Positions 1 through 50,348 of a DNA stretch of 50,348 bases are shown here, piece by piece. The position numbers and the translations under genes are program-made. The first letter of the stretch is position 1; each line of letters opens with the position of its first letter. Source of the DNA: an uncultured Acidobacteriota bacterium (GTDB taxonomy: Bacteria > Acidobacteriota > Terriglobia > Terriglobales > Acidobacteriaceae); contig CAINND010000116.1 of assembly GCA_903851035.1 (NCBI GenBank), forward strand, positions 1-50,348, in the 5' to 3' direction. The notes under the pieces are model-generated. The model saw nothing but the letters and a program-made list of their open reading frames with translations. It was not told the origin of the DNA and made no database searches.

Positions 1-361
1 CATGTAGCGCCCGGTTCTCCTGCAGTAGGTTCCATCCCGCACTCCCTCATCACCATCCCCACTGGTAGCGTCGTTTGGCCGTTGGCTTCTCCGCCATGGA
101 GTCGTAGGCCGGGCTTTGCCCGCGCGCGGCGCTCATAGCGTAATGCGGCCTTGCTATTGCTTATCCCTTCCTTTCAGCGCCTTGCGCGGATCGCACGAAA
201 TCCGGCTACGAACGATTGTGCTGCACTGAGTATCTCGGATTCCTTGCATGGCAATTTGTGGCGAGGTGTCCCGGATTGCTCAGCATCGAGATGTGCAGGG
301 TGCAACACTCGCTCCGCAGTTATAGATAGATATTTTTCCGCTAAGCGGAAAGGAGTTATTC
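1..361. other. Non-coding 5' region before the acyl-CoA operon
   Basis: No convincing gene is visible here. Short open frames on both strands lack a ribosome site and family resemblance. The last 30 bases carry the translation-initiation region of the next gene (see 335-355). On the minus strand an ATG at position 3 has an AGGAG about 13 bases upstream, so a divergent gene could begin at the window edge, but it cannot be tested. I see no clear sigma-70 promoter. Confidence 0.6.
335..355 (+). promoter_or_regulatory. Hairpin touching the ribosome-binding site of the CoA-transferase gene
   Basis: TTTCCGC (335-341) and GCGGAAA (345-351) form a perfect 7-bp stem with a three-base loop. The following GGAG (352-355) is the Shine-Dalgarno sequence, six bases before the ATG at 362. 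The stem takes up the purines just 5' of GGAG, so it could modulate translation or 5' stability of the operon mRNA. The pairing is seen directly; a regulatory role is inference. Confidence 0.4.
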
Positions 362-1963
362 ATGTCTAAAGTCATCAAGGTGACAGAAGTAGCAGCGCTC
401 ATTAAGGATGGCGCGACGCTCGGTGCCAGCGCACTCACCCTGGCCGGCTGGCCGGAGGATGTGGCCAAGTCCATCGAGAAGAGCTTCCTGGAGACCAACC
501 ACCCCAAGAACATGACCCTGGTTCACGCCAGCGGCATCGGCGACTGGAAGACCAAGGGCACGCAGCACTTCGCCCATCCCGGCATGGTGTCGAAATGGAT
601 CGGCGGACACACCGGCCTTTCGCCGGATATGGCCAAGATGGTCATCGACGGCGTCTGCGAAGGTTATTGCCTGCCGCAGGGCGTCATCTGCCAGCTCTGG
701 CGTGAAATCGCCGCCAAGCGTCCCGGCGTCATCACCAAGATCGGTCTGGGCACCTTCTGCGATCCTCGCCTTGAGGGCGGCAAGATGAACAAGGCCACCA
801 CCAAGGAATTGGTCCAGGTGATTCAGGTCGCCGGCGAAGAGTATCTGCTCTATCCCACCTTCCCGGTTGACGTGGCCATCATCCGCGGCACCACGGCTGA
901 CGAGTTCGGCAACATGACAGTGGACGATGAAGGCGCGCTGCTGGAATGCCTGCCGCTCGCCCAGGCCGCCAAGAACAGCGGCGGCATCGTCATCGCCCAG
1001 GTCAAGTATCTTGCGCAGACCGGAACGCTGCATCCCAAGAAGGTACGCGTACCCGGCGTGCTTGTGGATTACATCGTGGTCTCGTCGCCGGATGAACACT
1101 GGCAGAGTTCGGCCACGGTATTCAACCCGGGCTTCTCCGGTGATGTGGAAGTCCCGCTCAACAACATTCCCGAGATGTCCCTGGACGAGCGTCTCATCAT
1201 TGCCCGCCGCGCCGCCATGGAGCTGACGCCGGGATCGGTGGTGAACCTCGGAATCGGCATGCCGGAAGGCGTGGCTGGCGTGGCCAGCATGGAAGGCGTC
1301 AGTGACCTGCTGACCCTGACCACCGAGATCGGTTCGATCGGCGGCATCCCCGCGGCCGGCGACTTCGGCATGGCTTACAACGTGCAGGCCTTCGTCGAGC
1401 AGCAGGCGCAGTTTGACTGGTACGACGGCGGCGGCCTGGATCAGGCCTTCCTGGGCGCGGCCGAGGTCTCGCTCAATGGCAACGTCAACGTCAGCAAGTT
1501 CAAGGGACGCTGCGTGGGCTGCGGCGGATTCATCAACATCACCCAGAACGCCAAGAAAGTGGTATACTGCGGCACCTTCACCGCCGGCGGCCTGAAGATC
1601 GCCATTGAAAACGGCAAGCTGATCATCAAGCAGGAAGGCAAGGGCAAAAAGTATGTGGAAACCGTCGAGCAGGTGACCTTCAGCGGCGCCTACGCGAAGC
1701 AGACCAAGCAGCCCGTGCTCTTCATCACCGAACGCGCCGTCTTCGAGCTGATCGATGGCGTCGTCACCCTCACCGAAGTGGCCCCCGGAGTACGTCTGGA
1801 AGAGGACATTCTCGCCCAGATGACCTTCACGCCGCGCATTTCGCCCAACCTCAAGCCCATGCCGCCGGAGATCTTCCACGCCAAGTGGGGCGGCCTGCGC
1901 AAGATTCTTGAGGCCAAGATGGTAAAGGCCAGCGAGCCCGCTGCTGAGCTGGTTACAGCGTAA
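362..1963 (+). CDS. Fused alpha/beta family-I CoA-transferase, YdiF/Pct-like
   Basis: 533-aa enzyme that moves CoA between an acyl-CoA and a free carboxylate such as acetate, propionate or acetoacetate. Both halves of a family-I CoA-transferase are fused in one chain, as in E. coli YdiF (about 530 aa) and clostridial propionate CoA-transferase. The second half carries the glycine-rich NLGIGMPEGVA and the active-site region TTEIGSIGG, in which Glu322 is the expected thioester-forming residue. Start: ATG after GGAG with a six-base spacer. It is the first gene of a tight operon with acyl-CoA dehydrogenases and Etf/Fix proteins, matching the E. coli ydiF-ydiO-ydiQRST order. It probably activates the short-chain acid degraded by the downstream enzymes. 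The substrate cannot be read from sequence. Confidence 0.88.
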   Translation: MSKVIKVTEVAALIKDGATLGASALTLAGWPEDVAKSIEKSFLETNHPKNMTLVHASGIGDWKTKGTQHFAHPGMVSKWIGGHTGLSPDMAKMVIDGVCEGYCLPQGVICQLWREIAAKRPGVITKIGLGTFCDPRLEGGKMNKATTKELVQVIQVAGEEYLLYPTFPVDVAIIRGTTADEFGNMTVDDEGALLECLPLAQAAKNSGGIVIAQVKYLAQTGTLHPKKVRVPGVLVDYIVVSSPDEHWQSSATVFNPGFSGDVEVPLNNIPEMSLDERLIIARRAAMELTPGSVVNLGIGMPEGVAGVASMEGVSDLLTLTTEIGSIGGIPAAGDFGMAYNVQAFVEQQAQFDWYDGGGLDQAFLGAAEVSLNGNVNVSKFKGRCVGCGGFINITQNAKKVVYCGTFTAGGLKIAIENGKLIIKQEGKGKKYVETVEQVTFSGAYAKQTKQPVLFITERAVFELIDGVVTLTEVAPGVRLEEDILAQMTFTPRISPNLKPMPPEIFHAKWGGLRKILEAKMVKASEPAAELVTA

Positions 1964-2010
1964 ACACAGAACACTGAAAGACCAGGAATTCGAGGAAAGG
2001 TCAATACAAC

Positions 2011-3165
2011 ATGAGCATTCTTACAGCGGAACAAATAGCTATTAAACAGGCGGCAAAGGAGTTCGTCGCCAAAAACATCATCCCCGTAGCCGATGCGCTG
2101 GACAAAACCTGCGAGTTTCACCCCAAGGTTCTGGCAGCAGCCAAGGAGAGCAAGATTTTCGCCATGGCCGTGCCCAAGGAATACGGTGGGCTCGACTACG
2201 ACGCGCTGACCCAGGCCATTGTGTTGGAGGAATGGGGCTACGGTTGCGCCGGCATCGGCACCACGCTGGCCGCCAGCATCCTCAGCATGGATTCCGTGCT
2301 GATTGCAGGCACGCACGAGCAGAAGCTCCGCTACTTCAAGCCGATCCTGAATTCGGAGATCGGCTCCTTCGGACTGACCGAGCCGGGCGCGGGTTCCGAC
2401 GCCGGCGCCGGCAAGACGACGGCCATCAAGCAGGGCGATGAGTACGTCCTGAACGGCACCAAGTGCTGGATCACCAACGGCGGCTACGCCAGCGTCTATG
2501 TGATCTTCGCGCTGACCGATCCGGCGGCCGGCATGAAGGGCTTGAGCGCCTTCATCGTCGAGCGCGGCCGGCCGGGCTTCACCATCGGCACGGTGGATCA
2601 CAAGCTGGGCATCCGCAGCTCGAACACCGTGGAACTGCTGCTGAAGGACGTCCACATTCCCGCCAACAACCTGCTGGGCAAGGAAGGCGAGGGCATGAAG
2701 GTCGCCATGAAGACCCTCGACATGGCTCGCCCGGCCATCGCCGCCCTCAGCGTCGGCCTGGCTCAGCGCGCTCTGGACGAGTGCGCCAAGCATGTGCTGG
2801 CCACCTTTACCGGCAAGAACTATGCAGGACAGACCCTGCAGTTCAAGCTGGCCGACATGCAGATCCTGGTGGAAGCCGCTCGCGAGACGCTGCACAACAC
2901 CATGCGCCTGCGCGATGCCGGAAAGCCCTTCTCGAAGGAATCGGCCATTGCCAAGACCTTCTGCGCCGACGTAGCCATGCAGGTGACGACCACGGCCGTC
3001 AGCCTGATGGGTTCCTACGGCTATACGCACCTGGGCAAGTACATGCGCGACTCCAAGATCATGCAGATTTATGAAGGCACCAACCAGATTCAGCGGCTCG
3101 TGATTTCGCGCGCCGTTCTGACTCCTGCGCCGGCTCCGGCCGCTGCACAGAAAGCAGGTATCTAA
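2011..3165 (+). CDS. Acyl-CoA dehydrogenase, canonical catalytic subunit (YdiO-like)
   Basis: 384-aa FAD enzyme introducing the alpha-beta double bond into an acyl-CoA and reducing Etf. It has the usual helical N-terminal domain, the beta-domain signature FGLTEPGAGSDA, and the C-terminal helical domain with YEGTNQIQR. Glu355 in that motif is the short-chain/butyryl-type catalytic base position. A Pro/Ala-rich tail closes the protein. Start: ATG preceded by GAGGAAAGG. Its stop codon overlaps the next ATG (TAATG), so it is translationally coupled to a second, divergent dehydrogenase. Context suggests short-chain acyl-CoA oxidation; chain length is inferred only from family. Confidence 0.9.
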   Translation: MSILTAEQIAIKQAAKEFVAKNIIPVADALDKTCEFHPKVLAAAKESKIFAMAVPKEYGGLDYDALTQAIVLEEWGYGCAGIGTTLAASILSMDSVLIAGTHEQKLRYFKPILNSEIGSFGLTEPGAGSDAGAGKTTAIKQGDEYVLNGTKCWITNGGYASVYVIFALTDPAAGMKGLSAFIVERGRPGFTIGTVDHKLGIRSSNTVELLLKDVHIPANNLLGKEGEGMKVAMKTLDMARPAIAALSVGLAQRALDECAKHVLATFTGKNYAGQTLQFKLADMQILVEAARETLHNTMRLRDAGKPFSKESAIAKTFCADVAMQVTTTAVSLMGSYGYTHLGKYMRDSKIMQIYEGTNQIQRLVISRAVLTPAPAPAAAQKAGI

Positions 3166-4298
3166 TGAATTTCGAACTCACAGAAGAACAACAGCTCATC
3201 GGGCAGAGCGCCCGTGAATTTGGCAAAGAGTACCTGGAACCCATTGCCGTCGACCTGGACCACACGGGCGAGTACCCGGCCAAGATCATTGCCAAGCTCG
3301 CAGGTCATGACTTCCTGGGCCTGCTGCTGCCCGCCGAAGTTGGCGGCGCCGGCGCTGGTTTTGCCAGCTACGTCGAGGTGATCGAGAACCTGTCGCGTTA
3401 CTCGGCTGCCGTGGCCAGCATCGTCAACAACCACACCATCGCCGCACTGGCCCTGGAGCTATACGGTTCGCCCGAGCAGAAGAAGACCTATCTGCCGAAG
3501 CTGGCCAAGGGTGAAACGCTGGGTTCGCTGGCTCTGTTTGAGAGCGGCCCGACTCCGGGCGTGGGCCCCGATGCTCTGACCGCCGTGAAGCATGCCGAAG
3601 GTTGGGTGCTGAATGGCAAGAAGGCTTATGTGCGCAATGCCGGCGTCGCCGGTGTGTACATCGTCTTCGCCACCGCTGATCCGGCCCTGGGCGCCAAGGC
3701 GCTGACGGCCTTCGTGGTGGATTCCAAGACGACAGGCCTGAAGGTTGGCAAACTCGAAGAGACCATGGGCCTGAAGGGTTGCCCGGTGGCCGAAATCACC
3801 TTTGAGAACGTGGTACTGCCGGAGACGGCCGTACTGGGCACGGTCAACCAGGGTCAGGCAATCGCCGCCAAGCTGCTGTCCATCTTCTACGTGGCCGAGG
3901 CTGCGCAGACCGTGGGCATCGGACAGGCTGCCGTGGAGCATGCCGCCGCATATGCCAAACAGCGCGTGCAGTTCGGCAAGCCGGTTGCCGTCTTGCAGGC
4001 CGTCCAGACCATGCTGGCCGAAGTTGCGACCGACGTGCACCTGGCTCGCCTGGGACTGCAGAACGCTGCCCTGCTGATTGAAGAGGGCAAACCGTTCGAG
4101 GTGGAAGCGGCCATGATCCGCAGCTTCCTCGTTCGCCTGGGACCGAAGATGATGCTGGATACCTGCCAGGTGGAGGGTGGATTCGGATACAGCGAATTCA
4201 TGCCGCTGCCCCGCCTGTTCCGCGACATCGCAGGAACCGTCCTTCTTGACGCGCCGGGCGACTATCCGGACAAAACAATCGCGGCCAGCATCGCCTAG
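3165..4298 (+). CDS. Acyl-CoA dehydrogenase paralogue with altered active-site motif
   Basis: 377-aa acyl-CoA dehydrogenase fold, overlapping the previous gene by one base. The N-terminal and FAD domains are recognisable. The C-terminal YEGT..IQR motif is gone: after the conserved Arg353-Asp354 the sequence reads IAGTVLLDAPGDYPDK. Aligning on Arg-Asp puts Asp362 where the partner has its catalytic Glu355. The FAD-domain motif is also divergent (ALFESGPTPG instead of LTEPGAGSD). It may be a non-catalytic or altered subunit of a heteromeric dehydrogenase with its neighbour, as in the actinobacterial steroid-degrading acyl-CoA dehydrogenases, where only one subunit keeps the base. Alternatively it may be a separate enzyme of different specificity. 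Confidence 0.85.
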   Translation: MNFELTEEQQLIGQSAREFGKEYLEPIAVDLDHTGEYPAKIIAKLAGHDFLGLLLPAEVGGAGAGFASYVEVIENLSRYSAAVASIVNNHTIAALALELYGSPEQKKTYLPKLAKGETLGSLALFESGPTPGVGPDALTAVKHAEGWVLNGKKAYVRNAGVAGVYIVFATADPALGAKALTAFVVDSKTTGLKVGKLEETMGLKGCPVAEITFENVVLPETAVLGTVNQGQAIAAKLLSIFYVAEAAQTVGIGQAAVEHAAAYAKQRVQFGKPVAVLQAVQTMLAEVATDVHLARLGLQNAALLIEEGKPFEVEAAMIRSFLVRLGPKMMLDTCQVEGGFGYSEFMPLPRLFRDIAGTVLLDAPGDYPDKTIAASIA

Positions 4299-4319
4299 CC
4301 GCCAGGAGTAGTTTCAAAA

Positions 4320-5099
4320 ATGCCGAACTGTCTGGTTTGTTACAAGTGGACGCTCGACGAGCAGGACATCAAGATCAAGTCCGAGGACCTGAGTCTGGAT
4401 TCCAGCCGGGCCAAGGGTAAGATCAGCGACTTCGATCGCAACGCGATTGAAGAAGCCGCCCTGCTCGTCGAGAAGCTCGGAGGTGCCGTGGCTGCGTTAA
4501 GCTACGGCACCGCCGCCGTTAAACAATCACTCAAAGACGTGCTCTCCCGCGGCCCGGAAAAATCCTACTGGGTTGCCGATGCCTCCGCCGAACAGGCCGA
4601 CGCCACGGTCACCGCCACGGTGCTGGCCGCCGCCATCCGCAAGATCGGTCCCTTTGACCTGATCCTGCTGGGCGAAGGCAGCAGCGACCTCTTCAATCAG
4701 CAGACTGCGCCGCGACTGGCCGCCCTGCTGGGACTTCCCTGCCTCAGCTTCGTCAACAAGCTCGAGGTCGAGGGCGACGTGGTCAAGGCCACGCGCAAGC
4801 TCGATGACTCCGTCGAGGTCGTCACCGTAAAAACGCCGGTTGTCATCAGCGTGCTCAGCGAAATCAACAAGCCGCGCATCCCCAGCCTGAAGCAGGTATT
4901 GAGCGCAGCCAAAAAGCCGAACCAGGAGCTGACCGTCGCCGACTTGGGCCTTACGCCCGAAGATCTGGCGCCGAAGGCCGTGCGCAAGTCCGTCAAGGGC
5001 TTTGTGATGCAGCGCAAGAACATCATTTTCAAGGAAACGGCCGCCGCCGCTAACGTTGCCAAGCTCAAGGAGAGCCTGGCTTCGCTCGGCCTGAGCTAG
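4320..5099 (+). CDS. etfB: Electron transfer flavoprotein beta subunit (FixA/YdiQ-like)
   Basis: 259-aa EtfB, the AMP- (or second FAD-) binding subunit of the electron transfer flavoprotein that takes electrons from acyl-CoA dehydrogenase. It has the typical N-terminus (LVCYKWTLDEQD), the SDFDRNAIEEA segment of the nucleotide-binding fold, and a C-terminal region with GLTPEDL and a basic KSVKGFVMQRK stretch. Length is normal. It lies 21 bases after the second dehydrogenase and 13 before etfA. Because fixC and fixX follow, this is the FixA-type arrangement. Whether the complex is bifurcating (two FAD) or a simple carrier cannot be told here. Confidence 0.9.
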   Translation: MPNCLVCYKWTLDEQDIKIKSEDLSLDSSRAKGKISDFDRNAIEEAALLVEKLGGAVAALSYGTAAVKQSLKDVLSRGPEKSYWVADASAEQADATVTATVLAAAIRKIGPFDLILLGEGSSDLFNQQTAPRLAALLGLPCLSFVNKLEVEGDVVKATRKLDDSVEVVTVKTPVVISVLSEINKPRIPSLKQVLSAAKKPNQELTVADLGLTPEDLAPKAVRKSVKGFVMQRKNIIFKETAAAANVAKLKESLASLGLS

Positions 5100-5112
5100 G
5101 AGCAGAACCGTC

Positions 5113-6033
5113 ATGGCAGGAATTTTCATATTTTCAGAAGACCGCGCGCTGGCCGCGCAGTTGCTCACCCCGGCCTTGGAACTGAAAGCCGCACTCGGCG
5201 AGCCGCTGACCGTACTGGCACTCGATGCTGCACAGGCCACCGAGCTTTCCACACTGGGAGCCGACAAGGTTCTTGTGGTGGGCGACAGTGCCACCTGGAT
5301 CGAAGGCCTGGGCGAGCCCCTGGCTGCACTTGTGGCCCATGCCAGCGTCGTGCTGGTGGGCGGAACCCTGCGCGGCAAGCATCTGGCGGCCGACGTGGCA
5401 GCCCGGTTGAAGACCGGCATGACCACCGACGCCAAGGCCGTGCGCATCGCCGGCGGCAAGCTGGTGGCAACGCGCATCCTTTACGCCGGACTGGCCGTGT
5501 GCGATGAGGAACTGCCGCTGCCCGCGGTGGTCACCATTCGCGCCCGCACATTCCTGGCACCTACAACGACCACGGCTGCTGCTCCCATTGAGCAGGCTGT
5601 GGCCAAGGCCGATGCCCGCGTCACGGTGGAGAGCGTCACGCCCACCAGTACCGCAGGCGTGGACATCACGGCCGCCAGCCGGCTGATCGCCGTCGGACGC
5701 GGCTTCCGCGCCAAGGACGACCTCAAGCTGGCCGAAGACCTCGGCAAGGTGCTGGGAGCCGAACTGGCCTGCACCCGCGGCATCGCCGAGGACGAGCACT
5801 GGCTGCCCATCGAGCGCTACATCGGCATCAGCGGACAGACCGTCAAGCCGGAGCTCTATCTGGCCGTCGGTCTCAGCGGACAGGTGCAGCACATGGTCGG
5901 CTGCCGCGAGTCCAAGACGATCGTGGCCATCAATAACGACGAGCGTTCACCCATCTTCGAAGCCGCTGATTACGGCATCGTGGGCGATCTCTACGAGGTT
6001 CTGCCGCTTTTGACGGCAGCCCTCAGGAAGTAG
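5113..6033 (+). CDS. etfA: Electron transfer flavoprotein alpha subunit (FixB/YdiR-like)
   Basis: 306-aa EtfA. The N-terminal half (about 1-180) is the ETF alpha/beta nucleotide-like fold. The C-terminal FAD domain begins near VGRGFRAKDDLKLAEDLG and contains the family signature IGISGQTVKPELYLAVGLSG followed by QHMVG, with a final INNDERSPIFEAADYGIVGD. Length is normal for the family. It sits between etfB and the quinone oxidoreductase gene with short spacers, so all Etf/Fix subunits should be co-translated. It hands electrons from the dehydrogenases to FixC at the membrane. Confidence 0.92.
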   Translation: MAGIFIFSEDRALAAQLLTPALELKAALGEPLTVLALDAAQATELSTLGADKVLVVGDSATWIEGLGEPLAALVAHASVVLVGGTLRGKHLAADVAARLKTGMTTDAKAVRIAGGKLVATRILYAGLAVCDEELPLPAVVTIRARTFLAPTTTTAAAPIEQAVAKADARVTVESVTPTSTAGVDITAASRLIAVGRGFRAKDDLKLAEDLGKVLGAELACTRGIAEDEHWLPIERYIGISGQTVKPELYLAVGLSGQVQHMVGCRESKTIVAINNDERSPIFEAADYGIVGDLYEVLPLLTAALRK

Positions 6034-6041
6034 CAATCATC

Positions 6042-7346
6042 ATGGCCAACGAGAACGAAGATAAGTTTGATGCAATCGTGGTCGGTGCAGGGCCGGCCGG
6101 TTCGGCCTGCGCCTACACCCTGGCCAAGGCGGGCCGCAACGTTCTGCTGCTGGAGCGCGGTAACAGCGCCGGCAGCAAGAACGTCAGCGGTGGCCGCCTG
6201 TACACCTACGCCCTGGAACTGGTCGAAGAAGGCCTGTATCAGCGCGCTCCGCTGCAACGCAAGATCGTGCGCGAGCAGATCATGATGCTGGGCGCGGAGA
6301 GCGCCATGACCGTGGATTACTTCAACCCGGCCTTTGGCGGCAACGACGCCGAGAAGAAAGCCGCGCAGTCCTACAGCGTGGTGCGCGCCTCGCTCGACGA
6401 ATGGTTCGCCGGCGAGGCTGAGACCGCCGGAGCCATACTCGCCAGCGGCCAGGTGGTGGACGGATTGATCGAGGAGAACGGCAAGATCGTCGGCATCAAG
6501 GTCGGTGAAGATGAGATGCGCGCCGACCTCGTGGTGGCCGCCGATGGCGTCAACTCCCTGCTGGGACAAAAGGCCGGACTCTTCCCCGATGCCTCGTCGC
6601 ACGCAGTCGGCGTTGGCGTTAAGGAGACCATCGAACTGCCGGACTCGGTCATCAATGCACGCTTCGGCGTCACAGACGCGGAAGGCGCGGCGCGCGTGGC
6701 CATCGGCTGCACGGATGGCATCAGCGGCGGTGCGTTTATGTACACCAACAAGGGCAGCCTCTCGCTCGGCATCGTCTTTAATGCCGATCAGGCAGGCAAA
6801 CAAAAGCGCCACATCCAGGACATCTTCCAGGACTTCAAGATGCACCCTGCGATCCAGGCATTGATCGAAGGTGGCACCAGCGTCGAATACGGCGCGCACC
6901 TGGTTCCGGAGAACGGCTACGACAGCATCCCCAAGCGGCTCTATCGCGACGGCTTCCTCGTAGTGGGCGATGCCGCGCAGTTCGGCATCAACACCGGCCT
7001 CATCATTCGCGGCATGGACCTGGCGATTGTCAGCGGCCTGGCCGCGGCCAAGGCGGCACTCAAGACAACCTCGCCTGCCGACCTCGGCCCGGAGTACATG
7101 CGGCAGCTCGACGAGTTGCTGCTGATGGCCAACCAGAAGGCCTACCGCAACTTCCATCACATCTTCGAGATCAATCGCATCTTCCACGGTTATCCCGAAC
7201 TTGCCAACGACGCACTGCAATTCCTCTTCACCGTGGACGGCAAAGTACCCACGCCCATGCTGAAGGGACTGCTCAACACGGTGCGCAAACATGCAAGCTA
7301 CGGCCAGTTGGCGGCCGACGGCTGGAAAGCGTTCCGTGCCCTATGA
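6042..7346 (+). CDS. fixC: FixC-like electron-transfer-flavoprotein:quinone oxidoreductase
   Basis: 434-aa FAD flavoprotein of the FixC/YdiS/ETF-QO family. The N-terminal dinucleotide fold has VVGAGPAGSACAY (residues 13-25), and the second FAD motif DGFLVVGDAAQFG precedes the GLIIRGMDLA segment. It should accept electrons from EtfAB and, with the ferredoxin-like FixX encoded next, reduce membrane quinone (menaquinone in this organism, judging from mqn genes at 25-27 kb). Its stop overlaps the fixX start by four bases (ATGA), which supports a stable FixC-FixX complex. No obvious transmembrane helix is present; the family is membrane-associated. Confidence 0.9.
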   Translation: MANENEDKFDAIVVGAGPAGSACAYTLAKAGRNVLLLERGNSAGSKNVSGGRLYTYALELVEEGLYQRAPLQRKIVREQIMMLGAESAMTVDYFNPAFGGNDAEKKAAQSYSVVRASLDEWFAGEAETAGAILASGQVVDGLIEENGKIVGIKVGEDEMRADLVVAADGVNSLLGQKAGLFPDASSHAVGVGVKETIELPDSVINARFGVTDAEGAARVAIGCTDGISGGAFMYTNKGSLSLGIVFNADQAGKQKRHIQDIFQDFKMHPAIQALIEGGTSVEYGAHLVPENGYDSIPKRLYRDGFLVVGDAAQFGINTGLIIRGMDLAIVSGLAAAKAALKTTSPADLGPEYMRQLDELLLMANQKAYRNFHHIFEINRIFHGYPELANDALQFLFTVDGKVPTPMLKGLLNTVRKHASYGQLAADGWKAFRAL

Positions 7347-7633
7347 CGATCAAAAAGTTCAGTCCGGAAGAGTTGCTCGCCCTGGACAAGTTCGCCGTGG
7401 ACGAGGGCAAGCCGCACATTCTGGTGGACAACAAGTACTGCGCCAAGTGCGAAATCAAACCTTGCCTGCTGGTATGCCCGGCGCGCTGCTATCGCCTCAA
7501 GGATGGCAACGTCAGCTTTGAGTACGCCGGCTGCCTGGAGTGCGGTACCTGCCGCGTTGTCTGCAAGGATGGCGGCGTCACCAGTTGGAATTATCCCCGC
7601 GCCACCTTTGGCGTGACATTCCGTTGCAGTTAA
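7343..7633 (+). CDS. fixX: FixX-like ferredoxin
   Basis: 96-aa iron-sulfur protein, the partner of FixC. It has two cysteine groups: Cys33, Cys36, Cys41, Cys45 (C-x2-C-x4-C-x3-CP) and Cys64, Cys67, Cys70, Cys74 (C-x2-C-x2-C-x3-C). The second is the conserved FixX [4Fe-4S] motif, CLECGTCRVVC. With Cys49 and Cys95 there are ten cysteines, so a second cluster is possible but not assured. The gene starts inside the fixC stop (ATGA) and ends the Etf/Fix block. A GC hairpin follows at 7646-7668. Confidence 0.88.
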   Translation: MTIKKFSPEELLALDKFAVDEGKPHILVDNKYCAKCEIKPCLLVCPARCYRLKDGNVSFEYAGCLECGTCRVVCKDGGVTSWNYPRATFGVTFRCS

Positions 7634-7645
7634 CAACAGTTCATC

Positions 7646-7668
7646 GCCGCCTGTGTTTTGCGGGCGGC
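7646..7668 (+). terminator. Intercistronic hairpin after fixX (possible partial terminator)
   Basis: GCCGCC (7646-7651) pairs with GGCGGC (7663-7668) around an 11-base loop, followed by TTTA. The U-tract is short, so it is more likely an attenuator or mRNA-stability element between fixX and the hydratase gene than a strong terminator. Confidence 0.35.
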
Positions 7669-7688
7669 TTTACTAAAGGAGAAACACA

Positions 7689-8117
7689 ATGTCTACCACC
7701 GCGGTTCCCACCTTTGAAGTTGGACAGACCTGCACTTATAGCCAGTTGATCGACGACAAGCTGGTCCATGGTTTTGCCGATCTGACCGGCGACCACAACA
7801 AGATTCACGAAGACGACGCCTTTGCCAAGAAGACCAAGTTCGGCCAGCGCATTGCACACGGCGGAATCCTCTTCGGCATCATCAGCAAGGTACTGGGCAC
7901 GGATATGCCCGGAATCGGCACGGTGTACCTCAGCCAGGTAATCAACTTCAAGATGCCGGTCTTTATCAACGACACGGTCACCCTGGTTGCCACCATCGCC
8001 GAGATTCGCCCCAAGGCCATCGCCAAGATCGACTGCATCATCACCAAGCAGACCGGCGAAGTTGTGTGCGACGGCTACGCGGAAGTGAAGCTGCCGGGCT
8101 GGCTGACCAAGATCTAA
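7689..8117 (+). CDS. MaoC-like (R)-specific enoyl-CoA hydratase
   Basis: 142-aa single hot-dog-fold protein of the MaoC/PhaJ type. The hydratase motif is clear: TGDHNKIHEDDAFA, with Asp35 and His40 as the expected catalytic dyad, then FGQRIAHGGIL. It should hydrate the trans-2-enoyl-CoA made by the dehydrogenases to (R)-3-hydroxyacyl-CoA. Start: ATG after AAAGGAGAAACACA. It follows fixX by 55 bases and precedes a GntP-type transporter, so the operon holds activation, oxidation and hydration steps but no thiolase or hydroxyacyl-CoA dehydrogenase. Those must lie elsewhere. Confidence 0.88.
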   Translation: MSTTAVPTFEVGQTCTYSQLIDDKLVHGFADLTGDHNKIHEDDAFAKKTKFGQRIAHGGILFGIISKVLGTDMPGIGTVYLSQVINFKMPVFINDTVTLVATIAEIRPKAIAKIDCIITKQTGEVVCDGYAEVKLPGWLTKI

Positions 8118-8130
8118 CCCTATCCCGGTT

Positions 8131-8160
8131 TTCCGCCTCCCACTTGCCCGGAAGGCGGAA
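8131..8160 (+). repeat. Inverted repeat in the spacer before the permease gene
   Basis: TTCCGCCT (8131-8138) pairs with AGGCGGAA (8153-8160). It lies in the 232-base spacer between the hydratase and permease genes, which otherwise shows no coding signal. The frame continues open upstream of the permease, but its Pro/Ser/Arg-rich translation does not look like protein. There is no U-run, so termination is unlikely. Confidence 0.35.
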
Positions 8161-8349
8161 GCTCCGCCCACAAGGTGGTGCCGGGCGGTGAGGGGCGGGG
8201 TGTGCAGCGCAAGCGCGAGCGCATACCCGCCTCCGCCTCCTTCCAGCGTGGAATCCCTGGCCGTGCCCGTTGCCCGCGCCAAGCTCCGCCGAGAAGACTG
8301 CCGCTCTAACCGGGCTCTGCCGATTAGTTATCTCCCTCAGGAGGGATTC

Positions 8350-9744
8350 ATGAGTTTCGTAATCTGTTTATTCGCACTTTTTTTCCTGATGTTTGTTGCA
8401 TACAGGGGCTTTAGCGTCATTCTTTTCGCGCCTATCGCCGCCCTGTTGGCCGTACTGCTTACCAGTCCTTCCTCGGTGCTTCCCGTGTACAGCAACATGT
8501 TCATGGAAAGCATGGTGGTCTTCGTCAAAAACTACTTCCCGGTCTTCATGCTGGGCGCCATCTTCGGCAAGCTGATTGAGATCTCAGGTTTTGCCAAGTC
8601 CATCGTGCACTCGGTGGTCAAGCTGCTGGGCCCGTCGCGCGCCATGCTTTCCATCGTGGCCGTCTGCGCGCTGCTCACCTACGGCGGCGTCTCGCTGTTC
8701 GTGGTGGTCTTTGCCGTGTACCCGTTCGCCGTGGAGCTCTTCCGCGAAGTCAACATCCCCAAGCGCCTTATCCCGGCCACCATCGCCATGGGCGCCTTCA
8801 CCTTCACCATGGATTCGCTGCCGGGCACGCCGCAGATCCAGAACATCATCCCCACCACGTTCTTCAAGACCAACGCCTTTGCCGCGCCCATCCTGGGCTC
8901 GCTTGGCGCGCTGTTCATCCTGATCGTGGGCATGGCGTTCCTCGACCATCGCCGCCGTCAGGCCGCCAAGGCCGGTGAAGGCTACGGCACCGGGCACCTG
9001 AATGAGCCCGAGCCGATTGAACTGACCCAGTTGTGCAATCCGTGGATCGCCATCTCGCCGCTGTTCGTAGTCGGCATCATGAACATGGTGATCACCCGCT
9101 GGATCATCCCGCACTTCTATGGCGACACAACCACGATTCAGCTCACCGCTACCGCAAAGCCCATCATCGTCCCGGTGTCAAAGATGGTCGGCATCTGGTC
9201 GGTGGAAGCCGCCCTGGTACTGGGCATCCTGACCGTGGTCGCCTTTGGCTGGACGAAGATTCACTCCAAGTTCGCCGAGGGCACAAAGAGCGCCATCGGT
9301 GGCGCCCTGCTGGCCAGCCTGAACACGGCCAGCGAGTACGGCTTCGGCTCGGTCATCGCCGCGCTGCCCGGCTTCCTGCTGATCCGCGACGCCCTGGGCC
9401 ATGTGCCCAACCCGCTGGTCAAGGAAGCAGTCAGCGTCAACGTGCTGGCCGGCATCACCGGTTCGGCCTCCGGCGGCATGAGCATTGCCCTGGCCGCCAT
9501 GAGCGATCAGTTCATCGCCGCCGCCAACGCCGCCCACATCCCAATGGAAGTGCTGCATCGCGTGGCCGCCATGGCCAGTGGCGGCATGGATACCCTGCCG
9601 CACAACGGCGCGGTCATCACCCTGTTGGCAGTCACCGGCTTGACCCACAAACAGTCCTACAAGGACATCTTCGCCATCACCTGCATCAAGACCACCGCCG
9701 TCTTCGTGGTGATTGGTCTGTTCTACCTGACGCACCTGGTTTAG
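8350..9744 (+). CDS. GntP-family proton/organic-acid symporter
   Basis: 464-aa polytopic membrane permease. It begins with a hydrophobic helix (SFVICLFALFFLMFVAYRGF) and shows roughly a dozen further hydrophobic segments, with GntP-like features such as TYGGVSLFVVVF, MDSLPGTPQIQN and GITGSASGGMSIALAAM. The ATG at 8350 is chosen because CAGGAGG lies seven bases upstream; the open frame reaches back to 8188 but that part is not protein-like. GntP members carry gluconate, and relatives next to short-chain acid genes carry hydroxybutyrate-like acids. Here it is likely to import the acid activated by the CoA-transferase at 362-1963. The substrate is inference. Confidence 0.85.
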   Translation: MSFVICLFALFFLMFVAYRGFSVILFAPIAALLAVLLTSPSSVLPVYSNMFMESMVVFVKNYFPVFMLGAIFGKLIEISGFAKSIVHSVVKLLGPSRAMLSIVAVCALLTYGGVSLFVVVFAVYPFAVELFREVNIPKRLIPATIAMGAFTFTMDSLPGTPQIQNIIPTTFFKTNAFAAPILGSLGALFILIVGMAFLDHRRRQAAKAGEGYGTGHLNEPEPIELTQLCNPWIAISPLFVVGIMNMVITRWIIPHFYGDTTTIQLTATAKPIIVPVSKMVGIWSVEAALVLGILTVVAFGWTKIHSKFAEGTKSAIGGALLASLNTASEYGFGSVIAALPGFLLIRDALGHVPNPLVKEAVSVNVLAGITGSASGGMSIALAAMSDQFIAAANAAHIPMEVLHRVAAMASGGMDTLPHNGAVITLLAVTGLTHKQSYKDIFAITCIKTTAVFVVIGLFYLTHLV

Positions 9745-9785
9745 ACGGTTGCGCGCCTCTCCTGGGCGCGCGATCGGACGGAAGC

Positions 9786-9819
9786 AGCGCCGGTTTGGAG
9801 CGAGCCGGCGCTGTTTTTT
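9786..9819 (+). terminator. Rho-independent terminator of the acyl-CoA operon
   Basis: AGCGCCGG (9786-9793) and CCGGCGCT (9805-9812) form a perfect 8-bp stem with an 11-base loop, followed by G and six T (9814-9819). It separates the operon from the LysR gene promoter immediately downstream. Confidence 0.85.
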
Positions 9820-9823
9820 GCTG

Positions 9824-9832
9824 TGATATAAT
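9824..9832 (+). promoter_or_regulatory. Extended -10 promoter for the LysR gene
   Basis: TGATATAAT (TG at 9824-9825, TATAAT at 9827-9832) is a perfect extended -10 element, 26 bases before the ATG. The -35 position falls inside the terminator stem and is GC-rich, so recognition would depend on the extended -10. Confidence 0.65.
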
Positions 9833-9858
9833 CCCGCTGTCCCTAAAGGAATATCCCA

Positions 9859-10803
9859 ATGGAACTGCGACTGTTTCGCTACTTTGTGGCGGTGGCCGAG
9901 GAGTTGAATGTCACTCGCGCGGCCGAACAGTTGCATACCGCTCAGCCCTCGCTCAGCCAGCAGATTCGCCAACTGGAAAGCATCGTCGGCACCCCCCTGT
10001 TTTTGCGTGACAAACATCGCCTGCAATTGACCGACGCCGGCCGCGTGCTGTTGCCCGCCGCCAAGTCCGTGCTGGCTTCCACCGAAGACGCCCTGGCCGC
10101 CGCCCGCGCCGTGGCTCGAAGTGCGGAGTGGACCATCTCTCTCGGCATGGTTCCCGGCCCCGAAGGTAAGATCTTTTCGTACATTCTTCCCATCCTGTTG
10201 CGCAATCATCCCGACCTGCAACTGCTGCTCAAGACCATGACCGCCCCGGAGCAGATTCACGCCCTGCATCGGCGGGAGATCAACGCCGGCTTTCTGCGTG
10301 GCCCCATCAGTTTGCCGGAGATCAGCAGCGAGGTGTACATGCGCGAGGAGGTTGTCGCCGTCATCCCGCAATCCTCGCCGCTGGCGGAGTACGACCGCAT
10401 CCCCGTATCGGAGCTGGCCAAGCTGAAGCTCATCTCCATCTCCGCCGAAATAGCGCCCGCCGTGCACGACATTGCGGAAGAAATTGAGCGCCGCGCCGGA
10501 GTCAAATTCACGCGCGGCTTCAACACGGAAAACCTGATGACCTCGCTCAACGCCGTGGCATCGGGCTTCGGCTTCTGCTTCTTCTCCGTGTATGTGGATG
10601 AGATTGTGCCCAAGGGCGTGGTGACGCGGCCGCTGGAGATGGATCCGCCACCGCTGCTGGACCTGCTGTTTGCCTATCGCACCGATGACACCATGCCGGC
10701 ACTGATGCGAGTCGTCAGCCTGGTGCGCGACAACTCGCCCTTCCACCTGGAAGGCACTACCCTGTCGCGGCCGCGGGTACGGCCGCATATCATTTCGCTC
10801 TAG
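9859..10803 (+). CDS. LysR-type transcriptional regulator
   Basis: 314-aa LysR regulator with an N-terminal winged helix-turn-helix (about 1-60; LNVTRAAEQLHTAQPSLSQQIRQLE is split over residues 16-40) and a C-terminal periplasmic-binding-protein-like effector domain (about 92-300). The start of the helix-turn-helix resembles the CbnR/BenM/CatM subgroup that senses organic acids. It follows the acyl-CoA operon in the same direction but has its own promoter and lies behind a terminator, so it is a candidate regulator of that operon. Targets and ligand are inference. Confidence 0.9.
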   Translation: MELRLFRYFVAVAEELNVTRAAEQLHTAQPSLSQQIRQLESIVGTPLFLRDKHRLQLTDAGRVLLPAAKSVLASTEDALAAARAVARSAEWTISLGMVPGPEGKIFSYILPILLRNHPDLQLLLKTMTAPEQIHALHRREINAGFLRGPISLPEISSEVYMREEVVAVIPQSSPLAEYDRIPVSELAKLKLISISAEIAPAVHDIAEEIERRAGVKFTRGFNTENLMTSLNAVASGFGFCFFSVYVDEIVPKGVVTRPLEMDPPPLLDLLFAYRTDDTMPALMRVVSLVRDNSPFHLEGTTLSRPRVRPHIISL

Positions 10804-10812
10804 GCCCGCCTG

Positions 10813-11451
10813 CTACACCCGCGTCAGCGAGTGTCCCATCTTCTGCTTCTTGGTCAGCATGTAACGTTCCGCGCTGGGCCGTGGAGTCACTTCGCACGGC
10901 ACCCGCTCCTGCACCTGGATGCCGGCCGCCGCCACCGCCGCGCTCTTCGCCGGATTGTTGGTCAACAGGCGCAGCCGTTGCACGCCCAGCCGCCGCAGCA
11001 TGGCCACCGGCAGGGCAAAGTCGCGCAGATCGGCCGCGAAGCCCAGGTGCTCGTTGGCCTCCACCGTGTCCAGCCCGCCATCCTGCAAACTGTAGGCGCG
11101 CAGCTTGGACATCAACCCGATGCCGCGCCCCTCCTGCTTCTCGTAAATCAGCACGCCCACGCCTTCGGCGGCGATCAACTGCATCGCCAGTTCGAGCTGC
11201 GCGCCGCAATCGCAACGCTCCGAGCCGAATACATCTCCGGTCAAACACTGCGAGTGGATGCGCACCAGCGGCGCGCCTTCCCGCGGATTGCCCATCACCA
11301 GCGCCACCGCCTCTTCAACGCCGTGCGCGGTGCCGCGCTCAAAGCCCAGCATGCGGAACTCACCCCAGCGCGTGGGCAGCCGCGTGGCCGCCACCTGGCG
11401 CACGCCATACTCGTCATTCAAGGCAAACGTTTCCTGCTCCAGGGCTCTCAT
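10813..11451 (-). CDS. ribA: GTP cyclohydrolase II
   Basis: 212-aa RibA: opens the imidazole ring of GTP to give 2,5-diamino-6-ribosylamino-pyrimidinone phosphate, the first committed step of riboflavin synthesis. Zinc ligands Cys69, Cys80 and Cys82 ([17 protein letters not shown]) and the catalytic segment QEGRGIGL are all present. Many bacteria fuse this domain to RibB; here the two are separate, with a four-base overlap (ATGA) to ribB upstream. Expression should be under the FMN riboswitch at 12213-12342. Convergent with the LysR gene, nine bases apart. Confidence 0.95.
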
Positions 11452-12110
11452 CGTCCGGCCCCGGTAATGTGATCGGCCAGCTCGGCAATGCTGAGGATGA
11501 CCATATCGTGACGCGCCGCAAAGTTCGTTATCTCCTCGCCCTTGGCCATCGTGCCGTCGGGGTTGGTCAGTTCGCAGAGCACGGCCGCCGGCTGCAATCC
11601 CGCCAGCCGCGCCATCTCCACCGAACCCTCGGTGTGGCCGCGGCGCTCCAACAAGCCTCCGGCAGCGGCACGCAGCGGAAAGACATGACCCGGGCTGACC
11701 AGATCCTCGGGCTGCGCGTTCTCCGCAATCGCCGTCAGGATGGTGGTCACGCGGTCGGCGGCTGAAACGCCGGTGGTCACGCCCTCGCGCGCTTCAATAC
11801 TGACGGTGAAGGCCGTGCGATAGCGGCTCTCGTTGTTGCTCACCATCAGCGGCGGGCGCAGATGATCGATCGCCGTGCCGGTCAGGCAAAGGCAGACGAT
11901 GCCGCTGCACTCGCGGATGAGCGTGGCCATGCTGGCCGGGGTGATCTTCTCGGCGGCCAGGATGAGGTCGGCCTCATTCTCGCGGTCAAAGTCATCCACC
12001 AGCAGCACGGGATGACCGCGCCGCATATCGGCGATGGCACGTTGCAATCGTTGAGGAAAGTGATTGGCCGCGGGCTGCGGCAGAACCTGTACGGCAGAAA
12101 GTGCTGACAT
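11448..12110 (-). CDS. ribB: 3,4-dihydroxy-2-butanone 4-phosphate synthase
   Basis: 220-aa RibB, which converts ribulose 5-phosphate to dihydroxybutanone phosphate plus formate for the riboflavin xylene ring. Family motifs are seen: [12 protein letters not shown] (residues 39-50), [12 protein letters not shown] (65-76), [12 protein letters not shown] and the C-terminal [14 protein letters not shown]. Start: ATG with AGGAG nine bases upstream. It is the first gene behind the FMN riboswitch and overlaps ribA. Confidence 0.95.
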
Positions 12111-12111
12111 T

Positions 12112-12152
12112 TGAAACGCTCCTCGTTTGAGAAATCGACGAAAAACGTTTCA
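12112..12152 (-). promoter_or_regulatory. Possible Shine-Dalgarno-sequestering helix of the ribB leader
   Basis: Reading the minus strand, TGAAACG (12152-12146) can pair with CGTTTCA (12118-12112). The second arm ends two bases before the ribB ATG and directly abuts the ribosome site AGGAG (12123-12119), which falls in the enclosed loop. No U-run terminator is visible between the aptamer and the gene, so this hairpin is a candidate expression platform acting on translation. Inference from pairing only. Confidence 0.4.
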
Positions 12153-12212
12153 GGGCTTGCGATTCGCACCAAGGGGATCCGCGCGGAGATACACCTCCGC
12201 ACGCTCTACTTT

Positions 12213-12342
12213 GGCGGTCTTCTTCCATCCGGACTTTCACCGTCGGCCCCGGAGTTACACCGGATCTGCTGACCCTGCTTACGCAGGCGCTCGCGGGCTT
12301 TCACCGCCGGTGGGGAGTTACACCCCGCCCTGAAGACGTACG
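12213..12342 (-). promoter_or_regulatory. FMN riboswitch (RFN element)
   Basis: The minus-strand sequence matches the conserved RFN core: TTCAGGGCGGGGTGTAACTC, then CCCACCGGCGGTGAAAGCCC, a variable arm, CCGGTGTAACTCCGGGGCCG, and ACGGTGAAAGTCCGGATGG. The ends GTCTTC and GAAGAC close helix P1. It lies about 100 bases upstream of ribB in the ribBA leader. FMN binding should shut down riboflavin gene expression. Confidence 0.95.
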
Positions 12343-12447
12343 CCTCTTGCAACTACCATTCTACGCTGCTTTGGCAAAAGATGAACGCACGAAGGTCATA
12401 CTTCTTTTGTATCAAGCCATACGCCGTACACATGAATACCGTTTGTT

Positions 12448-13689
12448 TTACAGCAGATGCACCATCACCTGCTCGCCAGCGTCAACTTCCTCACGCTCTG
12501 CCGGCAGCACGGCCACGGCGTTGGCCTCCATCATGGTGCGGACCAGGCCCGTCGCCTGCTTGCCCGCGCTGTAGGCCAGGTAGCGGCCCCCGGCGTACTC
12601 AAGGCGGATGCGCACCAGCGCCGTATATCCCTTGACCTTGCGTAAAGGAGTTTGCAGCGTGGCCGCCATCATCACGCGCACACACTCCCGCTGGCCCATC
12701 ATGCGGCGCAAGGCGGGCGCCACAAACTCCTCAAAGGTCAGCATGGAAGACACCGGGTTGCCGGGCAGCGCAAAAACCGGAAGCCCATCGCGCATGCCAA
12801 AGGCCATCGCCTTGCCGGGCTTTACCTTGATGCGATGGAAGAGCATGCGCACACCCAGCGACTCCAGCACCTCGCTCACCAGGTCGCGGTCGCCCACGCT
12901 GATGCCGGCCGAGGTAATCAGCGCATCGTAGCCCAGGCCCGCAATGAATTTTTCGCGATGGCTCTCCTCGGTGTCGCGCGCAATGCCCAGCAGGATGGGC
13001 TCCGCTCCGACGGCGCGCACGGCGGCGGCCAGCGAGCATGCATTGCTGTTCACAATCTGCCCCGCTCCGGGCTCGCTGCCCAGCTCCACCAGCTCGTCGC
13101 CGGTGGCTACAATGGCCACTCGCGGTCTCCGCACCACCTGCACCCGCGCCTGTCCAAAATTGGCCAGCATGTTGATCTCATACGGACGCACCAGCCGGCC
13201 CGCGGCAAGGATGGTTTCCCCCTCCGCCACATCCTCACCCTGCAGGCGGATATGCTGCCCGCGTGTAACCTTGCCGGTCGCGCGCACCACTCCGTCGCGC
13301 TCCTCCGCATTCTCAATGGGCACCACGCTGTCGCAGCCTTCGGGCACCATGGCGCCGGTCATGATCTTGATGGCCGTGCCGCTCTCCACCCGGTGCGTGG
13401 GCAAATGCCCGGCGGGAACAAACTCCACAACCCGCAGCCCGCCGCCAGCCGCACAGTCCTCAGCGCGCACCGCATAGCCATCCATGGCGGAGTTGCTGAA
13501 GCGCGGCAGCGCCCACGGCGCGCGCACATCCTGGGCCAGCACACGGCCAAGCGAGTCAAGTAGCGCAACAGTCTCCGCGGAGAGCGGCATAACCGACTCC
13601 AGAATCTTCTGCCGCGCTTCCTCAAATCCCGGAGCATGTAAGCCCGGTGCGTTCTCTGTCCCCATCGAATCCCCTTTTGCCTCTGTCAT
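12448..13689 (-). CDS. moeA: Molybdopterin molybdenumtransferase MoeA
   Basis: 413-aa MoeA, which inserts molybdate into adenylylated molybdopterin. Visible signatures: FSNSAMDGYAVRAED near residue 60, GAMVPEGCDSVVPIE, GEDVAEGETIL, and the MoCF-biosynthesis domain with SAGISVGDRDLV and ALPGNPVSSMLTFEEF. The ATG at 13689 is chosen because it overlaps the mobBA stop (ATGA) and gives the usual family length; the frame stays open to 14049 but the upstream translation is antisense-like. Supplies cofactor to unseen molybdoenzymes. Confidence 0.95.
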   Translation of the reverse strand: MTEAKGDSMGTENAPGLHAPGFEEARQKILESVMPLSAETVALLDSLGRVLAQDVRAPWALPRFSNSAMDGYAVRAEDCAAGGGLRVVEFVPAGHLPTHRVESGTAIKIMTGAMVPEGCDSVVPIENAEERDGVVRATGKVTRGQHIRLQGEDVAEGETILAAGRLVRPYEINMLANFGQARVQVVRRPRVAIVATGDELVELGSEPGAGQIVNSNACSLAAAVRAVGAEPILLGIARDTEESHREKFIAGLGYDALITSAGISVGDRDLVSEVLESLGVRMLFHRIKVKPGKAMAFGMRDGLPVFALPGNPVSSMLTFEEFVAPALRRMMGQRECVRVMMAATLQTPLRKVKGYTALVRIRLEYAGGRYLAYSAGKQATGLVRTMMEANAVAVLPAEREEVDAGEQVMVHLL

Positions 13690-14801
13690 TTCCTGTCGCG
13701 CGAGTTCCCTGTCCCGCGCACTCGCTCCGCTTCCAGCTCCTGCGGAGTATTCACGTTCTTCCATCCATCGGCCAGCCCTTCCGGTGGCGCGGCCAGCAGG
13801 GTCTGCGGTAAATCCAGCAACGCTGAAGGACGCGCATCGCGCTCGGCATCCATGCACGCCTGCCGCTCCAACATCTCCAGCGCCTGCGGCTCGTACAAGG
13901 CCAGCATCGGGCAGGGATGCCCATCGGCTTGGCGCGGCACAACGGCCCACACGCCGGGCCTGCGCTGCGCCGCCAGCCATTCGATGTGTTCGGCCCTCAG
14001 GTGAGGATGATCGCAGGCAGCCACGATCCACGCCGCAGCGGGAGCCCAACGATGCGCGGCAATCAGCGCCGCACCCGGTCCGGCAAAGCCCGGAGCATCG
14101 GCCAGCCTCGGCATTGCCGCAAGCGTTGCAGGCAGTTCCCCCGTGCCCACGGCCACGGCCTCCGCGCCCACTACGCCATGCAGTGCCGTAGCGACGATCT
14201 CCGCCAACGTGCGCCCGTCAAATTCGACCAACTGCTTGGGCCGCCCCATGCGAGTGCTGCGCCCGCCGATCAATACTCCGCCGCACAGCCGCCGCGCGCG
14301 CCACGCACCGGGCAGCCACTCGCGCACAAAATCACGGAAGGCCGTTCGGCGGTCGCCATCCCACGGCAGCACGCGCAACACATTCGTAACCTCGGCGGGA
14401 GGCGCGCTCTCACTCTCGGCGCACAGCCATATTTTCGGCAGCGCAACATCCTTGTGGCCTTCCACCAGCAGCAGGTCGTGTTCGGCGCCCAGCCGTGCCA
14501 ACGTCACCTCCAGCGGCAGCAGCGAGTTTGCGCCACGCCGCTCGAACTGCTCACTGGGGCCGCGCAGGCTCACCGTGGCTCCGGCGCGGAAAAATCTGTC
14601 GCTGTCCTTGCCCTCGCGATCCACCTGGAAGCCGTGCGCGTCGTGCTTGATGGCCGCAACCCGCAGCCCACTGGCGACCAGATCGGCGATGGCCGCCTCC
14701 AGCAACGTCGTCTTGCCGCTGCCGGAGTAGCCGCACACGGCCAGCACCGGCGCGCCGCACTCCCAACTTTGACCTGCCGGATTGTTCGTCGCCGTGGACA
14801 T
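13686..14801 (-). CDS. MobB-MobA fusion: molybdopterin-guanine dinucleotide synthesis
   Basis: 371-aa two-domain protein. Residues 1-165 are MobB-like, with Walker A GYSGSGKTTL from residue 24. Residues about 173-371 are MobA (nucleotidyltransferase), with GGVLIGGRSTRMGRPKQ at 174-190, the GPGAALIAAHR segment and VAACDHPHL. It should transfer GMP to molybdopterin to give the MGD cofactor used by DMSO-reductase-family enzymes. MobB and MobA are usually separate. The MobA start motif deviates slightly (LIGGRS in place of the usual L.AGGxS). Overlaps moeA by four bases. Confidence 0.92.
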   Translation of the reverse strand: MSTATNNPAGQSWECGAPVLAVCGYSGSGKTTLLEAAIADLVASGLRVAAIKHDAHGFQVDREGKDSDRFFRAGATVSLRGPSEQFERRGANSLLPLEVTLARLGAEHDLLLVEGHKDVALPKIWLCAESESAPPAEVTNVLRVLPWDGDRRTAFRDFVREWLPGAWRARRLCGGVLIGGRSTRMGRPKQLVEFDGRTLAEIVATALHGVVGAEAVAVGTGELPATLAAMPRLADAPGFAGPGAALIAAHRWAPAAAWIVAACDHPHLRAEHIEWLAAQRRPGVWAVVPRQADGHPCPMLALYEPQALEMLERQACMDAERDARPSALLDLPQTLLAAPPEGLADGWKNVNTPQELEAERVRGTGNSRDRK

Positions 14802-14891
14802 GACTAATCAGTCTCTACGTTTCCCGCACGGCACGCAACATTTCTTGCCCGGGCACACACCAACGCCATCTTGCGGAAAATCACGCCGCGC

Positions 14892-14921
14892 TTGAGGCAT
14901 CCCGCCCGCATCGCGGATAAT
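14892..14921 (+). promoter_or_regulatory. Sigma-70-like promoter giving a near-leaderless transcript
   Basis: TTGAGG (14892-14897), 18-base spacer, GATAAT (14916-14921). The ATG of the next gene is at 14930, only eight bases beyond the -10, and there is no Shine-Dalgarno sequence. Transcription would begin at or within a few bases of the start codon. Confidence 0.5.
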
Positions 14922-14929
14922 AGGCGTAG

Positions 14930-15784
14930 ATGACTTCTCCTGTTTCCTCGCGCCTTCCGCGCTCCGCTCACTGGATACTGCTGCTGGCGCTTACGCTGGC
15001 GGCCGGTGCCCATGCCACGGACGTCTCCGCCACACCCGCCGCATCACCCAATGAGACATTGCGCCACGCCATCCAGGTGGAAAAGAACGCCGCAAAAGAT
15101 GGCTACTACATTTGGACCGACCGCCTGCAAAAGCCGCGCGGTTCGGTGACCAAGCTGATGGTGAGCACCCCCGTGGGCATCCTCAGCCGCACCGTAGCCA
15201 TCAACGACCGTCCCCTTACCGAAGAGGAGCGCAAGCAGGACGACGACCGCATCAACCGCCTGCTGGACCCCGCCAAGATGCAGGAGAAGGCCAAGCGCCA
15301 GCGCGAGGATCAGCAGCACATCGAGCGCCTGCTGGCCGCCATGCCCGACGGCTTCCACTGCGAGTACAACACCGCCCAGCGCGACGACCACAACCTGCAC
15401 CTGGACTGTGAGCCCAACCCCGGCTTCTCTCCGCCCAACTTTGAGTCGCAGATCCTCGGGGGCATGAAGGCCAGCATTGCCATTGACCGCGAGGATGGCC
15501 GCATCACGCGCATCGATGGCACGCTCTACAAGGACGTCAACTTCGGATGGGGCTTCCTCGGCCGGCTCAGCAAGGGGCACATCGAGGTGGTGCAGTCGCG
15601 CGTGGCAGGCAAACACTGGGGCATCCAGCGCCTGGCGCTCAGCTTCGATGGCCGCCTCATCGTCGTCAAGCCCCTGCATATCGAGGAGACGGAGACCAGT
15701 TGGGACTATCGTCCGGTACAGGCCATGACCGTGGCGCAGGCCCTGGAGTTTTTGCGCAGCGCGCCCTACAAGCCCGTGCGTTAA
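14930..15784 (+). CDS. Secreted protein of unknown function
   Basis: 284-aa protein that I do not recognise. It has a clear N-terminal signal peptide (Arg near residues 8-11, hydrophobic WILLLALTLAAGAHA, likely cleavage near residue 29). A polar region rich in Asp, Glu, Lys and Arg (about 95-135) looks like a charged helix or coiled coil. The rest is mixed alpha/beta with several aromatic residues (NFGWGFLGRLSKGH). It is expected in the periplasm or outer-membrane compartment. It stands alone with its own promoter between the mob/moe/rib cluster and lpd, and ends at a bidirectional terminator. Confidence 0.8.
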   Translation: MTSPVSSRLPRSAHWILLLALTLAAGAHATDVSATPAASPNETLRHAIQVEKNAAKDGYYIWTDRLQKPRGSVTKLMVSTPVGILSRTVAINDRPLTEEERKQDDDRINRLLDPAKMQEKAKRQREDQQHIERLLAAMPDGFHCEYNTAQRDDHNLHLDCEPNPGFSPPNFESQILGGMKASIAIDREDGRITRIDGTLYKDVNFGWGFLGRLSKGHIEVVQSRVAGKHWGIQRLALSFDGRLIVVKPLHIEETETSWDYRPVQAMTVAQALEFLRSAPYKPVR

Positions 15785-15828
15785 GCGCATCGACATTTAC
15801 AAATCTTCTTCCGCAGACCACACGCAGG

Positions 15829-15854
15829 AAAGCCCGGCCGCCAAGCCGGGCTTT
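15829..15854. terminator. Bidirectional terminator between the convergent secreted-protein and lpd genes
   Basis: AAAGCCCGGC (15829-15838) and GCCGGGCTTT (15845-15854) form a perfect 10-bp stem with a six-base loop. A/T runs at both ends make it usable on either strand. Confidence 0.8.
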
Positions 15855-15883
15855 CTGTGATTACCTTTGAACCTTTCACAAAC

Positions 15884-17305
15884 CTATTTCCGCTTCGGAC
15901 GATAAAGGTCGGTCGAGGTTCCGTAGAAAATCTCGCTGGCCTCCATGATGGTCTCCGATAGCGTCGGGTGTGGGTGGATGCTGTGGCCAATGTCGTAGGC
16001 CGTCGCCGCCATCTCAATCGCCAGCACGATCTCGGCAATCATGTCGCCAGCGCCGGGTCCAACGATGGCGCCGCCCAGCACGCGCTCGGTCTTCTTATCG
16101 ATGAGCAGCTTGGTCAGCCCCTCGGTGCGATCCAGTGTCACCGCGCGTCCGCTGGCCGCCCAGGGGAACTTCACGATCTCCACCTCGATGCCCTTGGCCT
16201 CGGCCTCGGCCTGCGTCAATCCGGCCCACGCAATCTCCGGATCGGTAAAGACCACGGCGGGAATCGCGTAGGGCGCAAACTCCACCTTGTGGCCCAGAAT
16301 GTGCTCGATGGCCGTGCGGCCTTCGTGCGCGGCCTTGTGTGCCAGCATCGGGTCGCCGGCCACGTCGCCAATTGCGTAGACCGCGGGATCGTCGGTCTGC
16401 AACTGCTTGTTCACCGTGATGAAGCCGCGCTCGTTGACTTTGACCTTCGTCGTCTCCAGCCCGGGAACCTTGCTGTTGGGGCGGCGGCCCACGCTGACCA
16501 GCACCTTGTCGTAGGTCTTTTCTTCCACCGTGCCGTCCGGCAGCTTGAAGGTGACCTTCACCTTGCTGATCTCATCTTTCAGCGCAGTGACCGCAGTGTT
16601 CAGCATGATCTTGTTGAAGAGCTTTTCCAGCCGCTTCTGCAGCGGCGGAACCAGGTCGCGGTCGGCGCCCGGCAGCAACCCGGGAGTCATTTCGACCACG
16701 TCCACCTTGCTGCCCAGCGTGGCGTACACCGTGCCCAACTCCAGTCCAATGTAGCCGCCGCCGATGACGAGAAATGTCTTCGGCACGTCCTTCAAATCCA
16801 GCGCGCCGGTCGAATCCAGAATGTTCGCGCCGGTAGCCGCCAGCGGCCCGGGCCGCGCCGGAGACGATCCGGTGGCGATGATGATTTTGTCGAACTTCAG
16901 CGTATCCTCGCCGCCCGTCGTCTTCTTCACCTTCAGGGTATTCGAGTTGACGAACGCAGCCTCGCCCTGGATGTAAGTGACCTTGCGCTGCTTGCTCATC
17001 ATGCCCAGCCCGCCGGTCAGCTTGGCCACCACGCCATCTTTGAATGCGCGCAGCTTGGCCACATCTACTTTAGGCTCGCCGAACTCCACGCCCCAGCTGG
17101 CCGCGTGCTTGCTCTCGGTGATCAGGGCCGCCACGTGCAGCAGCGCCTTCGACGGAATGCAGCCGCGGTACAGGCAGACGCCGCCGGGATTCTTCTCCAG
17201 GTCAATCAGCGTCACGTCAAGGCCAAGGTCAGCCCCAAGGAATGCCGCGGCATAGCCTCCCGGCCCGCCGCCAATCACTGCCACTTTCTGATTCGTATTC
17301 GCCAT
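15884..17305 (-). CDS. lpdA: Dihydrolipoyl dehydrogenase (E3 of pyruvate dehydrogenase)
   Basis: 473-aa flavoprotein disulfide reductase. It reoxidises the dihydrolipoyl arm of E2 and reduces NAD. FAD motif AVIGGGPGGYAAAF (residues 9-22), redox pair Cys44/Cys49 in GGVCLYRGCIPSK, NAD fold VIGGGYIGLELG, second FAD motif YAIGDVAGDPMLAHKA, and the C-terminal active-site HPHPTLSE. The second Met (MANTNQ) is preferred over one four residues upstream because it gives a standard family N-terminus. Follows aceE and aceF on the same strand, with one small unrelated gene between aceF and lpdA. Confidence 0.95.
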   Translation of the reverse strand: MANTNQKVAVIGGGPGGYAAAFLGADLGLDVTLIDLEKNPGGVCLYRGCIPSKALLHVAALITESKHAASWGVEFGEPKVDVAKLRAFKDGVVAKLTGGLGMMSKQRKVTYIQGEAAFVNSNTLKVKKTTGGEDTLKFDKIIIATGSSPARPGPLAATGANILDSTGALDLKDVPKTFLVIGGGYIGLELGTVYATLGSKVDVVEMTPGLLPGADRDLVPPLQKRLEKLFNKIMLNTAVTALKDEISKVKVTFKLPDGTVEEKTYDKVLVSVGRRPNSKVPGLETTKVKVNERGFITVNKQLQTDDPAVYAIGDVAGDPMLAHKAAHEGRTAIEHILGHKVEFAPYAIPAVVFTDPEIAWAGLTQAEAEAKGIEVEIVKFPWAASGRAVTLDRTEGLTKLLIDKKTERVLGGAIVGPGAGDMIAEIVLAIEMAATAYDIGHSIHPHPTLSETIMEASEIFYGTSTDLYRPKRK

Positions 17306-17326
17306 AATCTCTCTCACGTATCCTGA

Positions 17327-17686
17327 TTAACTCGATTCGTCCGTTCTTGATTTCTCTCGTCTCAAATCACCAAGAGACTGGTCAATGAGTTCAAGTAATT
17401 CGGAGACTCTACTTCTGATAAGTTCTAGTTGAGCCTCGGCCGTCACTTTTCCATATTTCCTATATGCTTTGCTTGGCTCGTCGCACTTTCGACATAATCT
17501 CGACTTCACTCGACCGGGTTCTTTTTCCATCCCACACTTGCTACAGAGATTCCCCGCCAGGGCAGACGGGCTAGTTGGCGGAATTTGAAATTTGTCGAAT
17601 GGTTTGTTGCACTCACCACATAAATAAGAGTTGAGGCGACTTGGCTCTTTTTCCTTCCCACACTTTCTACAGAACTTGCCTGGCAT
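17327..17686 (-). CDS. Small protein with two tandem C4 zinc ribbons, inside the PDH operon
   Basis: 119-aa protein, not assigned to a known family. It holds two near-identical zinc-ribbon repeats: Cys6, Cys9, Cys23, Cys26 and Cys48, Cys51, Cys65, Cys68, both C-x2-C-x13-C-x2-C with shared EKEP and R/KS.LC text. A charged helical tail (about 78-118, ELIRSRVSELLELIDQSL) may form a coiled coil. Start: ATG with GGAGGAG five bases upstream. It lies 92 bases after aceF and 21 before lpdA. Codons and base composition are AT-richer than the neighbours (28 G+C in 60 bases at 17401-17460 against 36 in 60 at 16861-16920), suggesting acquisition. Function unknown; nucleic-acid or protein binding is plausible. 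Confidence 0.75.
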   Translation of the reverse strand: MPGKFCRKCGKEKEPSRLNSYLCGECNKPFDKFQIPPTSPSALAGNLCSKCGMEKEPGRVKSRLCRKCDEPSKAYRKYGKVTAEAQLELIRSRVSELLELIDQSLGDLRREKSRTDESS

Positions 17687-17778
17687 ATCTCCTCCGGATC
17701 TACACGGCAGAAGTAGACAACAGACAACTGTATTTCAGTCCTGAGACTAGTCCAACACTACAAGTATTCTCAACTCCC

Positions 17779-19530
17779 TTAGCCTTGCACCGAGAGCAGG
17801 AATGGCTGCTCCAGTGCGTCCACAATCCAGCGCACAAAGCGCGCCGCGTCTGCCCCGTCAATGATGCGATGATCATACGACAGCGAAAGCGGCAGCATGG
17901 AGCGCGGTTCAAACTTGCCGTTGATCCACACCGGCTCCAGCCGCGAGCGCGACATGCCCAGGATTGCCACCTCGGGATGGTTGACGATGGGCGTGAAGGC
18001 CGTTCCGCCGACGCCGCCCAGGTTCGTGATGGTAAAGGTGCCACCCTCCATGTCCTCGGCGGAGAGCTTTTTGTCGCGCGCCTTTTTGCTGATGGCCGAT
18101 AACTCCACCGCCAGTTCGATGATGTTCTTCTTGTCCACGTTGCGCAGCACCGGCACCAGTAGCCCGCGGTCGGTATCCACGGCCACGCCAATGTGCACGT
18201 ACTTTTTGTAGATGATCTCTTCGCTCGCGGTGTCAATGCTGGCGTTGAACTGCGGGAAGGCCTTCAGGGCCGATGCCACTACCTTCAGCGCGATGGCCGT
18301 CATCGTCATCTTGCCGCCGGCGGCCTCCGCCTTGGGGGCGAATCTCTTGCGCAGCTCTTCCAGGTCGGTCACGTCCGCCTTGTCGAACTGCGTCACGTGC
18401 GGAATGACATTCCATGCCACGGCCAGGTGTTCGGCGGTCTTGCGGCGCACGCCGCGCAGCGGCTGCTTGTCAATCTTGCCCCAGCGACTGAAGTCCGGCA
18501 GCTTGACCACGACTTTTCCGGCGCCCGTTCCGCTGACCTGCACGTTGCCCGCGGGGTCGGCCATGCGGGTAAAGGTCGCCTTGGCAAAGGCCTTCACGTC
18601 GGCCTCGCTGATGCGTCCGCCCGGCCCGCTGCCTTTCACCATGTAAATGTCCACGCCGATTTCGCGCGCCAACTGGCGCACAATCGGAGCGGCCGGAACG
18701 TTGCGCTGATCCTTCAGCGGGCCGCGCTTGGTCTCCGCCGCGGCGCGTGCGCGCAACTGGGCGTCGCTGGGAATATCCGGCGGCAGAGCCTGCTCTTCGC
18801 TCTTGCCTTCCATCGTGCGGGCCGAGCGGAAGGTGTGCCGCGCCATGGCCATCGAATCCTGATCGGCGGCGTGCGCGACCGGGGCCTCGGGCTCCGGCTC
18901 AGCGACCACAACGGGCTCCACGGCGGGCACCACGGCGGCGATGGTAAAGATCACCTCGCCCACCTTGAGGCGCTGCCCCACCGCGACTTTGATCTCCTTC
19001 ACCTCACCGGCCAGCGTGCTGGGAACCTCCACCACGGCCTTGTCGGTCTCCAGCTCCAACACGCTCTGCCCGGCCGTAATCTGGTCGCCGCTCTTCACCG
19101 CCACGCGCACCACGTCGCCGGCTTCAATGTTCTCGCCCAGCTCAGGCAGCTTGAACTCGACGATCTCCGCCTTGGCCACCGCGGCGGACTTCTTCTCCGC
19201 CTTAGCGGCCTTCGCCGTTGCCTTCGCCTCTGGCTTTGCTGCTTCATTGGCTGCGGGTTCCGGCCTGGTCTCCACCGGCGGCGCAGCGGTTTCGGCCGCT
19301 GCGTAGGTGAACAGCACATCGCCCACCTTCAGGCGCTGGCCGTTGGCGACCCTCACCTCTTCCACCACGCCATCCACTTCGGCCGGAACTTCGACGACCG
19401 CCTTGTCCGTCTCCAACTCGACGACCGTCTGTCCCTTTTTCACCGACTCGCCCGGCGTGATGGCCACGCGCACTACGTCGCCGGCTTCAATGTTTTCGCC
19501 CAGCTCCGGAAGCTTGAATTCCTGTGCCAC
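17779..19530 (-). CDS. aceF: Dihydrolipoyl acetyltransferase (E2 of pyruvate dehydrogenase)
   Basis: 583-aa E2. Two lipoyl domains come first, with lipoylated Lys43 and Lys164, both in ETDKAVVEVP. Ala/Pro/Lys-rich linkers follow each. The peripheral-subunit-binding domain is at about 278-318 (RQLAREIGVDIYMVKGSGPG). The catalytic core ends with YDHRIIDGADAARF, in which His554 and Asp558 are the acetyltransferase residues. GTG at 19530 is chosen as start: AAAGGA lies seven bases upstream and the protein then opens AQEFKLPELG like other E2 proteins; the frame is open to an ATG at 19596. Lies between aceE and the zinc-ribbon gene. Confidence 0.95.
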   Translation of the reverse strand: MAQEFKLPELGENIEAGDVVRVAITPGESVKKGQTVVELETDKAVVEVPAEVDGVVEEVRVANGQRLKVGDVLFTYAAAETAAPPVETRPEPAANEAAKPEAKATAKAAKAEKKSAAVAKAEIVEFKLPELGENIEAGDVVRVAVKSGDQITAGQSVLELETDKAVVEVPSTLAGEVKEIKVAVGQRLKVGEVIFTIAAVVPAVEPVVVAEPEPEAPVAHAADQDSMAMARHTFRSARTMEGKSEEQALPPDIPSDAQLRARAAAETKRGPLKDQRNVPAAPIVRQLAREIGVDIYMVKGSGPGGRISEADVKAFAKATFTRMADPAGNVQVSGTGAGKVVVKLPDFSRWGKIDKQPLRGVRRKTAEHLAVAWNVIPHVTQFDKADVTDLEELRKRFAPKAEAAGGKMTMTAIALKVVASALKAFPQFNASIDTASEEIIYKKYVHIGVAVDTDRGLLVPVLRNVDKKNIIELAVELSAISKKARDKKLSAEDMEGGTFTITNLGGVGGTAFTPIVNHPEVAILGMSRSRLEPVWINGKFEPRSMLPLSLSYDHRIIDGADAARFVRWIVDALEQPFLLSVQG

Positions 19531-19623
19531 TGTGATTCCTTTCGCTCGCTGTAGCCACTCGATGGCCGCAGCCTCATGCCGATTCAGCCATTCCAAAAGA
19601 TGCCGCCAGCATCTGGCAGCCGC

Positions 19624-22302
19624 TTAAACGGTGAACGGATCCGGGTTCTCCGGGTTGATGCCCAGTTCCTTGATGGCCGCCTTAACCTCGGCGGGCTTCA
19701 GATGGCCTTCGTGCAGCAGCCCGGTCAGCGCGGCCAGCACAATGTGCTTGGCGTCCACGTTGAAGAAGTCGCGCAGGCTGGCGCGGCTCTCCGAGCGGCC
19801 GTAGCCATCCGTGCCAAGCGCAATCAGCGGACGCGGCATCCATTGGCTGATCGATTCCGGCAGCGCCTTCACGTAATCACTGGCGGCCACCAGCACGCCG
19901 TCCACATCCTTCAACTGCGCGGCCACCCACGGCACCTTCTGCTTCTCTCCGGGATGCAGCATGTTCCAGCGCTCGCAGTGGTTGCCGTCGCGGTACAGCT
20001 CCTTGTAGCTCGTCACGCTCCACACGTCGGCCGCCACCTTGAACTTCTTCTCCAGTATCTCGGCGGCCTTCAGGGTCTCCATCAGAATCGCTCCGGAGCC
20101 GAACAACTGCGCGCGCCCCTTGGCGTTCTTCAGCTTCGACTTCTGGAACTGGTACAGCCCTTTCAGGATGCCCTCTTCGGCGCCCTCCGGCATCGCCGGC
20201 TGCGTCCACGGCTCATTCATCACCGTGATGTAGTAGAGGATGTCCTGCTGCTCGACGTACATCCTGCGGATGCCTTCCTGCACGATAACTGCCAGCTCAA
20301 ACGCGAACGCGGGATCGTAGGCCAACAGGTTCGGCACCGGATAGGCCAGCAGATGGCTGTGTCCGTCCTGATGCTGCAACCCTTCTCCGGCCAGCGTAGT
20401 GCGCCCGGCCGTGCCGCCACACAAAAAGCCCTTGGCGCGCTGATCTCCGGCGGCCCACACCAGGTCGCCCACCCTTTGCAGGCCGAACATGGAGTAGTAG
20501 ACAAAGAACGGAATCGTGTTGATGCCATGGTGCGCGGGTGAGGTTCCGGCGGCGATGAACTCGCTCAGTCCGCCCGCCTCGGTGATGCCCTCTTCAAGAA
20601 TCTGGCCGTCCTTGGCCTCCTTGTAGTAGAGCAAGGTGTCCATGTCCACCGGCTCGTAAATCTGCCCCACGCTGGAGTAAATGCCCACCTGGCGGAAGAG
20701 CGCTTCCATGCCGAAGGTGCGCGCCTCGTCGGGAATAATCGGCACAATCAGCTTGCCGATCTTCGGATCGCGCAGCATCTTGGCGATCATGCGCACCAAT
20801 ACCATCGTGGTGGCCACCTTGTGGTCGCCCGTGCCGGTGTGGAACTCCTGGAAGAGCTCCGGATTGACCGGCTCCAGCTTGGCGGCACGCATCTTGCGCT
20901 CGGGCAGGTATCCGCCCAACTGCTTGCGGCGGTCGCGCATGTAGCGGATCTCGTCGCTCTCATCCGATGGACGATAGAAGGGCGCGTCGTGCAACTGCTC
21001 GTCGGCAATGGGAATGCCAAAGCGCGAGCGGAAGATCTTCAACTCTTCGTCGTTGATCTTCTTCTGCTGGTGCGTGATGTTTCGGCCCTCGCCGCTCTCG
21101 CCCAGTCCGTAGCCCTTGATGGTCTTGGCCAGGATGACCGTCGGTGAGCCGGTATGCTCCACCGCCGCCTTGTAGGCCGTGTACATCTTGATGGGATCGT
21201 GGCCGCCCAGGCGCAGCTTTTCCAACTGCTCGTCGCTCAGGTGCTCCACCATCTTCAGCAGTCGCGGATCGGTGCCGAAGAAGTTCTTGCGGAAGTACGC
21301 GCCGCTTTCCACGAACATCTTCTGGTACTGGCCGTCGCAGACCTCGCCCATGCGCTTCACCAGCAATCCGTCGCGGTCATTCTGGATGAGCGAATCCCAA
21401 TCCGTGCCCCACAGAACCTTGATGACGTTCCAGCCCGCGCCGCGGAAGATCGCCTCCAGCTCCTGGATGATCTTGCCGTTGCCGCGCACCGGGCCGTCCA
21501 GCCGTTGCAGGTTGCAGTTGACCACGAAGATCAGGTTGTCCAGCCGCTCGCGCGAGGCCAGCGTGATGGCGCCCAGCGACTCCGGCTCATCGGTCTCTCC
21601 GTCGCCCAGGAAGGCCCATACCTTGCCCTGATGACACTGCTTCAGGCCGCGATTTTCCAGGTAGCGGTTAAAGCGCGCCTGGTAGATGGCCTGGATCGGA
21701 CCCAGTCCCATGGAAACCGTGGGGAACTCCCAGAAGTGCGGCATCAGCCACGGGTGGGGGTATGAACTCAGTCCGCCGCCCTCCGCCAGCTCGCGGCGGA
21801 AGTTCTCCAACTGCTTCTCATTCAGGCGGCCTTCCAGATAGGCGCGGGCATAAACGCCCGGCGCGGCGTGACCCTGGAAGAAGACCATGTCGCGGTCGCC
21901 ATCCGGCGTCTGCGCGCGGAAAAAGTGATTGAACGCCACCTCGTACAGCGTGGCCGCCGAGGCGAACGAGCTGATGTGCCCGCCAATGCCCTCCGAGCGC
22001 TTGTTGGCCCGCATGACCATGGCCAGGGCGTTCCAGCGCACCAAACTCTTGATTCGCCGCTCCAGTTCCTGATTGCCCGGGAAGGGCGGCTGATTGCTGC
22101 TGGGGATGCTGTTCTGGTAGGGAGTGGTGGCCGTGAAGGGCATCCGGTAGCCCGAGCGCGACGTGTGTAATTCCAACTGCTGCAGCAACCTGCCCGCTCT
22201 CTCCGGGCCGCCGTGCTCCAAAACGTAGTCCAGGGAATCAAGCCATTCCCGGGTTTCCAGTACTTCCTGCCCTACCTGATCATTTCGTTCGGTCGGATTC
22301 AC
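19624..22302 (-). CDS. aceE: Pyruvate dehydrogenase E1, homodimeric type
   Basis: 892-aa thiamine-diphosphate E1 that decarboxylates pyruvate and acetylates E2. Family marks: FFQGHAAPGVYARAYLEGRL, the ThDP motif GDGETDEPES with the downstream NCNLQRLDG, and GRTTLAGEGLQHQDGHS in the second half. Length matches E. coli AceE (887 aa). The GTG at 22302 is preferred because GAGAGG sits about ten bases upstream and the protein begins NPTERNDQ; an upstream ATG at 22374 would add 24 unlikely residues. A -10-like TAGAAT lies at 22345-22340. First gene of the aceE-aceF-(zinc ribbon)-lpdA unit. Confidence 0.95.
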   Translation of the reverse strand: MNPTERNDQVGQEVLETREWLDSLDYVLEHGGPERAGRLLQQLELHTSRSGYRMPFTATTPYQNSIPSSNQPPFPGNQELERRIKSLVRWNALAMVMRANKRSEGIGGHISSFASAATLYEVAFNHFFRAQTPDGDRDMVFFQGHAAPGVYARAYLEGRLNEKQLENFRRELAEGGGLSSYPHPWLMPHFWEFPTVSMGLGPIQAIYQARFNRYLENRGLKQCHQGKVWAFLGDGETDEPESLGAITLASRERLDNLIFVVNCNLQRLDGPVRGNGKIIQELEAIFRGAGWNVIKVLWGTDWDSLIQNDRDGLLVKRMGEVCDGQYQKMFVESGAYFRKNFFGTDPRLLKMVEHLSDEQLEKLRLGGHDPIKMYTAYKAAVEHTGSPTVILAKTIKGYGLGESGEGRNITHQQKKINDEELKIFRSRFGIPIADEQLHDAPFYRPSDESDEIRYMRDRRKQLGGYLPERKMRAAKLEPVNPELFQEFHTGTGDHKVATTMVLVRMIAKMLRDPKIGKLIVPIIPDEARTFGMEALFRQVGIYSSVGQIYEPVDMDTLLYYKEAKDGQILEEGITEAGGLSEFIAAGTSPAHHGINTIPFFVYYSMFGLQRVGDLVWAAGDQRAKGFLCGGTAGRTTLAGEGLQHQDGHSHLLAYPVPNLLAYDPAFAFELAVIVQEGIRRMYVEQQDILYYITVMNEPWTQPAMPEGAEEGILKGLYQFQKSKLKNAKGRAQLFGSGAILMETLKAAEILEKKFKVAADVWSVTSYKELYRDGNHCERWNMLHPGEKQKVPWVAAQLKDVDGVLVAASDYVKALPESISQWMPRPLIALGTDGYGRSESRASLRDFFNVDAKHIVLAALTGLLHEGHLKPAEVKAAIKELGINPENPDPFTV

Positions 22303-22619
22303 TTTGCTATGCCTCTCAAGGTGCCGAATGCAACTTAACATTCTACCCTGCCAGGCAGACTCAATGTGGCCCATCAGACAGGTTGTTACTTAATTTTGAT
22401 GCTTCTCAATGGGTATTTGGACCGGGCCAAGTCAATTATTTACGGCACATCAGTGCCAATCTGCCACCTTGCGGAACGCTCCCCCGGGGGCAATGCACGC
22501 TGGATACCGGGCGGCGATGATTTTTCTGCTTCAGCGGAGGAAAACGGGCATATCATGGCGCCGGCAGAGGTTGTCACCTCGGCTGTAATACGGTCTTCCT
22601 AGAGATGGAGGGTGCCTGT
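22303..22619. other. Divergent intergenic region aceE / membrane protein
   Basis: No gene is visible. The left part holds the aceE leader. The right part is AT-rich near 22380-22440 and probably contains promoters for both directions, but I find no -35/-10 pair with good spacing. A GGAGGG ribosome site (22607-22612) belongs to the next gene. Confidence 0.5.
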
Positions 22620-23294
22620 ATGTTTGAGCAGGAAATTGAATTGGAACAGAAGGAAGGATCCAACTGGGGACCCTTCCTGATGATTGCACTTTTAGTCGGA
22701 CTTTTTGTGGGCGGCATTGGAGTCGTCATCTTCCAGAGCAGGCAGACCGTGAAGCCGGAAGAGGCCACGGCCGCCGTTGAAGCGCGCGTCAAAGCCCTGG
22801 GTCCGGTCACGGTCAGCTTCCACACCGGCACGGTCAGCTACAACGGGCCGGATAAGCCCACCGATCCGCAGTACAAGCTGCTGACCAACGCTGGCCTGCT
22901 TAAGGTGGGCAAGGGCAAGGGTTACGCCGCGCTGGTGGAGGTAACGCCGCAGGGCAAGGAGTTGTTTGCCACTGTTCCCGGCGTGCAGACCACCCCGGAC
23001 AAGAATGACACCACGCTTTACGTGGTGCCGCTGGCCTCGCGCAAAATGGTCTCCGTGGGAACCATCACCAAGCTGGCCCAGGGACGCTTCCAGGTGAACT
23101 ACACCTGGCAGTGGACGACCACTCCTGCGGGCGAATATTTTGATGTGGATGGAAAAAATGTGCAGGCACTGAGCCTGTATGAACGCAGTGTACTGATTGA
23201 CCAGCACGGCGCCAACAAATACCACCAGGGCGCCATGAAAGCCTCCATGGTGCTGGCCAAGGGCACGAAAGGCTGGGAGCCGGCAGCCAACTAG
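22620..23294 (+). CDS. Membrane-anchored protein of unknown function
   Basis: 224-aa protein that I do not recognise. A short acidic N-terminus (FEQEIELEQKEGSNW) precedes one transmembrane helix (about residues 18-38, GPFLMIALLVGLFVGGIGVV). The remaining 185 residues are predominantly beta with many Thr, Val and Lys, and should lie outside the cytoplasm. The ATG at 22620 is chosen because GGAGGG lies seven bases upstream. Its direction is divergent from aceE and it is followed by a probable terminator, so it seems monocistronic. Confidence 0.8.
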   Translation: MFEQEIELEQKEGSNWGPFLMIALLVGLFVGGIGVVIFQSRQTVKPEEATAAVEARVKALGPVTVSFHTGTVSYNGPDKPTDPQYKLLTNAGLLKVGKGKGYAALVEVTPQGKELFATVPGVQTTPDKNDTTLYVVPLASRKMVSVGTITKLAQGRFQVNYTWQWTTTPAGEYFDVDGKNVQALSLYERSVLIDQHGANKYHQGAMKASMVLAKGTKGWEPAAN

Positions 23295-23335
23295 GCCGCT
23301 TCCCTCCCCTGTAATACGGCCCCGCGCAGTTGCCT

Positions 23336-23358
23336 CCCCGGCGGCTGGCGGGGCTTTT
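23336..23358 (+). terminator. Probable rho-independent terminator
   Basis: CCCCG (23336-23340) pairs with CGGGG (23349-23353), followed by C and TTTT (23355-23358). The stem is short, so efficiency is uncertain. Confidence 0.45.
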
Positions 23359-23510
23359 GTCCTATCTAGCTCCATTGCCAGGCCCGCAAGGAAACCTCAA
23401 GCCCTCCAGCTCGGCTGCCGATGAAGCTCACAGACGGGTATCTCCTGCGCACGGTTTGAATACCAACGGCCGCCGCCCAGGGGAGCCCCGCGCCTGGGAG
23501 AGATCGGCCT

Positions 23511-24329
23511 GTGACCTCACCGCAACTGACGCCGGAGCTGAGTGGCTTTCCCTTCGCTCCGCCGCCCTCTGCGCAGGCCCCGCCCCCATCGCTGGCCACC
23601 ACGCTCTCCGCCGACGAGCAGCAAGAGCTGGTGCTGGCGCATCTGGATGACGTCAAGCAGGTGGCGCGCTCCATCCTGCGCCGTCTGCCGCCCTCGGTGC
23701 AGTTGGACGACCTCATCCAGGCCGGCTCGCTTGGCCTGATGGATGCCGCGCGCCGTTACCAGGCCCGCCCCAACATGAGCTTCCGCCAGTACGCCCGCAT
23801 CCGCATCACCGGCGCCATCTTCGACAGCCTGCGCGAACTCGACTGGGCCTCACGCTACTTCCGCAGCCGCCAGCAGAAGCTGGATAACGCCACCCGCACG
23901 CTGGAGAGCAAGCTGGGACGCCGCCCCAGCAGCGATGAAGTGGCCGACAGCATGGGCATGGACCTGAACACCTTTTACGAGTTCGCCCTGGCCGTGCAGG
24001 AGATGCAGGAGGTGGACTTTGAGCCGCAGGAGGATAGCGAACGCATCAGCGTGCAGGAGAGCGTGGCCGACGATCCGGAAAAGCGCCCCGACGCCCTTTG
24101 CCACCAGAAAGAGACACAAAGCGAGTTGCGCCGCTACCTTGACCAGTTGCCGCCCGACGAGGCCAACGTGCTGACCTGCTATTACTTCAAGGAGTGGACG
24201 ATGGCTCGCATCGCCCGCAGCATTGGCAAAACCGAGTCGCGCGTCTCGCAGATTCACCACAAGGCGCTCGAGCATCTGCGCGAACTGCTCGGCCCTGAGG
24301 CGCGGCGGCTGATGACCCGCCTGCTGTGA
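23511..24329 (+). CDS. FliA/WhiG-type RNA polymerase sigma factor
   Basis: 272-aa sigma-70-family factor of the FliA/WhiG/SigD group. After a Pro-rich N-terminus it has region 2 (ARSILRRLPPSVQLDDLIQAGSLGL split over about 52-76; MSFRQYARIRITGAIFDSLR), region 3 (LESKLGRRPSSDEVADSMGM) and region 4 (LPPDEANVLTCYYFKEWTMARIARSIGKTESRVSQIHHKAL in several pieces). Start: GTG, with GGGAGAG nine bases upstream. Such factors drive flagellar, chemotaxis or developmental genes, but no flagellar genes are near, so its regulon here is unknown. No anti-sigma gene is adjacent. Confidence 0.9.
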   Translation: MTSPQLTPELSGFPFAPPPSAQAPPPSLATTLSADEQQELVLAHLDDVKQVARSILRRLPPSVQLDDLIQAGSLGLMDAARRYQARPNMSFRQYARIRITGAIFDSLRELDWASRYFRSRQQKLDNATRTLESKLGRRPSSDEVADSMGMDLNTFYEFALAVQEMQEVDFEPQEDSERISVQESVADDPEKRPDALCHQKETQSELRRYLDQLPPDEANVLTCYYFKEWTMARIARSIGKTESRVSQIHHKALEHLRELLGPEARRLMTRLL

Positions 24330-24339
24330 ACGCGGACAG

Positions 24340-25095
24340 TTAAATAGAGTAAAAATATTGTTGAATAATTGGGATGAGTGAATCTGCTGTAGAAGGTGTG
24401 TAGCCGGGTGATCGCGCGAGAATCATATGTGTGAAACCAGATCGTTGAAATTCCGTTCCTGCAACATAACAGTTAGGAATTGGCGGCTCACGATCTAACG
24501 GATCTTGTTTTTGACACATCAATATGGCATTCATTTGCGCTTCTGAATAATGCGGTAATTCAATTGGATTATTCTTCCAATCCTCATCACGAAAAAAGAT
24601 GGTATGTATGTCACTTGGAAAACCATCCAACAATGGGGTGTCTGGTCCATAGACGTAATTCAGCGATCGTATCCACCGATTCGCAAGTGCGAACGCTAAG
24701 TAGCTCCCGAAATTTAATCCACCCGATCCACGCTTCGGCTGACCGCGTTCTTCAACAGGAAGCGCCAGTATTTCGGTTAGCAGGTAGACCCAGCTTGAAT
24801 CACCTAGCCCTAGGTCCGCATGGGCATCAACGTGATCAACATCGAAAGGTGCTTCAATCTCGCCCTTTGCGATCCACTCTTTCCAAGTGTCAAACGCCTC
24901 ATCGTGATCGACACAAAGACGCCCAGGAATCTTTCTAGACTTCGACAGTCCGCACTGCTGTTCAAGAAATCGTTCAACCTCTTCTGGTCTGGAACATGAG
25001 TATTGTGGTTCGGGAAGACGAAGGCGCCCACTTCTGAAGTGTGCCGTTGGAAACACAAAGAAATCCAGGTCAAGATCAAGTACACGATGGGTCAT
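24340..25095 (-). CDS. UPF0489-family protein (arginase/deacetylase-like metal-site motifs)
   Basis: 251-aa protein with features of the UPF0489 family. The N-terminus reads VLDLDLDFF (Asp7, Asp9, Asp11), followed by CVDHDEAF (61-68) and HVDAHADLG (88-96). The last resembles the metal-binding DAHAD of arginases and histone deacetylases. Metal-dependent amidohydrolase activity is a guess from the motifs; no substrate is known. It is clearly AT-rich (19 G+C in 60 bases at 24541-24600), has a weak ribosome site, and sits convergent with the sigma gene, ten bases from its stop. These are signs of horizontal acquisition. Confidence 0.7.
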   Translation of the reverse strand: MTHRVLDLDLDFFVFPTAHFRSGRLRLPEPQYSCSRPEEVERFLEQQCGLSKSRKIPGRLCVDHDEAFDTWKEWIAKGEIEAPFDVDHVDAHADLGLGDSSWVYLLTEILALPVEERGQPKRGSGGLNFGSYLAFALANRWIRSLNYVYGPDTPLLDGFPSDIHTIFFRDEDWKNNPIELPHYSEAQMNAILMCQKQDPLDREPPIPNCYVAGTEFQRSGFTHMILARSPGYTPSTADSLIPIIQQYFYSI

Positions 25096-25171
25096 ATAGG
25101 TGCCTGGTACCCTACCCTAGCCGGAGTTGCAACAGCAGGATACTTAGAAGTTTGATGGAGGTGAGCGTATC

Positions 25172-26326
25172 CTACGTGCTCACCGTCACCGTGTTGCCAT
25201 CGCGCGTTACGGGATGATAGAGCGTGTCGCGCTCTACCGGCACGCGTCCGGCGGATTCGATCAGGCGGCAGAGCTCCTGGCGGGTCATGCCCTGCGGCGT
25301 GGTGGCTCCGGCGTCGTGATAAATCTTCTCTTCCACCACCGTGCCGTCAATGTCGTCGGCGCCAAAGCGCAGCGCAATCTGCGCAATCTTCGGCGTCAGC
25401 ATCTGCCAGTAAGCCTTGATGTGGGCAAAGTTGTCGAGCACCAGCCGGGCCACGGCAATCTGCTTCAGGTCCAGCATCCCGGTCGTCCACGGCAGGTGCT
25501 GCAACACGGTGTGGTCGGGATGGAAGCTGAGGCCGATAAATGTCTGGAAGCCCTTGGTCTCATCCTGCAAAGCGCGCAGCTTCATCAGGTGGTCCACGCG
25601 GTCTTCGTCATCCTCGATGTGGCCGTAGAGCATGGTGGCGTTGCTGCGGATACCGAGTTTGTGCGCCTCGCGCGCCACGTCCAGCCACTCGTTGCCGTCA
25701 ATCTTGTGGTCGCAGATGATGGCCCGCACGCGCTCGCTGAAAATCTCCGCGCCGCCGCCGGGCATGCTGTCCAGCCCTGCGTCCTTCAGCTTCTGCAACA
25801 CCTCGACGATGGTCAGCTTGTTGAGCTTGGCGAAGAAGGAGATCTCCACCATGGTGAAGCCCTTCAGGTGCACCTGCGGAAAGCGCTGCTTCAGCCCGCT
25901 GAGCATGTCGGTAAAGTATTGCAGCGGCAGGTCGGGATGCAGTCCGCCGACGATGTGGAACTCGGTCACGGCCTCACTGTAACCACTGGCCGCCGAGCGG
26001 AAGACCTCTTCCAGGTCCATCGTGTAGGCGCCGTCGGTTCCCTTTTTACGTCCAAAGGCGCACAGCCGGCAGGCCGCCACGCAGACGTTGGTGTGGTTGA
26101 TGTGACGGTTGACGTTGAAGTACGTCACGTTGCCGTGCATGCGCTCGCGCACGTAATTCGCCAGCCAGCCTACGGACAGCACGTCGGGAGAGCGGTAGAG
26201 GGCGAGCCCGTCATCGGTGTCCAGACGAACGCCGGCCATCACCTTGTCGTAGATGGGGCGCAGCTTTGCATCGTCGGTGTGGAAGGGATGCCGCGCTGCC
26301 GCGGCGGGGTACATAGCTTCTGCCAT
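25172..26326 (-). CDS. mqnE: Radical-SAM aminofutalosine synthase of menaquinone synthesis
   Basis: 384-aa radical-SAM enzyme of the futalosine pathway. The SAM/[4Fe-4S] cysteines are Cys82, Cys86 and Cys89 (VCVAACRLCAFGRKKG). The segments EFHIVGGLHPDLPLQYF and LKGFTMVEISFFAKL resemble MqnE more than the cyclase MqnC, so I assign aminofutalosine synthase; MqnC is the alternative. Start: ATG with GGAG a few bases upstream, and a TAGAAT -10-like hexamer ends only nine bases before the ATG. Divergent from the mqnP-like gene, consistent with a menaquinone locus. Confidence 0.82.
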   Translation of the reverse strand: MAEAMYPAAAARHPFHTDDAKLRPIYDKVMAGVRLDTDDGLALYRSPDVLSVGWLANYVRERMHGNVTYFNVNRHINHTNVCVAACRLCAFGRKKGTDGAYTMDLEEVFRSAASGYSEAVTEFHIVGGLHPDLPLQYFTDMLSGLKQRFPQVHLKGFTMVEISFFAKLNKLTIVEVLQKLKDAGLDSMPGGGAEIFSERVRAIICDHKIDGNEWLDVAREAHKLGIRSNATMLYGHIEDDEDRVDHLMKLRALQDETKGFQTFIGLSFHPDHTVLQHLPWTTGMLDLKQIAVARLVLDNFAHIKAYWQMLTPKIAQIALRFGADDIDGTVVEEKIYHDAGATTPQGMTRQELCRLIESAGRVPVERDTLYHPVTRDGNTVTVST

Positions 26327-26444
26327 CGCAACTCCATTCTAGCGCAACTGCCGCGCCGGGCGTACACAACCGCCATACACAATCAACGCCGGGCCGGATA
26401 CAATAACCAAGTGCCCGGCCACCATCGGCGGGACGCCTAAACCC

Positions 26445-27323
26445 ATGCTGCGTCGAGTCCTACATAACATTCGCGTCACTCTAGAGATGATCAAGTGGGA
26501 GCATTCGTTTCTCACTTTGCCCTTTGGACTTACCGGGGCGGTCATCGCCGCCAACGGCTTGCCCACGGGGCGCACCCTCTTCTGGATTTGCGTGGCCATG
26601 CTGGCTGCCCGCTCGGCGGCCATGGCCTTTAACCGCCTTGCAGACGCAGACATAGACGTGCACAACCCGCGTACCTCCATCCGCGCACTGCCCGCCGGGT
26701 TGCTGACGCGCAGCTTCGTGCTGGGCTTTACCCTCGCCACCTCGGCCCTGATGATCTTTGCCGCTTACATGCTGAATCCATTGGCCTTTGCCATGTCGCC
26801 CGTGGCGCTGGTCATCATCTGCGGATACAGCTACACCAAGCGCTTTACGCGCTGGGCGCACCTCTTCCTGGGCCTGGCCATGGGCGTGGCTCCAGCGGCG
26901 GCCTGGGTGGCCGTGCGCGGAACGTTTGACCCTCGGGTGCTCATCCTGACGGCGGCCGTGATGTTCTGGGGTGCGGGCTTTGACATCCTGTACAGTTGCC
27001 AGGACTACCACTACGACGTGCGCGGCGGACTGCACTCCGTACCGCGCTTCTTCGGCATCGCCGGAGCTTTGAAGATCGCGCGTCTCTTCCACCTGGTGGC
27101 CTTCGCCTTCTTCGCCTGGATGCTCTTCAGCTTCGGGCTGGGCCGGCTGGCCGTTATTGGTGTGGCCATCACGGCCGCCGCCTTGATCTACGAACATTCG
27201 CTGGTGAAGGCCGACGACCTGAGCCGGCTGAACGCCGCGTTCTTTACCACCAACGGCTTCATCTCCATGCTGATTCTTGTCGCCGTCACCGCCGACCGGG
27301 TGTGGCACGCGCACGCAGGCTGA
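26445..27323 (+). CDS. mqnP: UbiA-family prenyltransferase, MqnP-like
   Basis: 292-aa integral membrane prenyltransferase with about eight to nine hydrophobic helices. The two Asp-rich motifs are NRLADADID (Asn63, Asp67, Asp69, Asp71) and CQDYHYDVRGG (Asp187, Asp191), which bind Mg-diphosphate of the polyprenyl substrate. Family members of this length next to futalosine genes prenylate the menaquinone precursor (MqnP); UbiA is the alternative, but the divergent neighbour is futalosine-specific. A -10-like TACAAT lies at 26399-26404. Confidence 0.88.
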   Translation: MLRRVLHNIRVTLEMIKWEHSFLTLPFGLTGAVIAANGLPTGRTLFWICVAMLAARSAAMAFNRLADADIDVHNPRTSIRALPAGLLTRSFVLGFTLATSALMIFAAYMLNPLAFAMSPVALVIICGYSYTKRFTRWAHLFLGLAMGVAPAAAWVAVRGTFDPRVLILTAAVMFWGAGFDILYSCQDYHYDVRGGLHSVPRFFGIAGALKIARLFHLVAFAFFAWMLFSFGLGRLAVIGVAITAAALIYEHSLVKADDLSRLNAAFFTTNGFISMLILVAVTADRVWHAHAG

Positions 27324-27343
27324 TTTAAGTGAGTGAGAAACCC

Positions 27344-27922
27344 ATGAGCGATGCTCCACGCGAAGTCGAGATCAAGTTCCTGGTGCTGACGCCGGCCACG
27401 CTCACCCGCCAATTGCGCGAAGCGGGCTTCCGCGAAGTGACGCCCTCCACATTCGAATCCAACACGCTCTACGACACGCCGGAGGGCGACCTGCGCCGCG
27501 ATGGAGAGCTGCTGCGCCTGCGCCAGTACGGCCAGCGCTGGGTGCTGACCCACAAGGCACGCGCCGCGCAAAACGTCCGCCACAAGTCGCGCGTGGAGCA
27601 GGAGACCGAGGTCGCCGATGGTGAGCGCATGCATGCCATCCTGACCGCGCTGGGTTATGTGCCGTCGTTCCGCTATGAGAAGTATCGCGCCGAGTTCAGC
27701 GACGGCCAGGGCGAGGTTGTGCTGGACTACACGCCCATCGGCCACATTGCGGAGATTGAAGGTCCGCCCGAGTGGATTGACCGCACGGCCGCCGCGCTCG
27801 GCATCAAGGAGACGGACTACATCACCTCCAGCTACGCCGCGTTGTTCTTCCGCTGGAAGCAGCGCACCGGCAGCACGGCCATCAACATGACCTTTGAAGA
27901 GTGCGGCACGCCGCTGCCCTGA
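27344..27922 (+). CDS. CYTH-domain protein (CyaB/thiamine-triphosphatase-like)
   Basis: 192-aa CYTH-fold protein. The diagnostic ExExK is Glu7-x-Glu9-x-Lys11 (EVEIK), followed by NTLYDTPEGDLRRDGELLRLRQ, VLTHKA, KSRVEQETEV, YEKYRAEF and VLDYTPIGHIAEIEGP. These give the basic and acidic tunnel residues that bind a triphosphate and metal. The family includes class IV adenylate cyclases and inorganic or thiamine triphosphatases; a choice cannot be made. ATG at 27344 gives a compact N-terminus; an in-frame GTG at 27329 would add five residues. Follows mqnP closely and may be co-transcribed with it. Confidence 0.85.
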   Translation: MSDAPREVEIKFLVLTPATLTRQLREAGFREVTPSTFESNTLYDTPEGDLRRDGELLRLRQYGQRWVLTHKARAAQNVRHKSRVEQETEVADGERMHAILTALGYVPSFRYEKYRAEFSDGQGEVVLDYTPIGHIAEIEGPPEWIDRTAAALGIKETDYITSSYAALFFRWKQRTGSTAINMTFEECGTPLP

Positions 27923-27937
27923 CGTGTGCAACGAAAA

Positions 27938-27959
27938 GCGGGCCCGTCACCGGACCCGC
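27938..27959. terminator. Terminator between the convergent CYTH and RsbRD-N-like genes
   Basis: GCGGGCCCG (27938-27946) pairs with CGGACCCGC (27951-27959) with one wobble, closing a four-base loop. AAAA at 27934-27937 gives a U-run on the minus strand, so it should best end the minus-strand gene. Confidence 0.7.
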
Positions 27960-27992
27960 CCCTCCTGTTGAGCTACGCAGCGTGAATCCTCT

Positions 27993-28442
27993 TTATGCCA
28001 CCTGGGCTGCATCCCTGCGCGGAGCCTGGTAGCCGCGCATGAAGTAGAAAATCGCATCGTCGAAAAAATGGTTTACGGCCACCACGAACTCCAGTTCGCC
28101 AAACAGCCCGTCGGGATGCATCTCCGCCGACTCGCGGCGCAGCAGCTCGACCAGGTGATCGCGGCAGGCGAGCATGGCGCTGACGCCCTGATCCAGCGGG
28201 ATGCCCTGCCGGGCGCGGCGGACACCCAGCGCGGCGCAGTTTTCCTCAATCTCCTCGGCGTGGCGGTACAGCAGCCACTCTGTCAGCGAGCGGAAGAAGC
28301 CGGCATACTCCCCGCGCAGCTCGGCCACATCCACCTTGCGATAGGCCGCGGTGCGCTCGGTGGTCATCAGCCGCTCCACCAGCGCCTCAGCCAGCTCGTC
28401 ACTACGTTCTTCGGCAATTCGTGAAAACCTGACTCCCACCAT
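27993..28442 (-). CDS. Small all-helical protein, possible RsbRD N-terminal-like sensor domain
   Basis: 149-aa soluble protein predicted to be almost entirely alpha-helical (RIAEERSDELAEALVERLM; LVELLRRESAEMHPDGLFGE; VNHFFDDAIFYFMRGYQ). The pattern of a kinase-associated helical bundle ending in FFDDAIFYFMRGY resembles the N-terminal domain of RsbRD stress-signalling proteins, here free-standing. This is a weak-homology call from pattern, so treat the function as unknown. It precedes the repeat region on the minus-strand side and points away from it. Confidence 0.65.
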   Translation of the reverse strand: MVGVRFSRIAEERSDELAEALVERLMTTERTAAYRKVDVAELRGEYAGFFRSLTEWLLYRHAEEIEENCAALGVRRARQGIPLDQGVSAMLACRDHLVELLRRESAEMHPDGLFGELEFVVAVNHFFDDAIFYFMRGYQAPRRDAAQVA

Positions 28443-28544
28443 AGGACCAATGCCTCCCTTGCAGTAATGAAGGCAACGGCCCCTGGCGCGGGCGACTTAA
28501 GCCTGCGCAGGTGACTCTAGTCACCAGTACAGGCATGATGCGGC

Positions 28545-28566
28545 GCGGACAAAGAAAAACTCCGGG
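28545..28566 (+). repeat. 22-bp direct repeat, copy A
   Basis: Identical to 28803-28824 over 22 bases (begins GCGGACAAAG, ends CTCCGGG). Copy A lacks the second arm of the secA terminator hairpin that copy B has, so it looks like a displaced duplicate. Confidence 0.85.
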
Positions 28567-28580
28567 GGGCATTCCCTGAG

Positions 28581-28628
28581 TCAGCTTGATGACAAAGTTG
28601 AATAATCAGCTTGATGACAAAGTTGAAT
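28581..28628 (+). repeat. Tandem 23-bp repeat, two copies
   Basis: 28581-28603 and 28606-28628 are identical (begin TCAGCTTGATG, end AAGTTGAAT), separated by two A residues; the repeat period is 25 bases. Confidence 0.9.
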
Positions 28629-28633
28629 CAATT

Positions 28634-28762
28634 GAAATGTCATTGCGACCGAAGCGCCGCAGGCGCGGAGTGGAGTGACCTTTTGTTTTGCTCTCCCCCG
28701 GAAACAAAGGGTGGTTCGGCTCCGCACCCAGAAAGCGGGTGCTGCGCTCACCATGACATTTC
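28634..28762. repeat. MITE-like palindromic element
   Basis: A 129-base unit bounded by GAAATGTCAT (28634-28643) and its exact reverse complement ATGACATTTC (28753-28762). Inside are further hairpins, GCGCC-GCA-GGCGC near 28654-28666 and GCACCC...GGGTGC near 28725-28743, so the RNA or single strand could fold into a branched structure. No coding capacity. It resembles the short dispersed palindromic repeats of acidobacterial genomes; that resemblance is from memory and unverified. Confidence 0.65.
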
Positions 28763-28763
28763 G

Positions 28764-28793
28764 TAAGTTTGAGATGTTCTAAGTTTGAGATGT
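28764..28793 (+). repeat. Tandem 14-bp repeat, two copies
   Basis: TAAGTTTGAGATGT at 28764-28777 and 28780-28793, separated by TC; period 16 bases. It directly abuts the palindromic element. Confidence 0.9.
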
Positions 28794-28802
28794 CCCAGGT
28801 TT

Positions 28803-28824
28803 GCGGACAAAGAAAAACTCCGGG
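28803..28824 (+). repeat. 22-bp direct repeat, copy B
   Basis: Second copy of 28545-28566. It contains the U-run and one stem arm of the secA terminator, so this is probably the original site. Confidence 0.85.
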
Positions 28825-28840
28825 AGCGACCCCGGAGTTT
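28809..28840 (-). terminator. Rho-independent terminator of secA
   Basis: On the minus strand AAACTCCGGG (28840-28831) pairs with CCCGGAGTTT (28824-28815) around a six-base loop, followed by further T residues (TTTTTCTTT). It lies about 20 bases after the secA stop. Confidence 0.9.
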
Positions 28841-28859
28841 GATGTAACTTTTCAGCCGC

Positions 28860-31817
<2,958 letters not shown>

Positions 31818-32075
31818 TTCTTTATCCTTCAATCACTTGCCGCACTCCGGCGGAGGCCGGAAATGCGGGCAGAGTACGACCGCGACGCACAAAACGCCAT
31901 TCAAAGCCTACCATATTGGCCCCATCCACGGCCCGCGCACGCCTGTCGGCCCCAAGTTGTGCCAGATGCGGCCACAAACCCGCCCGCCCACTGGCAGGCT
32001 GGCCACGCAACGGCTATGATGGTGCACGGCCCGGCCACGGCCGGGTACCTTTCTCTTCCGCAAAGGTGGCCCCGT

Positions 32076-33188
32076 TTGATCGTAGGCGTTCCCAAGGAAA
32101 TCAAAGACCACGAAACACGTGTTGGCGTAACCCCGGCCGGCGTAAAAGCGCTGGTGGAGGCCGGGCACAAAGTGCTGGTGGAGACCTCCGCCGGTGAACT
32201 TTCCGCCTTCCCCGATACCGAATACACCGCCGCCGGGGCCACGATTCTGCCCACGGCCGCCGAGGTGTGGGCCAAGAGCGATCTGATCGTCAAGGTCAAG
32301 GAGCCCGTGCCGACCGAGTACGAGCACTTCCGCGACGGCCTCTCGCTGTTCACCTACCTGCACCTGGCCCCGCTGCCGGAGCTGACCGACAAGCTGCTGG
32401 CCAAAAACGTCACCGGCATCGCATATGAGACGATCCGCGACAAGGCAGGCACCCTGCCGTTGCTGACTCCCATGAGCGAAGTGGCCGGACGCATGAGCGT
32501 ACAGGTGGGCGCCACCTATCTGCAAAGCGCACACGGTGGCCGCGGACAACTGCTGGGCGGCGTGCCGGGCGTGCCGCCAGCCAACGTCTGCGTCATCGGC
32601 GGAGGCATTGTGGGCACCAACGCGGCGCGCATCGCCATGGGCTTCGGCGCCAAGGTCACCATTGTGGACCTGAACCTGAACCGGCTGCGCGAACTGGACG
32701 ACATCTTCAACGGGCGCCTGTACACCCTGGCCAGCAACAGCTACAACGTGGCCAAGGCCGTGGAAGAGAGCGACCTGGTCATCGGCGGCGTGCTCATCCC
32801 CGGCGCCACGGCACCCAAGATTGTGACCCGCGAGATGGTGAAGCGCATGAAGAAGGGCGCGGTCATTGTGGACGTGGCCATCGACCAGGGCGGATGCGTT
32901 GAAACCGCACATCCCACCACGCACAGCAATCCCAGCTACACCGAGCACGGCGTGGTGCACTACTGCGTCACGAATATGCCCGCCGCGGTGCCGCACACCT
33001 CGACGCTGGCGCTGACCAACGCCACCTTCCCCTACCTGATGAAACTGGCGAAGATGGGCATCACGGAGGCCATCAAGAGCGACCACGGCATCCAGGATGG
33101 CGTGAACACACTGCAGGGAAAGATCACCTTCCGGGGCGTGGCCGACTCGCAGAAGAAGCACTACACGGCGCTGGCGGATTTGCTGTAA
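32076..33188 (+). CDS. ald: Alanine dehydrogenase
   Basis: 370-aa NAD-dependent L-alanine dehydrogenase, interconverting alanine with pyruvate and ammonia. Substrate residues Lys75 and His96 ([16 protein letters not shown]) and the nucleotide fold [16 protein letters not shown] are present, and length fits the family (about 371). A TTG start at 32076 is chosen: AAAGGTGG lies a few bases upstream and the protein begins [16 protein letters not shown] very long frame extends upstream only because the antisense of secA is open. Divergent from secA; followed by a strong hairpin. Confidence 0.93.
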
Positions 33189-33194
33189 GACCAA

Positions 33195-33233
33195 ACTAGA
33201 GATGGGGCATCAAAATGACGCCCCATCTCTAGT
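33195..33233. terminator. Strong hairpin between ald and the HNH-like gene
   Basis: ACTAGAGATGGGGC (33195-33208) and GCCCCATCTCTAGT (33220-33233) form a perfect 14-bp stem with an 11-base loop. There is no long U-run, but its place between convergent genes favours a bidirectional terminator. Confidence 0.65.
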
Positions 33234-33259
33234 GCAGATTCCAAATAGTGTCTCTATGG

Positions 33260-34021
33260 TCACCAATCGATCTCTAGAATCTGCGAGTTGAACTTACCAG
33301 TCTTTTCGTAGACGGTTTCATTGTGAAAATTAAGCTGCGCCGAGCCAATATCGTGCCCGGCAAAAGAAATTCCAGTTAGGGGTGTTGGTGGTCCCTCGGG
33401 TTCCAAATAGAGCAAGAAAACGAAACCTCGGAATGTAAACAGCCCACCCTCAATATGATGATGTTCTTTAATTAGCGGCGAAAACTCGACTGTATCCGAA
33501 GAATAGAAAGACATACCAACCCTAACAACAAAATAGAGTCCGGCTCTCCCTCTGAGTTTGCGGTGTCCGAATGCACATTCAACCAACTCGTCAGTTGGAA
33601 AGCCATTCAGTGCGCCTTGACGTCCAATTGGATACCCACCGCCGAAACACAAATTAATCAAAGTCTTCAAAAACCACCGCTCTAATGCAACACCGTCGAT
33701 ACGATGCCGTACTACATGCCAAAGGGTCGGTTTCAGCTTAGAGCGTGCATGTGACACCTTTCGCATTTCTCTCAATGTTGCGAAGGATTGTGCTCCCGCT
33801 GCATCTATTGGAGATAGCTCAGAATTGTGCTTCTTGCAGAGGATTTTCGAGGTGAGACTCTCAATTCGAATTTCCTGAGCCTCATCCTTGCACCATGGAA
33901 ATCCCTTAACTCTCACAAAGGAATCATGAAAAAGTGCGGAGGAGACAAGATGCTCTTTAGATATTCCTTCTCCACAGCTCCCGAGTGCTGATGCCCAGCA
34001 TTTTGACTCAATACTCGCCAC
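33260..34021 (-). CDS. AT-rich orphan with an HNH-like zinc module
   Basis: 253-aa protein of unknown function. The N-terminus has Cys8 and Cys16 (SKCWASALGSCGEGISKEHL), then Glu23-His24, and later Cys62, His65 and Asn66 (TSKILCKKHNSELSPID). This Cys..Cys..EH..C-x2-HN order is what HNH-type nuclease folds use to bind zinc and the catalytic metal, but homology is unproven. The C-terminal part is mixed alpha/beta. GTG at 34021, with AGGGG upstream, is the only start that avoids an antisense-like 135-codon extension. Base composition is low (22 G+C in 60 at 33481-33540 versus 40 in 60 at 34081-34140). It follows the ROK stop by four bases. Confidence 0.65.
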   Translation of the reverse strand: MASIESKCWASALGSCGEGISKEHLVSSALFHDSFVRVKGFPWCKDEAQEIRIESLTSKILCKKHNSELSPIDAAGAQSFATLREMRKVSHARSKLKPTLWHVVRHRIDGVALERWFLKTLINLCFGGGYPIGRQGALNGFPTDELVECAFGHRKLRGRAGLYFVVRVGMSFYSSDTVEFSPLIKEHHHIEGGLFTFRGFVFLLYLEPEGPPTPLTGISFAGHDIGSAQLNFHNETVYEKTGKFNSQILEIDW

Positions 34022-34025
34022 TCGA

Positions 34026-35042
34026 TTACAGGCCCCTGGCCCGGGCCATGGCCAGCGCGTCCACGGCTGCGCCACGGGCTCCGGCCGTGTCGCCGTTGGG
34101 CATGGAGTGGATGGGAATATCGAGCTGCTCCTCGCGCTGGGCGGGCATGTTGCGGCGCACCTCGTCGAGGAACCAGCGGCCGAATTCGGGGCTGGCCTCC
34201 AGCACGCCGCCGCCGATGATGAAGGCGTCGGGATCGAAGGTGTTGACCATGATGTCGCAGAAGAGTCCGATGGCGGCGGCCTGCACGCGGAAGATATCGC
34301 GGCACATGGCATCGCCACGATCGGCGTATCCGCGCACGGCCTTGGCGGCCTTGTTGCGATCTTCCACCTTGCCCAGCTCGTGTCCGGGATATTTGTTGAG
34401 GAAGTACGGCAGCAGGGTGCGCTCAATGGCCGTCAGCGAGGCGAGGGATTCGAGGTCGCCCACGCGGCCGCAGTTGCAGTGCGGCACCATGCCCTCAATG
34501 CCGGGGATGGACTGGTAAGGCACCAGGCCGTGGCCGAGCTCTCCGCCGAAGCCGACGCGGCCCTTGATGACCTCGCCGTTGACGATGACTCCGCCGCCGC
34601 AGCCGGTGCCGATGACGATGCTGACCGATGTCTTGGTCTTATCGTCGCCGAAGAAGGTGTAGTGGCCCCAGAGAGCTCCGGCGTTGGCGTCGTTCAGATA
34701 TGTGACCGGGAGGCCGAGTTTGCGCTCGATGCCGAGGCGGACGTCGAAGCCGCGCCACTCCTGTTGGGAAAAGTTGGTGGCGCCGCGCGCGCTGAGCACT
34801 CCGGTGGCGCTGGCCGGGCCGGGCGTATCCAGGCCGACGGCGACTATATCCGCCACGGCGATGCCGGCTTTGTCGGCGGCAATCTTCAGACCGTCTTCAA
34901 TCTGCTGCAGGCAGATGGTTGGACCTTGCTTGGTGAGCGCGGGGTGCTCGCATAGGCCCTCGATAAGGAAGCGTTCGTTGGCGTCCAGCAGTGTGTAGTT
35001 GATGGCGGTGCCGCCCAGGTCGATGCCGGCAATGATGCGCAC
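34026..35042 (-). CDS. ROK-family sugar kinase (glucokinase-like)
   Basis: 338-aa ROK protein. ATP-binding start AGIDLGGTAINYTLLD (residues 5-20), catalytic Asp118 in YLNDANAGALWG, phosphate segment IGTGCGGGVIV, and GGELGHGLV with His171. The zinc site of ROK kinases is normally C-x-C-G-x2-G-C; here it is CNCGRVGD, so Cys189 and Cys191 remain but the third Cys is Asp196. Start: GTG at 35042 with AGGAGA eight bases upstream; a -10-like TAGATT preceded by TGC lies at 35089-35084. It likely phosphorylates glucose or a related hexose. Confidence 0.88.
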   Translation of the reverse strand: MRIIAGIDLGGTAINYTLLDANERFLIEGLCEHPALTKQGPTICLQQIEDGLKIAADKAGIAVADIVAVGLDTPGPASATGVLSARGATNFSQQEWRGFDVRLGIERKLGLPVTYLNDANAGALWGHYTFFGDDKTKTSVSIVIGTGCGGGVIVNGEVIKGRVGFGGELGHGLVPYQSIPGIEGMVPHCNCGRVGDLESLASLTAIERTLLPYFLNKYPGHELGKVEDRNKAAKAVRGYADRGDAMCRDIFRVQAAAIGLFCDIMVNTFDPDAFIIGGGVLEASPEFGRWFLDEVRRNMPAQREEQLDIPIHSMPNGDTAGARGAAVDALAMARARGL

Positions 35043-35183
35043 GGATGAGTCTCCTGCCTAAGGGAAAATGGCTGCAACCGAATAATCTAGCACGCGGGCG
35101 GGCCGGGGCGCAGAAAGCCACGGAAAACACGGGGACTATTGCAGAATAAGAGCCGCTTGAGTTGAGCGTGACAGGAGGAAAAA

Positions 35184-35260
35184 TGGTGCGCCCGGCGAGA
35201 TTCGAACTCACGACCTAACGCTTCGGAGGCGTTCGCTCTATCCAGCTGAGCTACGGGCGC
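35184..35260 (-). tRNA. tRNA-Arg (anticodon CCG)
   Basis: Complete 77-nt cloverleaf on the minus strand. Acceptor arms GCGCCCG and CGGGCGC, D stem GCTC/GAGC, anticodon stem AACGC/GCGTT with loop CTCCGAA (anticodon CCG, reads CGG), T stem GTGAG/CTCGC with loop TTCGAAT, and an encoded CCA end. Confidence 0.97.
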
Positions 35261-35354
35261 GCAATGGCCATTATACCCGAGGAGCAATCCCCGGGGCGCG
35301 TGGGAACCAAAGGCGCCATTCCTCACCTGCGGCCCGCGGCGTCATACTGAGGCC

Positions 35355-36311
35355 GTGGCAACCACCGCTCCAGAACGCGTTATCGCCGGCTTCAGTATCC
35401 ACCTGCGGGTGGAAAAAGGACTGTCGCCGCTGACCATCACCAGCTACGCGGGCGATTTGAAGATATGGGCGGAGTTCCTGGCCGGGCGCGGGTTGGACGT
35501 GCTGACCGCGCAACGCAAAGACCTGCAGGCGATGATGCAGCACATGCAGGCTCACGGGCTGGACGCACGCACCATGGCTCGCAAGCTGAGCGCGCTGCGC
35601 CACTTCTACCGCTATCTACTGATGGAAAAGCTCATCGAGCACGACCCCACGATTGACACCGACACGCCGCGCCAATGGAAGGTGCTGCCCAAGGCATTGA
35701 GCGAGCAGGAGACCACGGCTCTGCTGGAAGAAGGCGCGCCACGGGCGGCCACCACGGCAACGGCGATCCAACAGGCGCTGGCCGTGCGCAACCGCGCCAT
35801 GCTGGAGTGCTTGTATGCGGCGGCCATGCGCGTAAGCGAGCTGGTGGACAGCCGCGTGGAAGACCTGAAGCTGGAGTCGGGTTCCATGATGGTGCGCGGC
35901 AAGGGCGACAAGGAACGCATCGTTCCGCTGGGGGCTCCGGCGCAGCAGGCGTTGCGGGAATACTTGCAACAGGCGCGCGGGGTGATTTTGGGCAAGCGCA
36001 ATTCTCCACACTTGTTTTTGGCCAAGGGCGGACACCGGCTGACGCGCGAGCGGGTTTGGAGCATTGTGGACGCGGCCAGCAAGGTAGCCGGCCGTCACGC
36101 TTCTCCGCACATGCTGCGGCACTCGGCGGCCACGCACATGGTGGGCCATGGAGCCGATCTGCGCACGGTGCAGACCGTGCTGGGCCACGCCGACATCAGC
36201 ACCACGCAGGTTTATACCCACGTTGCGCTGGACCGCCTGCAACAGGTGTATGAGGCGCATCATCCACGGGCACATTCGCGCCGGGGCGCCGGTAAAGGTG
36301 GGGGCCGATGA
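35355..36311 (+). CDS. Xer-type tyrosine recombinase (XerD-like)
   Basis: 318-aa tyrosine recombinase. N-terminal SAM-like core-binding domain (about 5-95), then the catalytic domain. The catalytic set is complete: Arg in AAMRVSELVDS, Lys in GKGDKER, His-x2-Arg in HMLRHS, His in VLGHADISTTQVYTH, and the nucleophilic Tyr in VYTHV. Xer-sized (about 300 aa) rather than phage-integrase-sized. It starts with GTG, without a Shine-Dalgarno sequence but with a -10-like CATACT six bases before it. It overlaps a second recombinase by four bases. The pair should act in chromosome dimer resolution unless they belong to an element; no dif-like site was seen. Confidence 0.88.
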   Translation: MATTAPERVIAGFSIHLRVEKGLSPLTITSYAGDLKIWAEFLAGRGLDVLTAQRKDLQAMMQHMQAHGLDARTMARKLSALRHFYRYLLMEKLIEHDPTIDTDTPRQWKVLPKALSEQETTALLEEGAPRAATTATAIQQALAVRNRAMLECLYAAAMRVSELVDSRVEDLKLESGSMMVRGKGDKERIVPLGAPAQQALREYLQQARGVILGKRNSPHLFLAKGGHRLTRERVWSIVDAASKVAGRHASPHMLRHSAATHMVGHGADLRTVQTVLGHADISTTQVYTHVALDRLQQVYEAHHPRAHSRRGAGKGGGR

Positions 36312-37216
36312 GCAACGCAACCACGCCGGTTGAGCGCGCGCTGGAGAGTTTTGTGCTGGCCCTCGGGCGGCGCAACGCTTCGGCACACACCATCAAGGCC
36401 TATCGCACCGACCTTGCGGGCTTTGCGGAATTCGTTGGGCCGGAGGAGCTGAGTGCGCTGGACCATGCCCTGCTGCGGGCCTACATAGCTCACCTGTACG
36501 AGCGCGGGCTGGGCAAGACAAGCGTGGCGCGGGCGTTGAGCTCGCTGCGCTCGTTCTTCAAATGGATGGGGCGCGAGGGGATGATCGAGGCGAATCCGGC
36601 GCTGCTGGTATCGGCTCCCAAGCTGCCCAAGCGTTTGCCGCGCGTGCCCACCATGGAGGAGATGAGCCTGGTGCTGGACGCCGACATGCCGGAAGAGGCG
36701 ACGTTTGCCGAGCGCGACCGGCTGATTCTGGAATTGCTGTATGGCTGCGGCATCCGCAACAGCGAGCTGACGGGCATCAGCCTGGAAGACGTGGATCGCA
36801 AGCAGGCGCGCATCCTGGTGCGCGGCAAGGGTAAAAAGCAAAGGCTGGTACCGTTTGGCGAGGCGGCGCAGGAGGCGATGGACGAATACCTGCCGCGCCG
36901 CGGCCAGGTGCTGGAGCGCAATCGCCACTTGCAGGAGACGGCGCTGATGGTGAACCAGCGCGGCACGCGATTGACCTCCCGCAGCGTGGGGCGCATTGTG
37001 AAGGCCATTGCCGTGGCGCGCGGACTGCCCGCCGAGGTGCATCCGCACACCCTGCGCCACGCCTTTGGCACGCACATGCTGGAAGAAGGCGCCGACCTGC
37101 GGGCCATCCAGGAGCTGCTGGGCCACGAGCGGCTGAGCACCACGCAGCGTTACACGCAACTGACGACGCGGCAGGTGCTGGAGGTGTATGACCGCACGCA
37201 CCCGCGCGCCAAGTAA
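36308..37216 (+). CDS. Xer-type tyrosine recombinase (XerC-like)
   Basis: 302-aa tyrosine recombinase, overlapping the first by four bases (ATGA). The catalytic residues are present: Arg in GIRNSELTG, Lys in GKGKKQR, HTLRHAF, GHERLSTTQRY, with the Tyr nucleophile in RYTQL. The N-terminal domain (1-90) is a typical Xer core-binding domain. The overlapping arrangement predicts equal synthesis of the two partners. Which of the two is XerC and which XerD is uncertain from sequence. Confidence 0.88.
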   Translation: MSNATTPVERALESFVLALGRRNASAHTIKAYRTDLAGFAEFVGPEELSALDHALLRAYIAHLYERGLGKTSVARALSSLRSFFKWMGREGMIEANPALLVSAPKLPKRLPRVPTMEEMSLVLDADMPEEATFAERDRLILELLYGCGIRNSELTGISLEDVDRKQARILVRGKGKKQRLVPFGEAAQEAMDEYLPRRGQVLERNRHLQETALMVNQRGTRLTSRSVGRIVKAIAVARGLPAEVHPHTLRHAFGTHMLEEGADLRAIQELLGHERLSTTQRYTQLTTRQVLEVYDRTHPRAK

Positions 37217-37263
37217 TCCCGCCCGACGAAAATCATCGGCAATAAATCTTCATCCATAAAAAT

Positions 37264-40032
37264 CTACGGCTTGCGGCCTTCGACCTCGGCTTCGAGCTCG
37301 TGCCACATCTCCAGCACGCGATTGCGCAGCTCCTCGGTGAGGCGCTCGTAGGCCAGCTCCGGCTTCTCGTTCAAGTCCGGATAGATGGGCTTGCCGACGC
37401 GAATGCGCAACTGGTGGAAGCCCTGGAATCCCTTGCCGCGCGGCCACGCCTTGTGGAAGCCGTACTCCGCCACCGGCACGATGGGCACGTTGAGGTGCTG
37501 CGCCAGGATGGCCGCACCCTTTTTGAACTTCTTGGGCACGCCTTCAATGGAGCGCTCGCCTTCGGGATAGAGCACAAGAATCTTGCCGGCCCGCAGGCCG
37601 TAGGCTCCGGCGCGCATGGCGGGAACGAGGTTGCTGTCGGGATCGACGGGAATGAGATGCAGGAACTGGGCCAGCTTGCGCATGGAGCCCGAGCCGAAGA
37701 TCTCACTGGTGCCGACGTAGAAGACGTTGTGGAAGGCCTCCCACGGCAGCGCGGCGGTCAGGATGGGCGCGTCCAGATAGCTGGAGTGATTGGGCGCCAG
37801 CACATAAGGACGCTTGGGCAGATTCTCCATGCCTTCAACGCGCAGGCGGAAGAAGATGCTGGAGCCAAACTGCACGCTCTTGCCGAAGAGCCACCAGAAG
37901 AATCCGACGATGGGGCGCTCGTTGGTGATGGCCAGCACCTCGGGATCGGTGGTCTCACCGTCAAAGACGGTGTTCCAGCCGGGAGCGTGGCGGGCGGCCT
38001 TGCCGGTGTTTGCCAGCACCAGCTCCACCAGCTCGCGCACGGTGTACACCTCGCTGGCGGCGGAGTCTTCCACCTCGGCGCCGAGGCGATGCGCCAGGTC
38101 GGTGAGCAGTTCGACGCGCTCCATGGAGTCGAGGCCGAGATCGAGTTCGAGGTTATCGTCGGGATGGATTTCCTTCTGGTAATCCTTGCCGACGGCATCC
38201 TTGACCACAGGCAGCGCGCGCGCGACGTCTTCGCGCTCCAGCCACTCGCGGTCGGCGGTGGTAAAGACGCGCGCCTTGGGAGTGATCTCCTCGACGTTGC
38301 CGCTGGCGTGCTTGGCCAGCATCTTCTTCTGAATCTCATTGCGGCGCAGCTTGCGAGTGGTGGTGCGCGGCAGGTCGTCCTGCCAGATGTCATAGCTGAG
38401 GATGCGCTTGGTGGCCGGGAGGCTGGCGCTGATGCCCTCCACGTCGTAGCGGATGACCTCGCGGATGTTGACGATCTTGTGCTCGCGCAGCACGTCGAAG
38501 TTGGGCACGATGACGCCATGCAGGCGCTCGCTGAGCGGCTCGCCGGGCTTGCGGCTCTCCAGGCCCAGGACGCAGATTTCCTTGATCCACGGCGAGCGCA
38601 GGTAGTAGCTCTCAATCTCCTCGGGATAGATGTTCTTGCCGCTGCTGAGGACGATGACATCCTTGGCGCGGCCGGTGATGAAGTAATTGCCACGGCGATC
38701 CTGGTAAGCGAGGTCGCCGGTGTAGAGCCAGCCATCCTTCAGCACTTCGGCGGTGGCCTCCGGGCGATTGTAGTAGCCCTTCATGACGGTGGGGCCGCGG
38801 AAGAGAATCTCGCCCACCAGGTTGCCGTTTTCGTCCACCTTGGTGTTGAGCAGCTTGCCTTCCACGCCGGGCAGCGGACGGCCGATGGAGCCGATGGTGT
38901 TGTCACTGGGCGGCGTGCAGAAGCAGCCGCTGGTGGTCTCGGTGAGTCCGTAGGCCTGCAACATGGAGAAGCCGAGGGCTTGGATGTCACGTCCGACCTT
39001 GGCGTCAAAGCGCGAGCCACCGGTGACGAAGTGACGAATGTCCGGGCCGAGCTGCTGGTGCACCTTCTTGAAGAAAACCTTGCCCAGGTTGAGTCCCACT
39101 TTTTGCGAGAGCAGGCTGAGCTTGAGCATGAGGCCGAAGATCTTTTCCGCGCCGCGGCCCTTCTTGCTGACCTCGCCGAAGATGCGCTCGTGGATGAGAT
39201 AGAAGAACTGCGGTACGCAGCAGAAGATGGTGATGCCGCGCTCGCGCAGAGCCAGGGTCAGCTCCTGAGTGTTCAGCGAATCCAAGAATGTGACCTTGCC
39301 GCCGTTGCCCAGCGGCAAAAAGAGATTGGCCATCTGCGCCGGCACGTGGAAGAGCGGCAGCACGCCCAGCAATCCGTCACCGGGGCCGATGGGGATGAAG
39401 CGGCGCACGCAGTCGAGTTCGGCGGTCATGTTGCCGTCGCTGAGCATGACGCCCTTGGGATCGCTGGTGGTGCCGGAGGTGTAGATGATGGCCACAATGT
39501 CTTCGCCGCCGACTTCCACGGGCTGAAAGCCGGGGTGGGCGGTGCGCACCATGGTCTCAACGGAGGGCAGGCCGGGCTGCTCCATGTCCATCAACACCAG
39601 GCGAATGTTGCGGCCCTGAATCGCCTCCTGGGCGATGGGCAGGCTGCGCTGGTCGGTAAAGAGCAGCACGGCGCCACAGTCATCCAGCAGCTTGCTGACC
39701 TGGTGGGCGTTGAAGGCCGTATCCAAAGGCACGGCCGTGTTGCCGCTGGCGATGATGCCAAGATAGGTGGCCACCCAGGCGGGGCTGTTAAAGGCCAGCA
39801 AGGCACAGCGCGAACCCTTCGGCAAAGTCTCACCCAGCAGCCACGCGGCGACACCTTCGGCAAACTGGCGGAGCTGCCGGAAGGTGAAGCTCTCAATGGT
39901 ATGCCCATCGGCGGTGGTGGCGAGAGTGGATAGAGGAGACTGCGGAGCATTGGCTCCGGCCTGACGCTGAATCTCAACCGCGGTGGAATCCGGCCAGCGC
40001 TCGACCGACTCCAGGAAACATCTGTAGAACAT
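37264..40032 (-). CDS. AMP-binding enzyme / acyl-carrier / PlsC acyltransferase fusion
   Basis: 922-aa three-part protein. Residues about 1-560 are a long-chain acyl-CoA/acyl-ACP synthetase: the adenylate motif YTSGTTSDPKG is near 182-194, and YTGDLAYQD plus the A8 region with GKNIYPEEIE follow. About residues 600-680 form an acyl-carrier domain; Ser near 635 in LGLDSMERVELL is the phosphopantetheine site. About 720-920 form a PlsC-type acyltransferase with NHSSYLD (HxxxxD, near 747) and EGERSIEG. It would activate a fatty acid, load it on its own carrier and transfer it to a lysolipid or glycerol-phosphate acceptor. E. coli Aas has synthetase and acyltransferase but no carrier. ATG at 40032 is chosen because GAGAGG lies six bases upstream. 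Confidence 0.85.
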   Translation of the reverse strand: MFYRCFLESVERWPDSTAVEIQRQAGANAPQSPLSTLATTADGHTIESFTFRQLRQFAEGVAAWLLGETLPKGSRCALLAFNSPAWVATYLGIIASGNTAVPLDTAFNAHQVSKLLDDCGAVLLFTDQRSLPIAQEAIQGRNIRLVLMDMEQPGLPSVETMVRTAHPGFQPVEVGGEDIVAIIYTSGTTSDPKGVMLSDGNMTAELDCVRRFIPIGPGDGLLGVLPLFHVPAQMANLFLPLGNGGKVTFLDSLNTQELTLALRERGITIFCCVPQFFYLIHERIFGEVSKKGRGAEKIFGLMLKLSLLSQKVGLNLGKVFFKKVHQQLGPDIRHFVTGGSRFDAKVGRDIQALGFSMLQAYGLTETTSGCFCTPPSDNTIGSIGRPLPGVEGKLLNTKVDENGNLVGEILFRGPTVMKGYYNRPEATAEVLKDGWLYTGDLAYQDRRGNYFITGRAKDVIVLSSGKNIYPEEIESYYLRSPWIKEICVLGLESRKPGEPLSERLHGVIVPNFDVLREHKIVNIREVIRYDVEGISASLPATKRILSYDIWQDDLPRTTTRKLRRNEIQKKMLAKHASGNVEEITPKARVFTTADREWLEREDVARALPVVKDAVGKDYQKEIHPDDNLELDLGLDSMERVELLTDLAHRLGAEVEDSAASEVYTVRELVELVLANTGKAARHAPGWNTVFDGETTDPEVLAITNERPIVGFFWWLFGKSVQFGSSIFFRLRVEGMENLPKRPYVLAPNHSSYLDAPILTAALPWEAFHNVFYVGTSEIFGSGSMRKLAQFLHLIPVDPDSNLVPAMRAGAYGLRAGKILVLYPEGERSIEGVPKKFKKGAAILAQHLNVPIVPVAEYGFHKAWPRGKGFQGFHQLRIRVGKPIYPDLNEKPELAYERLTEELRNRVLEMWHELEAEVEGRKP

Positions 40033-40384
40033 TCGAGCCTCTCGGCAGAGAGAATGCTGGCGCCACAGTGGGCCAGGCACGGGAAGTGTATCGCATTGTA
40101 ACCGCCACCAGGGTGCCATCCTGGCGATGACGGAAGCGCGAGTCTCCGCGACAAGTGCATTAGAATCTTACAGGAACAAGCGGGAAAGACGGGAAATTCT
40201 GTTTTAAGCAAAGGTCAAATTCCGGCGTGCGGACGATTTATTAAAAAATATTTCGGAGCTAGCGATAGAATATGTCTCCGAATGGGTTCATATGAACGCA
40301 TTCACTGCGGCAACCGGGTTCCGCAAGGTATTGCGGGGTGCGGCGAACCGATGATGCATAAACTATTTCAGGAGATCCAGTACC
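40033..40384. other. Intergenic region before the cytochrome cluster
   Basis: 352 bases without a gene. It turns AT-rich around 40235-40275. A TAGAAT -10-like hexamer is at 40266-40271, but no matching -35 is seen at normal spacing. The ribosome site AGGAG at 40370-40374 belongs to the first cytochrome. Confidence 0.5.
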
Positions 40385-40648
40385 ATGAAGCGTTTTACGA
40401 TTGTTCTGGCTGCACTGGCGATGATGATGTCCACGGCTGCGTTTGCGGAAGACGGCGCCGCTCTTTACAGCGCGAAGTGCGCGATGTGCCATGGCGCCGA
40501 CGGCGCCGGCAAGATGGCCCCGAAGATCAAGGGCAGCACGAAGGTGACGGATGTGCTGACCAAGGGCGGATTGAAGGGCAAGCATGCTGCTCCGTTCGCC
40601 GGCCTTTCCGCGGACCAGGTTGCCGCGATTGCCGCGTTCTTGAAGTAA
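40385..40648 (+). CDS. Small periplasmic monoheme cytochrome c (1 of 3)
   Basis: 87-aa protein: signal peptide 1-21 (cleavage after AFA), then a 66-residue class-I-like cytochrome. Heme site Cys32-x2-Cys35-His36 (KCAMCHG). Distal side: instead of a Met-Pro, the chain has GKHAAPFAGL with His67; the only Met after the heme site is Met44, too close to be a typical distal ligand. The C-terminus ends AFLK. It is the first of three tandem paralogues, each followed by its own terminator. Role: periplasmic electron carrier; partners unknown. Confidence 0.92.
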   Translation: MKRFTIVLAALAMMMSTAAFAEDGAALYSAKCAMCHGADGAGKMAPKIKGSTKVTDVLTKGGLKGKHAAPFAGLSADQVAAIAAFLK

Positions 40649-40674
40649 ATCAAATCCGGTTGCTACGGCGACCA

Positions 40675-40700
40675 GCCGGTGCCCGCGGGCACCGGCTTTT
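40675..40700 (+). terminator. Terminator after cytochrome 1
   Basis: GCCGGTGCCC and GGGCACCGGC (40675-40696) form a near-continuous perfect palindrome followed by TTTT. Confidence 0.85.
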
Positions 40701-40768
40701 CCGTTTTTCACGGCGCCCGATGTACATGACTCACAATTGATGTGTGCGCTCCGTCACAGTGGAATTGC

Positions 40769-40797
40769 TTGGCAAAATCAGCCGCATCAGGCAGAAT
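40769..40797 (+). promoter_or_regulatory. Promoter of cytochrome 2
   Basis: TTGGCA (40769-40774), 17-base spacer, CAGAAT (40792-40797). The same hexamers and spacing stand before cytochrome 3 at 41241-41269. Confidence 0.6.
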
Positions 40798-40838
40798 GCA
40801 AGGGCAACTTTAATTTCCCTACAGGAGCATTTTTTCTC

Positions 40839-41099
40839 ATGAAGCGTTTTATGTTTGCTGCGATTGCATTGGTGATGATGACCTCGATGGCGTTGGCCGC
40901 TGACGGTGGCGCCCTGTACAAGGCGAAGTGCGCCGGTTGCCATGGCGCCGCGGGCGAAGGCAAGGGCACGAATCCTGCCGTGAAGGGCAAGACCACCGTG
41001 GTTGACGTTCTGACCAAGGGCGGCAAGAAGGGCATCCACGCCAAGCCGTTCGCGGTGAGCGCGGAAGAGGCTGCTGCCATCGCCACGTTCCTGAAGTAG
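40839..41099 (+). CDS. Small periplasmic monoheme cytochrome c (2 of 3)
   Basis: 86-aa paralogue of the first cytochrome. Signal peptide 1-20 (ends ALA), heme site Cys31-x2-Cys34-His35 (KCAGCHG). The mature part contains no Met at all, so methionine cannot be the distal ligand; His67 in KGIHAKPF occupies the same place as in the other two copies, with about 32 residues between the heme His and this His. ATG at 40839 is chosen as start, with CAGGAG upstream; the frame opens earlier (40737) without a signal-peptide-like beginning. It has its own promoter and terminator. Confidence 0.92.
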   Translation: MKRFMFAAIALVMMTSMALAADGGALYKAKCAGCHGAAGEGKGTNPAVKGKTTVVDVLTKGGKKGIHAKPFAVSAEEAAAIATFLK

Positions 41100-41120
41100 T
41101 ATTCAGTTCGGTTAGGGATT

Positions 41121-41150
41121 GGGCCGGTGCTTTCGGGCATCGGCCCTTTT
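41121..41150 (+). terminator. Terminator after cytochrome 2
   Basis: GGGCCGGTGC (41121-41130) pairs with GCATCGGCCC (41137-41146) with one wobble and a six-base loop, followed by TTTT. Confidence 0.85.
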
Positions 41151-41240
41151 CTTTGCGCAACGTCTTCTTTGTGCAACGTCCCCATGATTACTTAGCGGCC
41201 CAACCTGAAAAAATTCCCCGGCGGGTGCCGAGGCGGAAAC

Positions 41241-41269
41241 TTGGCAAAGCGCCGCGGCGGTGGCAGAAT
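41241..41269 (+). promoter_or_regulatory. Promoter of cytochrome 3
   Basis: TTGGCA (41241-41246), 17-base spacer, CAGAAT (41264-41269). Hexamers are identical to those before cytochrome 2 while the spacers differ in sequence. Confidence 0.6.
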
Positions 41270-41306
41270 ACAGCCGCTTTAAAAAGGCTCACTAGGAGAG
41301 CCCGTT

Positions 41307-41573
41307 ATGAAACGTACAGCCATGATTCTTACTACCCTGGCGCTGCTGGCCGCCAACTGCCTGGCAGCGGAAAACGGGGCGAAGGCCTACCAGCAATACT
41401 GCGCCAAGTGCCACGGCAAGACCGGCGACGGCAAGATGGGACCGGTCATCCGCGGCCGCTCGGACATTCCAGAGATCATTCTGCGGGGCGGACTGAAGAA
41501 GTCTCCGCACTCGCGTCCGATTGCCGGAGTCACCGAGGAGGAGGCGCGGGCAATTGCCCGGTTCCTGAAGTAG
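41307..41573 (+). CDS. Small periplasmic monoheme cytochrome c (3 of 3)
   Basis: 88-aa paralogue. Signal peptide 1-21, heme site Cys32-x2-Cys35-His36 (YCAKCHG), and His68 in KSPHSRPIAG aligned with the His of the other two. Met44 lies in GKMGP near the heme motif as in copy 1. Divergence from copies 1 and 2 is larger (IPEIILRGGLKK in place of VTDVLTKGG). ATG after AGGAGAGCCCGTT. It is followed by its own terminator, so the three genes probably make separate transcripts. Confidence 0.92.
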   Translation: MKRTAMILTTLALLAANCLAAENGAKAYQQYCAKCHGKTGDGKMGPVIRGRSDIPEIILRGGLKKSPHSRPIAGVTEEEARAIARFLK

Positions 41574-41604
41574 ATACAGCCATAGACTGCAAGCCAGGCG
41601 GAAG

Positions 41605-41636
41605 GCCGGTGCCACAAGCGCCGGCTTTTGCTTTTT
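41605..41636 (+). terminator. Terminator after cytochrome 3
   Basis: GCCGGTGC (41605-41612) pairs with GCGCCGGC (41618-41625) with one wobble, followed by a T-rich tail (TTTTGCTTTTT). Confidence 0.85.
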
Positions 41637-41756
41637 CTGCGCCATCCACGCCGTGGGAAGCGGCTTGATGTGCACAGGGCGCGCAGGGGGCGGCCGCTGG
41701 GGGATGGGGGAGATTTCCCAAGTCAGGTTTTTCGGCTTTTGCCGTGAGGTAAGTCA

Positions 41757-41785
41757 TTGATTCGGGATTTCCCCCGTGATATAAA
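41757..41785 (+). promoter_or_regulatory. Promoter of the pyrophosphatase gene
   Basis: TTGATT (41757-41762), 17-base spacer, TATAAA (41780-41785), with an upstream TG making an extended -10 (TGATATAAA). One of the clearest sigma-70 promoters in the window. It would give a leader of roughly 235 nt before hppA. Confidence 0.7.
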
Positions 41786-41824
41786 GTGGCGCCCCCCAAT
41801 GAAGGAGCTTTATGCTTTTTCCTG

Positions 41825-41861
41825 GGGTGTGGAGTGCCTGGGAAGGCATTCCGTGACACCC
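41825..41861 (+). promoter_or_regulatory. Leader hairpin upstream of hppA
   Basis: GGGTGT (41825-41830) pairs with ACACCC (41856-41861), enclosing GGAGTGCC (41831-41838) paired with GGCATTCC (41845-41852), with a six-base loop and a three-base bulge. It lies near the start of a 235-nt 5' untranslated region that has further GC-rich pairing around 41930-41960. The leader has no credible gene of its own. A cis-regulatory role is possible; no known riboswitch class is recognised. Confidence 0.45.
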
Positions 41862-42026
41862 AACGCGGCCAAACCTCAACATTCCTTGATGTGGAAGCGC
41901 GTTTCGGGCCCAGCTGTTGTCCCGGAAGCGTGTGCGTGCGGCCCCTGCGGCCCCGTCTGTTTTCGTCTGCGGCTGATGAAACTTGAGCACTTTCAACCCG
42001 TAACGAGTTTGACTCGGAGGAATTGT

Positions 42027-44516
<2,490 letters not shown>

Positions 44517-44538
44517 TCCGCAACCTGGAACAGAACAC

Positions 44539-44569
44539 AAAGCGCCATCCGGCAACGGGTGGCGCTTTT
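44539..44569 (+). terminator. Terminator of hppA
   Basis: AAAGCGCCATCCG (44539-44551) pairs with CGGGTGGCGCTTT (44556-44568) with one wobble, closed by a GCAA tetraloop and ending in TTTT. Confidence 0.9.
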
Positions 44570-44585
44570 CTTGCCACATACTGCT

Positions 44586-44614
44586 TTGCCCACCGGCAGC
44601 CGCGCTGCTATGCT
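44586..44614 (+). promoter_or_regulatory. Promoter of the M20 peptidase gene, near-leaderless
   Basis: TTGCCC (44586-44591), 17-base spacer, TATGCT (44609-44614). The ATG follows at 44621, six bases after the -10, so the transcript should begin at or next to the start codon. No Shine-Dalgarno sequence is present. Confidence 0.55.
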
Positions 44615-44620
44615 CAGCGC

Positions 44621-45616
44621 ATGGACCCCACGGCCTTTACCCGCCAACTGATTGACTTTGAATCCACCACCGGCCACGAGGGCGCGGTGGGAGAATTTTT
44701 GGCGCGTCAGTTGGAAGCGATGAATTATGTGGTGGAGCGCATGCCAGTTGAGGGCGAACGATTCAACGTCTACGCCCGTCCGAAAGAGGTAGCCGAGCCG
44801 GCGCTGGTGTTTTCCACGCACCTGGACACGGTGCCGCCGTTCATCGCATCCAGCGAAGATGACGACAACATCTACGGCCGCGGAGCGTGCGACGCCAAGG
44901 GAATCCTGGCCGCGCAGGTGGCTGCCTGCGAGCGTTTGCGCGTGGACGGACTGCCGGTGGGGCTGCTCTTTGTGGTGGGCGAGGAGCGCGACTCGCTGGG
45001 CGCGGCGGTGGCCAACCGCAATCCGCGCGGCTCAAAATTCCTGATCAACGGCGAGCCCACGGACAACCGCATCGCGCTGGCCAGCAAGGGAGCGCTGCGC
45101 GTGGAGGTGACTGCGCACGGACGCATGGCGCATTCGGCGTATCCGGAGCTGGGCGAGTCGGCGATTGAAAAGCTGCTGGACGCGCTGAACGCGCTGCGCG
45201 CCATGCCGCTGCCGGTCAACCCGGAGATTGGCCCGAGCACGATGAACATCGGCATCATCGAGGGCGGGCGGGCCACAAATGTCATTCCGGATTTCGCCAA
45301 GGCGCAACTGCTGTTCCGGCTGGTCGGCCCCAGCGAGCCGCTGCGCGAAGCCATTACGTACGCCGTGGGCGCGCTGGCCGATGTGGAGTTCGTGCTGGAC
45401 ATTCCTTACATGCGCTTTGTCACCGTGCCGGACGTGCCGACCATGACCGCCGCGTTTACCACGGATATTCCCAAGCTAAGCGCGTGGGGGACGCCGGTGC
45501 TCTTCGGGCCGGGCTCGATTCTGGTGGCGCACACGGAGCGCGAGTTTTTAAGCAAGCGCGAGCTGTTTGAAGCCATCGATCAGTACGAAAAGATTGCCCG
45601 CCACCTGCTACGGTAA
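44621..45616 (+). CDS. M20-family metallopeptidase / deacylase
   Basis: 331-aa M20 enzyme (ArgE/DapE/carboxypeptidase group). Metal-site motifs: STHLDTVPP (His67, Asp69), YGRGACDAKG (Asp91, bridging), GEERDSLGA (Glu121 as likely base, Glu122 as ligand), and a late His in LVAHTEREF. The dimerisation domain lies near 155-265 (GRMAHSAYPELGESA; NIGIIEGGRATNVIPD). It hydrolyses an N-acyl or peptide amide bond; the substrate is open. It is slightly short for the family. It starts directly after a promoter without a leader. Confidence 0.87.
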   Translation: MDPTAFTRQLIDFESTTGHEGAVGEFLARQLEAMNYVVERMPVEGERFNVYARPKEVAEPALVFSTHLDTVPPFIASSEDDDNIYGRGACDAKGILAAQVAACERLRVDGLPVGLLFVVGEERDSLGAAVANRNPRGSKFLINGEPTDNRIALASKGALRVEVTAHGRMAHSAYPELGESAIEKLLDALNALRAMPLPVNPEIGPSTMNIGIIEGGRATNVIPDFAKAQLLFRLVGPSEPLREAITYAVGALADVEFVLDIPYMRFVTVPDVPTMTAAFTTDIPKLSAWGTPVLFGPGSILVAHTEREFLSKRELFEAIDQYEKIARHLLR

Positions 45617-45661
45617 TCCCCGCAAAAGCGCGTAAGCGCCCTTCGCGCTACACTTGTGGGC

Positions 45662-47782
45662 ATGAGCCAGAGCGAGCCCAACCTGCTGCAGCACGCCTCC
45701 TCCGCCTATTTACGATCCGCCGCCCACCAGCCCACTCGCTGGCATGAATGGGGCGCCGAGGCTTTTGCCCGCGCGAAGGCCGAAGGCAAGCCCGTGCTGC
45801 TGGATATTGGCGCCGTGTGGTGCCACTGGTGCCACGTGATGGACCGCGAGAGCTATGAGAGCGCGGAGGTGGCGGCGATCCTGAACGAGCACTTTGTGGC
45901 CGTGAAGGTGGATCGTGATGAGCGTCCCGAGGTGGACGCGCGCTACCAGATGGCGGTGGCGGCGTTGTCGGGACAGGGCGGATGGCCGCTGACGGTTTTT
46001 CTGACGGCCGAGGGCAAGCCGTTTTATGGCGGCACCTACTTCCCTCCTGAAGATGCCTACGGACGGCCCAGCTTCCGCCGCATCCTGCTGGCCATTGCCG
46101 AAGCTTACCGCGAGCGCCGCGCCGAGGTGGAAGAGGAAAGCAATAACCTGATGCACGTGCTGGAGCACGGCGAAGGTTCGCAGGGTCAAGGCGGCGAGTT
46201 CTCTGCGCGCGTGGTGGAGCAGATGGTGCAATCGGCGCTGGGCAGCTTTGACCGCGTGAATGGCGGTTTCAGCCAGGCTCCCAAGTTTCCGCATCCGCCC
46301 GTGGTGGATTTGCTGCTGGACTGGTACGCGCGCACGGGCGAAGAGCAGGTGCACATGGTGGCCGCGACCACGCTGGAGAAGATGGCGCGCGGCGGCGTGT
46401 ACGACCAGTTGGCCGGCGGCTTCCATCGCTACTCGGTGGACGAGCGCTGGTGCGTGCCGCACTTTGAAAAGATGGCCTACGACAACAGCGAGCTGCTGAA
46501 GAACTACGCGCACGCCTTCCAGGTGACCCGCCATGAGTTCTTTGCCGAGGTGGCGAAGGACATTCTGCGCTGGCTGCGCGAGGTGCTGAGCGACCGCCAG
46601 CTTGGAGGCTACTACGGCTCGCAGGATGCCGACATCAATCTTGAGGACGATGGCGACTACTTTACCTGGACGCTGGACGAGGCGCGCGCGGTGCTGACCA
46701 GCGATGAGCTGGCGCTGGCCGCGGCGTATTACGACATTGGCGAGCGCGGCGAGATGCATCACGACCCGCGGCGCAACGTGCTGTGGGTGGCCAAAACGCC
46801 GGAAGAGTTGGCCGCCGAGCACAGCCTGAGCGTGGAGCAAGTGCACGCCCTGCTGACGACGATCAAACAGAAGATGTACGCGGCGCGGCTGCTGCGGCCA
46901 GCGCCATTCCTTGACCGCACGCTGTACACGAACTGGAACGCACTCCTGATCAGCGCCACATTACAGGCGGCACGGGCGCTGGGCCAGCCGGAGGATGTGG
47001 CGTTTGCACTGCGTTCGCTGGATCGCCTGCTGGCCGAGGCGCCTGACGATAAGAACGGATTGCGGCACGTCATCGCCTACGCCGAGGCGGGCAAGGCTGA
47101 GCGTCCGGCGGGGCTGCTGGATGACTACGCCTACACCGTGCTGGCCTTGCTGGATGCCTATGAGGCCAGCGGCAAGTTGGATTACTTAAGCCGGGCGGAA
47201 AAGCTGGCCGGGCAGATGATTGCGCGCTTTGGTGACCACGAGGGTGGAGGCTTTTTTGACGCGGAGCCGCAGGCGGATGCCATTGGCGCGCTGGCGGCGC
47301 GGCGCAAACCTTTTCAGGACTCGCCGACTCCAGCGGGGAACCCTTCGGCGGCCATTGCCCTGCTGCGGCTGCACGCGCTGAACGGTGACGCGCATCTGCG
47401 CGAGGTGGCACAGAAGACGCTGGAGCAGTTTGCCGGGGCGGCCGAACAGTTCGGCACCTATGCCGCCACCTACGGTGTGGCCGCCGTGTGGATGGGACGT
47501 CCGCACTTACAGGTGGTGGTGCTGGGCGAGGGCGCTGAGGCCGATGCGCTGGAGCGGGCGGCGCTGGGACGATTTGTGCTGAACCTGACCGTGCTGCGAG
47601 TGCGCGACGTGAGTCACATAGCCGAGTGCCTGCCGGCTCCGCTGGCCGAGACCATTGGGCAATTGCCGGGTGCGGGCAAGGCCGTGGCGGTGCTGTGCAG
47701 CGGCTTTACCTGCCAGCCTCCAACCGGCGACCCGGCCGTGCTGGCGGGCCTGATGGACGAGGCGATTCAGCTTCCGGCCTAA
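45662..47782 (+). CDS. Thioredoxin-domain / six-hairpin glycosidase-like protein (SPATA20/YyaL family)
   Basis: 706-aa cytosolic protein. The N-terminal thioredoxin-like domain carries Cys54-x2-Cys57 (AVWCHWCHVM), with ESYES..EVAAILNEHFVAVKVDRDERP and GGWPLTVFL typical of the family (formerly DUF255). The rest is an alpha/alpha-toroid like N-acylglucosamine epimerases (FEKMAYDNSELL; NWNALLISATLQAA). Biochemical function in bacteria is not established. ATG at 45662 is preferred; an in-frame GTG at 45656 is two codons upstream. A TACACT hexamer ends seven bases before the ATG. Confidence 0.88.
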   Translation: MSQSEPNLLQHASSAYLRSAAHQPTRWHEWGAEAFARAKAEGKPVLLDIGAVWCHWCHVMDRESYESAEVAAILNEHFVAVKVDRDERPEVDARYQMAVAALSGQGGWPLTVFLTAEGKPFYGGTYFPPEDAYGRPSFRRILLAIAEAYRERRAEVEEESNNLMHVLEHGEGSQGQGGEFSARVVEQMVQSALGSFDRVNGGFSQAPKFPHPPVVDLLLDWYARTGEEQVHMVAATTLEKMARGGVYDQLAGGFHRYSVDERWCVPHFEKMAYDNSELLKNYAHAFQVTRHEFFAEVAKDILRWLREVLSDRQLGGYYGSQDADINLEDDGDYFTWTLDEARAVLTSDELALAAAYYDIGERGEMHHDPRRNVLWVAKTPEELAAEHSLSVEQVHALLTTIKQKMYAARLLRPAPFLDRTLYTNWNALLISATLQAARALGQPEDVAFALRSLDRLLAEAPDDKNGLRHVIAYAEAGKAERPAGLLDDYAYTVLALLDAYEASGKLDYLSRAEKLAGQMIARFGDHEGGGFFDAEPQADAIGALAARRKPFQDSPTPAGNPSAAIALLRLHALNGDAHLREVAQKTLEQFAGAAEQFGTYAATYGVAAVWMGRPHLQVVVLGEGAEADALERAALGRFVLNLTVLRVRDVSHIAECLPAPLAETIGQLPGAGKAVAVLCSGFTCQPPTGDPAVLAGLMDEAIQLPA

Positions 47783-47825
47783 CATTCAGTCGACCGGGGT
47801 ATGTGGTTCGCGCTAGAGTGTGAGC

Positions 47826-48323
47826 ATGGCAACCAAAAAGCGCACCTCCGTAAAGTCCGCGCCGCGTAAGGCGGCAAAGAAGACCCCTGCAAAAGTCACC
47901 CTGCCCGCCTGCGGCACCTACACCGTGCCGCGCGGCCATGTAAGCCTGTGCGTGCCTCCCTACTGGACGCTGCGCCAGTCGATCGACGACATTCGCCTGG
48001 ATTCCGAGGATGGAGAGACTGCGGTCGTCCTCAGCAGCTATCAGCGCAACTCCGACAAGGTGAAGTTGGACGCGCGCGAGTACCTGAAGCACTTTTTGCA
48101 GAGCGCCCCGGTCGAGGGCCGCGTGGCTGCGGCCAACAACACGGCGCGGCTGGCTTCGGCACGCTTCCGCGATGCCGAGGGCGGCTACTGGCAGGTGCGC
48201 TTTGTCTCCAACACAACGACGCTGGTGCTGGCCACCAGCCATAGCAATCAGCCACCGGCCAGCCGCGATGGCCGCACGGCCACCCTGGTGATGGAGTCCA
48301 TCAAGCTGAAGGCGCGCGCGTGA
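47826..48323 (+). CDS. Small protein of unknown function
   Basis: 165-aa protein, not recognised. The first 25 residues are Lys/Ala-rich (ATKKRTSVKSAPRKAAKKTP), like a basic tail, followed by a mixed fold with CGTYTVPRGHVSLCVPPYW and TTLVLATSHSN. It overlaps the next gene by four bases (GTGA), so the two are translationally coupled. ATG at 47826 is chosen; a -10-like TAGAGT ends six bases before it and no ribosome site is visible. An in-frame GTG at 47820 is possible. Confidence 0.7.
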   Translation: MATKKRTSVKSAPRKAAKKTPAKVTLPACGTYTVPRGHVSLCVPPYWTLRQSIDDIRLDSEDGETAVVLSSYQRNSDKVKLDAREYLKHFLQSAPVEGRVAAANNTARLASARFRDAEGGYWQVRFVSNTTTLVLATSHSNQPPASRDGRTATLVMESIKLKARA

Positions 48324-48979
48324 GTGCTGCCCCGGGCAGCATTGAGTCGCTGGCACTGGACGGCCCGGTTGGCCGTCTGGAAGCGCTGCTCAACCTGGGC
48401 GCGACAGATGCGCAATACGCCGCGCTGGTCTGCCATCCGCATCCGCTGTTTGGCGGAACGATGCACAACAAGGTCGTCTTCCACGCGATGAAGGCCCTGA
48501 ACGGCCTGGGGATGCCCGTGCTGCGCTTCAACTTCCGCGGCGTGGGCACCAGCGCCGGAGAACACGACCACGGCCACGGCGAGCAACAGGACGTGCAGGT
48601 GGCGCTCGACTACCTGGCCGCGCGCTTTGGCAAGCCCATCGTCTTTGCCGGCTTTTCCTTTGGCGCCGCCATTGGGCTGCGGGCGGCCATGCCGCATAAG
48701 GATGTGGTGGCGCTGGCCGCATTGGGCCTGCCGGTAAACGCCGATGGCCGCGCCTACACCTACGGCTTCCTGGAAAAATGTGACAAGCCCAAGCTGCTGC
48801 TGAGCGGCGGGCAGGATGAGTTCGCCAGCCCCGCCCAGCTGGCTGAGGTCTTTGCCCGGCTGGCGGAGCCGAAGCGGCTGGTGATCGTGCCGGAGGCCGA
48901 TCACTTCTTTGCCGGGCAACTGGAGACCCTGCGCGCCGAGCTCGGCGAGTGGGCCGGGGAAATCACAAGCCAGCCGTAA
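48320..48979 (+). CDS. Alpha/beta hydrolase (COG2945-like)
   Basis: 219-aa alpha/beta hydrolase. It begins with GTG inside the previous stop. Family marks are VCHPHPLFGGTMHNKVV (37-53), RFNFRGVGTSAG (69-80), the nucleophile elbow GFSFG with Ser113, a late acid in GGQDEFAS and catalytic His in PEADHFFAG. These are typical of small esterase-like hydrolases of unknown substrate. Pairing with the orphan at 47826 suggests a shared but unknown role. Confidence 0.85.
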   Translation: MSAAPGSIESLALDGPVGRLEALLNLGATDAQYAALVCHPHPLFGGTMHNKVVFHAMKALNGLGMPVLRFNFRGVGTSAGEHDHGHGEQQDVQVALDYLAARFGKPIVFAGFSFGAAIGLRAAMPHKDVVALAALGLPVNADGRAYTYGFLEKCDKPKLLLSGGQDEFASPAQLAEVFARLAEPKRLVIVPEADHFFAGQLETLRAELGEWAGEITSQP

Positions 48980-48989
48980 ATCCCCGGCG

Positions 48990-48995
48990 TATAAT
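48990..48995 (+). promoter_or_regulatory. -10 element of the glycerate kinase gene
   Basis: A perfect TATAAT ends seven bases before the ATG at 49003, consistent with a leaderless transcript. No convincing -35 is seen. Confidence 0.45.
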
Positions 48996-49002
48996 TCCGC
49001 GC

Positions 49003-50340
49003 ATGAAGCAGACTAGCGACGTAAACGGAGCGGCGAGCGCCCTGAAGGCCACCGCCCGCATGGTCTTTCAGCATGCGCTGGAGGAGAGCAGCATCGAGCG
49101 CGGATTCGCGCGCAGCGTGCATTACGAGCGTGGCATCCTGCAGGTGGGCGAAGACCTTTATCCTTTCGGCAATTTTTCCCGTGTCTTCGCCGTCAGCATT
49201 GGCAAGGGAGCGCACACCAGCCTGCAGGCATTGATGGAGCGCCTGGGGACGGGCACGGGCATCACCGGCATTGTCTCGGCCCCCACGGCGCCCGTGGCGC
49301 AGGTGCCGGGCTTCCGCTACTTTGAGGGCGGCCACCCGATGCCGAATCCGGAGTCGCTGAAGGCGGCGGCGGCCATCCTGAAATCACTGGAGGCGCTGGA
49401 TGAGCACGCGCTGGTGATTTACATGCTCAGCGGCGGCGGCTCGGCCATCGTGGAGCGGCCGATTGCCGACGACATCAGCTTTGACGACCTGGTGCAGACC
49501 TATCGCGCACTGGTGCACTCCGGCGCGCCGATTGCGCAGATTAACGCCGTGCGCAAGCACATCTCCGGCGTGAAAGGTGGAAGGCTGGCACTGGCCGCCG
49601 CGCCGGCACGGCAGGTATCCATTTTGATCTCCGATGTGCCGGACAACGCGCTGGATTCGCTGGCCAGCGGGCCGACGATGCCGGACACCAGCACGGTGGA
49701 ACAGTGCTACCAGATTGCGCAGACCTACGACCTGATTCCCCGCCTGCCGGAGAGCGTTGCAAGGCTCTTCCGCACGCACTCGCTGGAGGAGACGCCGAAG
49801 AAGGGCGATCCGCTGTTTGAGCGGGCGCGCTGGTGGCCGATCCTCTCCAATGTAAGCGCGCAGCAGGCAGCCGCCGAGAGCGCCACGGCAAATGGCTTCC
49901 ACGTGGAGATTGATAACAGTTGCGACGACTGGGATTATCGCAAGGCCGCCGACTACCTGCTGGAGAAACTTCGCCAGTTGCGCCAGCAGCATGAGCGCGT
50001 CTGCTTGGTTTCCGGCGGCGAGGTGACGGTGGTGGTGGACGCCAAGCCCGGGCAGGGTGGACGCAACCAGCAGTTCGCGCTTTACTGCGCGCAACGCATC
50101 GCGGGCGAAAAGATTACCGTGCTGAGCGCCGGAACCGACGGCATTGACGGCGCCAGCCCGGCGGCCGGCAGCGTGGCCGATGGCACAACGCTGGCGCGCG
50201 CCGCAGAAAAAGGTTTGGACGCCGAAGCGGCGCTTAAGGGCTTTGACGCCTATCCATTTTTTGATGCGCTGGACGACACCATCATGACCGGCCACACGGG
50301 GACGAATGTGCGCGATATCCGCCTGCTGTTTGCCGAGTGA
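49003..50340 (+). CDS. Glycerate 2-kinase, GckA/MOFRL type
   Basis: 445-aa class II glycerate kinase, which phosphorylates glycerate to 2-phosphoglycerate for entry into glycolysis. Motifs: VSIGKGAHTSLQ near residue 64, FEGGHPMPNPES, MLSGGGSAIVERP, NAVRKHISGVKGGRLA, ISDVPDN, and in the C-terminal MOFRL domain CLVSGGEVTVVV, GQGGRNQQFAL and SAGTDGIDG with GHTGTNVRDI at the end. Length fits. ATG at 49003 is chosen because a TATAAT sits just before it; the upstream extension overlaps the hydrolase. It seems to be transcribed separately. Confidence 0.92.
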   Translation: MKQTSDVNGAASALKATARMVFQHALEESSIERGFARSVHYERGILQVGEDLYPFGNFSRVFAVSIGKGAHTSLQALMERLGTGTGITGIVSAPTAPVAQVPGFRYFEGGHPMPNPESLKAAAAILKSLEALDEHALVIYMLSGGGSAIVERPIADDISFDDLVQTYRALVHSGAPIAQINAVRKHISGVKGGRLALAAAPARQVSILISDVPDNALDSLASGPTMPDTSTVEQCYQIAQTYDLIPRLPESVARLFRTHSLEETPKKGDPLFERARWWPILSNVSAQQAAAESATANGFHVEIDNSCDDWDYRKAADYLLEKLRQLRQQHERVCLVSGGEVTVVVDAKPGQGGRNQQFALYCAQRIAGEKITVLSAGTDGIDGASPAAGSVADGTTLARAAEKGLDAEAALKGFDAYPFFDALDDTIMTGHTGTNVRDIRLLFAE

Positions 50341-50348
50341 GTTGCGCG

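Follow-up and report, generated by a model that had tools for sequence, protein, structure and literature searches.

Three tandem, very small monoheme cytochromes c with a histidine in the distal methionine position in an uncultured Acidobacteriota bacterium: candidate bis-His electron carriers

A contig of an uncultured bacterium of the Acidobacteriaceae (assembly GCA_903851035.1, contig CAINND010000116.1, positions 1 to 50,348; this whole stretch of 50,348 nucleotides is hereafter the window), from a genome of 3.26 Mb that is 98.9% complete, carries three tandem genes for very small monoheme cytochromes c, each of which has a His in the alignment column of the distal Met. Our reading, which we hold at a probability of roughly 0.75, is that the products are small, basic, secreted monoheme carriers of class I fold with a bis-His heme, and that they represent a tandem expansion under separate promoters. 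The conserved distal His would take the place of the axial Met and produce a low-spin bis-His heme, the copies would act as soluble periplasmic one-electron carriers, and all three would belong to an Acidobacterial family whose distal ligand is Met or His. The tandem expansion would have been kept under separate promoters, with an element of its own and a possible operator before copy 1 and a second type of promoter before copies 2 and 3.

The genes are arranged head to tail on the + strand and encode products of 87, 86, and 88 aa, each with one CxxCH motif and an N-terminal signal peptide that was assigned by eye. Copy 1 (40385..40648, +; PF13442, E 5.1e-11) has its heme-binding CAMCH at residues 32-36 (40478..40492, +), and the codon of its proposed distal axial ligand, His67, is at 40583..40585 (+). 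The heme-binding CAGCH of copy 2 (40839..41099, +; PF13442, E 2.6e-10) occupies residues 31-35 (40929..40943, +) and its His67 is encoded at 41037..41039 (+), while copy 3 (41307..41573, +; PF13442, E 4.8e-10) has CAKCH at residues 32-36 (41400..41414, +) and His68 at 41508..41510 (+). All three His codons were checked, and the residues, which lie in KHAAPF, IHAKPF, and PHSRPI, were placed by their alignment column; they follow the heme His by 31, 32, and 32 residues, respectively. When the mature start is counted ten residues before CxxCH, the mature parts measure 66, 66, and 67 aa and have a calculated pI of 9.3-9.8. A previous sequence-only reading of this locus had described three tandem monoheme cytochromes c of 86-88 aa with signal peptides, the three His residues at a spacing of 31-32, and a mature copy 2 devoid of Met, all of which is borne out by the gene coordinates, translations, and codons. 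Its remark that the sole Met of copies 1 and 3 lies close to the heme motif is correct as to location and undercounts copy 1 by one: after the signal peptide, copy 1 has two, Met34 (inside CAMCH) and Met44, and copy 3 has Met44.

Separate terminators had also been proposed, and a terminator-like hairpin with a T tract was indeed found 3′ of each gene (40674..40697 after copy 1, 41121..41146 after copy 2, and 41601..41629 after copy 3, all +). The hairpin scan as a whole was not above chance, with four found against 3.0 ± 1.9 expected in shuffles, and what favors the three hairpins is that one follows each stop codon. Of two Rfam matches in the window, neither was at the cytochrome array; one is an FMN riboswitch (RF00050, 112.6 bits, 12213-12341, −).

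Upstream of copy 1, alignment identified the element GATAGAAT (40264..40271, +), a possible −10 that is conserved in loci L003 and L004 of two relatives, followed by GGTTCATATGAACGC (40285..40299, +), which has the inner palindrome GTTCATATGAAC and is conserved in L004 and differs by a single base in L003. What copy 1 shares with the corresponding copies of L003 and L004 is GCGATAGAAT and then GGTTCATAtGAACGC, with A for the t in L003. Copies 2 and 3 are preceded instead by the promoter-like TTGGCA-17-CAGAAT (40769..40797 and 41241..41269, both +), recognized from sequence and alignment; the pattern CTTGGCA-17-CARAAT stands upstream of copies 2 and 3, two L003 copies, and one L004 copy, where the spacer is 18. 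These elements support separate transcription of the copies, with copy 1 putatively under different control, and GGTTCATATGAACGC is possibly the operator of a regulator. A genome scan with the copy 1 element at up to one mismatch returned a single site, at copy 1, and the exact copy 2 promoter pattern likewise had one site in the whole genome, at copy 2, the copy 3 site being missed too; a shared regulon is thus unsupported.

The genes adjoining the array encode an AMP-ligase/acyltransferase, which also adjoins the array in L003 and L004, and a membrane H+-pyrophosphatase (PF03030, 41757-44516, +) directly downstream, which is beside the array in L004 too. Across the 24 loci compared, the only neighbors to recur were the AMP-ligase/acyltransferase gene in L003 and L004 and, in L004, those for the pyrophosphatase and M20, none with a redox link, and no gene partner conserved beyond close relatives was found among them. 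Elsewhere in the window, two adjacent tyrosine-recombinase-family genes (PF00589, PF02899; 35355-37216, +) lie beside a tRNA-Arg at 35184-35260.

All three products pass the Pfam cut-offs of PF13442 Cytochrome_CBB3 (40.0-43.2 bits vs 27) and PF00034 Cytochrom_C (27.2-41.1 bits vs 21.3), and none reaches the cut-off of any NCBIfam cytochrome model listed (c550, c551, c6 PetJ, and others; best 30.8 bits vs 125). An AlphaFold2 model of copy 1, computed from 32 His-type rows, has a class I-like fold with a mean pLDDT of 84.2 (81 to 93 in ten-residue blocks from residue 21). Its VIA-align matches include a cytochrome cc subunit (7e1w, Z 8.1), cytochrome c554 (2zzs, Z 8.0, rmsd 2.4 over 65 residues), and c546/556 (8yts, Z 8.0, rmsd 2.3 over 66 residues), and 8yts is also the best phmmer match of copy 1 in the PDB (E 9.9e-6). 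The model of a Met-type homologue, used as a control, scored higher than copy 1 (Z 10-12.7, with cytochromes c6 and anammox cytochromes, vs at most 8.1), and a Foldseek search of the PDB with the copy 1 model gave no match at E ≤ 0.001 (best 0.077). Since the Z values are middling and Foldseek is without a significant match, the class I fold leans on Pfam and on the match of the His-type profile to CcoP (3mk7, E 3.4e-12), its best in the PDB. TAL-effector repeats, the top PDB matches of a homologue with KKATHAF, were discarded as chance matches summed over repeats. All three copies combine a CxxCH near the N-terminus with a class I fold, the latter by prediction only; the distal Met of class I His/Met cytochromes is absent from all three, which have His in the Met column, and the copies are therefore not classed as His/Met cytochromes.

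The case for bis-His ligation rests chiefly on this distal column, which was obtained by unguided alignment in two samples that overlap in source genomes and so are not independent. In the first, drawn from the best 80 loci, 115 matches were reduced to 96 rows after removal of identical rows and rows longer than 95 residues, with heme motifs taken only from reading frames under 350 aa; the distal column held 64 Met, 32 His, and nothing else. For the second, 100 genomes of the window's family were searched by profile at E ≤ 1e-8, and 59 of them have a match; one place with an internal stop (G073:C255) was left out, as were nine rows longer than 90 residues among the 123 distinct ones, and five of the 114 aligned rows end before the distal column. 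The remaining 109 rows have 66 Met and 43 His there and again nothing else, a ratio that is no census as the 17-row search profile was of His-type only; by a count of tree labels, 34 of the 100 genomes contribute His rows. With His at 2.3% and Met at 3.2% in the background, a column that is His or Met in 96/96 rows (best 80 loci) and 109/109 rows rules out a chance His. The HMMER alignment of the His-row profile to CcoP places the His over a Met in both domains of that diheme oxidase subunit (AAMPAW and GQMPAQ), and this aligned Met we take to be the heme ligand of CcoP. Among the candidate ligands, none but the heme-motif residues and the distal His is invariant in the 43 His rows. The distal residue follows the heme His by 29-47 residues in the His rows and by 37-45 in the Met rows, so that the window copies, at 31-32, are at the short end, and the His-x-x-Pro column that had been singled out for a homologue alignment is not conserved in the wider family. 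Bis-His ligation, as the sequence-only reading had proposed, is well supported by the sequence: the His falls unguided into the distal Met column as its only substitute there, and because it stands in for the axial Met in a column that is Met or His only, it quite probably is the second axial ligand.

Among known proteins, the window copies belong by their distal His with the bis-His monoheme class I cytochromes, a functional kind and not a sequence family. Domain III of PgcA of Geobacter sulfurreducens has 68 residues (444-511) and one heme with His459/His491 at a spacing of 32 (PMC11520253; PDB 8QK0), and the copies resemble it in spacing (31, 32, and 32) and size (about 66-67 aa). PgcA is a single extracellular chain of three heme domains joined by (PT)x linkers, whereas the window proteins are free-standing and single-domain, and the match to domain III is weak: phmmer aligned residues 8-66 of copy 1 at E 0.013, ending just before His67, Foldseek gave the copy 1 model a probability of 0.87 at E 0.19, the kinship is not significant, and domain III is not among the 50 VIA-align matches listed. 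MtoD of Sideroxydans lithotrophicus (4XXL) is likewise a free-standing monoheme class-1 cytochrome in which bis-His replaces His/Met, and differs in being larger (11 kDa) and encoded by one gene of the mto cluster; its absence from the matches listed by the phmmer, profile, Foldseek, and VIA-align searches excludes nothing. The description of the copies as unusually small is true, and they are matched by the PgcA domains, of 61-68 residues (PMC11520253), and by cytochrome c-553 of Bacillus pasteurii (1C75), a minimal class I cytochrome of 71 aa. The copy 1 model aligns with 1C75 at Z 7.0 and rmsd 2.3 over 62 residues, and phmmer matched copy 1 weakly to the same protein (1b7v, E 0.02). The distal ligand of this cytochrome is presumably Met. 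Top-ranked titles and abstract openings, with few subscription journals among them, yielded no description of bis-His monoheme cytochromes of Acidobacteria, a weak negative.

Among the matches listed, the nearest named homologues were from Acidobacteria MAGs, two of which share a neighboring gene at 78-82% protein identity. The array itself is kept in two relatives, with three copies in L003 and two in L004 (57-82% identity to copy 1); the proteins of L093 are the same as those of L004, and copy 3 groups with L003c (98/95). Both His-type and Met-type versions of the scaffold sometimes occur within one genome. Of 297 sampled genomes of the phylum, seven gave matches at E ≤ 1e-14, five from the window's family (including the window's own genome) and two from another family. 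Among these seven, G075 (L112) has a Met-type protein. The two genomes of the other family contain the loci L122, L123, and L125, which encode small His-type cytochromes with KTIHGKP, KTIHADP, and KTVHETP. A tree built on 69 columns after removal of the distal loop needs four Met/His changes, of which the starred branches force two; in an AU test that dropped one long row (L174), a single His clade was not rejected (p 0.83), the constrained tree being 34 log units better. Several independent Met-to-His switches are hence unsupported, given that a single His clade passes the test on these 69 columns.

A different reading of the same column is that the distal His is off the iron, that the heme is five-coordinate or ligated by Lys or water, and that the proteins serve to sense or scavenge peroxide or small ligands. 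In its favor, a Lys three columns before the distal His is found in 36/43 His rows and 0/66 Met rows and is invariant in the 17-row His-type search profile; of the three commonest Lys columns of the His rows (38, 37, and 36 of 43), it alone lies in the distal loop, and it might act as an alternative or a switching ligand. In the window copies, whose distal loop is short (31-32 vs 37-45 in Met rows), the iron could also be left five-coordinate, and a solved cytochrome of the same fold has, by its title, an odd sixth ligand (5xdh, His/DOPA). Against this, the His is present in 43/43 His-type rows, its place coincides exactly with that of the Met, and no Lys column is invariant, so that we regard a non-ligand His as quite unlikely. 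Two further residues were rejected as ligands. Eight residues after the heme His, where Met44 lies, is on the proximal side in class I folds; Met44 was rejected because of this position, and moreover it is missing from copy 2, and a Met right after that GK occurs in only 8/32 His-type rows of the first sample (best 80 loci). The same proximal-side argument removes Lys43, which is present in all 32 His rows of the first sample (best 80 loci) and in 37/43 His and 10/66 Met rows of the second.

If the heme is bis-His-ligated, the electron partners of the carriers may be sought on either of two sides. The sequence-only reading had concluded that bis-His ligation implies a low redox potential, a step that characterized proteins do not support: the class-1 cytochrome MtoD is bis-His at +155 mV (PMC4412085), whereas PmcA of the same bacterium, for which NMR indicates Met as distal ligand and which has an EPR g of 2.98, has about −143 mV at pH 7 (PMC13390432, where MtoD is called the only bis-His protein among the periplasmic monohemes compared), and PgcA, with His/Met in domains I and II and bis-His in domain III, has domain Em values between −48 and −106 mV, both kinds in one range (PMC11520253). 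Because the ligand set does not order the potentials of MtoD, PmcA, and PgcA, no potential is to be inferred for the window proteins, and the idea that the three copies are tuned to different potentials is speculation. High-potential bis-His carriers resembling MtoD, feeding a heme-copper oxidase and not a low-potential acceptor, are a real possibility, if one short of probable. MtoD has been proposed to feed a terminal oxidase (PMC13390432). The genome has one COX1 match; subunit II of the heme-copper oxidase includes a cytochrome c domain, and the NrfD/Fer4/cytochrome cluster upstream of this oxidase can be read as alternative complex III. On the other hand, PgcA domain III, nearer to the copies in size and spacing, is among the domains at −48 to −106 mV (PMC11520253), and a potential cannot be read from sequence.

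We entertain with similar tentativeness the possibility that the copies are low-potential carriers of extracellular electron transfer, resembling PgcA domain III and operating between a CbcL-like quinol oxidase and multiheme or mineral acceptors. Their size and spacing are close to those of this domain, which alone binds akageneite (PMC11520253). The genome of the window has several multiheme cytochromes as further possible partners, and it encodes a Met-type paralogue (G000:C28:8552, L086) with 46% identity to copy 1 and the same family and heme motif, which differs from the array proteins in having GKM at the distal column and in adjoining multiheme genes: in L214:4053-7993 (G000:C28:8552-12493), directly after it come an ORF with b561 plus 11 hemes and a 14-heme ORF reaching the end of the contig. 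The former resembles in layout CbcL, described as a b-type membrane domain with nine hemes c (PMC9129911). A second cluster (L218:1174-15190, G000:C25) comprises a 16-heme ORF, an NHL-repeat protein, two 4-heme ORFs, and an 11-heme ORF, together with two large ORFs without a Pfam match at E ≤ 1e-5, and is possibly an extracellular electron transfer locus. However, multiheme genes adjoin the Met-type paralogue and not the His-type array, whose neighbors are those described above. The His-type copies are likely soluble carriers between such oxidase or multiheme complexes. We doubt the more elaborate scheme in which the family offers a natural series of Met/His ligand swaps on a single minimal cytochrome scaffold and, in this genome, the swap directs electrons either to an aerobic or to an extracellular branch, with three separately regulated bis-His copies serving different partners and the Met-type cousin serving the CbcL-like quinol oxidase.

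To our knowledge, studies of how the axial ligand affects the potential of cytochromes have mostly relied on engineered variants and on a handful of isolated natural proteins; the structure of one engineered variant, Nostoc c6 M58H, was among the VIA-align matches listed. If our reading of small bis-His carriers is true, a swap known from few single proteins would run through a whole family. Dozens of natural His-type and Met-type versions of a single scaffold, small enough for NMR, are at hand. For annotation, the array also cautions against reading a five-coordinate heme from the absence of a distal Met, or a low potential from a bis-His heme.
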